A stretch of DNA of 64,000 nucleotides from an uncultured Sphingomonadales bacterium. GTDB lineage: Bacteria; Pseudomonadota; Alphaproteobacteria; Sphingomonadales; Sphingomonadaceae. This document shows positions 1 to 64,000 of this stretch, piece by piece. Within the stretch, counting starts at the first letter, position 1. Each line of letters opens with the position of its first letter. The stretch spans positions 124,001 through 188,000 of the forward strand of contig CAIMDB010000007.1 of assembly GCA_903839675.1 (NCBI GenBank). Direction: 5' to 3'. The notes under the pieces are model-generated. The model searched no databases, was not told where the DNA came from, and saw nothing but the letters and a program-made list of their open reading frames with translations. A program made the position numbers and the translations under genes.

Positions 1-693
1 GTTGTTACCAAGAAGGGCAAGAATGACGATCACGTCGTGCCCGGTCTCTACGCCGTGGGTGAAGCCGCCTGCGTGTCGGTTCATGGCGCAAACCGCCTTG
101 GCTCGAACTCGCTGATCGACCTTGTCGTGTTTGGCCGCGCAACCGGCCTGCATCTGAAGGAAACGCTGAAGGCGGGTGCGGCCCAAAAGCCGCTGCCGAC
201 CAACGCGACGGACCTTCCGCTGGCCCGTGTCGATAAGTTCCGCAATGCCAAGGGCGGTTCGCCCACAGCGGACATCCGTCTCGATATGCAGCGCACCATG
301 CAGAAGCACGCCGCCGTGTTCCGCGACAGCGCGCTGCTGTCCGAGGGCGTGGACTTGATGCGCAAGGTCAACAAGCGTCTGGAAGACGTGGCCGTGAGCG
401 ATCGCAGCCTCATCTGGAACACCGATCTTATCGAAACGCTGGAACTCGACAATCTGATGGCGCAGGCCGTCTGCACCATGGAGAGCGCCGAAAACCGCAA
501 GGAATCACGCGGCGCCCATGCCCATGAAGATTTTCCGGATCGTGATGACAACAAGTGGATGAACCACACCGTCAGCTGGTTTGAAGGCTGGGGCGGCAAT
601 GGTGGCAAGGTCACCCTCGATAGCCGTGGCGTGCACAATTACACGCTCACTGACGAGGTTGAGTACATCAAGCCCAAGGCGCGCGTTTACTAA
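1..693 (+). CDS. sdhA: succinate dehydrogenase flavoprotein subunit, C-terminal part (5' truncated by window edge)
   Basis: Frame open from base 1; GLYAVGEAACVSVHGANRLGSNSLIDLVVFGR and C-terminal fumarate reductase/SdhA region ending KPKARVY. Confidence 0.95.
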   Translation, partial: VVTKKGKNDDHVVPGLYAVGEAACVSVHGANRLGSNSLIDLVVFGRATGLHLKETLKAGAAQKPLPTNATDLPLARVDKFRNAKGGSPTADIRLDMQRTMQKHAAVFRDSALLSEGVDLMRKVNKRLEDVAVSDRSLIWNTDLIETLELDNLMAQAVCTMESAENRKESRGAHAHEDFPDRDDNKWMNHTVSWFEGWGGNGGKVTLDSRGVHNYTLTDEVEYIKPKARVY

Positions 694-722
694 GGTCCGG
701 CCGAAACGAGGGGAGATATGCC

Positions 723-965
723 ATGTGGTTCGTGCTGGCCGGTCTCCTCTTTCTGTTCATAGCGTGGGCCGCGCAGTTCGTGACGCCCGACCAAAAGGCG
801 GAAAGCCGGAAGCGTACCCACCGGATCGCCTTCGGGCTCTGGCTTTTGTGCGGGCCGCTTGCGACACGGATGGCATGGGAAGCAGCCGGGCCCGTCTTGG
901 GCATATTCATGCTTGGTCTGACCCTGTTTGCGCTGGTGGATAGTCGCCGAAAGGGATGGCCGTAA
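723..965 (+). CDS. small membrane protein, hypothetical
   Basis: 80 aa ORF with two hydrophobic segments, directly downstream of sdhA. Confidence 0.5.
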   Translation: MWFVLAGLLFLFIAWAAQFVTPDQKAESRKRTHRIAFGLWLLCGPLATRMAWEAAGPVLGIFMLGLTLFALVDSRRKGWP

Positions 966-1128
966 GCGCGCCTATTTGGTTTTAACTTTCCTACAGGCGG
1001 TGAAATGTGCAATCAGGATGGCTCTGAATTCACCGGAGTCCTGCCGTGCAATTCGACCTTCCAATCGCTCTGCGACTTTTTGCCCGCCCCGCTGCGACTA
1101 GGTTCAGCTTCGCTTCGCCAAGGCTCGC

Positions 1129-1157
1129 GTCCCTCCCGCAAGCGGTTGGGGAGGGAC
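1129..1157. repeat. intergenic hairpin GTCCCTCCC...GGGAGGGAC (possible distant member of C/G-rich palindrome family)
   Basis: Inverted arms seen directly in sequence. Confidence 0.5.
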
Positions 1158-1303
1158 CGGTTGAGCCCCCACGTATTTCTGCGGCTTGAGGCCCTCAACT
1201 TCCTCCACTTCCGCAACTTTGCGAACTTCCACGCCCCACCATTGTCCGCGCCCTTTTGCCTCGCTAAGGCACCCCAGAAATCTGGGCCAACAGGACACGC
1301 TTC

Positions 1304-2827
1304 ATGACCGTCACCATTCGCGAATCCGACATTATCGACAGCGTCGCCGACGCGTTGCAGTTCATCAGCTATTTCCACCCGATGGATTACATCCGCGCGC
1401 TGGGTGAAGCCTATAAGAAGGAACAGGGCCCGGCGGCCAAGGATGCGATTGCGCAGATCCTGACGAACAGCCGCATGTGCGCCGAGGGTCACCGCCCGAT
1501 CTGTCAAGACACCGGCATCGTCACAGTCATCGTCAAATGGGGCCAGCAGTGCGTGCTGGAATCGGGCCGCTCGCTTCAGGAAGTGATCGATGATGGCGTC
1601 CGCCGCGCGTACCTGCTGCCGGAAAACAAGCTGCGTGCATCGATCCTCGCCGATCCTGCGTTCACCCGCGTCAACACGCGCGACAACACGCCGTCGGTCG
1701 TCCACCTTGAAATGGTGCCCGGAAACAAGGTGACGTTCGACGTCGCGGCAAAGGGCGGCGGGTCAGAAAATAAGACCAAGTTCAAGATGATGAACCCAAG
1801 CGACTCCATCGTGGACTGGGTGCTTGAGATGGTCCCGCAAATGGGTGCCGGCTGGTGCCCGCCGGGGATGCTCGGCATCGGCATTGGTGGCACGGCGGAA
1901 AAGGCGATGGTGCTCGCCAAGGAAAGCCTGATGGGCAGCATCGACATGGCGGAATTGAAGGCGCGCGGCCCGCAGAACGATATCGAGCGCCTGCGCATCG
2001 AGATTTTCGACAAGGTCAACGCGCTGGGCATCGGCGCGCAGGGGTTGGGCGGTCTCGCCACCATCCTCGATGTGAAAATCATGGATTATCCGACACATGC
2101 GGCGTCCAAGCCGGTCGCGATGATCCCCAATTGCGCCGCCACGCGCCATGCACACTTCACGCTTGATGGCTCGGGCCCGCAATATCTCGAAGCGCCCAAC
2201 CTTGAGGAATGGCCCAAGGTCGAATGGGCGCCGGACAGTGCGGCCAAGCGCGTTGATCTCGACACGCTGACCGCTGCCGATGTGCAGGGCTGGAAGGCGG
2301 GCGACCGCCTGCTCCTCAACGGCAAGATGCTCACCGGGCGCGATGCCGCGCACAAGCGCATCAAGGACATGCTCGCCAAGGGCGAAGAGCTGCCCGTTAG
2401 CTTCAAGGGGCGGATGATCTATTATGTCGGCCCGGTCGATCCGGTGGGTGAGGAAATCGTCGGCCCTGCAGGTCCCACGACCGCGACGCGCATGGACAGC
2501 TTCATGGACATGATGCTCGAACAGGGCCTGCTCGGCTGCGTCGGCAAGGCGGAGCGTGGGGCTGCGGCCACACAGGCGATTGCCAAGCACAAATCAGCCT
2601 ATCTGATGGCCGTTGGTGGAGCAGCGTACCTCGTCGCCCGCGCCATCAAGGGCAGCAAAGTCGTCGGCTTTGAAGACCTTGGCATGGAAGCCATTTACGA
2701 GTTTGAAGTGAAGGACTTCCCGGTAACAGTGGCAGTCGACAGCAGCGGCGAGAACGTCCACACCACAGCACCGCTCATCTGGAAAAAGAAGATCGCAGAA
2801 GAGGGGCTGTTGCAACCGGCGGAGTGA
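1304..2827 (+). CDS. fumarate hydratase, class I
   Basis: 507 aa; NSRMCAEGHRPICQDTGIV, GGGSENKTKFKMMNPSDS, GPAGPTTATRMD motifs of class I (Fe-S) fumarases. Confidence 0.95.
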   Translation: MTVTIRESDIIDSVADALQFISYFHPMDYIRALGEAYKKEQGPAAKDAIAQILTNSRMCAEGHRPICQDTGIVTVIVKWGQQCVLESGRSLQEVIDDGVRRAYLLPENKLRASILADPAFTRVNTRDNTPSVVHLEMVPGNKVTFDVAAKGGGSENKTKFKMMNPSDSIVDWVLEMVPQMGAGWCPPGMLGIGIGGTAEKAMVLAKESLMGSIDMAELKARGPQNDIERLRIEIFDKVNALGIGAQGLGGLATILDVKIMDYPTHAASKPVAMIPNCAATRHAHFTLDGSGPQYLEAPNLEEWPKVEWAPDSAAKRVDLDTLTAADVQGWKAGDRLLLNGKMLTGRDAAHKRIKDMLAKGEELPVSFKGRMIYYVGPVDPVGEEIVGPAGPTTATRMDSFMDMMLEQGLLGCVGKAERGAAATQAIAKHKSAYLMAVGGAAYLVARAIKGSKVVGFEDLGMEAIYEFEVKDFPVTVAVDSSGENVHTTAPLIWKKKIAEEGLLQPAE

Positions 2828-2855
2828 ACTGCGCGGTCATCGAAAGGGAGAGAAT

Positions 2856-3773
2856 ATGCCAGAGATCGTCTTGCATCATTACGAAACGTCGCCGTTCGCG
2901 GAGATGGTGCGTGTGGCCCTTGGGCTGAAAGGCCTGCGCTGGCGTTCTGTCATCATCCCCAACATGATGCCCAAGCCCGATCTGGTCGAACTGACCGGCG
3001 GCTATGCCCGGACGCCTGTCCTGCAGATTGATGCCGAAATTTATTGCGACACGGCCGCCATTCTCGATGCGCTGGAACGGCATCAGCCGCAACCAAGCTT
3101 CTATCCTGCACCGCTTGGGGACCTTCACCGCATGGTGGCAGGCTGGACGGGCGCGGGGCAATTTGGCGCCCATGTCGGCGCTGCCATGCGGAACATTCCC
3201 GCTGATGTGCTCGGACCGGGCTTTGCCGAGGATCGCAAGCGCCGGTTCGTCGGGTTTGATTTTAACAAGATGCCGTTGGTTGCACCGCATCTGGAAACGC
3301 AGGTGACTGTTGCGGCAGACTGGCTGGAGTCCGTGCTCAAGGATGGCCGCGCGTTCATCGGCGGCGATACGCCGGGACATGGGGATCTGGGCCTTTACAT
3401 GAACCTTTGGTTCTTGGTCGTCATGCCTTTTGCCAAACCATTTGCGGATGGTATTTTTGCCCGTCCCGCCTTGATGGCGTGGTTTGAGCGGGTTCGCGCC
3501 ATCGGCCATGGCGAGGCTGTTCCAACCAGCGCGCAGGACGCAATTGATATCGCGAAAGCTTGCGCGCCAGCCGACATCTCTGGTCCTGTCGAAGCTGGGC
3601 AGTCCGTCGGTCAGGTGGTGCGCATCCAGACAGAGAATTCAGGCGATGATCCTGTGGAAGGCACGCTGCTGAGCTGCAGTTCGCAAGGGATTGTCATTCG
3701 TCGCGACAGCGCAAAGGCGGGTCCGCTCAATATCCATTTCCCGCGTGTGGGTCAGATCGTCATTGCTGCCTGA
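2856..3773 (+). CDS. glutathione S-transferase family protein with C-terminal extension
   Basis: N-terminal thioredoxin-like GST domain (HHYETSPFAEMVRVALGLKGL...); about 70 aa extension after GST-C region. Confidence 0.8.
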   Translation: MPEIVLHHYETSPFAEMVRVALGLKGLRWRSVIIPNMMPKPDLVELTGGYARTPVLQIDAEIYCDTAAILDALERHQPQPSFYPAPLGDLHRMVAGWTGAGQFGAHVGAAMRNIPADVLGPGFAEDRKRRFVGFDFNKMPLVAPHLETQVTVAADWLESVLKDGRAFIGGDTPGHGDLGLYMNLWFLVVMPFAKPFADGIFARPALMAWFERVRAIGHGEAVPTSAQDAIDIAKACAPADISGPVEAGQSVGQVVRIQTENSGDDPVEGTLLSCSSQGIVIRRDSAKAGPLNIHFPRVGQIVIAA

Positions 3774-3786
3774 CCGGCGCGCCTGA

Positions 3787-4680
3787 ATGATCTGGCTCCC
3801 CGCCACATTTCTTGCAGCACTTTTCCAGTCCTGGCGGACGGCAGTGCAGCAGCGGGTTCGCGCGACGCTGTCGCTCAATGCGGCGGGGTTGGTGCGTTAT
3901 CTTTATGGCCTGCCGGTCGGGATGGCACTGCTCGGCGGCTATCTGGTGGCAACGGGCAAAGGCCTGCCAGAGATAGGGTCCACATTCTGGACTTACGCGC
4001 TGGCGGCGGGTTTCGCGCAGATCATCGGTACAAATCTGCTGCTGATGGCCTTCGGCTATCGCAACTATGTGGCGGGGACGGCCTTTGCGAAAACGGAGGC
4101 CATTCAGGGCGCAGTGCTTGCGATGCTGTTGCTGGGCGAACATCTCAGCCTGCTGACATGGATTGGCATCGGCATTGGGGTGGCGGGCGTGATGGTGGTG
4201 TCGGCAGCGGGCGCACGGTTCCGTCTGGCGGACCTTATTCAGCCTGCCGCTCTATGCGGCCTTGGCGCGGGGCTCGGCTTCACGATGACGTCGATTTTCG
4301 TGAAGTCAGCGACGTTCGACATTGCGACATCAGACAAGGTGTTGGCGGCCTTGCTGACGTTGGTTGCCGTGCAGGCAGGCCAAACCGCTATGCAAGGCAG
4401 CTACGTCGTCTGGAAGGAACCTGCCGAACTGAAGAAGGTGGCGGTAACCTGGCGCACATCAGGGCAGGTGGGCCTGCTCGCAGCCTTGGGGTCTGCCTGT
4501 TGGTTCACGGGCTTTGCCACGGCACCTGTGGCGCTCGTCCGCGCGGTCGGGCAGGTTGAGGTGATTTTCACGCTCGGTTTCAGCAGGCTCTATTTGCGGG
4601 AACCCATGCACCGCCATGACGTCATCGGGCTGGTGCTCATCGGCGCAGGTGTCGCCACTGCGCTGGCTGGAGGGTTGTAA
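3787..4680 (+). CDS. EamA/DMT-family transporter
   Basis: 297 aa, about 10 hydrophobic helices, two repeated halves, GIGIGVAGVMVV and VIGLVLIGAGVATAL. Confidence 0.75.
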   Translation: MIWLPATFLAALFQSWRTAVQQRVRATLSLNAAGLVRYLYGLPVGMALLGGYLVATGKGLPEIGSTFWTYALAAGFAQIIGTNLLLMAFGYRNYVAGTAFAKTEAIQGAVLAMLLLGEHLSLLTWIGIGIGVAGVMVVSAAGARFRLADLIQPAALCGLGAGLGFTMTSIFVKSATFDIATSDKVLAALLTLVAVQAGQTAMQGSYVVWKEPAELKKVAVTWRTSGQVGLLAALGSACWFTGFATAPVALVRAVGQVEVIFTLGFSRLYLREPMHRHDVIGLVLIGAGVATALAGGL

Positions 4681-4763
4681 AGGCCTCTGAAACCATGCGT
4701 CGCAATCCCCGCGCAACATCAATTGTATAAAACCGACATAGTAATGTTGGGGAACGCACGATC

Positions 4764-5171
4764 ATGGAGAGGGAACTGCCGTCAAAGCGCGTGCTGAACA
4801 AGGCGCGCATCCTGCATTATGAAAAGGAATTGAAGACGCTCCTGCGCCGCCAGTTGGACAAAGTTGAACCCGGCTTGGTCGCGGCAGATGATGGGCGGGA
4901 ACGGGAAGTGGCCAGCGGGCGGATCGACATCACGGCGCGGGATGCCGACGGAAACTTCGTCGTCATCGAACTGAAGGCGGGGCCATGTCCCGCAGGCGCG
5001 CTGGAGCAGGTGCTGGGATATTCCAGTGATCTGGAGGAGGAAACGGGCACACGGTGTCGTGCCGTTATTGTCGCCTCCGAATTTTCCCTGCGGCAGCGAT
5101 CAGCCGCAAAACGGGCGCGCGAACTTCACCTTGTCACTTATCAGGTCGAACATATGGACTTTGGAGGATAG
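4764..5171 (+). CDS. NucS C-terminal-like (PD-(D/E)XK) endonuclease-domain protein, short stand-alone form
   Basis: ASGRIDITARDADGNFVVIELKAG...ALEQVLGYSSDL matches the NucS/DUF91 catalytic core pattern (D...ELK...Q...Y). Confidence 0.65.
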   Translation: MERELPSKRVLNKARILHYEKELKTLLRRQLDKVEPGLVAADDGREREVASGRIDITARDADGNFVVIELKAGPCPAGALEQVLGYSSDLEEETGTRCRAVIVASEFSLRQRSAAKRARELHLVTYQVEHMDFGG

Positions 5172-6387
5172 CCTCTTCGACCAGGTAAAAGCCCGATCGG
5201 CCTTTGGGCTCTTCATCCGGAACGGCCGTTACGAAAACGGCGACGCCTTCCTTGCGTTTGCGGTCGATCCATAGCCCCGCGCGTAGGCCATAAGCTTCCC
5301 CTGCATGGCCGAAGCGGGTGCGGCCATCTCCAAAGGCATCGTTGGAGCATCCGGTTTTGCCGTTGCGGACGGTCTGCACGGACAGGCCAAAGGCGCAGAA
5401 AAATCCTGCTTCGGTGTCCCCATTGCGGCCATCAAAGCGCCAGACGATCTTTTCCAGCGTGGCGTAAGAGGCGGGTTTCAAGAAGCCAGCGTCGCGGCGC
5501 ATCAGCACCTGACCGAACTTTGCCAATTCCGTCATGCTGATCCGCAGGCCGCCTTGAGGCGAGAAGATCGCGCCATTGTCGCCGGGCTGATAGGTGGAAA
5601 GGTCGCATTGGCCGTCGGCCTTGGTAAAGACAGGGCAGGGCGGCATCACACCTTTCAGATCATCGCGGCGGATGCGTCCATCCTCTCCATAGAGGACGAC
5701 CGCACTGGCAATCTTCTGGGGGCTGCACATTGTCCAGTTGAAGCACGCGTCAATGGAAAGCGGTGCAAAAACAAGGCGGTGGATTGCGCGGTCGAAGCGC
5801 TCACCAGTCACGCGTTCGATGATTGTTGCGATGACAGGGAAGTTGATGTTCGCATAACGGAAGTATTGGCCCGGCGCGTGCGCGCTGTCCCAGACCCGGC
5901 TGTCGGAGAGGTTGTTCTGCAGACGGTCCCCAAAGGGAACCAGATAGAGTTCGCCACCGTCCGTCAGGCTCGATCTATGGGACATCAGAAGGCGCAGGGT
6001 GATCCGTCGGTCTGGGAAGGCTGGATTGCGCAGCGTCCAGCCGAGATAATCCGAGACATCGGCATCCAGATTGAGCTTCTTTTGCTCCACCAACCGCATC
6101 ACGCCCAGCGCGACGGCGACCTTGGAGATAGAGGCCACACGGACAGGATCGTCGGCGGTCACGACCCGACCTGTCGTTTCATCGGCCAAACCGCGTTCCA
6201 GGCGGGTCTGGATGGTATCGGGCCCGAAGGTGACGATCACACTTGCCCGGTGGGGGGCATCTGCAAATGGCTGGGCATATCCGGTGGCGGATAGCGGCAG
6301 GGCCAAGGTCAGCAGAAGCAGGCAGCGAAGCATTGGGAAAGGCATGAGCCGAGCATAAGCGGGATGCACTTTGGTGCAAGTCGGCAT
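5134..6387 (-). CDS. serine hydrolase, beta-lactamase class C / PBP4-like family, secreted
   Basis: Signal-like N-terminus; SISK (SxxK) motif in VRVASISKVAVALG; FRYANINF; GHAGEAYG. Confidence 0.85.
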   Translation of the reverse strand: MPTCTKVHPAYARLMPFPMLRCLLLLTLALPLSATGYAQPFADAPHRASVIVTFGPDTIQTRLERGLADETTGRVVTADDPVRVASISKVAVALGVMRLVEQKKLNLDADVSDYLGWTLRNPAFPDRRITLRLLMSHRSSLTDGGELYLVPFGDRLQNNLSDSRVWDSAHAPGQYFRYANINFPVIATIIERVTGERFDRAIHRLVFAPLSIDACFNWTMCSPQKIASAVVLYGEDGRIRRDDLKGVMPPCPVFTKADGQCDLSTYQPGDNGAIFSPQGGLRISMTELAKFGQVLMRRDAGFLKPASYATLEKIVWRFDGRNGDTEAGFFCAFGLSVQTVRNGKTGCSNDAFGDGRTRFGHAGEAYGLRAGLWIDRKRKEGVAVFVTAVPDEEPKGRSGFYLVEEAILQSPYVRPDK

Positions 6388-6581
6388 GAGCCAATCAGTT
6401 TCTGTTGAAGTTCCGACCGAATCGCTCTATTTAGATCAAGCGGGCCGGGCCCCTCTGGCGATCAATTGGTCGCGATGTCGGACCGCATCGGGTGTCCGGT
6501 GCGTTTCTGGCAGGTTCTCTCAAACCTCACCTAAAAACTCTGGAACTCCCGATTGAGCAATGTGTTCAATGGAGTGGCGGA

Positions 6582-6764
6582 ATGAATTCGAAGTTTTTCA
6601 AACTTTTGCTGGCCTATCAGCGGCTTGACGATGCCCTGCGCCTGAAGTTGGCAGCCGGTAGCTCGAACGCGCTGGAAATTCTGCGCCTCAAGGCACGCAA
6701 GCAGGATCTTAAGCTGCGCCTGCGTTCTGTTTCCTCAAGTCGCCACCCCCTCCCGGCGGCTTGA
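6582..6764 (+). CDS. DUF465/YdcH-like small protein
   Basis: 60 aa; LLAYQRLDDALRLKLA...LEILRLKARKQDLKLRL is typical of short DUF465 coiled-coil proteins. Confidence 0.55.
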   Translation: MNSKFFKLLLAYQRLDDALRLKLAAGSSNALEILRLKARKQDLKLRLRSVSSSRHPLPAA

Positions 6765-6831
6765 GTGGTCGACCGGCGGCGCTGCTTCACCCCCTGTTCA
6801 CCCGAACCACGCCGTCCGTCGCATTTGCGTT

Positions 6832-6860
6832 CCCCTGCCTACCTTCAAGGCAGGCAGGGG
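6832..6860. terminator. hairpin CCCCTGCCT...AGGCAGGGG downstream of the M20 gene
   Basis: 9-bp perfect stem; no U-run, so assignment is tentative. Confidence 0.35.
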
Positions 6861-6867
6861 ACGTATT

Positions 6868-8193
6868 TTAGGGTTTGAGAAGTTCAATAACCGCGGCGGT
6901 CATCGCCTCAGTGCCAAGCCGGACAGAGGGTTCGGGATCGATCTTGAACAGTCCGCTATGGTGGCCGGAAACAGCTGGGCCACCCTTCTTTGCGGCGTCA
7001 ATCCATGCAGGGTTGGTGCCGCCCACGGCGAAATAATAGCCTGGGATGTTGTACGATGGATCAACGAAATAGCTGAAGTCTTCGGCACCCATGTTGGTCT
7101 GTCGGAAGGGAACGACCACGCCGTCGCCCAGTTCCTTGGCAAGGGCCGAGTTCAGTCGGCGGGCCAGAGCTGCATCATTGATGGTCACGGGTGTCGATTC
7201 CGATACCGTCACTTCCGGCAATTTGTCTTCGGGAACGCCATTAGTTCGGGCGACGTTTGCGGCGACACGCTTGATCGAGTCGATCAGCAGGTCGCGCGTT
7301 TCGCGGCTGTTCGCGCGGACAGTAACTTGAAGGTTGGCCTGATCCGAAATGATGTTGTGCTTGGTTCCCGAATGGAACGCCCCGACCGTAATGACGCCGG
7401 GTTCAAGCGGGCCCTTTTCCCGGCTGATAATCCCCTGCAGCGCAACCACAATCTGGGAGGCGATGTAGATAGGGTCCTTGCCGAGATGCGGGGCGGCGCC
7501 GTGCGTGCCGATGCCGTTGACCTTGATGTCGACGCTGTCAGCCGATGAATATTGGATGCCCTCTGCCGCAGCAATTCGCCCTGTTGGAAGTTCGGCCGCA
7601 ACATGGAAGGCGACCGCATAATTTGGCTTGGGAAAGCGGGTGTAGAGGCCGTCCTTCAGCATCGCCGCTGCGCCACCGACGCGTTCTTCAGCGGGCTGGA
7701 CGATGAAGAGGACGGTGCCTTTCCACCGGTCCTTCATAGCCGCCAGCTGCCGTGCGGTGCCGACCATCGACGTGATATGCACGTCATGGCCACAGGCATG
7801 CATGACCGGATTTTCGACGCCATCAATGCCGACCTGTCGGGCCTTTGAGGCATTGGCGAGGCCCGATTTTTCCTCAACAGGAAGGCCATCCATGTCCGCG
7901 CGGACAAGAACAACCGGGCCATCCCCGTTCTTGAGCACGCCGACGACGCCCGTCTGCCCCACCTTTTCGGTGACGACCATGCCCGGGACGGCGCGAAGCT
8001 CCTTCGCCATACGCGCCGCGGTGTTGAATTCGCGGAACGACAGTTCCGGGTTGCGGTGAAAGTGATCCCACAAGGCGCCGAGCGACTTGTCATAGTCTGC
8101 GTTGATGGCTCCGGCATAATCCGGCGCGGCAGCGGCCGGTGCGGTCGCCATCAATCCAGCCGCGGCTGACAGCAAAATTCCCTTGCGCAACAT
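6868..8193 (-). CDS. M20 family amidohydrolase/peptidase (secreted)
   Basis: Signal peptide; HACGHDVHITSMVGTA, RADMDGLPVEE, FHSGTKHNIISD typical of IAA-amino acid hydrolase/M20D. Confidence 0.92.
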   Translation of the reverse strand: MLRKGILLSAAAGLMATAPAAAAPDYAGAINADYDKSLGALWDHFHRNPELSFREFNTAARMAKELRAVPGMVVTEKVGQTGVVGVLKNGDGPVVLVRADMDGLPVEEKSGLANASKARQVGIDGVENPVMHACGHDVHITSMVGTARQLAAMKDRWKGTVLFIVQPAEERVGGAAAMLKDGLYTRFPKPNYAVAFHVAAELPTGRIAAAEGIQYSSADSVDIKVNGIGTHGAAPHLGKDPIYIASQIVVALQGIISREKGPLEPGVITVGAFHSGTKHNIISDQANLQVTVRANSRETRDLLIDSIKRVAANVARTNGVPEDKLPEVTVSESTPVTINDAALARRLNSALAKELGDGVVVPFRQTNMGAEDFSYFVDPSYNIPGYYFAVGGTNPAWIDAAKKGGPAVSGHHSGLFKIDPEPSVRLGTEAMTAAVIELLKP

Positions 8194-8335
8194 TCACTTC
8201 CTCCTGTCTGTGTCTTTCGCGCACTTTGGCAATTTGTTGCGGCACTTGCCAGCCCCCAATCGCGCCGCTGGACACGCGCGTTTGATAAGCTAGTTTGTGG
8301 CTGGTGAGCTTGGTGAAAGAGGCAGGGAACGCATT

Positions 8336-9148
8336 ATGTCAAACGATCTGATTTTGATTTTGCTGGCGATCGCCGTCGTCGCGGTCGCCCTTTATTTTGT
8401 AATGAAGCCGGGCAAGGCGCCGGTTGCGAAGATCGATGCGCCTGCGGCGACACCCCCAAAGGTTGAAGCTAAGGTTGAAGCGAAGGCAGCAGAGGTGCCG
8501 GCGACGCTGGTTGATGCTCCCGCTGTCGCGCCCGTCGCGGTCAAGGCGGCTCCGGCCCCGAAGGCCAAGGCGCCGGCCAAACCAAAGTCAGCTGCAAAAC
8601 CTGTAGCCGCGCCCAAGGCAGCGGCTCCGGCGAAGGCTCAACCCAAACCAAAGACGGCGCCAAAGGCCGCAGCACCGGCCTCATCTGTGACAAAGGCGGC
8701 GACGCCTGCGGTTAAGGCGCCTGCGGCTGCAAAGCCCAAGGCGGCTAAGCCTGCACCTGCGGTAAAGGCCACGGCAAAACCTGCGGCTCCGAAGGCAGCA
8801 GCTAAGGCTGTCGCTAAGCCCGCCCCAAAGGCAGCCCCCAAAGCCGCAGCAAAGCCCGTGGCGAAGCCGGTGGCAAAGGCAGCAGCCAAGCCCAAGGGCC
8901 CCGACAATCTTTTGTGGATCAAGGGCCTTGGCCCGAAACTCAACACGCTGTTCATTGAAAATGGCGTGACGCGTTTTGATCAAATCGCTGGATGGGGTGC
9001 CACGGAGATTGCCGCCATGGACGAGAAGCTTGGCACTTTCTCAGGCCGCATCGCCCGGGATAACTTTGTTGAGCAGGCGGCACTGTTGGCCAAGGGCGAT
9101 GTCGCCGCCTTTGAAGCGAAATATGGGAAGCTCGATTCTGAGAATTGA
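8336..9148 (+). CDS. membrane-anchored Ala/Lys/Pro-rich protein with C-terminal HhH-like domain
   Basis: N-terminal TM (LILILLAIAVVAVALYFV), long AKP-rich histone-H1-like repeat, C-terminal DNLLWIKGLGPKLNTLFIENGVTRFDQIAGW. Confidence 0.75.
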   Translation: MSNDLILILLAIAVVAVALYFVMKPGKAPVAKIDAPAATPPKVEAKVEAKAAEVPATLVDAPAVAPVAVKAAPAPKAKAPAKPKSAAKPVAAPKAAAPAKAQPKPKTAPKAAAPASSVTKAATPAVKAPAAAKPKAAKPAPAVKATAKPAAPKAAAKAVAKPAPKAAPKAAAKPVAKPVAKAAAKPKGPDNLLWIKGLGPKLNTLFIENGVTRFDQIAGWGATEIAAMDEKLGTFSGRIARDNFVEQAALLAKGDVAAFEAKYGKLDSEN

Positions 9149-10355
9149 TAAGTCCCTTTCCGGCACTTCTCGAAGATTGGCCATAGGGGCGGCGCTGGCA
9201 TTGACTGGCGCCGTTCTGGCAAGTGCGGCGTCCGGGCAGTCCGTTCAGGATCGCCAGAGGGAGCTGGCAGCCGCCAAAACACAGGCCGCACGTGCGCAGC
9301 GCCAAGCGCTGTTGCTGGAAGAGCGCGCGGGCACGGAATCGGATGCCGCCACTCAGGTGCAGGCACAAGCAGCAGCGGTTGCCGCTCGCATTCAGGCCAT
9401 TGAGGCGGAGATCGTGGAGGCTCAGGCCCGCGTGGCCCTGATTGAGAAGATGCGGGAACGGTTGCGCGCAAGGCTGGCCGAAAAGCAGCAGCCTGCGATC
9501 CGGTTGGCAGCCGCTTTGCAAACTATGTCCAGCCGTCCGCCCGCCCTCGCCCTCGTTCAGCCGGGCACAACCTCTGATCTGGTCCATGTGCGGATGCTGC
9601 TGGCAAGCCTCGCTCCTGAGATCCGCACGAGAACCGATGGCATTCGCGCGGACCTCGAAGAAAGCCGTCGCCTGAAGCAGGATGCCGCCAAGGCCGTGGA
9701 CCTTCTCGCCGCCAGCCGGAAGCGCCTCAACAACAGTCGTGCAGCACTCGTGCGGCTGGAAGTGCAGCATCGCCAGGCATCGTCGCGCTTTGCCTCGGGC
9801 GCCATTGCGGAGCAGGATCGCGCTTTGGCGTTGGGAGAAAAGGCGCGCGATATTGTCGACTTGATCGATGAACTGGGCATCCAGTCCGCCACGCGTGGGT
9901 CGCTTGAAACATTGTCCGGGCCGCTGCTGCGTCCGGCGCGTCCCGGCGCTGCCAATGCGTTGCCCAGTGAGGTGGCTTCGGCCACACAAGCGCGGCTTGA
10001 CTATCGCCTGCCAGTGACCGGTCAGGTGGTCACAGGGCTGGGTGAAGTTTCCAAATCAGGTGTGCGTGCCAAGGGCCTGACGCTGCGCACACAAGCGCAG
10101 GCGCAGGTTTCCGCGCCACATGCTGGGCGCATCGCCTTTGCAGGACCCTTTAAGGGCTATGGAAAGATCGTCATCATCGACCATGGGGATGGCTGGACGA
10201 GCTTGATTACCGACATGTCGACCCTGTCCGTCCGCATCGGGGAAACCGTTATTCAGGGCAGCCCGATTGGCCGCACAGGGGGCGGGTCACCCAAGGTCAC
10301 GATAGAGCTTCGTAGGGGTAGTCAGCCCGTAGATATTACCCCAATGATCAGTTGA
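9123..10355 (+). CDS. murein hydrolase activator EnvC family / M23 peptidase-domain protein
   Basis: Signal peptide, coiled coil (QDRQRELAAAKTQAARAQRQALLLEE), C-terminal LytM domain (GRIAFAGPFKGYGKIVIIDHGDGWTSLITDM). Confidence 0.85.
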   Translation: MGSSILRIDKSLSGTSRRLAIGAALALTGAVLASAASGQSVQDRQRELAAAKTQAARAQRQALLLEERAGTESDAATQVQAQAAAVAARIQAIEAEIVEAQARVALIEKMRERLRARLAEKQQPAIRLAAALQTMSSRPPALALVQPGTTSDLVHVRMLLASLAPEIRTRTDGIRADLEESRRLKQDAAKAVDLLAASRKRLNNSRAALVRLEVQHRQASSRFASGAIAEQDRALALGEKARDIVDLIDELGIQSATRGSLETLSGPLLRPARPGAANALPSEVASATQARLDYRLPVTGQVVTGLGEVSKSGVRAKGLTLRTQAQAQVSAPHAGRIAFAGPFKGYGKIVIIDHGDGWTSLITDMSTLSVRIGETVIQGSPIGRTGGGSPKVTIELRRGSQPVDITPMIS

Positions 10356-10435
10356 TCGGGGTTAATCCCCAAGAGACAGTTTGAATCGCGCCTTTTTCGG
10401 AGTAGACACCGCTTCGAACCAGTTCAGGACCCAAT

Positions 10436-11773
10436 ATGGCCAAGTCACTTCTGCGTGCCGCGTTCATGGTATCGGCCGTGTCGCTTATCCCCGCTGCAAC
10501 GGCCGGCATTGCCGCTGCCGACATGACAATCAACCGTGACATTGAACGCTTTGTGAGCGTTTATGAGCGCGTTAAAGGCGACTATGTCGACAAGGTTACC
10601 GATGAACAGCTGATCAAGGGGGCCATTGATGGCATGCTTGCCAGCCTTGATCCCCACAGCTCCTATCTCGACGCGCGCGATTTCAAGCAGATGCAGATCA
10701 CGACCGACGGCAACTATGGTGGCCTTGGTCTCGTCGTCTCGATGGAAGATGGCGCTGTAAAGGTTGTCGCGCCGCAGGAAGACAGCCCTGCCGCGAAAAT
10801 GGGCATCAAATCGGGTGACTTCATCACGCACATCGATGGCAAGCTGCTTTATGGCGGCACGCTTGATGAAGCGGTGGACCAGATGCGCGGAAAGCCGGGT
10901 ACGGATATCCGCCTCACCGTGGTACGGCCGGGCCGTGACAAGCCGTTTGACGTGACGGTGACCCGCCAGATTATTGAGATCAAACCCGTCAAATGGGAAA
11001 TCAAGGACGGCGTTGGCATCATCAACATCAACGGTTTTTCAAAGCAGACCGGGCAGATGACGCGTGCGGCGGTCGTTGCCATTGAAAAGGCCTTGGGCCG
11101 CAAGCCGACGGGCTATGTGATCGATCTGCGCTCCAACCCCGGTGGCCTGCTTGATCAGGCCGTGGAAGTCTCCGACGTGTTCCTCAACCGCGTTGAAGTC
11201 GTCTCCCAGCGTGGCCGCGACAAGCGCGATATCGAACGCTTCTTCGCACAGCCGGGTGATTTTGCTGATGGCCTGCCGATTGTGGTTCTGGTCGACTCCG
11301 GATCGGCATCGGCGGCGGAAATTGTGGCGGGTGCCCTGCAAGACCATCATCGCGGTCTCGTGATGGGCGAACGCACCTTCGGTAAGGGATCGGTGCAGAC
11401 GCTCATCCAGTTGGATGAAGCCAGCGCCCTGCGGCTGACGACAGCGCGCTACTACACGCCATCCGGACGTTCGGTGCAGGAAGGCGGCATTGAGCCGGAT
11501 ATCATCGTGCCGCAGCTTTCAGACCCCGATTACAAGTCACGCCCGCGCTTCCGTGAGGCCGATCTCGGCCGTCACCTAATCAATGAAGCGAAGGTCGATA
11601 ACAGCGTGCTCGAGGCGGATGATAAGTCCGATCCGCGCTTTTCGGCCACGGCGGAAGAGCTGAAGGCGAAGGGCATTAGCGACTTCCAGCTCGATTATGC
11701 GGTCAAGACGGTGTCGCGTCTTTCAAAGACGCAGGTCGCTGCCACGGGCACTGGCCGCAAGGGCAGCCGCTGA
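10436..11773 (+). CDS. ctpA: S41 family C-terminal processing peptidase
   Basis: PDZ domain; VDSGSASAAEIVAGALQDHHRGLVMGERTFGKGSVQT catalytic S/K region. Confidence 0.93.
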   Translation: MAKSLLRAAFMVSAVSLIPAATAGIAAADMTINRDIERFVSVYERVKGDYVDKVTDEQLIKGAIDGMLASLDPHSSYLDARDFKQMQITTDGNYGGLGLVVSMEDGAVKVVAPQEDSPAAKMGIKSGDFITHIDGKLLYGGTLDEAVDQMRGKPGTDIRLTVVRPGRDKPFDVTVTRQIIEIKPVKWEIKDGVGIININGFSKQTGQMTRAAVVAIEKALGRKPTGYVIDLRSNPGGLLDQAVEVSDVFLNRVEVVSQRGRDKRDIERFFAQPGDFADGLPIVVLVDSGSASAAEIVAGALQDHHRGLVMGERTFGKGSVQTLIQLDEASALRLTTARYYTPSGRSVQEGGIEPDIIVPQLSDPDYKSRPRFREADLGRHLINEAKVDNSVLEADDKSDPRFSATAEELKAKGISDFQLDYAVKTVSRLSKTQVAATGTGRKGSR

Positions 11774-11781
11774 GCATCCTC

Positions 11782-12252
11782 ATGACGGATTTTGCAAAGG
11801 CGCGCCTGTTGGCGCTTATTGTTCCCTCGGCCCTGATGCTGGGGGCGCTTGGCAGCCAATATGTTGGCGGTCTCCATCCGTGCGAGATGTGCTATTGGCA
11901 GCGCTGGCCGCATGATGCGGCAATTGTCCTCGCGCTCTTTGCCTTTGGTACGCGAGTCAACAAGGCGTCACACGTGTTGGTCGCCTTGGCGGCGCTTGCG
12001 ATCATGGTCAGCGGCGGCATCGGCCTGTTCCATGCAGGGGTGGAATATGGCTGGTGGGAAGGGATCACCACCTGCTCCACCACAGCCGCAGGCGTGTCTC
12101 TAGAAGATATCATGCGCGCGCCTGTTGTGCGCTGTGATGTGCCGCAATGGACGCTGCTTGGCATTTCTCTGGCGGGCTACAATGCCATCATTTCGCTCGG
12201 CGCCGGGGTGGTCATTCTTGGCCTTTTGCGTCGCGCAGGTCGCGTAGCATGA
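11782..12252 (+). CDS. dsbB: disulfide bond formation protein B family
   Basis: PCEMCYWQRWPH motif and 4 TM helices. Confidence 0.88.
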   Translation: MTDFAKARLLALIVPSALMLGALGSQYVGGLHPCEMCYWQRWPHDAAIVLALFAFGTRVNKASHVLVALAALAIMVSGGIGLFHAGVEYGWWEGITTCSTTAAGVSLEDIMRAPVVRCDVPQWTLLGISLAGYNAIISLGAGVVILGLLRRAGRVA

Positions 12253-12767
12253 CGGACGCCCGCACCAAATCTATCATGTTGCGGGTCGATCAGGCCGGGG
12301 AATTCGGCGCCACGCGGATTTATGCAGGGCAACTCGCAGTGCTGGGGAACCGTCATCCGGCAGCGCGCGAAATCCGCCATATGGCAGCACAAGAAGATGA
12401 GCATCTTGCCCGCTTCAACCTGCTGATTGCTGAACGCGGCGTTCGACCCACGATCCTGCAGCCTTTCTGGCATGTGGCAGGGTTCGCCCTGGGAGCTGCC
12501 ACTGCGCTCATCGGCCCGGAAGCGGCGATGGCCTGCACGGCAGCGATCGAGACGGAGATTGAAAAGCATTACTCCGATCAGCTCGACGAACTGGGGAATG
12601 ACGACCCTGAACTGCGCGAAACCATTGCCGAATTTCGCGATGACGAACGCGAACATCATGACACAGCGATCCGCGAAGGGGCGGAGCGGGCGCCTGCTTA
12701 TCCTTTGATGTCGGCAGCGATCCGGCTCGGCTGTCGTGCAGCGATCCGTCTTTCTGAACGGTTCTGA
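12249..12767 (+). CDS. coq7: demethoxyubiquinone hydroxylase family protein (COQ7)
   Basis: MLRVDQAGEFGATRIYAGQLAVLG...EDEHLARF...EHHDTA; ATGA overlap with dsbB. Confidence 0.92.
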   Translation: MTDARTKSIMLRVDQAGEFGATRIYAGQLAVLGNRHPAAREIRHMAAQEDEHLARFNLLIAERGVRPTILQPFWHVAGFALGAATALIGPEAAMACTAAIETEIEKHYSDQLDELGNDDPELRETIAEFRDDEREHHDTAIREGAERAPAYPLMSAAIRLGCRAAIRLSERF

Positions 12768-12816
12768 CGCAGCTTCGCAGCTTGCCAACGGCTCAAAAAA
12801 GGCAGAAACTCCAGTC

Positions 12817-13203
12817 ATGCGAGTCCTTCCTCTGTTTGCCGCCATCGCGACCCTGACGACCTTGCCGACGCCGGCCGCGGCGCAAAGGGCCGAGCGTGTA
12901 CTGGTGATCTTCGGCAATGATCCATGCCCCACCAATGCAAGCGGCGATGAAATCATCGTTTGCGCGCGTCGCCCGGAAACGGAGCGCTATCGCATTCCCA
13001 AGGAGGTCCGCCCACGCTCTCAAGCGCCGCAGAACCGAAGCTGGGCTGAGCGTTCCCAGTCGGCCATGTCTGTCGGCCGCACAGGCACAGGCAGCTGCTC
13101 GGCTGTGGGTGGCGGTGGCTGGACGGGCTGCTGGGCCGAACAAATGCGCGCTGCCAAGGCTGAGGCCAAGCAGAAAGCCGCCGAGGAACGGGATGTTCCC
13201 TGA
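12817..13203 (+). CDS. small secreted protein, lineage-specific
   Basis: Signal peptide MRVLPLFAAIATLTTLPTPAAAQ; conserved-looking GDEIIVCARRPETERYRIPKEVR and C-terminal Cys-rich segment. Confidence 0.6.
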   Translation: MRVLPLFAAIATLTTLPTPAAAQRAERVLVIFGNDPCPTNASGDEIIVCARRPETERYRIPKEVRPRSQAPQNRSWAERSQSAMSVGRTGTGSCSAVGGGGWTGCWAEQMRAAKAEAKQKAAEERDVP

Positions 13204-13237
13204 CCGACTGGCTTCTGCTTCAATGTAAGAAGGAAAC

Positions 13238-13314
13238 TGGTCGGGACGACAGGATTCGAACCTGCGACCCCCACACCCCCAGTGTGATGCGCTACCAGGC
13301 TGCGCTACGTCCCG
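13238..13314 (-). tRNA. tRNA-Pro (anticodon GGG), CCA encoded
   Basis: Reverse complement CGGGACGTAGCGCAGCCTGGTAGCGCATCACACTGGGGGTGTGGGGGTCGCAGGTTCGAATCCTGTCGTCCCGACCA folds as a cloverleaf; loop CTGGGGG. Confidence 0.95.
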
Positions 13315-13418
13315 ACCGCCAAATCCTGCGCCGCAGGAAATGGAAGCGCGCCTTTACGCCGCGCCTCCGGGGTTTGCAAGGGCGGTCTTGGGGCCTCTAT
13401 CGACGCGGCGCGGGGAAG

Positions 13419-13458
13419 CGCAGGAATAGCCAAGCCCCGTGTCATGCACGGGGCGACG
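13419..13458 (+). repeat. intergenic palindromic repeat copy A (CCAAGCCCCGTGTCATGCACGGGGCGAC)
   Basis: Shares AATAGCCAAGCCCCGTGTCA.GCACGGGGCGACG with copy C. Confidence 0.85.
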
Positions 13459-13552
13459 CGGGTGGGAAGGATTGCCCGCCATAGACGGTCAAAGATGCAA
13501 AATTGAGGCTCAGGCCTGTTGGAGAAAGGACAACCATCCCCAAAAGGCTCTC

Positions 13553-13587
13553 CGTCGCCCCGTGCTTGACACGGGGCTTGGCTACCT
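13553..13587 (-). repeat. intergenic palindromic repeat copy B (inverted)
   Basis: CGTCGCCCCGTGCTTGACACGGGGCTTGGCTACCT is the reverse complement of copies A/C; similarity continues into AGAGCCTTTTGGGG. Confidence 0.85.
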
Positions 13588-13668
13588 TCGTCCGGTTTCA
13601 GCCCCGCGCTTGCCGCATACTGCCTGTTCCAGATGTCCGGAATTTCGGGCGTCATGCCGAGCGGGGAA

Positions 13669-13715
13669 GTGCAAGAATAGCCAAGCCCCGTGTCAAGCAC
13701 GGGGCGACGGTGAGC
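13669..13715 (+). repeat. intergenic palindromic repeat copy C
   Basis: GTGCAAGAATAGCCAAGCCCCGTGTCAAGCACGGGGCGACGGTGAGCC. Confidence 0.85.
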
Positions 13716-13724
13716 CTATTGGGG

Positions 13725-14033
13725 TCAATCCCCGATTAGGTTGCGAACGCCGGACACATCATAGGCCTTTACGCTGACGCTTTCGATTTTCGCGGTGCCA
13801 ATTGCCCGGTTGAAGACGGCCATATGGGGCGACTTGCTATGGGCCGCCAAAGCATCGCCATCGCGCCAGCGTTCGGAGATCAGCAGGCAGTCCGGATTGG
13901 TCACGTCGCGTGAAAAAACATAGAGTTCACAGCCATCTTCGGCATGTGTTGTTGCCATTTGTTCGGCCAGCGCGTCATATAGTCGGTCAATTTCGGCAGC
14001 GGCGGCCTTGATGGTTCCCATGACGATGATCAT
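13725..14033 (-). CDS. antibiotic biosynthesis monooxygenase (ABM)-like / putative quinol monooxygenase
   Basis: MIIVMGTIKAAAAEIDRLYDALAEQMATTHAEDGCELYVFSRD...LISERWRDGDALAAHSKSPHM is the ABM-fold pattern. Confidence 0.85.
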   Translation of the reverse strand: MIIVMGTIKAAAAEIDRLYDALAEQMATTHAEDGCELYVFSRDVTNPDCLLISERWRDGDALAAHSKSPHMAVFNRAIGTAKIESVSVKAYDVSGVRNLIGD

Positions 14034-14155
14034 TTTATTTCCTCTCCCGCAGATGTGCAAAGCTAAGCATTGGTTGCGCGCCCGTTGCGGATTTGGTAGT
14101 CGCGCCGCCACTGTGCGGCCTTTAGGCTGCCGCCTTATCAGACAAGAGTATCTGC

Positions 14156-14494
14156 ATGTTCGCAACCCCCGCATTCGCTCAAGCCGCCGCCGGAACACCC
14201 GCAGGCGGCGCCGGCTCGACCATTTTCTTCATAGGTCAGTTCGTTCTGATCGGTTTGATCTTCTGGTTCCTCATCATCCGGCCCCAGCAAAAGCGGGCCA
14301 AGGACCATCAGGCCTTGATTGCGGCGGTGAAGCGCGGCGACCAAGTTGTGACGTCTGGCGGCATTGTCGGCAAAGTCACCAAGGTTGAAGACCGCATGGT
14401 CGAGGTGGAAATTGCCACAGGCGTTAAAGTTCGTGTCATCAAGTCAACACTGACGGACGTCGACAACGGCACCGCCAAGCCAGCGAACGACTGA
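14156..14494 (+). CDS. yajC: preprotein translocase subunit YajC
   Basis: FFIGQFVLIGLIFWFLIIRPQQKRAKDHQALIAAVKRGDQVVTSGGIVGKV; upstream of secD. Confidence 0.95.
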   Translation: MFATPAFAQAAAGTPAGGAGSTIFFIGQFVLIGLIFWFLIIRPQQKRAKDHQALIAAVKRGDQVVTSGGIVGKVTKVEDRMVEVEIATGVKVRVIKSTLTDVDNGTAKPAND

Positions 14495-14501
14495 ACCTAG
14501 C

Positions 14502-16094
14502 ATGCTTGATTTCCCGCGCTGGAAGGTTTGGTTCGTTATCGTGGCGACTGCCATGGGTATCGTCGCTGCGATCCCGAGCATGCTGCCAGAGGCGACGCGC
14601 GACCAGCTTCCGGGCTGGCTGAAGAATACGCATATCAACCTCGGGCTTGATCTTTCAGGCGGCAGCCATCTGCTGTTGGAAGCGGACACCGCGGACGTAC
14701 GCAAGCAGCAGATCGAACGGATGGAAGAAACCATCCGCACCGAAATGCGCCGTGCCAGCCCAAAGATTGAAATCAGCGATATCTCGACCGCGAATGGTGC
14801 GTTGTCGTTCATGCCGCGCAACCCGGCCCAGCTGGATCAGGCGGTTGATGTCGCGCGTCAGCAGACCAACGGCGTCGGCATTGGTGGCCAGCGTGACTGG
14901 AATGTGGCGGTCCGCGATTCCACGCGGATCGTAATGACGCCCACCGAAGCGGGCGTGAACTATGAAATCGACAGCGCGCTGGAAACGGCACGGAACGTCG
15001 TTGCCAAGCGTATCGACCCTGAAGGCACGAAGGAAATCACCGTTGTCCGTCAGGGGTCTGACCGAATCCTTGTGCAGGTTCCGGGTCTTCAAGACCCTGA
15101 AGGCTTGAAGCGTCTCCTTGGCAAGACAGCTAAGCTGGAATTTAAGCTGGTTGATCTGACTGCCGATCCGGCAGAGGTCGCCGCGGGCCGCGCGCCTGCG
15201 GGCAGCCAGATCCTTCCGCTTCAAGAAGGTGGCAAGATCGCGGTGAAGCGCCGCGTGATGGTGTCCGGCGATGAACTGAATGACGCGCGGCAGGATTTCG
15301 ATCCGCAATCGGGCAACCCGGTCGTGTCGATCCGGTTCAACAATGCCGGTGGCCGCAAGTTCGGCCGTGTGACGGCGGAAAATGTCGGTAAGCCCTTCGC
15401 GATCATTCTCGATAATGTGGTGATTTCAGCTCCCAACATCAACGAACCGATCCTTGGCGGCAGCGCCCAGATTTCGGGGAATTTCACGGTAGAATCGGGC
15501 AATGAACTCGCTATTTCGCTGCGGTCCGGCAAATTGCCGGTTGCGCTGAAGGTGATTGAGGAATCGAGCGTCAGCGCCGAACTGGGGCAGGATTCGATTC
15601 AGAAGGGCGTGTTAGCGGGCATCCTCGCGACGCTCGCGCTCGTCTTCTACATGATCCTGACCTATTTCCGCTTCGGGGTGTACACGACGATCGCTCTGTT
15701 CGTGAATGCGCTGCTCGTCCTTGGCCTGATGGCCATTTTCAACGCGACGCTGACTTTGCCAGGCATTGCCGGTTTCGTGCTGACCATCGGTGCCGCCGTC
15801 GACGCCAATGTGCTGATTAATGAACGTATCCGTGAAGAGCTCCGCCGTGGCCGCCATACCATTCAGGCGGTCGAGTTTGGCTATAAGGAAGCCTCCACAG
15901 CCATTTTCGACGCCAACATCACGAACGTGATCTCCGCAATCATCCTGTTCTGGTTCGGCTCCGGCCCAATCAAAGGCTTCGCGGTCGTACTCGCCCTCGG
16001 CATCGCAACCTCGGTCTTCACCGGTGTCACCTTCACGCGTCTTCTGGTTTCGCAGTATCTGCAGCGGAACCGGCCCAAGACGCTCAATCTCTGA
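14502..16094 (+). CDS. secD: protein translocase subunit SecD
   Basis: LGLDLSGGSHLLLEAD; GAAVDANVLINERIREELRRG. Confidence 0.97.
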   Translation: MLDFPRWKVWFVIVATAMGIVAAIPSMLPEATRDQLPGWLKNTHINLGLDLSGGSHLLLEADTADVRKQQIERMEETIRTEMRRASPKIEISDISTANGALSFMPRNPAQLDQAVDVARQQTNGVGIGGQRDWNVAVRDSTRIVMTPTEAGVNYEIDSALETARNVVAKRIDPEGTKEITVVRQGSDRILVQVPGLQDPEGLKRLLGKTAKLEFKLVDLTADPAEVAAGRAPAGSQILPLQEGGKIAVKRRVMVSGDELNDARQDFDPQSGNPVVSIRFNNAGGRKFGRVTAENVGKPFAIILDNVVISAPNINEPILGGSAQISGNFTVESGNELAISLRSGKLPVALKVIEESSVSAELGQDSIQKGVLAGILATLALVFYMILTYFRFGVYTTIALFVNALLVLGLMAIFNATLTLPGIAGFVLTIGAAVDANVLINERIREELRRGRHTIQAVEFGYKEASTAIFDANITNVISAIILFWFGSGPIKGFAVVLALGIATSVFTGVTFTRLLVSQYLQRNRPKTLNL

Positions 16095-16109
16095 CGAAAA
16101 GCTGGCGAC

Positions 16110-17132
16110 ATGCGTCCTCTCAAATTTGTTCCTGACAACACGAACATCGCCTTTCTCAGCTATCGCTGGTGGGCCTTGGGTCTGTCCGTTTTGCTGCTCG
16201 CCGGTTCGATTGTGCTGGTCGCGGTCAACGGCCTGAACTGGGGCATCGACTTTGTCGGTGGCCAGTCGATCCGTGTGACGTTCCAAAAGCCTGTGAACAT
16301 GGGTGAATTGCGGACGCGGTTGGAAGGGATGGAGGTTGGCGACGTCGTCATCCAACAGATGACAGACCCCAAGGTGGTCAGCATCCGTATTCCGCTGGAC
16401 GGCGAAGCGACCAACCCCATTGGCAAGTGCATGGGCCAGGGCGTGGGCAAGGATGGCGCGTCCGATGACTCAAACAGCATCGCATCCAAAGTGCGCGGAG
16501 AACTGGTCAGCGCCTATCCGGGTGTTGACATTGGTGCCGTGAACTCGGTTTCCGGCAAGGTCGGCTGCGAATTGTTCAGCACGGGTTCGCTGGCCTTAGC
16601 GCTCGCCATGCTCGGCATCTCGCTGTTTATCTGGTTTCGTTTTGAATGGCAGTTTGGCGTTGGTGCGCTGGTCACGTTGTTCCACGACGTGGTGCTGACC
16701 TTCGGCTTCTTTGCCCTGACGCGGTTGACCTTTGATCTGAACGTGATCGCCGCGATCCTGACCATCATCGGCTATTCGTTGAATGATACGATCGTTATCT
16801 ATGACCGTATCCGCGAAAATCTTCGCAAATACCGGAAGATGGAAATTGAACCGATCTTGAATCTCTCGGTGAACGAAACGCTGTCGCGCACAGTGACAAC
16901 GTCCATGTCGCTGGTCATCACGCTGGCAATTCTGCTTTTCGTCGGGCCGGATACGATCTTCGGTTTCACCGCCTCCATGCTCCTTGGCATCGTGATCGGG
17001 ACGTTCTCGTCCTTCTACATTTCGGCGCCGGTGCTCATCTGGCTGAATGTGACGTCGGACAGCTTTCTCCAGCCGGATGCGACCAAGGCGGGCGCGGAAC
17101 GCATTGGCGAGTCATTTCCCGACAAGAAGTGA
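16110..17132 (+). CDS. secF: protein translocase subunit SecF
   Basis: NWGIDFVGGQSIRVTF; GYSLNDTIVIYDRIREN. Confidence 0.97.
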   Translation: MRPLKFVPDNTNIAFLSYRWWALGLSVLLLAGSIVLVAVNGLNWGIDFVGGQSIRVTFQKPVNMGELRTRLEGMEVGDVVIQQMTDPKVVSIRIPLDGEATNPIGKCMGQGVGKDGASDDSNSIASKVRGELVSAYPGVDIGAVNSVSGKVGCELFSTGSLALALAMLGISLFIWFRFEWQFGVGALVTLFHDVVLTFGFFALTRLTFDLNVIAAILTIIGYSLNDTIVIYDRIRENLRKYRKMEIEPILNLSVNETLSRTVTTSMSLVITLAILLFVGPDTIFGFTASMLLGIVIGTFSSFYISAPVLIWLNVTSDSFLQPDATKAGAERIGESFPDKK

Positions 17133-18281
17133 CAAATGGCGGAACAGCGTTTCGGTGTTCCGCCCCCAGGTAAAACGTTCCGCAATCTGACGGCAGGCCG
17201 CGCGTGACGGTGGGCTGGCGAGTACGCTCTGTAACCCCGTCAGTACGCCTTCTGCTATTCGTTCGACAATCTGACCGGCGCTCTCGTCTACAAGCACTTC
17301 ACGCGCGCCGCCGGCATCGGTGATGACGATGGGTGTGCCGCAAGCCAGCGCTTCCACCCAGGCATTGGCCAGCCCTTCAGAGGCGGACGGCAAGGCCATG
17401 ACGTCTGCCGCAGAAAGCCATGCAGCAATGTCTTCATGGGGCAAATTGCCGGTAAAGGTGACGCGGTCTGCAACGCAAAGTGTTTCGGCCTGTTGGCTTA
17501 ATCTAGCACGATCCTCGCCTTCGCCGATCAGCACCAGTTGGGCATCCGGCAAATGGGGCAAGGCATCAATCACAAGTGACTGGCCCTTGCGGGGGATGAG
17601 CGCGCCGACCGACGCGATGAGGGGGCCTGAAATACCTCGTTGCGTTTTGGCGGAGGCCCGGTCTTGCACGGTGAATTTGTTGAGATCGACACCAGTGTAG
17701 TGGACGGTAATGCGGTCCAAAGCCATGCCCATGCGGGCCATGTCGCCCTTCAGCGCCTCAGACACGGCCAGTAGCCCATCTGCGGATCGTCCAGCGGCGC
17801 GCACCTGATTTGCCGTTGGGGGATTCTGTCCCCAGAAATGGATGTCCGCACCGCGTGCCTTGATGGACACGGGGACCCCAAAGTGTGCGCCCAGTGCGAC
17901 CGCGGCGGGGCCATCGGGGAAGAAGAATTCTGCATCGATGATGTCAAAGGGAAAGGTCTGCCGGATATCCGTGAGGAGCGGCATCAGGCGTCGGGCCAGC
18001 GCACCGGCATCGAAGCGTCCTTTGGTGCCCGGCAGGTGCATGAAGCGTGGGCGGTGAACAGGCAGGCCCTTCCAGTCTTCCGCTTCAGGAGCGTCGGAAA
18101 AGCGGCGATAATGCGGGTGCAGGCTGAGCGGGAAGGGCGGCAGGCCAATGGGGGCGACCACCTGAAGCTCGACATCGGGGTGCGCGGCCAAACCAAGCGT
18201 CTGGCGTTCCACAAATGGACCGAGGCGGGGACGCGTGATGTCTGGAAAAAGGGTCGCTAAAGTGAGGACGCGCAGCATCAC
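17112..18281 (-). CDS. glycosyltransferase family 4 protein
   Basis: 389 aa GT-B; GALIPRKGQSLVIDALPHL, ALPSASEGLANAWVEALACGTPIVITDAGGAREVL. Confidence 0.9.
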   Translation of the reverse strand: MMLRVLTLATLFPDITRPRLGPFVERQTLGLAAHPDVELQVVAPIGLPPFPLSLHPHYRRFSDAPEAEDWKGLPVHRPRFMHLPGTKGRFDAGALARRLMPLLTDIRQTFPFDIIDAEFFFPDGPAAVALGAHFGVPVSIKARGADIHFWGQNPPTANQVRAAGRSADGLLAVSEALKGDMARMGMALDRITVHYTGVDLNKFTVQDRASAKTQRGISGPLIASVGALIPRKGQSLVIDALPHLPDAQLVLIGEGEDRARLSQQAETLCVADRVTFTGNLPHEDIAAWLSAADVMALPSASEGLANAWVEALACGTPIVITDAGGAREVLVDESAGQIVERIAEGVLTGLQSVLASPPSRAACRQIAERFTWGRNTETLFRHLSLLVGK

Positions 18282-18431
18282 ACGGCGCCCCGAATTGCGC
18301 GCAGTGCCGCCAAGGCAACGCCAGGTAACGATAACGCCGTCTCAACCATCCAAGACGGAATAGCGGCAAACCGTTAAGCAAGTGCATCTCCGTGCTTGGC
18401 GATCAGCAAAGCACCGGCTAAGAACGCCGCC

Positions 18432-19220
18432 ATGTCGAGTTCACGTTTCAAAACCGCCGCTCTCCTCGCTGTCATTGCGCTGGCCGTTCCACTCGCTGGT
18501 TGCGCTGGCAATCGGGGCCGCAATAAGGCTGACACGTCTTACGTCGCGCGCGATGTGAACACGCTGTATAACGCGGCCAAGGACCGTTTGGACCGGGGCC
18601 AGTTTAAGCTTGCCGCGGCATTGTTTGACGAGGTTGAGCGCCAGCATCCCTATTCGGTATGGGCCCGCCGTGCCCAGTTGATGAGCGCGTTCAGCTATTA
18701 TGCGGCACGCGAATATACCGAATCGACCAATTCAGCGCAGCGCTTCCTGTCGATCCATCCGGGCAACCGTGACGCGCCTTACGCCTATTATCTGATCGCG
18801 CTGAACTATTATGAGCAGATCTCCGACGTCACGCGCGATCAGAAGATCACGCAGCAGGCGCAGGACGCTCTTGGTGAGCTCATCCGCCGTTATCCCGATA
18901 GCCGTTACGCTGCCGATGGCCGCCTCAAGATCGATCTCATCCGTGATCACTTGGCGGGCAAGGAAATGGAAATTGGCCGCTATTATCAGCGCCGTGGCCT
19001 TTGGCTGGCAAGTGTCACCCGTTTCCGCAAGGTGACGGAAGATTACCAGACCACCAGCCATGCGGCGGAGGCGCTGATGCGCATGACGGAAAGCTATCTC
19101 GCCATGGGCATTCCGGAAGAGGCGAAAAAGACCGCAGCTGTTCTGGGGGCGAACTATCCCGCCTCCGACTGGTATAAGCGCGCCTTTGAGCTCATGCAGA
19201 AGCACGCGCCGCAGGCGTGA
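18432..19220 (+). CDS. bamD: outer membrane protein assembly factor BamD
   Basis: Lipoprotein signal LAGCAG, TPR-like repeats, ERQHPYSVWARRAQLMSAFSYY. Confidence 0.93.
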   Translation: MSSSRFKTAALLAVIALAVPLAGCAGNRGRNKADTSYVARDVNTLYNAAKDRLDRGQFKLAAALFDEVERQHPYSVWARRAQLMSAFSYYAAREYTESTNSAQRFLSIHPGNRDAPYAYYLIALNYYEQISDVTRDQKITQQAQDALGELIRRYPDSRYAADGRLKIDLIRDHLAGKEMEIGRYYQRRGLWLASVTRFRKVTEDYQTTSHAAEALMRMTESYLAMGIPEEAKKTAAVLGANYPASDWYKRAFELMQKHAPQA

Positions 19221-19230
19221 CCCACGCCCG

Positions 19231-22931
<3,701 letters not shown>

Positions 22932-22994
22932 CCTGAAACTGGGCGGCGCAGCATCCGGCTTGACCCACGAACCGCCCCCCGTCAAAGCAGGTAA

Positions 22995-23240
22995 ATGACC
23001 GAACAGACGGACCTTTCTTTGCTCACTTTCGAGCAGGCCCTCAAAAAGCTTGAGGAAATTGTGGCGCGGCTTGAATCCGGGGAGGCGGCGCTCGATGAAT
23101 CGATCACGCTCTATACCCAGGGAGAGGCGCTCCGCGCACAGTGCGAGGCGCGGCTGAAGGATGCGCAGGCGCGGATCGAAAAGATCACGCTCGGCGCCAA
23201 CGGCCAGCCGAGCGGCACAACCGCGTTTGACGCTGGCTGA
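22995..23240 (+). CDS. xseB: exodeoxyribonuclease VII small subunit
   Basis: LTFEQALKKLEEIVARLESGEAALDESITLYTQGEAL. Confidence 0.95.
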   Translation: MTEQTDLSLLTFEQALKKLEEIVARLESGEAALDESITLYTQGEALRAQCEARLKDAQARIEKITLGANGQPSGTTAFDAG

Positions 23241-23250
23241 TCCGTCCAAC

Positions 23251-24144
23251 ATGTCGAGCGATCTTCTGACAGTAGCGCTTGCGGACATTGCCGCCGACGT
23301 TGACCGTGGCTTTGATCTGCTGTTGCCGGTGCCCGATGATGGCCGGGCGCGCCTCTATGAGGCGATGCGCCATGCCGCCATTGGCGGTGGGAAGCGACTG
23401 CGGCCGCTGCTCGTGGTGGCCGCGTCTCGGCTGTTCAACGTTGGTCTCGAATCAGCGCTGAATGTCGGCATCGCGATTGAATGTATCCACGTCTATTCGC
23501 TGGTCCATGATGACCTGCCGTGCATGGATGATGATGACATGCGGCGCGGCAAGCCAACGGTCCACAAGGCCTTTGACGAGGCGACGGCGGTGCTTGCCGG
23601 GGATTCGCTCCATGCGCTCGCCTTTGAAATTCTGGCGGATGAAGAAACGCACCCGGACCCGTTCGTCCGCGCGGAACTGATCGCAGAATTGGCGCGCGCC
23701 TCTGGCCCATCGGGCATGGCAGGCGGGCAGATGATGGATCTGGCGGCCAGTGATGCGGACTTTGATCTCCATTCAGTAACGCGCCTGCAGCAGTTGAAAA
23801 CGGGTGCGCTCATTTCCTTCTGCCTTGAGGCGGGCGCGATCCTTGGTCGTGTGCCGCCGGAAGGGCGTCAGGGTCTTCGCGGCTATGCGCGTGATATTGG
23901 GCTCGCCTTCCAGATTGCCGATGATGTGATCGATGCCGAAGGGGACGCCGCTGTTGCGGGCAAAGCCGTCAACAAGGATGCGGAAGCCGGCAAAGCGACG
24001 TTCCTCTCCTTGCTGGGTATTGATCGGGCAAAGGCGCAGATGCACATGCTTGTGGAGCAAGCCATCGCGCATCTCCACTCATTTGGGGAAGAGGCGGACC
24101 TGCTGCGCGCCATTGCGCGCTATACGGTAGAAAGGGACCGATAA
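23251..24144 (+). CDS. ispA: polyprenyl synthetase family (farnesyl/geranyl diphosphate synthase)
   Basis: LVHDDLPCMDDDDMRRGKPTVHKAF and IADDVIDAEGD Asp-rich motifs. Confidence 0.93.
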   Translation: MSSDLLTVALADIAADVDRGFDLLLPVPDDGRARLYEAMRHAAIGGGKRLRPLLVVAASRLFNVGLESALNVGIAIECIHVYSLVHDDLPCMDDDDMRRGKPTVHKAFDEATAVLAGDSLHALAFEILADEETHPDPFVRAELIAELARASGPSGMAGGQMMDLAASDADFDLHSVTRLQQLKTGALISFCLEAGAILGRVPPEGRQGLRGYARDIGLAFQIADDVIDAEGDAAVAGKAVNKDAEAGKATFLSLLGIDRAKAQMHMLVEQAIAHLHSFGEEADLLRAIARYTVERDR

Positions 24145-24650
24145 TGGGGGAGCGCATCGGGGTTTATCCCGGCACATTCGATCCGATCACTTTGGGGCAT
24201 ATGGATATCATTCGGCGCGGCGCAAAGCTTGTTGATCGCCTGATCGTCGGCGTAACGACCAATGCCAGCAAATCCCCCATGTTCAGCGATGATGAGCGCA
24301 TCGAAATGGTCAAACGCGAAGTGGCGACCATCGGCGGCGCCATCGACGTTGTCGGCTTTGATTCGCTCCTCATGGACTTTGCGGAAAAGCAGGAGGCATC
24401 CATCATCATACGTGGCCTGCGCGCTGTCGCGGACTTTGAATATGAATATCAGATGGCGGGCATGAACCAGCAGTTGAATGACCGCGTCGAAACGGTCTTC
24501 CTGATGGCGGACGTCTCCCTGCAGCCGATTGCGTCACGCTTGGTGAAGGAAATCGCGATCTATGGCGGTGACATAGCAAAGTTCGTGACACCGGCCATCA
24601 AGTCTGAAGTTGTTGCCCGTGTTGAAAAGATAGGAAAGCGCGGAAGCTGA
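24144..24650 (+). CDS. coaD: pantetheine-phosphate adenylyltransferase
   Basis: GVYPGTFDPITLGHMDIIRRGAKLVD; FVTPAIKSEVVARVEK. Confidence 0.96.
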   Translation: MGERIGVYPGTFDPITLGHMDIIRRGAKLVDRLIVGVTTNASKSPMFSDDERIEMVKREVATIGGAIDVVGFDSLLMDFAEKQEASIIIRGLRAVADFEYEYQMAGMNQQLNDRVETVFLMADVSLQPIASRLVKEIAIYGGDIAKFVTPAIKSEVVARVEKIGKRGS

Positions 24651-24711
24651 TCCGTTCATCGGCAGCTAAGCCAGCCGCAGGTAATTTGCCGCGGCAATCG
24701 AGAGGTGTAAT

Positions 24712-25359
24712 GTGAAGAAACTGTTTGCCGCGATCATGATGCTGCTGGGTCTTGCCGGGACAGCCAGCGCAAAGGAAAAGGTTGTGGCCCCGCCACCCGC
24801 GCCGGTTTCGACCATTCCCGCCCCAGAGCCCGACAATATTCTGGTGCTCGACCTGTCAACCGGCGGACAAGTGCGCATTCAGCTTCGCCCCGATAAGGCG
24901 CCAGGTCATATCGAACGCATCAAGCTGCTGACTCGCGCTGGCTTTTATGATGGCGTCATTTTCCACCGCGTGATCGACGGCTTCATGGCGCAGACGGGTG
25001 ATCCGCAAGGGACCGGCGAGGGCGGCTCACCGCTCCCTGATCTGAAGGCTGAGTTTAACGATTTGCCGCATCTGCGTGGCGCCCTTTCCATGGCGCGCAC
25101 CAGCGCACCGGACAGCGCCAACAGCCAGTTCTTTATCGTCTTTTCACCGACGCTTCGGCTGGACGGGAAATACACGGTTCTGGGTCGTGTGATGAGCGGC
25201 ATGCAATATGTGGACGCCATTGAACGGGGCGAGCCACCGCTCAACCCGGCAAAGATCGTCCACGCCTGGATTGGCGCCGATGGTCCGGACGCGCGGCGTG
25301 TGCCGTTGCCGCAGGTGTCCGCCAAGCTTGAAGAACCGGCCGCAACGCCGCAGCCCTAA
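24712..25359 (+). CDS. peptidylprolyl isomerase (cyclophilin), secreted, GTG start
   Basis: [28 protein letters not shown]; signal peptide. Confidence 0.93.
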
Positions 25360-26390
25360 TGCGCGTCGATCTTTTCGACTTTGACCTACCCCAAGATCTG
25401 ATCGCCCTGCGCCCCGCCCAACCGCGGGACGCAGCGCGCCTCTTGCTGCTGGATGGGGACGCGACAGCCGACCGATCTGTCCGCGATCTGCCGGATATTC
25501 TGAGGCCCGGCGATTGTCTGGTGTTCAACGACACGCGCGTCATTCCGGCCCAGCTGGAAGGCAAACGCGGCGAGGCGCGCATTGGTGCGACCCTGCATAA
25601 GCGGGAAGGCCTGCGTGACTGGCGGGCCTTTGTCCGCAATGCGAAGCGGTTGAAAGACGGGGACCGGATCGACTTTGGGCAGAATGTCACGGCGCTGGCG
25701 GTGAGCCGCGGCGCTGATGGCAGTGTGCTTCTTCACTTTGAAGGGGAAGAGCCAGTCGAGGTGCTGCTCGATCGCGCCGGGACCATGCCTCTTCCGCCCT
25801 ATATCGCGGCGAAGCGCGGTATCGATGAGCGTGACGCCGAAGACTATCAGACGATGTTCGCCGCAGAAAAGGGCGCCGTCGCCGCTCCAACAGCAGCGTT
25901 GCACTTTACGCCTGATCTGATGGCGCGGCTCGAGGCTGCTGGCATCACGCATGAGACTCTAACGCTCCATGTGGGGGCGGGCACATTCCTTCCGATGAAA
26001 GTCGATGACACCGACGACCACCAGATGCATGCCGAATGGGGACGCATTGATGCGGCCTGCGCGGATCGTCTGAATGCCGTGCGCGCGCGCGGCGGGCGTG
26101 TCATTGCTGTCGGCACGACCTCGCTCAGGCTTCTCGAAAGCGCGACCAGTGACGATGGCATCATTCGGCCTTTTGAGAATGACACCTCGATTTTCATTAC
26201 ACCGGGATACCGTTTCAAGGCGATTGACGGGCTGATGACCAATTTCCATTTGCCAAAGTCCACCCTGTTCATGCTCGTCAGCGCGCTGATGGGGCGGGAT
26301 CGGATGCAGGCGGCCTACGCCCATGCCATTGCGGGGCGATACCGGTTCTACAGCTATGGTGATTCCAGCCTGCTCCTGCCGGGGTTCTAA
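25359..26390 (+). CDS. queA: tRNA preQ1(34) S-adenosylmethionine ribosyltransferase-isomerase
   Basis: [61 protein letters not shown]. Confidence 0.97.
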
Positions 26391-26502
26391 CGCGAGACGG
26401 ATGATCGCGGATTGTAAGCTATCCAATCTGTCTGCCCGAGGCTCGCCGTCCTCCTCCGCTAAATTTATCCTAATAAATCAGTAAGTTAACTATGCCAATT
26501 AG

Positions 26503-26528
26503 CCCAAAACCAATCGCATGGTTTTGGG
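26503..26528. repeat. perfect 9-bp inverted repeat CCCAAAACC-N8-GGTTTTGGG in AT-richer intergenic region
   Basis: Seen directly. Confidence 0.7.
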
Positions 26529-26651
26529 TTTAGGGGCAATGAACACCCATGTTTAGCGCCGGTTTCCGCCGCGACGGTCTGGGAGGTCGAGCTGCGTCAG
26601 CCAGTGGAGCGGGATCAGGCCATTTTGGTTCAAAAAAGAACTGTTTTACAA

Positions 26652-26669
26652 TGAGTTAAACTTGACTCA
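26652..26669. promoter_or_regulatory. imperfect palindrome TGAGTTAAACTTGACTCA, includes TTGACT (candidate -35/operator)
   Basis: 18-bp dyad about 80 bp upstream of the 26749 start codon. Confidence 0.3.
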
Positions 26670-26748
26670 CTCGGGGATACTGCGATGATGACAAAACGTC
26701 ATTTATTTGTAAAAATTCAGCATAAGCAAAATTGGAGCTTAAGAAGAT

Positions 26749-28017
26749 ATGTCAAAGAATTTGAAAAACCGTCTGATTATTGCGACTGCCATCGGTATGG
26801 CTTTGTCGCCCGTTCAGGCTTGGGCAGGATGTTGCTCGCTTCCGAAAATCAAAGTCCCGTCGGTTCCCAAACTCCCGTCGATCCCCAGCATCCCGATTCC
26901 AAGCGTCCCGAATCCCACCGATCTTTTTAATACCGCCGCCCAAGGCGTTGGCTATGCGAACGCTGCTGCTGCACAGGCGAAGGGCTATGCAGATAAGGCC
27001 GCTATGGAGTCGGCGAACAACTTAGCAAAGGCCAACACATGGGCGAACTTGGCCGCCGCTGATACGGCCGCTGCAGCAATGGGTTTCAAAAACTACGCTG
27101 AGCGTATGGCCGCTGACAGTGCCACTGTTGGTCGCGACCAGTATGAGGGTCTCCGGAATGACGCTCTGCGGGCCTATACGAACCAGTCCAATCAGGCAAA
27201 AAGCACCTACGAAAGTGCACGTCAGGCTGTGGCGCCGGTGATCAACACCGCCAACAGTGTGGCAAAGTATGTCGCAGGCATCTGCGTTTCGCAGGCAACG
27301 AGCAGCTGGGGCAAGATCACCCCTTACGCCAGCAAGGCCCAGGCACTTGACGAGAACGGAAAGAAGGCGGTTTATCGTATACTTCGCACACTTGCCCGTG
27401 GCAGCACGCCGGACCAGCAAACCGCAGCAGATATGAAGACTGTGGGTCAGGCACTCGGTATGGTTACCGGCAATGGCCTTGCGCTGGTTGGCAATGCGTA
27501 CCAGTCGAACTTCGGCATTTCTCTTGGCGCTTCGGGCGGCTGGATTGGCGGCGTGAACAGCTCGGTGAGCTTTTCAATGGACACCTTCCCCACAAACGGG
27601 AAGTACAAAATGGCAGTCGCAGTCAACTCCGGGGTTCAGGTTGCGGCCGGTTCAGGCACGCTCGCGCCCGGTGCCTCTATCGGTTTCGGCCTTGGCTGGG
27701 GCCCAGGTAGCTCTGTGGATGCATCCGGCGTGACGATGACCGCTGGCGGCGCCATAGGCGGCGTCGACGTGGCTGCACAATGGACCATTCCGCCAGTGTT
27801 GGCAGAAGCTATGGCGAACGATGCAAGAAGGGGCAGTTTCAGCGTAGATAGTTTGCAGTCTGCCTTGACCGGGCAGCTCATCTCTAACATCCAGGCTGTT
27901 TGTCAGGCACCCGGCATTTCGGCAGGCGTGAGCTTCCCGACCCCAGGAAATCTTGGCGATGTGACGTTCAGCCCCGGCTACACCCGTGTGGTTTGGACGG
28001 GTTCTGTGAACCAATAA
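26749..28017 (+). CDS. orphan secreted protein of unknown function (422 aa)
   Basis: Signal peptide ending AWAG-CC; Pro-rich KVPSVPKLPSIPSIPIPSVPNP; Ala-rich helical middle; Gly/Ser/Val beta-like C-terminus. Confidence 0.75.
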   Translation: MSKNLKNRLIIATAIGMALSPVQAWAGCCSLPKIKVPSVPKLPSIPSIPIPSVPNPTDLFNTAAQGVGYANAAAAQAKGYADKAAMESANNLAKANTWANLAAADTAAAAMGFKNYAERMAADSATVGRDQYEGLRNDALRAYTNQSNQAKSTYESARQAVAPVINTANSVAKYVAGICVSQATSSWGKITPYASKAQALDENGKKAVYRILRTLARGSTPDQQTAADMKTVGQALGMVTGNGLALVGNAYQSNFGISLGASGGWIGGVNSSVSFSMDTFPTNGKYKMAVAVNSGVQVAAGSGTLAPGASIGFGLGWGPGSSVDASGVTMTAGGAIGGVDVAAQWTIPPVLAEAMANDARRGSFSVDSLQSALTGQLISNIQAVCQAPGISAGVSFPTPGNLGDVTFSPGYTRVVWTGSVNQ

Positions 28018-28026
28018 TTTGATCGC

Positions 28027-28043
28027 GTCATGCGTTGCATGAC
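28027..28043. terminator. hairpin GTCATGC-GTT-GCATGAC just downstream of the 26749 gene
   Basis: Perfect 7-bp stem 10 nt after stop; no U-run. Confidence 0.35.
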
Positions 28044-28286
28044 GGGCTGACAATAAGATGGTGGGAGTGGTTGTGGGCACAAAGCTTGCGCAGCGTCGGA
28101 TCTCGATCCGGCACGGGGCAAGCGGAGTGCACCATCGACCGCTCCCATTATCTGTTATGGGCTACGTCGCCCTGGCAGCTAGTTGCGCGCCGATAACTGG
28201 GCGATTTCAGCCTGCTCTTGCCCCGAGCTTATGAATAGGGTCTGATGCCCTCACCCCGCGCAAGGACGGGGAGGGAGAGGGATATC

Positions 28287-28814
28287 ATGACTGAAGCACC
28301 GCAGGCCGCCGCGCCGCCGTCACCTATTGCCGGATTGGGCATTGTTGCCATCGTTGTCGCCGCCATTGTCGGCTGGGCCATCGTTGGCAGCGCCATCGTT
28401 GATGAACTGTCGCTGTTCGGCGGCTTCCTGATGCTCTGGCATTATGCGAACATGGAACAGCTTGATATCAAACGCCTTCCCTCGGCGCTGCTTGGTGCCA
28501 TTGTCGGTCTCTTGCTGGCCTGGCAGGTCGTCTATCTCACGCAGCTTTATGGCAGCACAGGCACGATCATCGGCCTGTTGGTGATGGTTGTTGGCATCTA
28601 TCTTCAGGTCATCAACATCCTGCCGATGCTGTTCAATGCGTCGGCGATGCTGTTTCTGACCGTCGCTGCCGCACCGCTTGTCCAGCTAAAGGTCAACTTC
28701 ATCAACCTTGGCATTTCGACCGTCGTCGGCGGGCTGTTCTTCGCGGGCTTTATCGAAGCCGTGAAGTGGATCGCCACCAAGCTGATGACGCCTGCGGCCA
28801 CGACCGCTCAGTAG
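28287..28814 (+). CDS. integral membrane protein, hypothetical
   Basis: 175 aa, 5 or so hydrophobic helices; ATG at 28287 preferred over upstream ORF start within repeat. Confidence 0.6.
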   Translation: MTEAPQAAAPPSPIAGLGIVAIVVAAIVGWAIVGSAIVDELSLFGGFLMLWHYANMEQLDIKRLPSALLGAIVGLLLAWQVVYLTQLYGSTGTIIGLLVMVVGIYLQVINILPMLFNASAMLFLTVAAAPLVQLKVNFINLGISTVVGGLFFAGFIEAVKWIATKLMTPAATTAQ

Positions 28815-29587
28815 ATCGTATAGCCACCGTCAATGACCAGCGGGTCTCCCGTGTGAAAGCGGGAGGCTTTGCTGGCGAGGTAGACGGCGATTCCGGCAAA
28901 GTCGGCGCCGTCGCCCCAGCCGCCCATCGGCACGCGACCGATGACGCGTTCGTTGAACTTATCATTTGCCTGCATAGGTGCGGTCATATCGGACCGGATC
29001 CAGCCGGGCAGGATCGAGTTGACGGTAATGGCGTGGCGGGCCAGCTCAACCGCCATGGCGCGGCACATGGAGACGACGGCGCCCTTGGTCGCACCATAAT
29101 GCTCGTTGCGGGCAGCACCATGGACCGCTGCGGTTGATGCAATGCCGACGAGCGAGCCGCCACGGTCTCCGGTCCCGCCGCGCTCGATCATGTGGCGGGC
29201 GGCCTCGCGCAGGGTCGCGAAGACGCCATGGACATTGATCGATTCCAGTTTCCTGAAGTCGTCCATGCTGATGTCGAACATGTCACGGCGTGACTGACCG
29301 ATGCCTGCGTTGGCAATCGCCTGATCGATCCGGCCGAATTCGGACAGGATATTGGCCATGCCGGCCTTGACGGCGGCTTCATCGGAGACATCGACGATTG
29401 CGGAACGAACCGCACCGCCATGCGTGGAAAGCTGGGCGACGGCAGCGTCGTTCTTGCCTGCATTGGTGCCCCAGATCACGACGGACGCGCCATGTTTGGC
29501 CAGACCCTCGGCCATGCCCAAGCCGATGCCGCCATTGCCGCCCGTGACGAGCGCGACCTTGCCGGTCAGATCAAACAGATTTTCCAT
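28808..29587 (-). CDS. SDR family oxidoreductase
   Basis: GKVALVTGGNGGIGLGMAEGL; YGATKGAVVSMCRAMAVELA. Confidence 0.92.
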   Translation of the reverse strand: MENLFDLTGKVALVTGGNGGIGLGMAEGLAKHGASVVIWGTNAGKNDAAVAQLSTHGGAVRSAIVDVSDEAAVKAGMANILSEFGRIDQAIANAGIGQSRRDMFDISMDDFRKLESINVHGVFATLREAARHMIERGGTGDRGGSLVGIASTAAVHGAARNEHYGATKGAVVSMCRAMAVELARHAITVNSILPGWIRSDMTAPMQANDKFNERVIGRVPMGGWGDGADFAGIAVYLASKASRFHTGDPLVIDGGYTIY

Positions 29588-29656
29588 CGCTGCATCTCTC
29601 CTGTGTTTGGCGCCCAGACACACGAGGAGTGGTGACGTGTCAATCTGACGTCAGTG

Positions 29657-31525
29657 TCAAGCAGCCATTTCCAGTTGTTCTGACAGTTCCAGCCAGCGGG
29701 CTTCGGCGGTATCCACCTTGGCATTCACCTCGCCGCGCAGGCGCGAGAGGTCGCTCATCGTCATTTTGGCGTACTTGGGCGCGGCCTTGTCCGGCGCGAA
29801 CATGGCTTCGTCGATGGCGTTGCGCTCTTGGGTGAGGCGCTCAAGCTCAGCTTCGGCCGCGCTGACATCCTTGCGGAGTTGCTGCGCCTTCTGCCGATCT
29901 TGCGCCTGAGACGCACGGTCGCCCTTCTTGCCACCCTTGGCACCGCCATCGGCTTTGGGCTGGTTCTTGCCGAGGATGAAGTCGGTATAGTCTTCAATGC
30001 TGCCCGAGAATTCCTTGGCCGTGCCGTTGTCAACAAGGACAAGGCGGTCTGCGGTCAGTTCCAGCATGTGCCGGTCATGGCTGACGAGCACGACAGCGCC
30101 GGAATAGCCGTTCAACGCCTGTACGAGCGCCTCACGCGCGTCGACATCGAGGTGGTTTGTCGGCTCATCGAGGATGAGCATGTGCGGCGCCTCGCGCGTG
30201 ATCAGCGCCAGCGCCAGCCGCGCGCGTTCCCCACCGGAGAGCTTCTTCACTTCGGTTGTGGCCTTCTGGCCCGAGAAACCGAATCGACCCAGCTGCGCGC
30301 GGACGGCAGCAGGTGTTGAACCTTGCATCTGGCGTGTCATGTGTTCCAGCGGCGTATCGTCGCCATCCAGCTCTTCAACCTGATATTGCGTGAAATAGCC
30401 GACGCGCATCTTGCCGGCAGCGTTCATCGCGCCGTCCATTGGCGCCAGCTGAGCGGCGAGCAGGCGCGCGAGCGTCGTTTTACCATTGCCGTTGCGGCCA
30501 AGCAGCGCGATCCGGTCATCGGGGTCAAGCCGCAGGTTCAGCCGTTCAAGGATCGGCGTGCCCGCGGCGTAGCCCACGCTTGCCATATCAAGCGTGATGA
30601 GCGGCGGCCGAAGCGGATCGGGATCTGGAAAGTCGAAAGAAAGGGTCGGGTCTTCCGCCATCGCAGCGATAGGTTGCATGCGGGCGAGGGCCTTCACGCG
30701 TGACTGGGCCTGTTTGGCGGTGCTGGCACGGGCGCTGTTGCGGGCAATAAAGTCTTGCAGCTTGGCACGCTGGGCGTCTTGCGACGCCTTGGCCGCCGCG
30801 AGTTGCGCTGCCCGTTCGGCGCGCTGGCGTTCGAACGAGTCATAGCCGCCTGTGTAGAGCGTGACCTTGCCGCCTTCGAGATGTAGGATGTTGTCGACGA
30901 CATTGTTCAGAAGGTCGCGTTCATGGCTGATGACGACCATCATGCCCGGATAGGCCTTCAAGAAGCTTTCCAGCCACAATGTCGCTTCAAGATCCAAGTG
31001 GTTCGACGGTTCGTCGAGCAGCAGCAGATCGGGTTCCGAGAAGAGCAATGCCGCGAGGGCGACGCGCATCTTCCAGCCGCCTGAATAGCTATCGAGCGGA
31101 CGCTGCTGCATCTCTTCATCAAAGCCGAGGCCGACGAGAATGCGCGATGCCCGGGCATTGGCGGTATAGGCATCGATGGCGTTCAGGCGCTCATAGATCT
31201 CACCCAGCCGGTCCATGTCCTCGCAATTTTCGGATTCGAGCATGAGCGCTGCCCGCTCCACATCGGCGGCCAGCACTGTATCGATGGGCGTCGCATCGCC
31301 GCTGGGGGCTTCCTGCGCGATATAACCGATCCGCGTGTTGCGGGGCATTTCCATGCTGCCGTCATCGGGATCTAGTGCACCAATCATGACTTTCATGAGC
31401 GTGGACTTTCCCGCGCCATTGCGTCCGATCAACCCGATACGGCTGCGCGGGGGGAGGGCCGCGGAAGCGCGGTCAATGATGGTGCGCCCGCCAAGGCGCA
31501 CGGTGATCCCGTTGAGATTGAGCAT
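29657..31525 (-). CDS. ABC-F family ATP-binding cassette protein
   Basis: Two ABC domains, LLLDEPSNHLDLEATLWLESFL and LILDEPTNHLDVDAREALVQAL, linker and C-terminal coiled coil. Confidence 0.95.
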   Translation of the reverse strand: MLNLNGITVRLGGRTIIDRASAALPPRSRIGLIGRNGAGKSTLMKVMIGALDPDDGSMEMPRNTRIGYIAQEAPSGDATPIDTVLAADVERAALMLESENCEDMDRLGEIYERLNAIDAYTANARASRILVGLGFDEEMQQRPLDSYSGGWKMRVALAALLFSEPDLLLLDEPSNHLDLEATLWLESFLKAYPGMMVVISHERDLLNNVVDNILHLEGGKVTLYTGGYDSFERQRAERAAQLAAAKASQDAQRAKLQDFIARNSARASTAKQAQSRVKALARMQPIAAMAEDPTLSFDFPDPDPLRPPLITLDMASVGYAAGTPILERLNLRLDPDDRIALLGRNGNGKTTLARLLAAQLAPMDGAMNAAGKMRVGYFTQYQVEELDGDDTPLEHMTRQMQGSTPAAVRAQLGRFGFSGQKATTEVKKLSGGERARLALALITREAPHMLILDEPTNHLDVDAREALVQALNGYSGAVVLVSHDRHMLELTADRLVLVDNGTAKEFSGSIEDYTDFILGKNQPKADGGAKGGKKGDRASQAQDRQKAQQLRKDVSAAEAELERLTQERNAIDEAMFAPDKAAPKYAKMTMSDLSRLRGEVNAKVDTAEARWLELSEQLEMAA

Positions 31526-31555
31526 ATCCGGCGGCTGCTACAAGATTTCGCTGCA

Positions 31556-31575
31556 GATGCGAAGGGATTCGCATC
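31556..31575. promoter_or_regulatory. perfect hairpin GATGCGAA-GGGA-TTCGCATC in the 5' leader of the ABC-F gene
   Basis: 8-bp perfect stem, 31 nt upstream of the minus-strand start. Confidence 0.45.
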
Positions 31576-31652
31576 CACCGAGTAAATTGTGCTCCAACTA
31601 AGGAGAGATGGCTGTCCATTGGTTATCGGCATCGGAGACGAGGCCTTGTTAA

Positions 31653-33388
<1,736 letters not shown>

Positions 33389-33617
33389 TATGGAATCTCC
33401 TCTATCCTAATAACCTATGGCGTAGAGGTTGATATGGCCAGCACCCATTGGTGCGCTTGACACCAAATCGCGGAACTTATAGAGAAGCATATCCCATATC
33501 ACCGTGTTCACGGCGACGCCTTTTCGCGCTCGTCGTGTTTCTGCGTTGAAACGGGTGTCACAGCGTCGAGATAGGCCGGCCTTGCCCGCTGGCTTGTGGA
33601 GCAGGAGAAACTTAAAA

Positions 33618-33986
33618 ATGGCACGTATTGCGGGTGTTAACATCCCGACCAACAAGCGCGTTTTGATCGCGCTTCAGTATATCCATGGTATTGGCCAGGC
33701 CAAAGCCAAGGAAATCGTCACCAAGCTGAACATCGATGAAGCCCGTCGCGTTCAGGATCTGTCGGACACAGAAGTCTTGCACATCCGCGAAGCGATCGAC
33801 GCCGACTATACGGTTGAAGGCGATCTTCGTCGCGAAACCTCGATGAACATCAAGCGCCTGATGGACCTCGCGTCCTATCGTGGCCTTCGTCATCGTAAGG
33901 GTCTTCCGGTTCGTGGCCAGCGCACGCACACAAATGCGCGCACCCGCAAGGGCAAGGCCAAGCCGATCGCAGGTAAGAAGAAGTAA
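33618..33986 (+). CDS. rpsM: 30S ribosomal protein S13
   Basis: [26 protein letters not shown]...[16 protein letters not shown]. Confidence 0.98.
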
Positions 33987-34024
33987 TTTTTGGGACAGTC
34001 CGGGGGACTGTCCGGCAAAAATTA
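33984..34024. promoter_or_regulatory. 41-nt intercistronic hairpin TAATTTTTgGGACAGTCCgggGGACTGTCCggcAAAAATTA overlapping rpsM stop
   Basis: Nested perfect arms GGACAGTCC/GGACTGTCC plus TAATTTTT/AAAAATTA. Confidence 0.6.
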
Positions 34025-34070
34025 CTCCTCACCGCTGTTTCAGCATTCGAGATAAAGTCAGGATTTCCTT

Positions 34071-34460
34071 ATGGCACGCGAACCACAGCGCCTTCGTCGG
34101 CGGGAACGCAAAAATATCACGTCTGGCGTCGCGCACGTCAACGCAAGCTTCAACAACACCATGATCACCATCACCGACGCGCAGGGCAATGCCATTGCCT
34201 GGTCGTCAGCTGGGCAGATGGGCTTCAAGGGCAGCCGCAAGTCGACGCCTTATGCCGCTCAGGTTGCCGCTGAAGACGCGGGCAAGAAGGCCGCCGAACA
34301 TGGCGTCCGTACGCTCGAAGTCGAAGTGAAGGGCCCGGGTTCGGGTCGCGAATCGGCACTGCGCGCGTTGCAGGCTGTTGGCTTCACCATCACGGCGATC
34401 CGTGACGTGACGTCGATCCCGCACAACGGCGTTCGTCCGTCGAAGCGTCGCCGCGTCTAA
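34071..34460 (+). CDS. rpsK: 30S ribosomal protein S11
   Basis: [45 protein letters not shown]. Confidence 0.98.
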
Positions 34461-34555
34461 TCTGCTTCCACCGGGTCTGCATGACGTGGGCCCGGTAACA
34501 AGTTTCAATCGGTGGCAGGCGGACGCGCTTTCCACCCAACCCCAAGGGGAACACC

Positions 34556-35620
34556 GTGGCAGTTAATCTCAAGAACTGGCAGGAACTTAAAAAGCCCGAC
34601 ACTCTGGAAAAGAAGACCAGTGGCGATCCGCTGCGCAAGGCGACCTTTGTCGCTGAACCGCTGGAACGCGGCTTTGGTCTGACTTTGGGCAACGCGCTGC
34701 GTCGCGTTCTGCTCTCGTCACTTCAGGGTGCGGCCGTAACGTCGATCAAGATCGAAAACGTGCTGCACGAATTTTCGAGCCTTGCCGGCGTCCGCGAAGA
34801 CGTGACGGACATCGTCCTGAACGTGAAGCAGATTGCACTGCGCATGCAGGGCGATGGCCCGAAGCGTCTTCAGCTCTCGGCCACCGGCCCGGCTGATGTG
34901 AAGGCTGGCAATATTGCGGTTTCGGGCGACATCGAAGTGATGAACCCCGAGCTGATCATCTGCCATCTCGATCAGGGCGCGACGCTCAACATGGAACTGA
35001 CGGCTGACGTCGGTAAGGGTTACGTCCCTGCCGCATCGAACCGTCCGGCAGACGCGCCCATCGGCCTTATCCCGGTTGATGCGCTCTACTCGCCGGTCCG
35101 TCAGGTCTCGTACAAGGTGGAAAACACCCGCGTCGGCCAGGAATTGGACTATGACAAGCTGACGCTGACCATCGAAACCGATGGCACAGTGACCCCGGAT
35201 GATGCCGTCGCTTATGCTGCGCGCATCCTTCAGGACCAGCTGCAGCTTTTCGTCCACTTCGACGAAGCTCTGGCCCAGTCGTCGCAGCTTATTGGTATGG
35301 CCGCACCTTCGAGCGCGCCGGAATCGTCAAGCGACTCCAACCAGATCAACCGTTTTCTTCTCAAGAAGGTGGACGAGCTGGAATTGTCGGTCCGTTCGGC
35401 AAACTGCCTCAAGAACGACAACATCATCTACATCGGCGATCTGGTTCAAAAGACCGAAGCCGAAATGCTTCGCACGCCGAACTTTGGCCGCAAGTCCTTG
35501 AACGAAATCAAGGAAGTGCTGTCGTCCATGGGCCTGCGTCTCGGCATGGACATCCCCGGATGGCCGCCTGAGAACATCGAAGACATGGCCAAGAAGCTCG
35601 AACAAGAGCTGCTCGGCTAA
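34556..35620 (+). CDS. rpoA: DNA-directed RNA polymerase alpha subunit (GTG start)
   Basis: [32 protein letters not shown]; alpha-[21 protein letters not shown]. Confidence 0.98.
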
Positions 35621-35732
35621 TCCGGCGCCCGGCGTTTACGCCGGGCCGCTACGGGCAAAGGGCGGTGGCCCATAACACCGCCTGGCTAGGGGTACCTCAC
35701 ACGGCCCCCTGACGAACGAAAAGGAAGTTAAA

Positions 35733-36155
35733 ATGAGACATCGTAGTGGCGGCCGTAAGCTTCAGCGTACCTCGGCCCACCGTATTGCCCTGTTCCGCAA
35801 CATGTCGGCAGCGCTTATCAAGCACGAACAGATCACCACGACCCTCGCCAAGGCGAAGGAACTGCGTCCGTATGTTGAAAAGCTGATCACGCTGGCGAAG
35901 AAGGGTGGCCTGTCCAACCGTCGTCTGGCGCATGCCCGTCTTTTGAACGATGCGCAGCTGATCAAGCTGTTTGACGTTCTTGCCGAGCGTTACAAGGACC
36001 GCAACGGCGGCTACACCCGCGTCATCAAGGCCGGTATCCGCGCCTCTGACGCGGCGCCCATCGCCATCATCGAATTCGTCGACCGCGACGTGAGCGCCAA
36101 GGGCCAGGACTCCGGCCCAGTGTACACGTCGGAAGATATGGACGAAGCGGCCTAA
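35733..36155 (+). CDS. rplQ: 50S ribosomal protein L17
   Basis: [46 protein letters not shown]. Confidence 0.98.
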
Positions 36156-36183
36156 GCCCCTTCTGCCTATCGGCGAAAACAAG

Positions 36184-36211
36184 AAGCCCCGCAGAAATGC
36201 GGGGCTTTTTT
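36184..36211 (+). terminator. Rho-independent terminator after rplQ
   Basis: AAGCCCCGCA-GAAA-TGCGGGGCTTTTTT. Confidence 0.92.
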
Positions 36212-36218
36212 GTTGGGT

Positions 36219-36869
36219 TTAGGCCCTGTTGCCTGCCTCAAAGACTGCCAATTGTGCTGCAAAGGCCCGTCGATAAGCAGGGCGTGCTTCGGCCCGTGCG
36301 ACATAGGCGGATAGGCTGGGATAGCGCTGCAACAGGCTGGAACTGCCCAGGCGGAACAGGACGGACGCCATCATCAGGTCGCCCGCCGTGAACATGCCTT
36401 CCAGCCATTCACGGTCGCCAAGATACGCCACGAGTGCATCGAGCCTTTTGCAAATTCGGGCGTCTAGCCCCGGTTGCCGCTTCACAGTCCAGCTTTCGTC
36501 GCGCTCCAGCAGCATGGCCGTCTCGCGCTCTAATATGGGCGGCTCTACTGTGTTCAGCGCAGCAAACATCCAGTTGATCGCGCGCATTCTTGCGCCGGGC
36601 TCTGCGGGGAACAGCCCTTTGTGCGTCTCTGCGATGTGCAGAATGATTGCGCCTGATTCGAACAGTTGGAGCCCCGGTTCCTCATAAGTTGGGATCTGTC
36701 CGAAGGGATGCAGCGCCAGATGCGGCGGCTCCTTCATCTCGGCGAAGGTGAGGAGGCGGACGTCGTAGGGCTGACCAACTTCTTCCAGCGCCCAGCGGAC
36801 GCGCATATCGCGGCCGCGGCCGCGGCCACGGTCGGGCGAATTGGCAAATCCGGTGAGGGTCGGCGTCAT
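36219..36869 (-). CDS. glutathione S-transferase family protein
   Basis: GST N- and C-domains (FGQIPTYEEPGLQLFESGAIILHIAE). Confidence 0.88.
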   Translation of the reverse strand: MTPTLTGFANSPDRGRGRGRDMRVRWALEEVGQPYDVRLLTFAEMKEPPHLALHPFGQIPTYEEPGLQLFESGAIILHIAETHKGLFPAEPGARMRAINWMFAALNTVEPPILERETAMLLERDESWTVKRQPGLDARICKRLDALVAYLGDREWLEGMFTAGDLMMASVLFRLGSSSLLQRYPSLSAYVARAEARPAYRRAFAAQLAVFEAGNRA

Positions 36870-36931
36870 GGCGCCTAGGCTAAGCAGAGGCGGACTGGCC
36901 TGCAAGCCTGTCGATCTGCAATAGCGGACCT

Positions 36932-36956
36932 AAAAAAACGGGGCCCGAAGGCCCCG
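36932..36956 (-). terminator. Rho-independent terminator after rpoD
   Basis: Minus strand CGGGGCC-TTCG-GGCCCCG followed by TTTTTTT. Confidence 0.92.
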
Positions 36957-36961
36957 CTTGA

Positions 36962-38995
<2,034 letters not shown>

Positions 38996-39015
38996 GTGAC
39001 CCGGTGTACCCTTCT

Positions 39016-40878
39016 TCAATCGCCGTTCTCATCCCGTTCAGCGAGCGATGCCAATTTTGCATCCGCTTCACGGCGCGCCTCCAGCAGGCGCATTTGTTCG
39101 GCAAACCCTGTTTCGTCCCAGTTTTCGGCGAGGCGAGCCGTTGCTGCTGCCAGCGCCGCGTCCAGTTCCGGCCGCGCGGCGAGCGCTTCGATCGCCATCC
39201 CCAAATCCCTCCGGGCGAGCTCCGGATTTGCCTGCCGCCGTGTGAAGGAAAAGGCAAGCCCATTCGCATCGACCAACTGTGCCGCAAGACCGCCGAAACC
39301 GCCACTTTCGCATATGGTGATCAATGCGGGAGAATCAAGCGCGGGATCGTCATAGGCGGCCTCGAGAAGAATGTTCCGCAAGGCTTCAAGTTCCCGGTCG
39401 GGCAAGGCGAGTGCCGATAGGGCTTCGGCGCAGGCCAGAATGACCGTCGGATGGTGGAGCAGGCCGGCCAGAATTGCGCGGGCGTAGATCGCATCGATGC
39501 CGCCGCCGCTGATGGATCGGGTGGCGTTGGTCGGTGGCGCCTCAAAGGTTTGGAAGCGCCCACCGCGCTGGCCGGGACGGCGTGGTTCAAAGCGCCGCTG
39601 CTCGAAACGGGGCTGGGCCGGGCGCCGGAAAGCATCATCAAAACGCTGCCGGAATTCGAGATCATACTGTTCTCGAACTGAGCCATTTTCAATAACTTGT
39701 GTATGATTTCTAAGGCGTTGTCTTAATCCTGCTCGTGCCTCCGGCGTCGCCAATGGCTCAGCTTCAAGCTCGTGCCGCCACAGCCGGTCGACCAGAGCCT
39801 CTGGCTTGTCGAGCAGCGCATCCATTGCAGCGCGTCCGCTGGATTTTATGAGATCATCCGGATCTTGGCCCTGTGGCAGCGTGACAAAGCTCAGCGAACA
39901 GGCGGGCGCTAAGCCGGGCAAGGCACGGCCAATTGCCCGCACAGATGCCTTTTGCCCGGCTGAATCTCCGTCAAAGCACAGGATGGGCGCGTCGGACAGC
40001 CGCCAGAGCCTAGCGATCTGGTGTTCGGTTAGAGCAGTGCCGAGCGGGGCAACGGCGTCTTCAATCCCCGCCTGAGCCAACGCGATGACGTCCATATAGC
40101 CTTCGACGACGATGACGCGGTTGGTCTTGCGGTTGGCAGGTCCTGCCCGGTCGATATTGTACAGCGTTCGCCCTTTATCGAAGAGCGGTGTGTCCGGGGA
40201 ATTCAAGTATTTGGGCTCGCCGGCCCCCAAGATGCGGCCCCCAAAGGCAATGACGCGCCCACGCGCATCGCGGATGGGGATCATCAGGCGGCCTCGGAAC
40301 CGGTCGTAACTTTCCTTGTCGTCAACCTTGATGAGGAGGCCTGCCTCAATCAGCATGTCCTCGCCGAAGCGGGCGAGGGCCGTCTTCAGATCGCCGCGGC
40401 TATCAGGGGCATATCCCATGCCGAATGTGGAAATTGTCGCGGGCTTGATGCCGCGCTGCTGCAGATATTGCCGCGCTTCGCCGCCCTTAACACCCTGCAA
40501 TTGCTCACTATACCAACTGGCAGCTGCGGCCATGACGTCATGAAGGGAATTGGCTCGCTCTGCCTTTTCGGCAGCGCGCGGGTCTGGCGCTGGAACCTCT
40601 AGGCCAGCCGCTTCCGCCAGTTCCTTAACCGCATCCATGAACGGCAGCCCACGCTGATCGGTCATCCAGCGTATCGCATCGCCGTGCGCGCTACAGCCGA
40701 AGCAGTGGTAAAAGCCCTTTTCGTCATTGACGTAAAAGCTGGGCGTCTTCTCATTATGGAATGGGCAGCAGCCCTTAAACTCGCGTCCGGCCTTCGTGAT
40801 TTTTACTGTGCGCCCGATCAACGCAGAGAGCTGCGTCCGCGCGCGTAATTCATCGAGCCAGGCAGGGGAGAGAGTCAT
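39016..40878 (-). CDS. dnaG: DNA primase
   Basis: CHC2-type zinc finger [54 protein letters not shown]. Confidence 0.97.
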
Positions 40879-41276
40879 GTGTTCAAGCCCCCCTCCCGCG
40901 TGCGGGAGGGGCTAGGGGTGGGCAAGTCCGTTAGGGTCTGAGAAATGGCGGCCACAACGCCCTCCAAGTTATCAAACACCTCTTGGTTGGAAAATCTGAT
41001 CACCTGATATCCGTCGTTAGCGAGAAACGCGTCACGTGCTTGGTCGAAGGCTATCCGCCCGTCATGTGAATTGCCATCCAGTTCAACAACCAATCTGGAC
41101 GCACGGCAAAGAAAGTCCGCGAAATAAGGGCCAATTGGCATTTGGCGGCTGAACTTGTGTCCGTTGAGACGGCTGCCTCGCAGGCAGGCCCACAAAGCGC
41201 GTTCGGCGGGTGTAGCCTCACGGCGAAGAGAGCGTGCGCTTGCTGTGTCGCGCGGTTTGAAGGCGCCTTTCACCAA
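40875..41276 (-). CDS. DUF559 (Vsr-like) endonuclease domain protein, TTG/GTG start
   Basis: ATPAERALWACLRGSRLNGHKFSRQMPIGPYFADFLCRASRLVVELDGNSHD; C-terminal [16 protein letters not shown] is encoded by the flanking repeat. Confidence 0.9.
   Translation of the reverse strand: MVKGAFKPRDTASARSLRREATPAERALWACLRGSRLNGHKFSRQMPIGPYFADFLCRASRLVVELDGNSHDGRIAFDQARDAFLANDGYQVIRFSNQEVFDNLEGVVAAISQTLTDLPTPSPSRTREGGLNT
40887..40923. repeat. left arm of compound palindrome (CCCCCCTCCCGCGTGCGGGAGGGGCTAGGGGTGGGC)
   Basis: Near-identical to left half of carA element. Confidence 0.9.
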
Positions 41277-41279
41277 ATC

Positions 41280-41316
41280 TGCCCACCCCTAACCCCTCCC
41301 GCAGGCGGGAGGGGGA
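41280..41316. repeat. right arm of compound palindrome (GCCCACCCCTAACCCCTCCCGCAGGCGGGAGGGGGA)
   Basis: Near-identical to right half of carA element. Confidence 0.9.
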
Positions 41317-41325
41317 CGTTTCGCC

Positions 41326-41778
41326 TCAGCTCAAAGCTGCCTTCACCAGCGCACTCGCCTTGGACATATCGAGCGACGACGCATGGCGTTCCTTCAGGAC
41401 GGCCATGACCTTACCCATATCCTTCACGCTCTCGGCGCCGATTTCCGCCTTGATGGCTTCGATAGCGGCCGTGGTTTCTTCCTCGCTCAACTGCGTGGGC
41501 AAGAAATCTTCAATCACGGTGATCTCAGAGGCTTCGATCTCAGCGAGCTCGGGGCGGCCGCCCTTCATATAAAGATCAATCGATTCGCGGCGCTGCTTGA
41601 CCATTTTCTGGAGCACTTCGACGACAAGTGTGTCGTCATCAGCCGGTGCCTTGCCCGTGCGGGCTTCGATGTCGCGGTTTTTGATGGCCGCAACAATCAG
41701 GCGGATGGTGGCGGTACGCGGCTTATCTCCGGCCTTCATGGCGGTGATCTGCGCGGCCTGAATGTCGTCGCGAATCAT
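41326..41778 (-). CDS. GatB/YqeY domain-containing protein
   Basis: TIRLIVAAIKNRDIEAR...VVEVLQKMVKQRRESIDLY...IEDFLPTQLSEEE. Confidence 0.94.
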   Translation of the reverse strand: MIRDDIQAAQITAMKAGDKPRTATIRLIVAAIKNRDIEARTGKAPADDDTLVVEVLQKMVKQRRESIDLYMKGGRPELAEIEASEITVIEDFLPTQLSEEETTAAIEAIKAEIGAESVKDMGKVMAVLKERHASSLDMSKASALVKAALS

Positions 41779-41913
41779 TTTGTTCTCTCGAAATGATGAA
41801 AGAAGGGCCTTTAGCTGGGGAAAACCGGTTTTAATAGATTGACGGTTTCGCCCCCCATCTCTAGCTGCGGTGCCTTAGCGACATCACCAGAATTTACGAA
41901 GGAGCGCCCCGAT

Positions 41914-43161
41914 ATGGCCGACCCCACCAGCACGCGCGCGCCCAGCGGAGCGACAGGCGTTCTGGTATTGGATTCGGGCGATATCCTATGGGGCAAGGGC
42001 TTTGGCGCGGCGGGTGCTGCGGTCGGTGAAGTCTGCTTCAACACCGCGATGACCGGCTATCAGGAAGTGATGACCGACCCCAGCTATGCCGGGCAGATCA
42101 TCAACTTCACCTTCCCGCATATCGGCAATGTCGGCACCAATCCCGAAGACATTGAAGCGACCAACCCGCACGCACTGGGTTGCATCGTCCGGCAGGACGT
42201 GACGGACCCCTCCAATTTCCGCAACACGCAGCATTTTGATGCATGGATGAAGGCGAATGGCCGCATCGGCCTGTCGGGCATCGATACACGTGAGTTGACC
42301 CGCATCATCCGCATGAAGGGCGCGCCAAACGGCGTGATCGCCCATGCACCCGATGGTGTGTTTGATATCGCCGCCTTGCTGTCTCAGGCGCGCGGCTGGC
42401 CGGGGCTGGAGGGCATGGACCTCGCCAAGGACGTGACGACGCTGCAGAGCTATGGGTGGGATGAAGGCCTTTGGAAGCTGGGTGAGGGCTATGCAAAATC
42501 CCCCCTCCCGCCTGCGGGAGGGGCCGGGGGTGGGCCTGCCTCCCTCGAACCCACCCCTAACCCCTCCCGCAAGCGGGAGGGGGACTATCGCCCCAAGGTC
42601 GTTGCCATTGATTATGGCATCAAGCGCAACATTCTTCGCAATCTGGTCGATGCCGGCGCGCAGGTGACGGTCGTTCCGGCCAGCGCGAGCTTTGATGACA
42701 TCATGGCGCACAGACCCGACGGCCTGTTCCTCTCCAACGGCCCCGGTGATCCGGCGGCAACGGGCACCTATGCCGTGCCGGTTATCCAGCAATGGCTGGC
42801 GACGAAGAAGCCGCTGTTCGGCATTTGCCTCGGTCACCAGATGCTCGGCCTCGCCATTGGTGCGACAACCGAAAAGATGCATCAGGGCCACCGCGGCGCG
42901 AACCATCCGGTCAAGCGGCTCGACGATGGCGCGGTTGAAATCACCAGCATGAACCACGGTTTTGCGGTTGATGCAGACACGCTCCCCGCCAATGCCCGCG
43001 CGACGCATGTCTCGCTGTTCGATGGCTCCAATTGCGGCTTCGAACTGACCGACCAGCCCGCCTTCAGCGTCCAATATCACCCCGAAGCGTCTCCCGGCCC
43101 GCAGGACAGCCACTATCTGTTCGAAAAGTTCGTGGGGATGATGGGAACCAAAAATGCCTAA
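41914..43161 (+). CDS. carA: carbamoyl-phosphate synthase small subunit, with in-frame palindromic insertion
   Basis: [35 protein letters not shown]; GATase [16 protein letters not shown]. Confidence 0.97.
42500..42584. repeat. compound palindromic element inserted in frame within carA
   Basis: CCCCCCTCCCGC-CT-GCGGGAGGGG-CC-GGGGGTGGG...CCCACCCC-TA-ACCCCTCCCGC-AA-GCGGGAGGGGGA; encodes [29 protein letters not shown]. Confidence 0.93.
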
Positions 43162-46100
43162 AAGAACAGACATCTCCTCCATCCTCATCGTAGGCGCGGG
43201 TCCGATCATTATCGGGCAGGCGTGCGAGTTCGATTATTCGGGCACGCAGGCCGTTAAGGCGCTGAAGGAGGAGGGCTATCGCATCATCCTCGTCAATTCG
43301 AACCCGGCGACGATCATGACTGATCCCGAGTTGGCGGATGCGACCTATATCGAGCCGATCACGCCCGAAATCGTGGCGAAGATCATCGAGAAGGAGCGGC
43401 CCGATGCCATCCTGCCGACGATGGGCGGGCAGACCGCGCTCAATACGGCGCTCGCGCTGTTCAACGATGGCACGCTCGCCAAATATGGCGTTGAGATGAT
43501 CGGCGCGGATGCCGAGGCGATCGACAAGGCGGAAGACCGCATCAAGTTCCGTGATGCGATGGACAAGATCGGTCTGGAATCGGCGCGGTCCGGCATTGCG
43601 CACTCGCTTGAAGAAGCGTTGGCCGTGCTGGAGCGCACAGGCCTTCCCTCCATCATCCGCCCCAGCTTCACCATGGGCGGCACCGGCGGCGGCATTGCGT
43701 ACAACCGTGAAGAATTCGTCCAGATCGTGACCGGCGGGCTTGATGCCTCGCCAACGACGGAAGTGCTGATCGAAGAATCGCTGCTCGGCTGGAAAGAATA
43801 TGAGATGGAAGTCGTCCGCGACCGGAACGACAATGCCATCATCATCTGTTCCATTGAGAACATTGACCCGATGGGCGTCCATACCGGCGACTCGATCACG
43901 GTGGCGCCTGCGCTGACGCTGACCGACAAAGAATATCAGATCATGCGCAATGCCAGCATCGCCTGCTTGCGGGAAATCGGTGTCGAAACAGGCGGTTCCA
44001 ACGTTCAGTTCGCAGTCAATCCGAAGGATGGCCGCCTGATCGTGATTGAAATGAACCCACGCGTGTCGCGCTCTTCGGCACTCGCGTCCAAGGCCACCGG
44101 CTTCCCGATTGCCAAGGTCGCAGCCAAGCTGGCCGTGGGCTATACGCTCGATGAGATCGACAACGACATTACGGGCGCGACGCCCGCCTCGTTTGAACCG
44201 ACCATCGACTATGTCGTGACCAAAATCCCGCGTTTCGCTTTTGAAAAGTTCAAGGGCGCCGAACCGATCCTGTCGACGGCGATGAAGTCGGTCGGCGAAG
44301 TGATGGCGATTGGCCGCAACATCCACGAATCGATGCAGAAGGCCTTGCGCGGGCTGGAAACTGGCCTTGTCGGCTTCAACTATATCGATGAACTGAAAGG
44401 CGCATCGAAGGACAAGCTCGCCTCCGCTTTGTCGCGGGCCACGCCTGACCGGCTTCTGGTCGCCGCCCAAGCGCTGCGCGAAGGCATGACGGTTGCCGAA
44501 ATCAACGCGATTGCGTGCTTTGACCCTTGGTTCCTTGAGCGGATTGAGGAAATCGTGGCCGCCGAACGTGACGTCGCGGAAAACGGTATCCCGCAGGATG
44601 CAGTCGGCCTGCGCCGCCTGAAGGCAATGGGTTTTTCCGATAAGCGGCTGGCCTATCTGGCGCTCGAGTCAGCGCATCTCAAGTCCGGTATGGAACGTGC
44701 CATCGCGCATGGGTCCGGCCTGATTCACGATGCAGTGCGCGCCATGACCGGCGGCGTGACCGAGAAGGAAGTGCGCGACTTGCGTCACCGGCTTGGTGTC
44801 CGCCCCGTATTCAAGCGGATCGACACCTGCGCGGCCGAGTTTGAAGCCAAGACGCCGTACATGTACTCGACCTATGAGGCGCCGACCTTTGGGGCGCCTG
44901 CCTGCGAATCGCAGCCGACGAACCGCGAGAAGATCGTCATTCTCGGTGGTGGCCCGAACCGCATCGGGCAGGGGATCGAGTTCGATTATTGCTGCTGCCA
45001 CGCCTGTTTCGCGCTGGAAGAAGTCGGCTATGAAACCATCATGGTCAACTGCAACCCGGAAACGGTGTCGACTGACTATGACACATCGGACCGCCTCTAT
45101 TTCGAGCCGCTGACCGCCGAAGACGTTTTGGAAATCCTGCATGTCGAGCAGCAGAACGGCAAGCTGAAGGGTGTGATCGTCCAGTTTGGCGGGCAGACAC
45201 CGCTCAATCTGGCGCGCGCGCTGGAAGAGGCGGGCATCCCCATTCTCGGAACGTCGCCGGACGCGATCGATTTGGCCGAAGACCGTGAGCGCTTTGCGTC
45301 GCTCGTCAACAAGCTGAAGCTCAAACAGCCGGCCAACGGCATTGCCCGCAGCCGGGATGAAGCCATCGCCGTCGCAGACCGCATCGGATATCCTGTTCTG
45401 ATGCGCCCCAGCTACGTGCTCGGTGGCCGTGCAATGGAGATTGTCGACACGCAGGCGCAGCTCGAAAACTACATTCAGACTGCGGTGATCGTCTCGGGCG
45501 ACTCGCCGGTGCTGATCGACAGCTATCTGCGCGATGCCATCGAAGTGGACGTCGATGCGATTGGTGACGGTGTTGATGTCGTCGTGGCCGGTATTCTCCA
45601 GCACATTGAGGAAGCGGGCGTCCATTCGGGTGACAGCGCGTGCACCTTGCCGCCGTACAGCCTGCCCAAGGACATTATTGAGGAAATCCGCCGACAGGCG
45701 GATGCGCTGGCGCGTGCGCTCCATGTGCGCGGCCTGATGAACGTCCAGTTCGCGGTGAAGGATGGCGATGTCTATCTGATTGAAGTCAATCCGCGCGCCA
45801 GCCGCACCGTGCCGTTCGTTGCCAAGGCCATCGGTGCGCCTATTGCCAAGATCGCCGCACGCGTGATGGCAGGCGAGATGCTGAAGGACCTGCCACCGAT
45901 CAACCTCGACATTGATTATATCGCGGTCAAGGAAGCGGTCTTCCCGTTCGCGCGCTTCCCCGGGGTTGATCCTGTCCTCTCACCGGAAATGAAGTCCACC
46001 GGCGAAGTCATGGGAATTGATCAGGATTTTGCCATTGCCTTTGCCAAGGCGCAGCTTGGCGCGGGCGTCCGTCTGCCGGATGGAGGCAAGCTGTTCGTCT

Positions 46101-46489
46101 CGGTAAAGGACACCGACAAGCCGATCATCCTGCCCGCCGTGAAGCAGGTTCAGGACCTTGGCTTTATCGTGTGTGCGACAGGCGGCACGGCGGACTATCT
46201 GGTTGCGAACGGCATCGAGGTGGAACGCGTCAATAAGGTCGCGCAGGGCCGCCCGCACATTGTCGACAAGATTAAGGACGGTGAAATCGACCTGATCTTC
46301 AACACGACCGAAGGGTGGCAGAGCTTGAAAGACTCCGAAGATATCCGCCGTTCTGCGTTGATGGGCAAGGTGCCATACTTCACCACAGCGGCCGCTTCGG
46401 TCGCCACTGCACAGGCGATTGCGGCGTTACGTGACCGAAAGCTTGAAGTTAGGCCATTGCAGGCCTATCATTCAGGCAACGCACGTTAA
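43154..46489 (+). CDS. carB: carbamoyl-phosphate synthase large subunit
   Basis: 1111 aa; [36 protein letters not shown]; two ATP-grasp halves. Confidence 0.98.
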
Positions 46490-46577
46490 CTCCCCTTCAG
46501 ATTAAGAAGTGCGGGTGGCCACCGTAACAGGGGCCGCCGGGGAAAAGTTTTGACGCTGATACGAGAAGGTTAGCCAC

Positions 46578-47054
46578 ATGGCTTCGCATGAAAAAGTCCC
46601 GATGCTCGACGAGGGCTACCGCAAGCTTGGTGATGAGCTGCAGCGCCTGAAATTGGAGCGTCCTCTCATCGTGGACGCTATTGAAGAGGCGCGTGCGCAC
46701 GGCGATCTCTCTGAAAACGCGGAATATCACGCGGCAAAGGAGCGGCAGGGACAGGTTGAGGCGACCATCGCCCATATCGAAGACCAGCTGGCCCGCGCCC
46801 AGATCATTGATCCTAAAACCCTGTCCGGCAACCGCGTGATGTTCGGCGCGACAGTCACCTTGATGGATGAGGATGACAAGGAAGTCCGCTACCAGATCGT
46901 GGGGCAAGTCGAAGCCGACGCGAAGGCGGGCCGGATTTCTTACAACTCCCCCCTCGGCAAGGCGCTCATCGGGCGCACCGTTGAGGATGAAGTGGAAGTG
47001 ACGGTCCCGTCTGGCGACAAATATTATCAGGTCGCGAAGGTCGAGTTCATCTAG
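46578..47054 (+). CDS. greA: transcription elongation factor GreA
   Basis: [48 protein letters not shown]. Confidence 0.97.
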
Positions 47055-47055
47055 C

Positions 47056-47676
47056 ATGCAGGACGGCCCCGCCGGTCCCGCACTTCGCATCATCGCCGGG
47101 CTGACCATCGTTGCCTGGGGCTTGCAGATGCTATTCTGGCCGTTGGAATATGCGGCCCTTGTGGCGGGCTTTGTGCCCGCGCGCTTTGTGATGGATGTCC
47201 CGGCGCTCGACATCATTCCGCGTTTTCTCACGCCCTTGTCCGCAACATTGGTCCATGGCGGATTCCTCCACCTTTTGATGAACCTTTTGACGTTCTGGTA
47301 TTGCGGGAAGCTGGTTGAGCACGTTCTTGGCAGTGGCCGCCTCGTTACGCTTTATGTCGTCGGCGCCTATGGGTCCGCAGGTCTCCAATATCTTGTGGGA
47401 TCAGACCAGCCGATGATCGGTGCAAGTGGCGCGATTTCCGCCGTCGTCGGCGCTTATGCGATGCTGTTCAGCACATCGGAGGCAAAGAGTTGGGGTCCGT
47501 TTTCGGCAGAATCTATGCGCGCCTTGTGGCTGCTTGCGGGCTGGGTTGGCGTGCAGTGGCTGATTGGCATCGCCAGTGCGGGGTCCGGCTATAGCGTCGC
47601 CATCGCTGCGCACATTGGCGGCTTTATCGCTGGATTGGTGCTGGCCAAGCCGCTGCTTTACCGCGCCTCTTCCTGA
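47056..47676 (+). CDS. rhomboid family intramembrane serine protease
   Basis: HGGFLHLLMNLLTFWYCG; GASGAISAVVGAYAM; HIGGFIAGLVLAKPL. Confidence 0.9.
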   Translation: MQDGPAGPALRIIAGLTIVAWGLQMLFWPLEYAALVAGFVPARFVMDVPALDIIPRFLTPLSATLVHGGFLHLLMNLLTFWYCGKLVEHVLGSGRLVTLYVVGAYGSAGLQYLVGSDQPMIGASGAISAVVGAYAMLFSTSEAKSWGPFSAESMRALWLLAGWVGVQWLIGIASAGSGYSVAIAAHIGGFIAGLVLAKPLLYRASS

Positions 47677-47766
47677 ACCGTTTGCCCTGAGCCTGTCGAA
47701 GGGCCGCTCTTTCGCTGTTCCCCAAAATGGAAGGACAGGGCTTCGACAAGCTCAGCCCGAACGGTT
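47676..47766. repeat. inverted repeat pair (GAACCGTTTGCCCTGAGCCTGTCGAAGGG ... GGGCTTCGACAAGCTCAGCCCGAACGGTT)
   Basis: Long near-perfect inverted arms between convergent rhomboid and mfd genes. Confidence 0.85.
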
Positions 47767-47774
47767 TGCATTGG

Positions 47775-50700
47775 TCAGCCCGCGATCTTCGCCAATCCCC
47801 GTGACAGCTGCAGAATGCCATGGAGCCGCGCTTTCGGGTCCGCCCAGGCGCGGGTGATGCTCAGGCGCATGTCGGGCCGCAGCTTGGCCGTATCGCCAAG
47901 CCTAGCGACATAGGCGAGCAGGCCATCGACCTTCGGGAAGGTGTCGTTCCAGAAGGCCACCAGCGCCCCGCGCGGACCGACATCGATTTTGGCGATATGT
48001 GCCGTCTTTGCGTTCAGCTTGATCTGGATGAGGGTCAGCAGATTCTCGGTCGGCTCCGGCAGGTTGCCGAACCGGTCGATCATTTCCGCGCCAAAGGCTT
48101 CAATGTCCTGCACCGTCTCCAACTCGTTCAGGCGGCGATACAGGCCCATGCGCAGATCAAGGTCGGGGACATAGGTGTCGGGGATGAGAACCGGCGCATC
48201 GACGGTAATCTGAGGTGAAAGGTCGCGCACGCTGACATTGGCAAGCCCACCCGCCTTGGCGTCCATGATCGCCTCTTCCAGCATCGACTGGTACAGTTCA
48301 AAGCCGACCTCGCGAATATGGCCTGACTGTTCATCGCCCAAGAGGTTGCCTGCGCCACGAATATCGAGGTCATGGCTCGCCAATTGGAAGCCCGCACCCA
48401 GGCTGTCGAGGTCGGACAAGACCTTCAGCCGCTTTTCGGCGGTGTCGGTCATCAACCGGCTCGGTGCGGTCGTCAGATACGCATAGGCCCGCGTCTTGGA
48501 CCGACCGACACGTCCGCGCAGCTGATAGAGCTGGGCAAGGCCGAAGCGATCCGCGCGGTGGATGATCATTGTGTTCGCGCTCGGAATATCGAGGCCGCTT
48601 TCGATGATGGTGGTAGAGACAAGCACGTCGTAGCGCTTGTCGTAAAAGGCCGACATCCGCTCTTCAACGTCACCCGGCGCCATCTGGCCATGGGCGACGA
48701 CATATTTGATTTCCGGCACTTCGGTGCGCAGGAACTCTTCAATATCGGGAAGGTCGGCAATGCGCGGCGTGACAAAGAAGCTCTGCCCGCCGCGATAATG
48801 CTCACGCAGCAACGCCTCGCGCAGCACGATCTTGTCCCAGGGCATCACATAGGTGCGCACGGCAAGCCGATCGACCGGCGGCGTCTGGATGACGGACAGC
48901 TCGCGCAGGCCCGACATCGCCATTTGCAGCGTGCGGGGGATGGGGGTCGCGGTCAGCGTCAGGACGTGGACGTCAGCCTTCAGCGCTTTTAGCTTTTCCT
49001 TATGGACGACGCCGAAGCGCTGCTCTTCATCCACAATGACGAGGCCGAGCCGCTTGAAGGCAATGCCCTTGGACAGCAAGGCGTGCGTGCCGATGACGAT
49101 ATCGATGGTGCCGTCTTCCAGCCCCTCACGCGTGGCCTTGGCCTCGACCGAGCCGACAAGGCGGGACAGGCGGCCGATGTTGAGCGGGAAGCCTTGGAAA
49201 CGTTCAACGAAATTCTGGAAATGTTGCCGGGCGAGAAGGGTGGTCGGGCAAATGAGCGCGACTTGCATGCCAGCCATCGCGGCGATGAACGCGGCACGCA
49301 GCGCGACTTCAGTTTTGCCGAAGCCGACGTCTCCCACGACGAGCCGGTCCATCGGCTTGCCCGCGGCCAGATCCTCGATCACCTCCGTAATCGCGCGCTC
49401 CTGATCATCGGTTTCCTGATAGGGGAAGCGGTTGACGAATTCGGCATAATGCTGCGAATCCGGCTCGGCCACGTCGCCCGCGCGCAAGGCACGTAGCGCG
49501 GCAGTGGCGATGAGTTCGCCCGCAATTTCGCGGATGCGTTCACGCATCTTCGCCTTGCGGCGCTGCCAAGCCTCGCCGCCCAGACGGTCCAGCGCTACAC
49601 CGTCACTGTCGCTGCCATAGCGGGAGAGGACGTCGATGTTCTCGACAGGCACATAGAGTTTGTCACCGCCCGCATAAGATAGCGCCACGCAATCATGCGG
49701 CGCCTGCGACACGGGGATCTGGGTCAGCCCTTCATAGCGGCCGATGCCGTGTTCGGTATGGACGACAAGATCGCCGGGTGAGAGCGTCGCCAGCTCCGCC
49801 ATGAAGGCATCGGCGGACTTCTTGCGCTTGGCGCGACGGACAAGCCGGTCACCCAGCACGTCCTGTTCTGACAGGACGGCGATATTGGGCGCGGTAAACC
49901 CATGATCGAGCGGCACGACGACCAGCGCGACGCGGATTTCGTCCTTCCGCTTGCGCGGGGCGCCGACGAAGCCCTGCGCTTCCTGCCAACTATCGAGCAG
50001 CACGGCGCCGGGCAGCCCATGATCCGCCAGCAAACCTGTCAGCCGGTCGCGGGAGCCCTTGGAATAGCAGGCGAGCACCATGCCCCGTTCATTGTGCGCC
50101 AGCCCTGTGGCGTGCGCTGTGAGCGCATCATAGACATTGTCACCATTGGTCCGCTCCGGCGCAAAATCACGCGGGCCATCAATGCCGAAATCGATAACCG
50201 TGTCCGACGGCGGCTCATGGAACGGCGACGCCAGATGGATCGACTGGTTGACGATCGCTGTGTCCCACTGTTTGTGCGAGAGATAGAGCGCGTCAGGTGT
50301 GAGGGGGCGGTAGCTGCCGGGGTCTGCCGACTGCGCCTTTTCGCGGTTGCCATAATAGTCGGCAATCGCCTCAAACCGGCCCTCAATTGCGCCGTCAACG
50401 CCAAGTTCGCGGACAATCAGCGGCGCGTCACCCAGATGCTCGAACAATGTGGTCAGCTTGTCTTCAATCAGCGACAGCCAATGGTCCATGCCCGCCAGTC
50501 GCCGCCCTTCGGAGACGGCCTGATAAAGCGGATCGCCTGTCGCGGTCGCGCCGAACAGGTCACGGTATCGCGTCCGGAAGCGCTTGATTCCCTCTTCATC
50601 GAGCAGAGCTTCAGAGGCGGGGAGGAGAGTGAAGCCGTCATCCGCCCGCCCGGTGGTGCGCTGGTCCGCCGGATCAAAGGTGCGAACCGTTTCAATTTCG

Positions 50701-51260
50701 TCGCCGAAGAAGTCGAGCCGCAGCCCGTGCGGCATTCCGGACGGAAACAGATCGACGAGCCCGCCACGCACCGCAAATTCGCCTGCGTCTGCAACGGTAT
50801 CTGTGCGGACATAGCCATTGGCCTGCAACAGTTCCGCCAGCTTGTCGCGGTCGATCCGCGTGCCGGGGGCGAGGTGCGCCGTAAGCTGCCGGATGCGGAA
50901 CGGCGTCAACACGCGCTGGGTGGCGGCGTTGGCGGTCGTGATCAAAAGCTGCGGCTTGTCCGTCTTGCGCTGAAGTGCGGCGAGCGTCGCCAGACGTTCC
51001 GAGGTGACCCGCAGCGAGGGCGAGGCGCGGTCATAGGGCAGGCAATCCCAAGACGGGAAAGTGAGCACCTCAACTTCTGGGGCAAACCAGTTGGCCGCAT
51101 CCGCAAGCGCGCGCATCGACACTTCGTCCGACGCAATGAACACGGCCCGGCCATCAGCGGCGCGGGCGAGGTCCGTCATCAGCCAGGGGAGGAACCCTGT
51201 TGGCGCGCCCGCCAGTGTGAGCGGTGTTGCGGACTTGAGAAGCTGCGTGAGTTCGATCAC
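47775..51260 (-). CDS. mfd: transcription-repair coupling factor (GTG start)
   Basis: DRLVVGDVGFGKTEVALRAAFIAAMAGMQVALICPTTLLARQH; RADRFGLAQLYQLRGRVGRSKTRAYAYL; start overlaps sdhE stop. Confidence 0.97.
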   Translation of the reverse strand: MIELTQLLKSATPLTLAGAPTGFLPWLMTDLARAADGRAVFIASDEVSMRALADAANWFAPEVEVLTFPSWDCLPYDRASPSLRVTSERLATLAALQRKTDKPQLLITTANAATQRVLTPFRIRQLTAHLAPGTRIDRDKLAELLQANGYVRTDTVADAGEFAVRGGLVDLFPSGMPHGLRLDFFGDEIETVRTFDPADQRTTGRADDGFTLLPASEALLDEEGIKRFRTRYRDLFGATATGDPLYQAVSEGRRLAGMDHWLSLIEDKLTTLFEHLGDAPLIVRELGVDGAIEGRFEAIADYYGNREKAQSADPGSYRPLTPDALYLSHKQWDTAIVNQSIHLASPFHEPPSDTVIDFGIDGPRDFAPERTNGDNVYDALTAHATGLAHNERGMVLACYSKGSRDRLTGLLADHGLPGAVLLDSWQEAQGFVGAPRKRKDEIRVALVVVPLDHGFTAPNIAVLSEQDVLGDRLVRRAKRKKSADAFMAELATLSPGDLVVHTEHGIGRYEGLTQIPVSQAPHDCVALSYAGGDKLYVPVENIDVLSRYGSDSDGVALDRLGGEAWQRRKAKMRERIREIAGELIATAALRALRAGDVAEPDSQHYAEFVNRFPYQETDDQERAITEVIEDLAAGKPMDRLVVGDVGFGKTEVALRAAFIAAMAGMQVALICPTTLLARQHFQNFVERFQGFPLNIGRLSRLVGSVEAKATREGLEDGTIDIVIGTHALLSKGIAFKRLGLVIVDEEQRFGVVHKEKLKALKADVHVLTLTATPIPRTLQMAMSGLRELSVIQTPPVDRLAVRTYVMPWDKIVLREALLREHYRGGQSFFVTPRIADLPDIEEFLRTEVPEIKYVVAHGQMAPGDVEERMSAFYDKRYDVLVSTTIIESGLDIPSANTMIIHRADRFGLAQLYQLRGRVGRSKTRAYAYLTTAPSRLMTDTAEKRLKVLSDLDSLGAGFQLASHDLDIRGAGNLLGDEQSGHIREVGFELYQSMLEEAIMDAKAGGLANVSVRDLSPQITVDAPVLIPDTYVPDLDLRMGLYRRLNELETVQDIEAFGAEMIDRFGNLPEPTENLLTLIQIKLNAKTAHIAKIDVGPRGALVAFWNDTFPKVDGLLAYVARLGDTAKLRPDMRLSITRAWADPKARLHGILQLSRGLAKIAG

Positions 51261-51523
51261 TCGGGAATCCGGATGAAGTCGAGTTTCTGGAAAGCGACCA
51301 TCATCGGGCCCTGCCATTCGGCGGGAACGGGGATGGAACCCATGGCCCAACCGATGATATCGACGTCTTGTTCGTCCATAAGTTGCTCGAACCAGACAAT
51401 TTCCGAGTCACTCCAATTGGCAGCATGCGCGTCAAAGAAACCGCCGACCATATAGTCGGCTTCGCGGGTGCCACGGTGCCAGGCCCGGAATTTCAGTCGT
51501 TTCAGCCGCGTATCGTCTTCCAT
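51257..51523 (-). CDS. sdhE: succinate dehydrogenase assembly factor 2 (SdhE/DUF339)
   Basis: RLKRLKFRAWHRGTREADYMVGGFFDAH...FEQLMDEQDVDIIGW. Confidence 0.95.
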   Translation of the reverse strand: MEDDTRLKRLKFRAWHRGTREADYMVGGFFDAHAANWSDSEIVWFEQLMDEQDVDIIGWAMGSIPVPAEWQGPMMVAFQKLDFIRIPE

Positions 51524-51595
51524 TTTCCAACGCCGATTGGCCGGCGGGCGTTTTGACGCTTGCGCAGGCTGGGGTAAGGGTGTTGCGGGATAGCC

Positions 51596-53656
51596 ATGCG
51601 ACCAGAACTTCTCAACCCGATCTTTGCCGAAGTGACTGCCTTTAAGGGCATCGGCCCGCAGCTTGCGCGCCCGCTTGAGCGGTTGGGACTCAATAAGTTG
51701 GTCGATGTCCTCTTTCACCTGCCAACGGGCTTTGTGGACCGGCTGCGCGTTGATGGCCTGCGGATGAGCGATGCAGGGCGCGTCATCACGATTGAACTGA
51801 CGCCGATGGATTACCGCGCCAGCGGGGGCAGGGGGCCGTTCCGGGTGTGGGCGGCGGACCCCAATGGCGACATGATCGCGCTTGTTTATTTCGGCGGCAA
51901 TCCGGGCTGGGCAAAGAAATTACTGCCGCTGGGTGAGCCGCGGATCGTCTCGGGCAAGCTGGAGGCTTATGGTCAGGACCTGCAGATGGTTCACCCGGAC
52001 TATGTGCTGAAACCGGAGGAGGCGGGCAGCCTCCCGGAACGTGAACCTGTTTATCCGCTGTCGGATGGTCTCACCGGTCGGCGGATGCAGCAATTGGCAG
52101 CTCAAGCGGTGGAGCGCGCGCCTGATCTCCCGGAATGGATCGACGCTTCGCTCCATGCGCAGCGCGACTGGCCGTCGTGGCGGGAGGCGATTGGCGCCAT
52201 CCATGCCGACCCCGCCGATGCTAAGGCGCGCGAGCGGCTGGCCTATGACGAGATCTTTGCCAACCAGTTGGCGCTGATGCTGGTGCGGGCATCCTCGCGG
52301 CGCAGGCGGGGCGTGCCGTTGCAGGGCGATGGGCGGCTGCGGGACATGCTGAAGCTGCCCTATTCGCTGACGGGGGCTCAGCAGCGGACGATTTCGGAGA
52401 TTGAAGGGGACCTCATTCAGTCCATCCCGATGGTGCGGCTGCTTCAGGGTGATGTGGGGGCCGGCAAAACGATGGTTGCGCTCCACGCCATGCTCGCCGC
52501 CGTTGAGGCGGGGGCACAAGCGGCGATGCTCGCCCCGACCGAAATCCTCGCCCGCCAGCATTTTGATACGATCACCCGCCAATTGGCAGGGCTTCCTGTG
52601 ACGGTCGCCATCCTTACAGGCCGCGATAAGGGTCGCGCGCGCGAATCGACGCTGATGGGGCTGGCCGATGGCAGCATCGACATTCTCATCGGCACGCACG
52701 CGATCTTTCAGGAAGCTGTCGCTTACAAGCGACTTGGCCTTGCTGTCATTGATGAGCAGCACCGCTTTGGTGTCGCCCAGCGGCTATTGCTCACCCAAAA
52801 GGCGGAAAAGCCGCCGCATCTGCTGGTGATGACCGCGACACCCATTCCGCGCACCCTGACGCTGTCCAACTATGGCGAGATGGACGTGAGCCGGCTGGAC
52901 GAGATGCCGCCCGGCCGCCAGCCGATCGACACGCGCGTCATGTCGGGTGATCGGCTGGACGAGGTGGTCGAAGGGCTGTCGCGCCATATCGGGCGCGGCG
53001 GGCAGGCCTATTGGGTGTGCCCGCTGGTTGAAGAGAATGAGGATAGTGACCGGGCTGCCGCCGAAGCGCGCTATGAAGAGCTGTCGATGCGCTTCCCCGG
53101 CAAGGTCGGGCTCGTCCACGGCCGAATGAAGGGGCCGGAAAAAGACGCCGTCATGGCGCGTTTTGCAGCGAACGAGCTGGCGGTGCTCGTCGCGACGACG
53201 GTGATCGAAGTCGGGGTCGATGTACCCAATTCCACGCTGATGATCATTGAGGATGCCGAACGCTTCGGCCTGGCGCAGCTCCACCAGCTGCGCGGGCGCG
53301 TCGGGCGGGGCAGCGAAAAGTCGGTCTGCCTGCTGCTGCGGGGCGGGGCGCTTAGCGAAACGGCGCGCGCGCGGTTGGCGCTGATGCGCGAGACCAATGA
53401 CGGGTTCCGGATCGCAGAAGAAGACCTGAAGCTGCGCGGTGCTGGCGAAATCCTCGGCACGCGCCAGTCCGGCGAAGCGGCGTTCCGGATCGCCTCGCCT
53501 GAACAGGTCTCAAGCCTAATCCATGTGGCAACCGACGATGCGCGATTGCTGGTGGACCGTGATGGCGGACTAGCAAGTGAGCGAGGGGAGGCGGCGCGGC
53601 TCGCGCTCTATCTGTTTGAACGCGATGCGGCGGTGGCCCTGATCAAGGCGGGCTGA
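51596..53656 (+). CDS. recG: ATP-dependent DNA helicase RecG
   Basis: RLLQGDVGAGKTMVALHAMLAAVEAGAQAAMLAPTEILARQH; DAERFGLAQLHQLRGRVGRGSEKSVCLLL. Confidence 0.97.
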   Translation: MRPELLNPIFAEVTAFKGIGPQLARPLERLGLNKLVDVLFHLPTGFVDRLRVDGLRMSDAGRVITIELTPMDYRASGGRGPFRVWAADPNGDMIALVYFGGNPGWAKKLLPLGEPRIVSGKLEAYGQDLQMVHPDYVLKPEEAGSLPEREPVYPLSDGLTGRRMQQLAAQAVERAPDLPEWIDASLHAQRDWPSWREAIGAIHADPADAKARERLAYDEIFANQLALMLVRASSRRRRGVPLQGDGRLRDMLKLPYSLTGAQQRTISEIEGDLIQSIPMVRLLQGDVGAGKTMVALHAMLAAVEAGAQAAMLAPTEILARQHFDTITRQLAGLPVTVAILTGRDKGRARESTLMGLADGSIDILIGTHAIFQEAVAYKRLGLAVIDEQHRFGVAQRLLLTQKAEKPPHLLVMTATPIPRTLTLSNYGEMDVSRLDEMPPGRQPIDTRVMSGDRLDEVVEGLSRHIGRGGQAYWVCPLVEENEDSDRAAAEARYEELSMRFPGKVGLVHGRMKGPEKDAVMARFAANELAVLVATTVIEVGVDVPNSTLMIIEDAERFGLAQLHQLRGRVGRGSEKSVCLLLRGGALSETARARLALMRETNDGFRIAEEDLKLRGAGEILGTRQSGEAAFRIASPEQVSSLIHVATDDARLLVDRDGGLASERGEAARLALYLFERDAAVALIKAG

Positions 53657-53664
53657 TCGGCCGG

Positions 53665-53997
53665 TCAGTCGGCGGCGTGCATATGCTCCAGCATGTCGAC
53701 GTAGAGCTGGCTCAACGGCCGGTCGAACTGGACGCCATGCTGTTCATTGAAGAACCAGACCACACGCCCGCCCGCCCAGCCAAGGCCAGGCATGTCGATC
53801 ATCACAGGCGAATTTTCGGCCAGCGTCTTGGCCGCGTGCATCATCACGCCGCCGGTCGACAGGTTGACGAGTTCCACGTCCACCCGCTCCAAGCCCGGCA
53901 AGCCGGCGGTGGTGCGGATCGAAACAGCCGCGCGCGCGGCGCGACGGCGCTCGGCGGAGAACATCTGCGCGGCAAGTGTAGCCTGCATTTGCGACAT
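53665..53997 (-). CDS. PilZ domain-containing protein
   Basis: ERRRAARAAVSIRTTAGLPGLERVDVELVNLSTGGVMMHA. Confidence 0.8.
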   Translation of the reverse strand: MSQMQATLAAQMFSAERRRAARAAVSIRTTAGLPGLERVDVELVNLSTGGVMMHAAKTLAENSPVMIDMPGLGWAGGRVVWFFNEQHGVQFDRPLSQLYVDMLEHMHAAD

Positions 53998-54086
53998 GGT
54001 GTGGCTGCCCCGGTTTAATCCGGCCTCACACTGACGCCCGCCCCCGCAAGAAAGGCCTAAAGCGACTGGAAAACAGTCGGTTAAGC

Positions 54087-55316
54087 TTAAGCGGCCTTAA
54101 CCAGAAGGCCGTGGCGCTTTTTGCCGAGGCTGAGCTTGATGTCGCCCGAAACGGTGATAACTGCATCGGCGGCGGACACGACAATGTCATCGACCTTGAC
54201 CGCGCCTTCGGCAATCTTGCGCTTGGCTTCGCCGCGGGAGGCGCAAAAGCTCAGGCCCACGAGTGCGTCTAGGATATCGATGGAACCGCCGGACACCTCA
54301 AAACGCGGCAGGTCGGCTCCCGTGCCGCCTTCGGCAAAGGTCTGGCGCGCGGTTTCGGCAGCAGCCAGCGCGGCGTCCGCGCCACGGCACAGGCGCGTCG
54401 CTTCATTGGCGAGGACGTTCTTCGCCTCGTTGATGTCTGCGCCTTGGAGTGCTTCTAGGCGCGCGATCTCGTCCAGCGGAAGATCGGTGAACAGGCGCAG
54501 GAACTTGCCGACATCGCTGTCGTCTGCATTCCGCCAGAACTGCCAATAGTCATAGGCCGGAAGTTGCGCTTCGTTGAGCCAGATCGCCCCGGAGACCGAC
54601 TTGCCCATCTTGGTCCCGTCGGACTTTGTGATGAGCGGTGTTGTCAGGCCGAACACTTCGGACCCGTCCATGCGTCGCGACAACTCGACACCATTGACGA
54701 TGTTGCCCCATTGGTCGCTGCCGCCCATTTGCAGCCGGACGTCCATGTTCTGGCAAAGGTGACGGAAATCATAGCCTTGCAGGATCATGTAGTTGAATTC
54801 GAGGAAGGTCATCGGCTGTTCGCGCTCAAGCCGCAGCTTGACCGAGTCAAAGCTGAGCATGCGGTTCACCGTGAAGTGGGTGCCGACCTTCTGCAGCATT
54901 TCGATATAGCCGAGCTTGCCCAGCCAATCGTGGTTGTTGACCATCACCGCATCGGTTTGCCCGTCGCCGAACACGAGGAATTTCTCGAACGCCGTGCGGA
55001 TCGAGGAGATGTTGGTCTCGATCGCGTCGTCCGTCAGCATCTTGCGGACTTCGTCCTTGCCCGTCGGGTCTCCGATCCGTGTCGTGCCACCACCCATCAG
55101 AACGACCGGTTTATGGCCCGCCTGCTGCAGACGGCGCAGGAGCATGATCGACACCAAGTTGCCGACGTGGAGCGAGGGTGCAGTCGCGTCAAACCCCACA
55201 TATCCGGGCACGATCTGCGTCGCGGCCAGCCTATCCAGCGCCTCGCCGTCAGTAATTTGGTGGATGTAGCCGCGGTCGGAAAGGATGCGGAGAAGGTCTG
55301 ATTTAAAGGCGGTCAT
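54087..55316 (-). CDS. tyrS: tyrosyl-tRNA synthetase
   Basis: [51 protein letters not shown]4 domain. Confidence 0.97.
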
Positions 55317-55405
55317 GATGGCCGCGCGCTTAGCAGGCCTTTGCCGGAAAGGGAACGGGGCGGGACGGACTTGATAAATCCCACGTCCGCGCCCAACTTG
55401 GTAGC

Positions 55406-55978
55406 ATGAAACCAGCCCAGATCCTCGCCACGGCGCGTCTTGTTCCGCATTCGACGACGCCCTGCCAAGCGCTTGATTTTATTGAGGTGGTTGTGGGTTT
55501 TGAAAATCCCCAACTGAAGCTTCAATTTCGCCTGTCTGGGCGGATAAAGGACCTCGCCATTCCGAGCCCGGAAGAGCCGGTCCGCACGGTCGGATTGTGG
55601 GAAGAAACCTGCTGCGAGGCCTTCCTGAAACCTGCGGGCGGCGGCGCCTATTATGAGTTCAACATGTCCCCCTCATCGCAATGGGCGGTGTTTGATTTCA
55701 CAGGGTATCGTGAAAATTTCCGGCAATTGGACGTTGGCCGTGCGCCGGTCATCGACTGTGAGACAACGGAGGAAAGTCTGGTTTTGGACGCGGTGATCGA
55801 TCTGTCTATGCTGCCGCCGGGTGTGCACGCGCAAGATTGGGCACTCGGCCTGACCTGCGTTGTAACGGCCAAAGATGGAACGACATCCTTCTGGGCGCTC
55901 GCTCATCCACTGGAAAAGCCGGACTTTCATGATAGCAATTGCTTTGCGCTGACGTTGGAGGCAGCAAGACGCGCATGA
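55406..55978 (+). CDS. DOMON-like domain-containing protein
   Basis: [50 protein letters not shown]. Confidence 0.7.
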
Positions 55979-57180
55979 AATTCGGTATTGATCGCCTCAT
56001 TGCGGACCCGGCGCTCCGCCAGCAACTGGCCGGAAAGCGCGTCGCGCTGGTCGCCCATCCAGCCTCGGTGACAGCGGATCTCACGCACAGTCTCGATGCG
56101 CTCGCCAAATGCCCGGAAATCACGCTGACGGCGGCGTTTGGTCCGCAGCACGGCCTGCGCGGCGACAAACAGGACAATATGATGGAGTCGCCTGACTTCA
56201 CCGATCCGCAGCACGGCATTCCGGTCTTCAGTCTCTATGGCGAAGTGCGCCGCCCGACGGGTCAGGCGATGAGCACGTTTGACGTCGTTCTCATTGATTT
56301 GCAGGATCTTGGCTGCCGTATCTACACCTTCATCACAACGTTGCTCTATATTCTGGAAGCGGCGGCCGAGCACGGCAAAGAGGTGTGGGTGCTGGATCGT
56401 CCCAATCCTGCAGGCCGGCCCATCGAAGGCCTGACGCTGCGGGCCGGCTGGGAGAGCTTTGTGGGGGCAGGGCCCATCCCAATGCGCCACGGCCTGACGA
56501 TGGGCGAATTGGGCCAATGGTTCATCGCGCACTTCAACCTCGACGTGAACTACCGCGTTATCGAGATGGAGGGCTACACGCCCGAGGCCGCGCCCGGTTT
56601 CGGCTGGCCGCAGGACCGCGTCTGGATTAACCCCAGCCCCAATGCTGCAAACGTTAACATGGCGCGCGCTTATGCCGGCACGGTCATGGTTGAAGGTGCG
56701 ACACTTTCGGAAGGACGGGGCACAACCCGCGCGCTCGAACTCTTTGGCGCACCGGATATCGACGCCCGCGCGGTAATCTCCAAGATGCACGAGCTAGCCC
56801 CCCATTGGCTCACCGGCTGCACGCTGCGCGACATCTGGTTTGAACCGACTTTCCACAAGCACGTCGGGGCGTTGTGCGCTGGTGTTCATATCCACGCCGA
56901 AGGCCCGTGCTATGATGATGCGGCGTTCAAGCCCTGGCGTCTGCAGGCGCTCGCCTTCAAGGCGATCCGTGCCCTTTACCCAAACTATCCCATCTGGCGC
57001 GGCAAGGATTTCAAATACGAATATACCGATGACGTCCTCGCCATCGATGTGATCAACGGCGGCCCGGCCTTGCGCGAATGGGTTGATAATCCTGAGGCGA
57101 CTGCGGCGGACCTCGACGCGATCACGCTGCCGGACGAACAGGCTTGGGCCGAGGAACGGCGCCCGTTCCTGCTTTATTGA
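55975..57180 (+). CDS. DUF1343 / NamZ-type (GH171) exo-beta-N-acetylmuramidase family protein
   Basis: GKRVALVAHPASVTADLTHSLDAL, FGPQHGLRGDKQDNM, VVLIDLQDLGCRIYTFITTLLYILEAA, LDRPNPAGRPIEG. Confidence 0.88.
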   Translation: MKFGIDRLIADPALRQQLAGKRVALVAHPASVTADLTHSLDALAKCPEITLTAAFGPQHGLRGDKQDNMMESPDFTDPQHGIPVFSLYGEVRRPTGQAMSTFDVVLIDLQDLGCRIYTFITTLLYILEAAAEHGKEVWVLDRPNPAGRPIEGLTLRAGWESFVGAGPIPMRHGLTMGELGQWFIAHFNLDVNYRVIEMEGYTPEAAPGFGWPQDRVWINPSPNAANVNMARAYAGTVMVEGATLSEGRGTTRALELFGAPDIDARAVISKMHELAPHWLTGCTLRDIWFEPTFHKHVGALCAGVHIHAEGPCYDDAAFKPWRLQALAFKAIRALYPNYPIWRGKDFKYEYTDDVLAIDVINGGPALREWVDNPEATAADLDAITLPDEQAWAEERRPFLLY

Positions 57181-57193
57181 GAAGGTTGCCGCG

Positions 57194-58435
57194 ATGATCA
57201 CCCGACGCAATGTTCTGGGTTCTGCCGCAGGTCTGGCGCTTGCGCCTGCATGGGCCAAGGCCGCCGCGCCCATGGCGCCGCACGTCAATCTGGCCGCTCA
57301 TGCCAAACCCATCGGGCCGGAAGAACGCGCCGCCCGCCTCGCCAAGGTGCAGGGCCTGATGCAGGCGGCGGGGATCGGCGCGCTTCTGGTCGAACCCGGC
57401 TCCAGCCTTGTCTATTTCACGGGTGTCCAATGGTGGCGCAGTGAGCGGTTGACCGCCGCCCTGATCCCGGCGGAGGGCGACGTCACGGTGGTCACGCCCT
57501 TTTTTGAAGCCCCGTCGATCCGGGAATCGCTGGCGATTCCTGCCGCCATCCGCACCTGGAACGAGCATGAAAACCCGATGGCGCTTGTTGTGGACTGGCT
57601 GCGTGAGAAGAAGCTTTCCGCAAAGCCTGTCGCCATTGAGGAAACCGTCCGCCACTTCATCACCGATGGCCTTCAAAAGGCACTTCCGGGCGTGACGGTG
57701 GTGAGTGGCGCGGGTGTCGTGCGTGGATGCCGGATGCACAAGACCGCCGCTGAAATTGCGCTGATGAAGACGGCGGCGGACATCACCGTTGATGCTTTCC
57801 GTGCAGCGGGCGCGCAGGTGCAAAAGGGTATGACATCTGAGGATATCAACGCGCTCATCATATCGGAAACGGCCAAGCGCGGCGGGAAGGGTGGCGATGC
57901 GCTGGTCCTTCTGGGCGAGGCGAGTGCCTATCCGCAAGGCTCCGGCAAGCCGCAGGAGGTCCGCGACGGCGAGGTCATCCTCATTGACGGTGGCTGTTCG
58001 GTGCACGGCTATGTGTCGGATATCTCCCGCACCTTTGTTTTCGGAGAACCGACCAAGCGCCAGCGCGATGTGTGGGCACAGGTTCGCCAAGGTCAGCAGA
58101 TGGCTTTTGAAGCGGCGCAAATCGGCAAAAGCTGCGGTTCGGTCGATGATGCAGTGCGCGGCTGGTATGAAAAGATCGGCTATGGCCCCGGCTATGGCTT
58201 GCCCGGCCTATCGCACCGCACGGGTCACGGCATCGGCATGGACGGGCATGAACCGGTCAATCTCGTTCATGGTGAAGCAACGCCGCTGGCCGAAGGGATG
58301 TGCTTTTCCAACGAACCTGGGCTCTACATCCCGGGCACCTTCGGCATCCGGCTGGAGGATTGTTTTCACATGACCCCCAAGGGGCCGGAATGGTTTAGCG
58401 TGCCTCCGCCTTCGATTGATAAGCCCTTCGGTTAG
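57194..58435 (+). CDS. M24 family metallopeptidase (Xaa-Pro peptidase-like), Tat-like signal
   Basis: MITRRNVLGSAAGLALAPAWAKA; VILIDGGCSVHGYVSDISRTFVFG; HRTGHGIGMDGHEP. Confidence 0.9.
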   Translation: MITRRNVLGSAAGLALAPAWAKAAAPMAPHVNLAAHAKPIGPEERAARLAKVQGLMQAAGIGALLVEPGSSLVYFTGVQWWRSERLTAALIPAEGDVTVVTPFFEAPSIRESLAIPAAIRTWNEHENPMALVVDWLREKKLSAKPVAIEETVRHFITDGLQKALPGVTVVSGAGVVRGCRMHKTAAEIALMKTAADITVDAFRAAGAQVQKGMTSEDINALIISETAKRGGKGGDALVLLGEASAYPQGSGKPQEVRDGEVILIDGGCSVHGYVSDISRTFVFGEPTKRQRDVWAQVRQGQQMAFEAAQIGKSCGSVDDAVRGWYEKIGYGPGYGLPGLSHRTGHGIGMDGHEPVNLVHGEATPLAEGMCFSNEPGLYIPGTFGIRLEDCFHMTPKGPEWFSVPPPSIDKPFG

Positions 58436-58439
58436 GGCC

Positions 58440-59618
58440 TCAATGCTTGCGGGTCAGTTCCCGCATGGCATCGTCCAAGCCTTCTAGCGTGAGCGGATAC
58501 ATCCGGTCGTTCACCAGATCCTTGATGATCTTGGTGGATTGCGAATAGGTCCAATGCTGCTCCGGCGTGGGGTTGAGCCACACGGTCGCTGGATAGGTGT
58601 TGGCCACACGGTGCATCCATGCAGCGCCGGATTCCTCGTTGAAATGCTCCACAGACCCGCCGGGGTGGGAGATTTCATAGGGGCTCATCGCGGCATCCCC
58701 CACGAACACGACCTTATAGTCGTGTGGGAATTTGTGGAGCACTTCCCAAGTCGGCGTCCGTTCGGAATAGCGACGCTTATTGTCCTTCCACACGCCTTCG
58801 TAGAGGCAGTTGTGGAAATAGAAGAATTCGAGATTCTTGAACTCGGACGTGGCGGCGCTGAACAGCTCTTCCACTAGCTTGATGAACGGGTCCATTGATC
58901 CGCCAACATCCAAGAACAGCAGCACTTTGATGGCATTCCGGCGTTCCGGACGCATGTGGATGTCGAGCCAGCCCTGACGTGCCGTGCCGTCAATGGTCGC
59001 CTTAATGTCCAATTCTTCCGCCGCACCCTGCCGCGCAAATTTGCGCAGGCGCCGCAGCGCGATCTTAATGTTGCGGGTGCCGAGTTCGCGCGTGTTGTCG
59101 AGGTTCTGAAACTCCCGCTTTTCCCAGACTTTCAGGGCGCGCTTATGCTTGGATTCGCCACCGATGCGGACGCCTTCCGGATTATATCCGCCATGGCCAA
59201 AGGGGGATGTGCCGCCCGTGCCGATCCACTTATTCCCGCCTTCATGTCGCTCCTGCTGCTCTTCGAGCCGCTTTTTGAGCGTGTCCATGATGTCGTCCCA
59301 AGACCCAAGCGACTCGATCGCTGCCATCTCTTCGGGCGTCAGGAACTTTTCAGCGACGGCGCGCAGCCAGTCCGCCGGGATGTCGACCGGGTTGGTGCCA
59401 TATTCGGTCAGCAAGCCCTTGAAGACCTTGTTGAACACCTGATCGAACCGATCAAGCAGGCCTTCGTCTTTCACATAGACCGCACGCGAGAGAAAATAGA
59501 ACTGCTCCGGCGTCCGGTCGATCACTTCCTTGTCGAGCGCCTCAAGCAACATGAGGTGCTCCTTCAGCGAAGCCTTGATGCCCGCTGCACGGAGTTCGTC
59601 GAGGAAATTGAGGAACAT
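58440..59618 (-). CDS. VWA / CoxE-like domain-containing protein
   Basis: NAIKVLLFLDVGGSMDPFIKLVEELFSAATSEFKNLEFFYFHNCLYEGVW. Confidence 0.88.
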   Translation of the reverse strand: MFLNFLDELRAAGIKASLKEHLMLLEALDKEVIDRTPEQFYFLSRAVYVKDEGLLDRFDQVFNKVFKGLLTEYGTNPVDIPADWLRAVAEKFLTPEEMAAIESLGSWDDIMDTLKKRLEEQQERHEGGNKWIGTGGTSPFGHGGYNPEGVRIGGESKHKRALKVWEKREFQNLDNTRELGTRNIKIALRRLRKFARQGAAEELDIKATIDGTARQGWLDIHMRPERRNAIKVLLFLDVGGSMDPFIKLVEELFSAATSEFKNLEFFYFHNCLYEGVWKDNKRRYSERTPTWEVLHKFPHDYKVVFVGDAAMSPYEISHPGGSVEHFNEESGAAWMHRVANTYPATVWLNPTPEQHWTYSQSTKIIKDLVNDRMYPLTLEGLDDAMRELTRKH

Positions 59619-59621
59619 GAC

Positions 59622-60644
59622 TTAAACTCCAGTATCGCCGTCAAAGGCGCTCGCCGTTGTAGAATTGTTCAAATCAGCTAGGCGAATGGCTTCCAAGAAC
59701 GTTTCCTTGAGCCGAAGCATTTGATCAGACAGCCAATTGATCTGTTCTGGCCAGTTGCATTCATCTGGAGACGAGAAAAACTCGCCGCCGTTGATGTGAA
59801 ACGCGGTGCCCTGAGGGTTCGGAACCCAACCCAACGGCTCGCCAAAACTGGTTTCGAATACAGATTTTTCAGCAATCAGGGAATCCCAGATCGATTTGCC
59901 ACCCTCGTTGTAAAGGCTGAGCCCAGCCTTGACATATGGCTTCTTGCTGAACGAACGAAACGCCCAAATGTAAGCACGGCCGCCGCTAAGGATCGGGGCC
60001 CAATATTGAAAACCCTTTAACTCGGTGGAGGCTTGTCGTGCAGGAACGCCGATTTCCAAAAGACGCGAATGAAGTAGTGGCCAAAATTTCCGGTTCGAGT
60101 TTTCTTGGATGGCGACAGCTTCCGTTGAAACTGAACTCGCAGGGGTAATTTTGGACCAATCGTTCGGCTTTGCCACAGCCTCAAAAAGTGGGGCGGGCAG
60201 GCTATCACCAATCTTTACAGCCTGCACTTCCACTCCAAAAAATGCGTATCCATCTGAGCTAATACGATTGAGCCAGTCGACGGCGGCACGATGTTCGTCC
60301 CGAATTCGCTCAGCAACCCAGATGCAAATTTTTGCATCAAAATGGGGCGCGTATGTAAGCACCTGCCCGAGATGCCTGTGGTCGGCCGGATCTAGCTGGT
60401 TCTCAATTAGAACGATGTCTTCTGTTCCGATGACTTTGCAAATTATGTCTGCGAAGAATGGGCCCACTGGAGCCTGCTTCCCCAAAAGCTCTAGGCCAGG
60501 AAGACCTACGGAATCAGCCAGAAATTGAAGGTTCTCGAGTTCGCACAACCATGGGTCAAAAGAATAAGGCTCCGATGACCACACTTCTCTTATCGGAACA
60601 CGCGTCAGTTTTCCTAGCGTCGGGACCACATGCTGTGTTGCCAC
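59622..60644 (-). CDS. DUF4268 domain-containing protein, putative PD-(D/E)XK-type nuclease (GTG start)
   Basis: LGKLTRVPIREVWSSEPYSFDPWLCELENLQFLADSVGL...GPFFADIICKVIGTEDIVLIENQLDPADHRHLGQVLTYAPHFDAKICIWVAERI. Confidence 0.85.
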   Translation of the reverse strand: MATQHVVPTLGKLTRVPIREVWSSEPYSFDPWLCELENLQFLADSVGLPGLELLGKQAPVGPFFADIICKVIGTEDIVLIENQLDPADHRHLGQVLTYAPHFDAKICIWVAERIRDEHRAAVDWLNRISSDGYAFFGVEVQAVKIGDSLPAPLFEAVAKPNDWSKITPASSVSTEAVAIQENSNRKFWPLLHSRLLEIGVPARQASTELKGFQYWAPILSGGRAYIWAFRSFSKKPYVKAGLSLYNEGGKSIWDSLIAEKSVFETSFGEPLGWVPNPQGTAFHINGGEFFSSPDECNWPEQINWLSDQMLRLKETFLEAIRLADLNNSTTASAFDGDTGV

Positions 60645-60654
60645 TGAACAGTAC

Positions 60655-60687
60655 TCCCTAACCCTCTCCCCATCGGGGAGAGGGGAT
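60655..60687. repeat. palindrome CCCTAACCCTCTCCCC-AT-CGGGGAGAGGGGA upstream of DUF4268 gene
   Basis: Seen directly; resembles right arm at 41280-41316 and has the same orientation. Confidence 0.8.
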
Positions 60688-60692
60688 AAAGA

Positions 60693-61535
60693 CTAACCCT
60701 GACGCCGAGACATGAATGCCAGACGTTCGAACAACATGACATCCTGCTCATTCTTGAGCAATGCGCCGTGGAGCGGCGGGATGGCCTTGGATGAGTCCTT
60801 GTTCTGCAGCACGTCGAGCGGCATGTCTTCGGCGAGCAGCAACTTCAACCAGTCGAGCAGTTCCGAGGTGGATGGCTTCTTCTTAAGGCCAGGGACTTCG
60901 CGGACTTCGTAGAAGATATCCATTGCCTTGCCGACGAGGATCTTCTGGATGCCTGGGAAGTGAACGTCCACGATGGCCTGCATCGTGTCGCGGTCCGGGA
61001 ACTTGATGTAGTGGAAGAAGCAACGGCGCAGGAACGCGTCAGGCAGTTCCTTTTCATTGTTCGACGTGATGATGATGATCGGGCGTTCTTTGGCCGAAAT
61101 CGTCTCATGCGTTTCGTAAACGTCGAAGCTCATCCGGTCGAGCTCCTGAAGAAGATCGTTGGGGAATTCGATGTCGGCCTTGTCGATTTCGTCGATCAGC
61201 AGAACGGGCAAAACGGGGCTTTCAAAAGCCTCCCAAAGCTTACCCTTCTTGATGTAGTTTTTGATGTCGTGAACGCGTTCATCGCCCAACTGGCCATCGC
61301 GCAGACGGGCAACAGCATCATATTCATAAAGGCCCTGATGCGCCTTGGTCGTCGATTTGATGTTCCAGGTGATGAGCGGGGCGCCCAAGGCCTTGGCAAC
61401 TTCTTCGGCCAGCACGGTTTTCCCGGTGCCGGGTTCACCCTTCACGAGCAGCGGGCGGCGGAGGAGGGCGGCAGCATTGACGGCGACCTTCAGGTCGTCG
61501 GTGGCAACATAAGACTTTGTGCCTTCAAAGCGCAT
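60693..61535 (-). CDS. MoxR family AAA+ ATPase
   Basis: LLRRPLLVKGEPGTGKTVLAEEVAKALGAPLITWNIKSTTKAHQGLYEYDAVARL; DEIDKADIEFPNDLLQELD. Confidence 0.93.
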   Translation of the reverse strand: MRFEGTKSYVATDDLKVAVNAAALLRRPLLVKGEPGTGKTVLAEEVAKALGAPLITWNIKSTTKAHQGLYEYDAVARLRDGQLGDERVHDIKNYIKKGKLWEAFESPVLPVLLIDEIDKADIEFPNDLLQELDRMSFDVYETHETISAKERPIIIITSNNEKELPDAFLRRCFFHYIKFPDRDTMQAIVDVHFPGIQKILVGKAMDIFYEVREVPGLKKKPSTSELLDWLKLLLAEDMPLDVLQNKDSSKAIPPLHGALLKNEQDVMLFERLAFMSRRQG

Positions 61536-61634
61536 GGACATTTCCTTTGACGTAAACGGCAATCTGTCAAAGGCGATAAGCAGGGCGCGCGGCTCGTGCA
61601 AGCCGGTAAATCTTAGATCACCCTGTTAGATGTC

Positions 61635-62306
61635 TCAGTATTCGCCGCGCGCGACCTGTCGCGATTCGAGTAGATCCCAAAGGCCGCGATGTTGGGCGAG
61701 CAATTGCTGCGCGCCGAAGCTCAGGGCCCGTTCTGCCGCCGGTGCTGCGGCAATTGCGCGGATTGCAGCGGCTGTTTCGTCCCGTTCGGGGAGCGTGCAG
61801 CGCGGCGGGATGAGGCCAAATCGTTCAGCCGCGCGATCCATAACCACGCGAATCGCTGTCCAATCGAGAATGAGGGCGGCTGCCGCTCCAAAGGCGCAGC
61901 CAAGCCGATCGGAATGCGAGAGCATTTCCATGGCGTGGTGTTGGCCTGTCAGGGCCGATTCACATTCAGCCTGTCCTGGCGTGCTGGGCGTTGGCCCGAC
62001 CGCTACGACGAGCTTTGTGAGATAGGAGCGCTCCTGATCAAAGCCGTCAACTGCGGCTTCAAACCAGTCTTTTGTTTCGCTATTTGGTGTCTTCAAAAGA
62101 GCTGAGGCAACGATGCCGGGGTGCCGACCATGGAGATAGCCGAAGTGGTGGATGACGTCGGCGAGATTGCGTGTCGTATGGCGACTCCGCAAAAGTTCCC
62201 CACCGCCCGCATAGCCATGCGAAGCAGATCCGTCCTGTGCGGCAAGCGCGATGATGACTGCGGGCAGCCCTCTCGTCGCTTTAACTTCCATCGCTCTGGA
62301 TGCCAT
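61635..62306 (-). CDS. hypothetical protein, apparently lineage-specific (possibly DUF6975)
   Basis: 223 aa ORF, minus strand, codon usage consistent with neighbours; no confidently recognised motif. Confidence 0.6.
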   Translation of the reverse strand: MASRAMEVKATRGLPAVIIALAAQDGSASHGYAGGGELLRSRHTTRNLADVIHHFGYLHGRHPGIVASALLKTPNSETKDWFEAAVDGFDQERSYLTKLVVAVGPTPSTPGQAECESALTGQHHAMEMLSHSDRLGCAFGAAAALILDWTAIRVVMDRAAERFGLIPPRCTLPERDETAAAIRAIAAAPAAERALSFGAQQLLAQHRGLWDLLESRQVARGEY

Positions 62307-62470
62307 GTTGACCTCTCACCGTTCCCGACACGACCTGTCGAAAACCCCTGTGGATCGAGGTCTCTATACGAACGGCGTAAAGGTATCGTTTATGCGCAGC
62401 CATTTTTTAAGAACGCTGCGCGAGGGCTTTGGTTGCATGGTTATTGCAAATGGCATTGCCCCAAATGCGT

Positions 62471-62500
62471 TGCGCCCGGGCCGTTTCCGGTCCGGGCGCA
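62471..62500. repeat. strong hairpin TGCGCCCGGGCCG-TTTC-CGGTCCGGGCGCA
   Basis: 13-bp stem with one mismatch/wobble. Confidence 0.6.
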
Positions 62501-62751
62501 TTGCGTGACGAATAGAAACTCGCCCGCCCCCATTTTTTGTCGTCTCTGTCGGTCAGCTTTTTGCCGTCCTTACAGAGTCTCCCCGAACCATTGACCACAG
62601 CCATGTTCAGTGAGGGTGGGCTATCGGATCAGCGTGCTGTTGTCATTGCATTGATGTGCCACTGAAACCGATTTGAAGCATCCTGTGTTGAATCCGCAAC
62701 AGGTGTCCAGACCATTGCCAGCGCTGCCTGCGAACTCTAGACCGCGTAACG

Positions 62752-64000
62752 ATGCTTCTGACCCGCTATGAGCGCTTCATCGCCAAACGTTATCTGCTGC
62801 CCGGCAAGGGAGATGGGTTTATCTTTCTGGTGGCCTCGATCAGCCTTGTCGCGGTCATGCTGGGCGTTGCCGCGCTTATCATTGTCATGAGCGTCATGAA
62901 CGGCTTTCGGGCAGAGCTGTTTGACAAGATCGTGGGCCTGAACGGTCACGCTGTCGTCCAAGGCTATGATGGAAAGCTCAAGGGCTGGCAGGACATTGTC
63001 GAACAGGCGCGGGTGACGCCCGGCGTCAAATCCGCAACGCCCTTGATCGAGCAGCCTTTGATGACGAGCTTTAATGGCCGCGTTCAGGGCATCCTTTTGC
63101 GCGGAATGCGGGTGTCGGATATCCGGTCCAACCAGTTGCTCAAGACAAATGTGCTGGCAGGTTCAATTGATGAACTTTCCCCCGGCAGTGGCAACGTGGC
63201 TATCGGCGCACGTTTGGCAGAGGCACTTGGCGCTCAGGTCGGGAGCACGATCAGCCTTGTATCTCCTGATGGCCAGTCGACCCCATTTGGGTCCGTGCCG
63301 CGCATTGTCGCCTATCGGGTGTCCGCCATTTTTGAGGTTGGCATTTATGATTACGACAAGGCCTTCGTGGTCATGCCCATTGAAGATGCTCAATCCTTCC
63401 TTTTGCTGGGGGATGCCGTGGTCATGGTGGAAATAGACACCGTCGATGCGGACCGCGTGGGGGAAATTCTCGTTCCCCTTATCCCCAAAGTGCGCGACCG
63501 CGGGGTCATCAATGACTGGCGCGGCATGAACGCTTCCTTGTTTGAGGCGCTAGCCGTCGACCGTGTGGTGTCGTTCGTGGTCCTGTCGATCATCATTCTG
63601 GTTGCTTCATTCAACATCCTATCGTCGCTGATCATGCTCGTTCGGGCCAAGACCCGAGACATTGCGATCCTGCGGACGATGGGCGCCTCACGCAGCGGAA
63701 TATTGCGGATCTTCATGACAGTCGGGACGACCATCGGCGCGCTGGGCACAGTGGCGGGGGTCATTCTCGGCTTTATTTTTCTTCTGTTCCGTCAAAGCGT
63801 GGTCAACGGCATCCAGTTTCTAACCGGTCAGAATTTGTGGGACCCGCAGATCCGCTATCTGACGGAGCTGCCCTCAAAGGTTGATCCGCTCGAGATCCTG
63901 GGCATCACCATCATGGCCTTTATCTTCAGCTTTCTGGCCACGCTTTATCCGGCCTTCAAAGCGGCGAGTACCGATCCTGTGCAGGTGCTGCGCTATGAAT
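62752..64000 (+). CDS. lolC: lipoprotein-releasing ABC transporter permease LolC/E (3' truncated by window edge)
   Basis: YERFIAKRYLLPGKGDGFIFLVASISLVAVMLGVAALIIVMSVMNGFRAEL...ILRTMGASRSGILRIFM...ATLYPAFKAASTDPVQVLRYE. Confidence 0.95.
   Translation, partial: MLLTRYERFIAKRYLLPGKGDGFIFLVASISLVAVMLGVAALIIVMSVMNGFRAELFDKIVGLNGHAVVQGYDGKLKGWQDIVEQARVTPGVKSATPLIEQPLMTSFNGRVQGILLRGMRVSDIRSNQLLKTNVLAGSIDELSPGSGNVAIGARLAEALGAQVGSTISLVSPDGQSTPFGSVPRIVAYRVSAIFEVGIYDYDKAFVVMPIEDAQSFLLLGDAVVMVEIDTVDADRVGEILVPLIPKVRDRGVINDWRGMNASLFEALAVDRVVSFVVLSIIILVASFNILSSLIMLVRAKTRDIAILRTMGASRSGILRIFMTVGTTIGALGTVAGVILGFIFLLFRQSVVNGIQFLTGQNLWDPQIRYLTELPSKVDPLEILGITIMAFIFSFLATLYPAFKAASTDPVQVLRYE

Follow-up and report, generated by a model that had tools for sequence, protein, structure and literature searches.

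In the window, the whole 64,000-nucleotide stretch of an uncultured Sphingomonadales bacterium analysed here, a DUF559 nuclease gene between yqeY and dnaG is bounded by two inverted palindromic units, and a pair of the same units without a gene lies within carA. We read this arrangement, with a probability of roughly 0.55, as a small mobile element in which a homing-type DUF559 nuclease gene is bounded by two inverted units of the box C/PIT kind, the gene-less pairs being its non-autonomous forms. The element architecture is almost certainly real, and the coupling of DUF559 with palindromes is well supported by sequence comparison. From the same comparisons, DUF559 probably helps to mobilise the palindrome units, while a homing-like mechanism may be suggested more tentatively, at a little short of even chances.

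The two copies share one architecture, one with the gene (40885-41315) and one without it (42497-42585), as the first-pass annotation had claimed in placing them 1.2 kb apart; their unit starts are separated by 1209-1268 bp (Table 1). Each unit consists of a 22-bp hairpin, CCCCTCCCGC-NN-GCGGGAGGGG, followed by a G-rich tail, YYRGGGGTGGGC. Around the DUF559 ORF the units form 36-nt inverted arms (40889-40924 and 41280-41315) with 94% complementarity, and the C-terminal 15 residues of the 133-aa protein are encoded by a palindrome unit, the stop codon abutting the dnaG start. The carA units are 15 bp apart, the carA frame is intact across the insert, and the pair folds into a single 89-nt hairpin (dG -40.4 kcal/mol, z -7.4). 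The 22-bp palindrome CCCCTCCCGCNNGCGGGAGGGG was found in four exact copies in the window against a chance expectation of 0.00, and in 25 copies in the 2.9-Mb genome, compared with 0 for a control pattern. This genome has only two DUF559 genes, both palindrome-framed, the second being located at C17:16539-16850. Terminal inverted repeats and gene-less derivatives, as in insertion sequences with MITEs, are both present. Elsewhere, single type A units at seven loci (L001, L003, L118, L119, L122, L123 and L129) have a longer partner, GCTGCGACTAG..AAGTCTCGCT, in common, and are composite repeats with a second stem.

Table 1. Position and strand of the features at the yqeY-dnaG and carA sites of the window.
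Feature	Position	Strand	Profile match
dnaG primase, to the right of the variable yqeY-dnaG site	39016..40878	-	
DUF559 (Vsr/I-Bth0305I-like) nuclease ORF, 133 aa	40875..41276	-	PF04480 E 2.7e-37
Type A hairpin-tail unit; hairpin 40890-40911; G-rich tail CTAGGGGTGGGC inward to the gene	40885..40924	+	
Second type A unit, inverted; hairpin 41293-41314; tail inward	41280..41315	-	
yqeY (GatB/YqeY family), to the left of the variable yqeY-dnaG site	41326..41778	-	
carA, holding the in-frame gene-less pair	41914..43161	+	
Type A unit 1 of the gene-less pair within carA	42497..42535	+	
Type A unit 2 of the gene-less pair within carA	42550..42585	-	

Among 89 sphingomonad DUF559 genes, terminal inverted repeats scored above the highest control in 78 and GC-rich hairpins stood on both sides in 64, compared with 0 of 96 control intervals of the same size from the same loci; the genes were a non-random set, most taken among the strongest DUF559 profile hits, so that these shares describe strong hits. 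Eleven of the 89 loci had no terminal inverted repeats above control. Unit tails pointed inward in 78 cases and otherwise in 19. Pro/Ser/Arg-rich protein tails, remarked on in the first-pass annotation, were recovered by a loose motif test in 53 of the 89 genes. In other bacteria, for which a narrower DUF559 alignment served as the query for the collection scan (the broad one was too diverse), 63 of 79 DUF559 loci exceeded all 142 controls, or more safely 62, one score (L291) being an artefact of an N run. These 79 loci came from alpha-, beta-, gamma- and deltaproteobacteria and from single MAGs labelled Nitrospirae, Chloroflexi, Hydrogenedentota, Gastranaerophilales and others, whose phylum labels are provisional because contigs may be misbinned.

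The counts of palindromes in genomes with and without DUF559, proposed as a check by the first-pass annotation, showed that abundance tracks the gene. In a test on 301 Sphingomonadales genomes, at least five type A/B palindromes were present in 94 of the 163 genomes with a strong DUF559 hit (E <= 1e-20, a cut set after the hit list had been seen) and in 5 of the 138 others (Fisher p 1.6e-26), with a Spearman correlation of 0.76 and, after stratification by genus, an odds ratio of 15.6 for any palindrome; among 234 other Pseudomonadota, palindromes of the E. coli-type motif GGGAGAGGGNNNGGGTGAGGG were abundant in 24 of 61 genomes with DUF559 and 6 of 173 without (p 3e-11; OR 18), and these p-values are generous, species being counted as independent with incomplete correction for phylogeny. 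Abundant palindromes without DUF559, named beforehand as evidence against the link, are therefore confined to a minority in either set. The palindrome-rich genomes that have no strong DUF559 (G250, G300, G466 and G344) are as expected of relics, which is not proof. In genera g3 and g7, DUF559 is represented in many genomes by just one weak hit (E 1e-12 to 1e-17), and in these genomes type A/B palindromes are near-absent; perhaps these hits represent a vertically inherited DUF559 subfamily lacking the element.

Palindrome type also matched the nuclease. Where the sampled DUF559 gene of a genome is bounded by type A units, the remainder of that genome is rich in type A palindromes, and the same applies to type B (p 9e-4, flank copies removed, likewise a generous value). 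With type classes given by simple rules, palindrome type required 20 changes on the DUF559 tree compared with 41.5 after shuffling, none of 200 shuffles being as low, and type A alone required 3 compared with 17.3. Clustering on the tree was absent for types D, E and F and weak for B2 and G; the matching of type to clade is thus strongest for A, B1 and C. A chance association of DUF559 with palindromes was ruled out by the controls at the level of the window, the genome, the loci and co-occurrence.

Comparison between species, rather than strains, revealed the filled/empty polymorphism that the first-pass annotation had looked to, with sites filled, empty or swapped. The yqeY-dnaG junction is empty in G311 and G303, holds the DUF559 gene with type A units in G000, and holds a different DUF559 gene with type D units (CCCCTCCCTT..AAGGGAGGGG) in G302 and G309, the YqeY of G302 being 99% identical to that of G000. 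In G052 and G304 (L050, L053), the junction is occupied by a GIY-YIG nuclease gene with TCGAG-type palindromes, plus a left-over type A unit. At the carA site, the type A pair of G000 is matched by a type D pair at the identical place in G302; carA of the other aligned relatives has no such pair, G312 having an unrelated short insertion. Five more sites (a sufS-like start, glyS, gap-pgk, a fifth junction and hslV-hslU) carry pairs of differing families in most congeners, with G303 empty at all four of them where it was aligned and G307 empty at two; the glyS inserts always have a length that is a multiple of three. As for the second DUF559 site, on the nadB side, three genomes (G000, G052 and G311) have it filled, two (G303 and G307) have it empty, and G302 has an unrelated ATPase-like gene there.

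At the seven sites where G000 and G302 differ in type (yqeY-dnaG, carA and the five others), neither species was ever empty, and at three further sites type A is common to both. By the criterion used, a 64-kb stretch contained one long inverted-repeat site in each of G000 and G302 and six in G052; with sites so scarce, chance would hardly explain the shared ones. Judging from these alignments, the content of fixed sites has been swapped between sister species more often than new sites have been filled, a point of difference from the copying into new sites first proposed. Homing is a better fit to such in-place swapping than classical transposition is. No target-site duplication was visible at the aligned sites, which include no close filled/empty pair for comparison, and no target or insertion motif could be defined at the sites compared. 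Two other length differences in the window were observed. At ~13412-13553, another palindrome family (GCCCCGTGTCATGCACGGGGC) coincides with a length difference among G000, G302 and G052. G302 and G052 both lack a ~1.07-kb insertion that occupies 59619-60694; it contains a DUF4268 gene (340 aa) that has a CCCTCTCCCCATCGGGGAGAGGG hairpin on its upstream side and may be a further nuclease-like gene accompanied by a palindrome.

GIY-YIG genes offer a parallel, this fold being a homing-endonuclease fold too (PMC6083498). Of the 28 GIY-YIG loci testable in the order Sphingomonadales, 13 had inverted palindromic ends above all 55 controls, and the ends were other repeats, e.g., TTCGTCTCGAG and ATTCCCGCGAAGGCGGGAAT.

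These observations allow another account, in which a RAYT/HUH transposase or replication slippage spreads the palindromes as landing sites and DUF559 is a passenger or homing invader. Some genomes do have palindromes without DUF559, sites are common to different repeat families, and the GIY-YIG gene beside a type A unit in G052 and G304 looks like a nested invasion. However, the nuclease clade is tracked by palindrome type, the association recurs across many taxa, and the units lie mostly tail-inward on both sides like an element's own ends, so we consider this account unlikely. It has also to be asked whether a species complex simply holds repeat alleles that ordinary recombination in the flanks exchanges, with the nuclease uninvolved. 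Homologous import of this sort would produce different families at identical sites in sister species, as observed, but leaves unexplained both the first entry of each family into the same site and the association with the nuclease, and we regard it as improbable.

The DUF559 protein itself is consistent with the mobile-element reading. The window ORF scored 127.4 bits against the PF04480 profile (gathering score 20.6) and has the conserved acidic/His active-site set (E..W, RQ, DF, ExDGxxH); E15, W19, F32, Q35, D44, F45, E55, D57, G58 and H61 are invariant in 14 diverse DUF559 sequences including that of the window. DUF559 profile matches included 3hrl (NGO0050, E 8e-35) and the homing endonuclease I-Bth0305I (E 3.7e-4). 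With a predicted structure (pLDDT 86.8) as query, Foldseek ranked 3hrl, an uncharacterised DUF559 structure, first (TM 0.78/0.86) and I-Bth0305I second (0.71/0.76), E. coli Vsr being a poorer fold match than I-Bth0305I. By profile and predicted model, I-Bth0305I is thus the nearest solved relative with known activity, and the predicted fold is of homing-endonuclease type. The Caulobacter DUF559 protein VsrA (CCNA_02930) is required for a DNA-damage response if the methylase ScmA is absent and is proposed to act in T:G mismatch repair together with ScmA (PMC12907096); the requirement is genetic evidence of a DUF559 protein acting on DNA. A defence-system reading was rejected, PADLOC giving no match.

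The fold also bears on the proposal of a single-strand transposon of the IS200/IS605 or REP/RAYT type, whose hairpin ends would leave as ssDNA with DUF559 cutting the strands. A hairpin with a conserved tail does recall REP with its guide tetranucleotide, and the paired element becomes one long hairpin when folded. Against this, DUF559 has a PD-(D/E)XK/EDxHD-type hydrolytic fold and is no HUH tyrosine nuclease, so a covalent intermediate is not expected, and a target motif was not found; there is little probability that the units move in this way.

A literature search with the arm sequence led to the intrastrand-triplex motifs of E. coli (TM_ECO), for which box C and PIT are earlier names (PMC4666352). 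Strain K-12 has 23 such motifs, five of them inverted pairs, and the motifs are reported to be unstable between strains and to have no association with transposons, phages or plasmids (PMC4666352). Their layout is a CCCTCxCCC hairpin, a 3-nt linker and a third-strand tail, GGGTGAGGG; the window units have the same layout, with arms CCCCTCCCGC and tail GGGGTGGG, and some DUF559 loci elsewhere carry the exact box C motif. On this sequence likeness the window unit appears to be of an already known type, the box C/PIT/intrastrand-triplex kind, of whose structure hairpin folding was the part computed here. The autonomous and gene-less nuclease-palindrome system put forward in the first-pass annotation is well supported as regards terminal inverted repeats, matching types, co-occurrence and filled/empty sites, but its unit is probably not new. 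TM_ECO no. 9 is located in the fabI-ycjD gap of K-12, and ycjD is the annotated K-12 DUF559 gene, with one clear and one degenerate box C unit, both 3' of the gene. In the stretch between ycjD and the box C unit (L347 2240-2470), the coding sequence for the YcjD C-terminus recurs as a diverged duplicate, likely the remnant of a second DUF559 copy. Of 5,426 E. coli genomes, 3,366 carry ycjD, and in those without it eefRABC may take up the place (PMC12817139). In the DUF559 literature covered (titles and abstracts, few subscription journals being in reach), no link to palindromic repeats was found. That the palindromes are terminators or cis-regulatory hairpins whose association with DUF559 is incidental is very improbable: many are intergenic, GC-rich hairpins, but pairs lie in-frame within carA and glyS, no control interval had hairpins on both sides, and PIT elements lacked promoter or terminator activity in earlier work, as cited in PMC4666352.

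For the mobile element, the following course may be envisaged. The nuclease would recognise either hairpins of its own type or a site whose allele is empty or of a rival kind, and would then nick or break the DNA there. PD-(D/E)XK nucleases hydrolyse DNA and do not join it, so insertion must depend on host repair, which would copy the element or a gene-less pair into the cut site. The outcome would be homing-like conversion in place, with new sites captured occasionally. More speculatively, and with doubt outweighing confidence, these may be a new class of selfish nuclease-plus-palindrome 'swap' elements, whose DUF559 and GIY-YIG versions compete for docking sites, cut rival or empty alleles, replace one another in place and have generated orphan families such as box C/PIT.

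No mobiliser has been established for the box C/PIT repeats of E. coli, known from the 1990s onwards, and DUF559 is widespread and labelled 'unknown function'. DUF559 is a plausible mobiliser for this repeat family, which was without one until now, and the link gives both a testable role, K-12 ycjD included. If true, a non-HUH enzyme joins the short list of ways in which bacterial palindromic repeats spread. Moreover, unrelated repeat families replacing one another at the same sites, in-frame in glyS and carA, are unexpected and require a mechanism.

Among known systems, the Rickettsia palindromic elements are in-frame repeat insertions in protein genes and in this resemble the carA and glyS pairs; we know of no gene that mobilises them. 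I-Bth0305I, an EDxHD, Vsr-related enzyme, resembles DUF559 in profile and fold, and site-specific spread via repair would fit, whereas it is listed as a mobile-intron protein and, to our knowledge, has no palindromic ends or gene-less derivatives. VsrA of Caulobacter is a DUF559 protein with genetic evidence of DNA damage in cells, but what is proposed for it is mismatch repair with ScmA, and palindromes are not a topic of the available text (PMC12907096). The box C/PIT/TM_ECO motifs have the hairpin-and-tail layout of the window units, form some inverted pairs, are abundant and vary between strains; they differ in that PMC4666352 links them to no nuclease or mobile element, whereas units of the window type frame DUF559 and also stand in-frame in genes. 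In REP/BIME sequences with RAYT (TnpA-REP), as in the DUF559 elements, a small gene lies between inverted palindrome-plus-tag units, gene-less units are dispersed and the types co-vary, but the enzyme there is a Y1/HUH transposase, and here it is DUF559, with a hydrolytic nuclease fold of the PD-(D/E)XK/EDxHD type.
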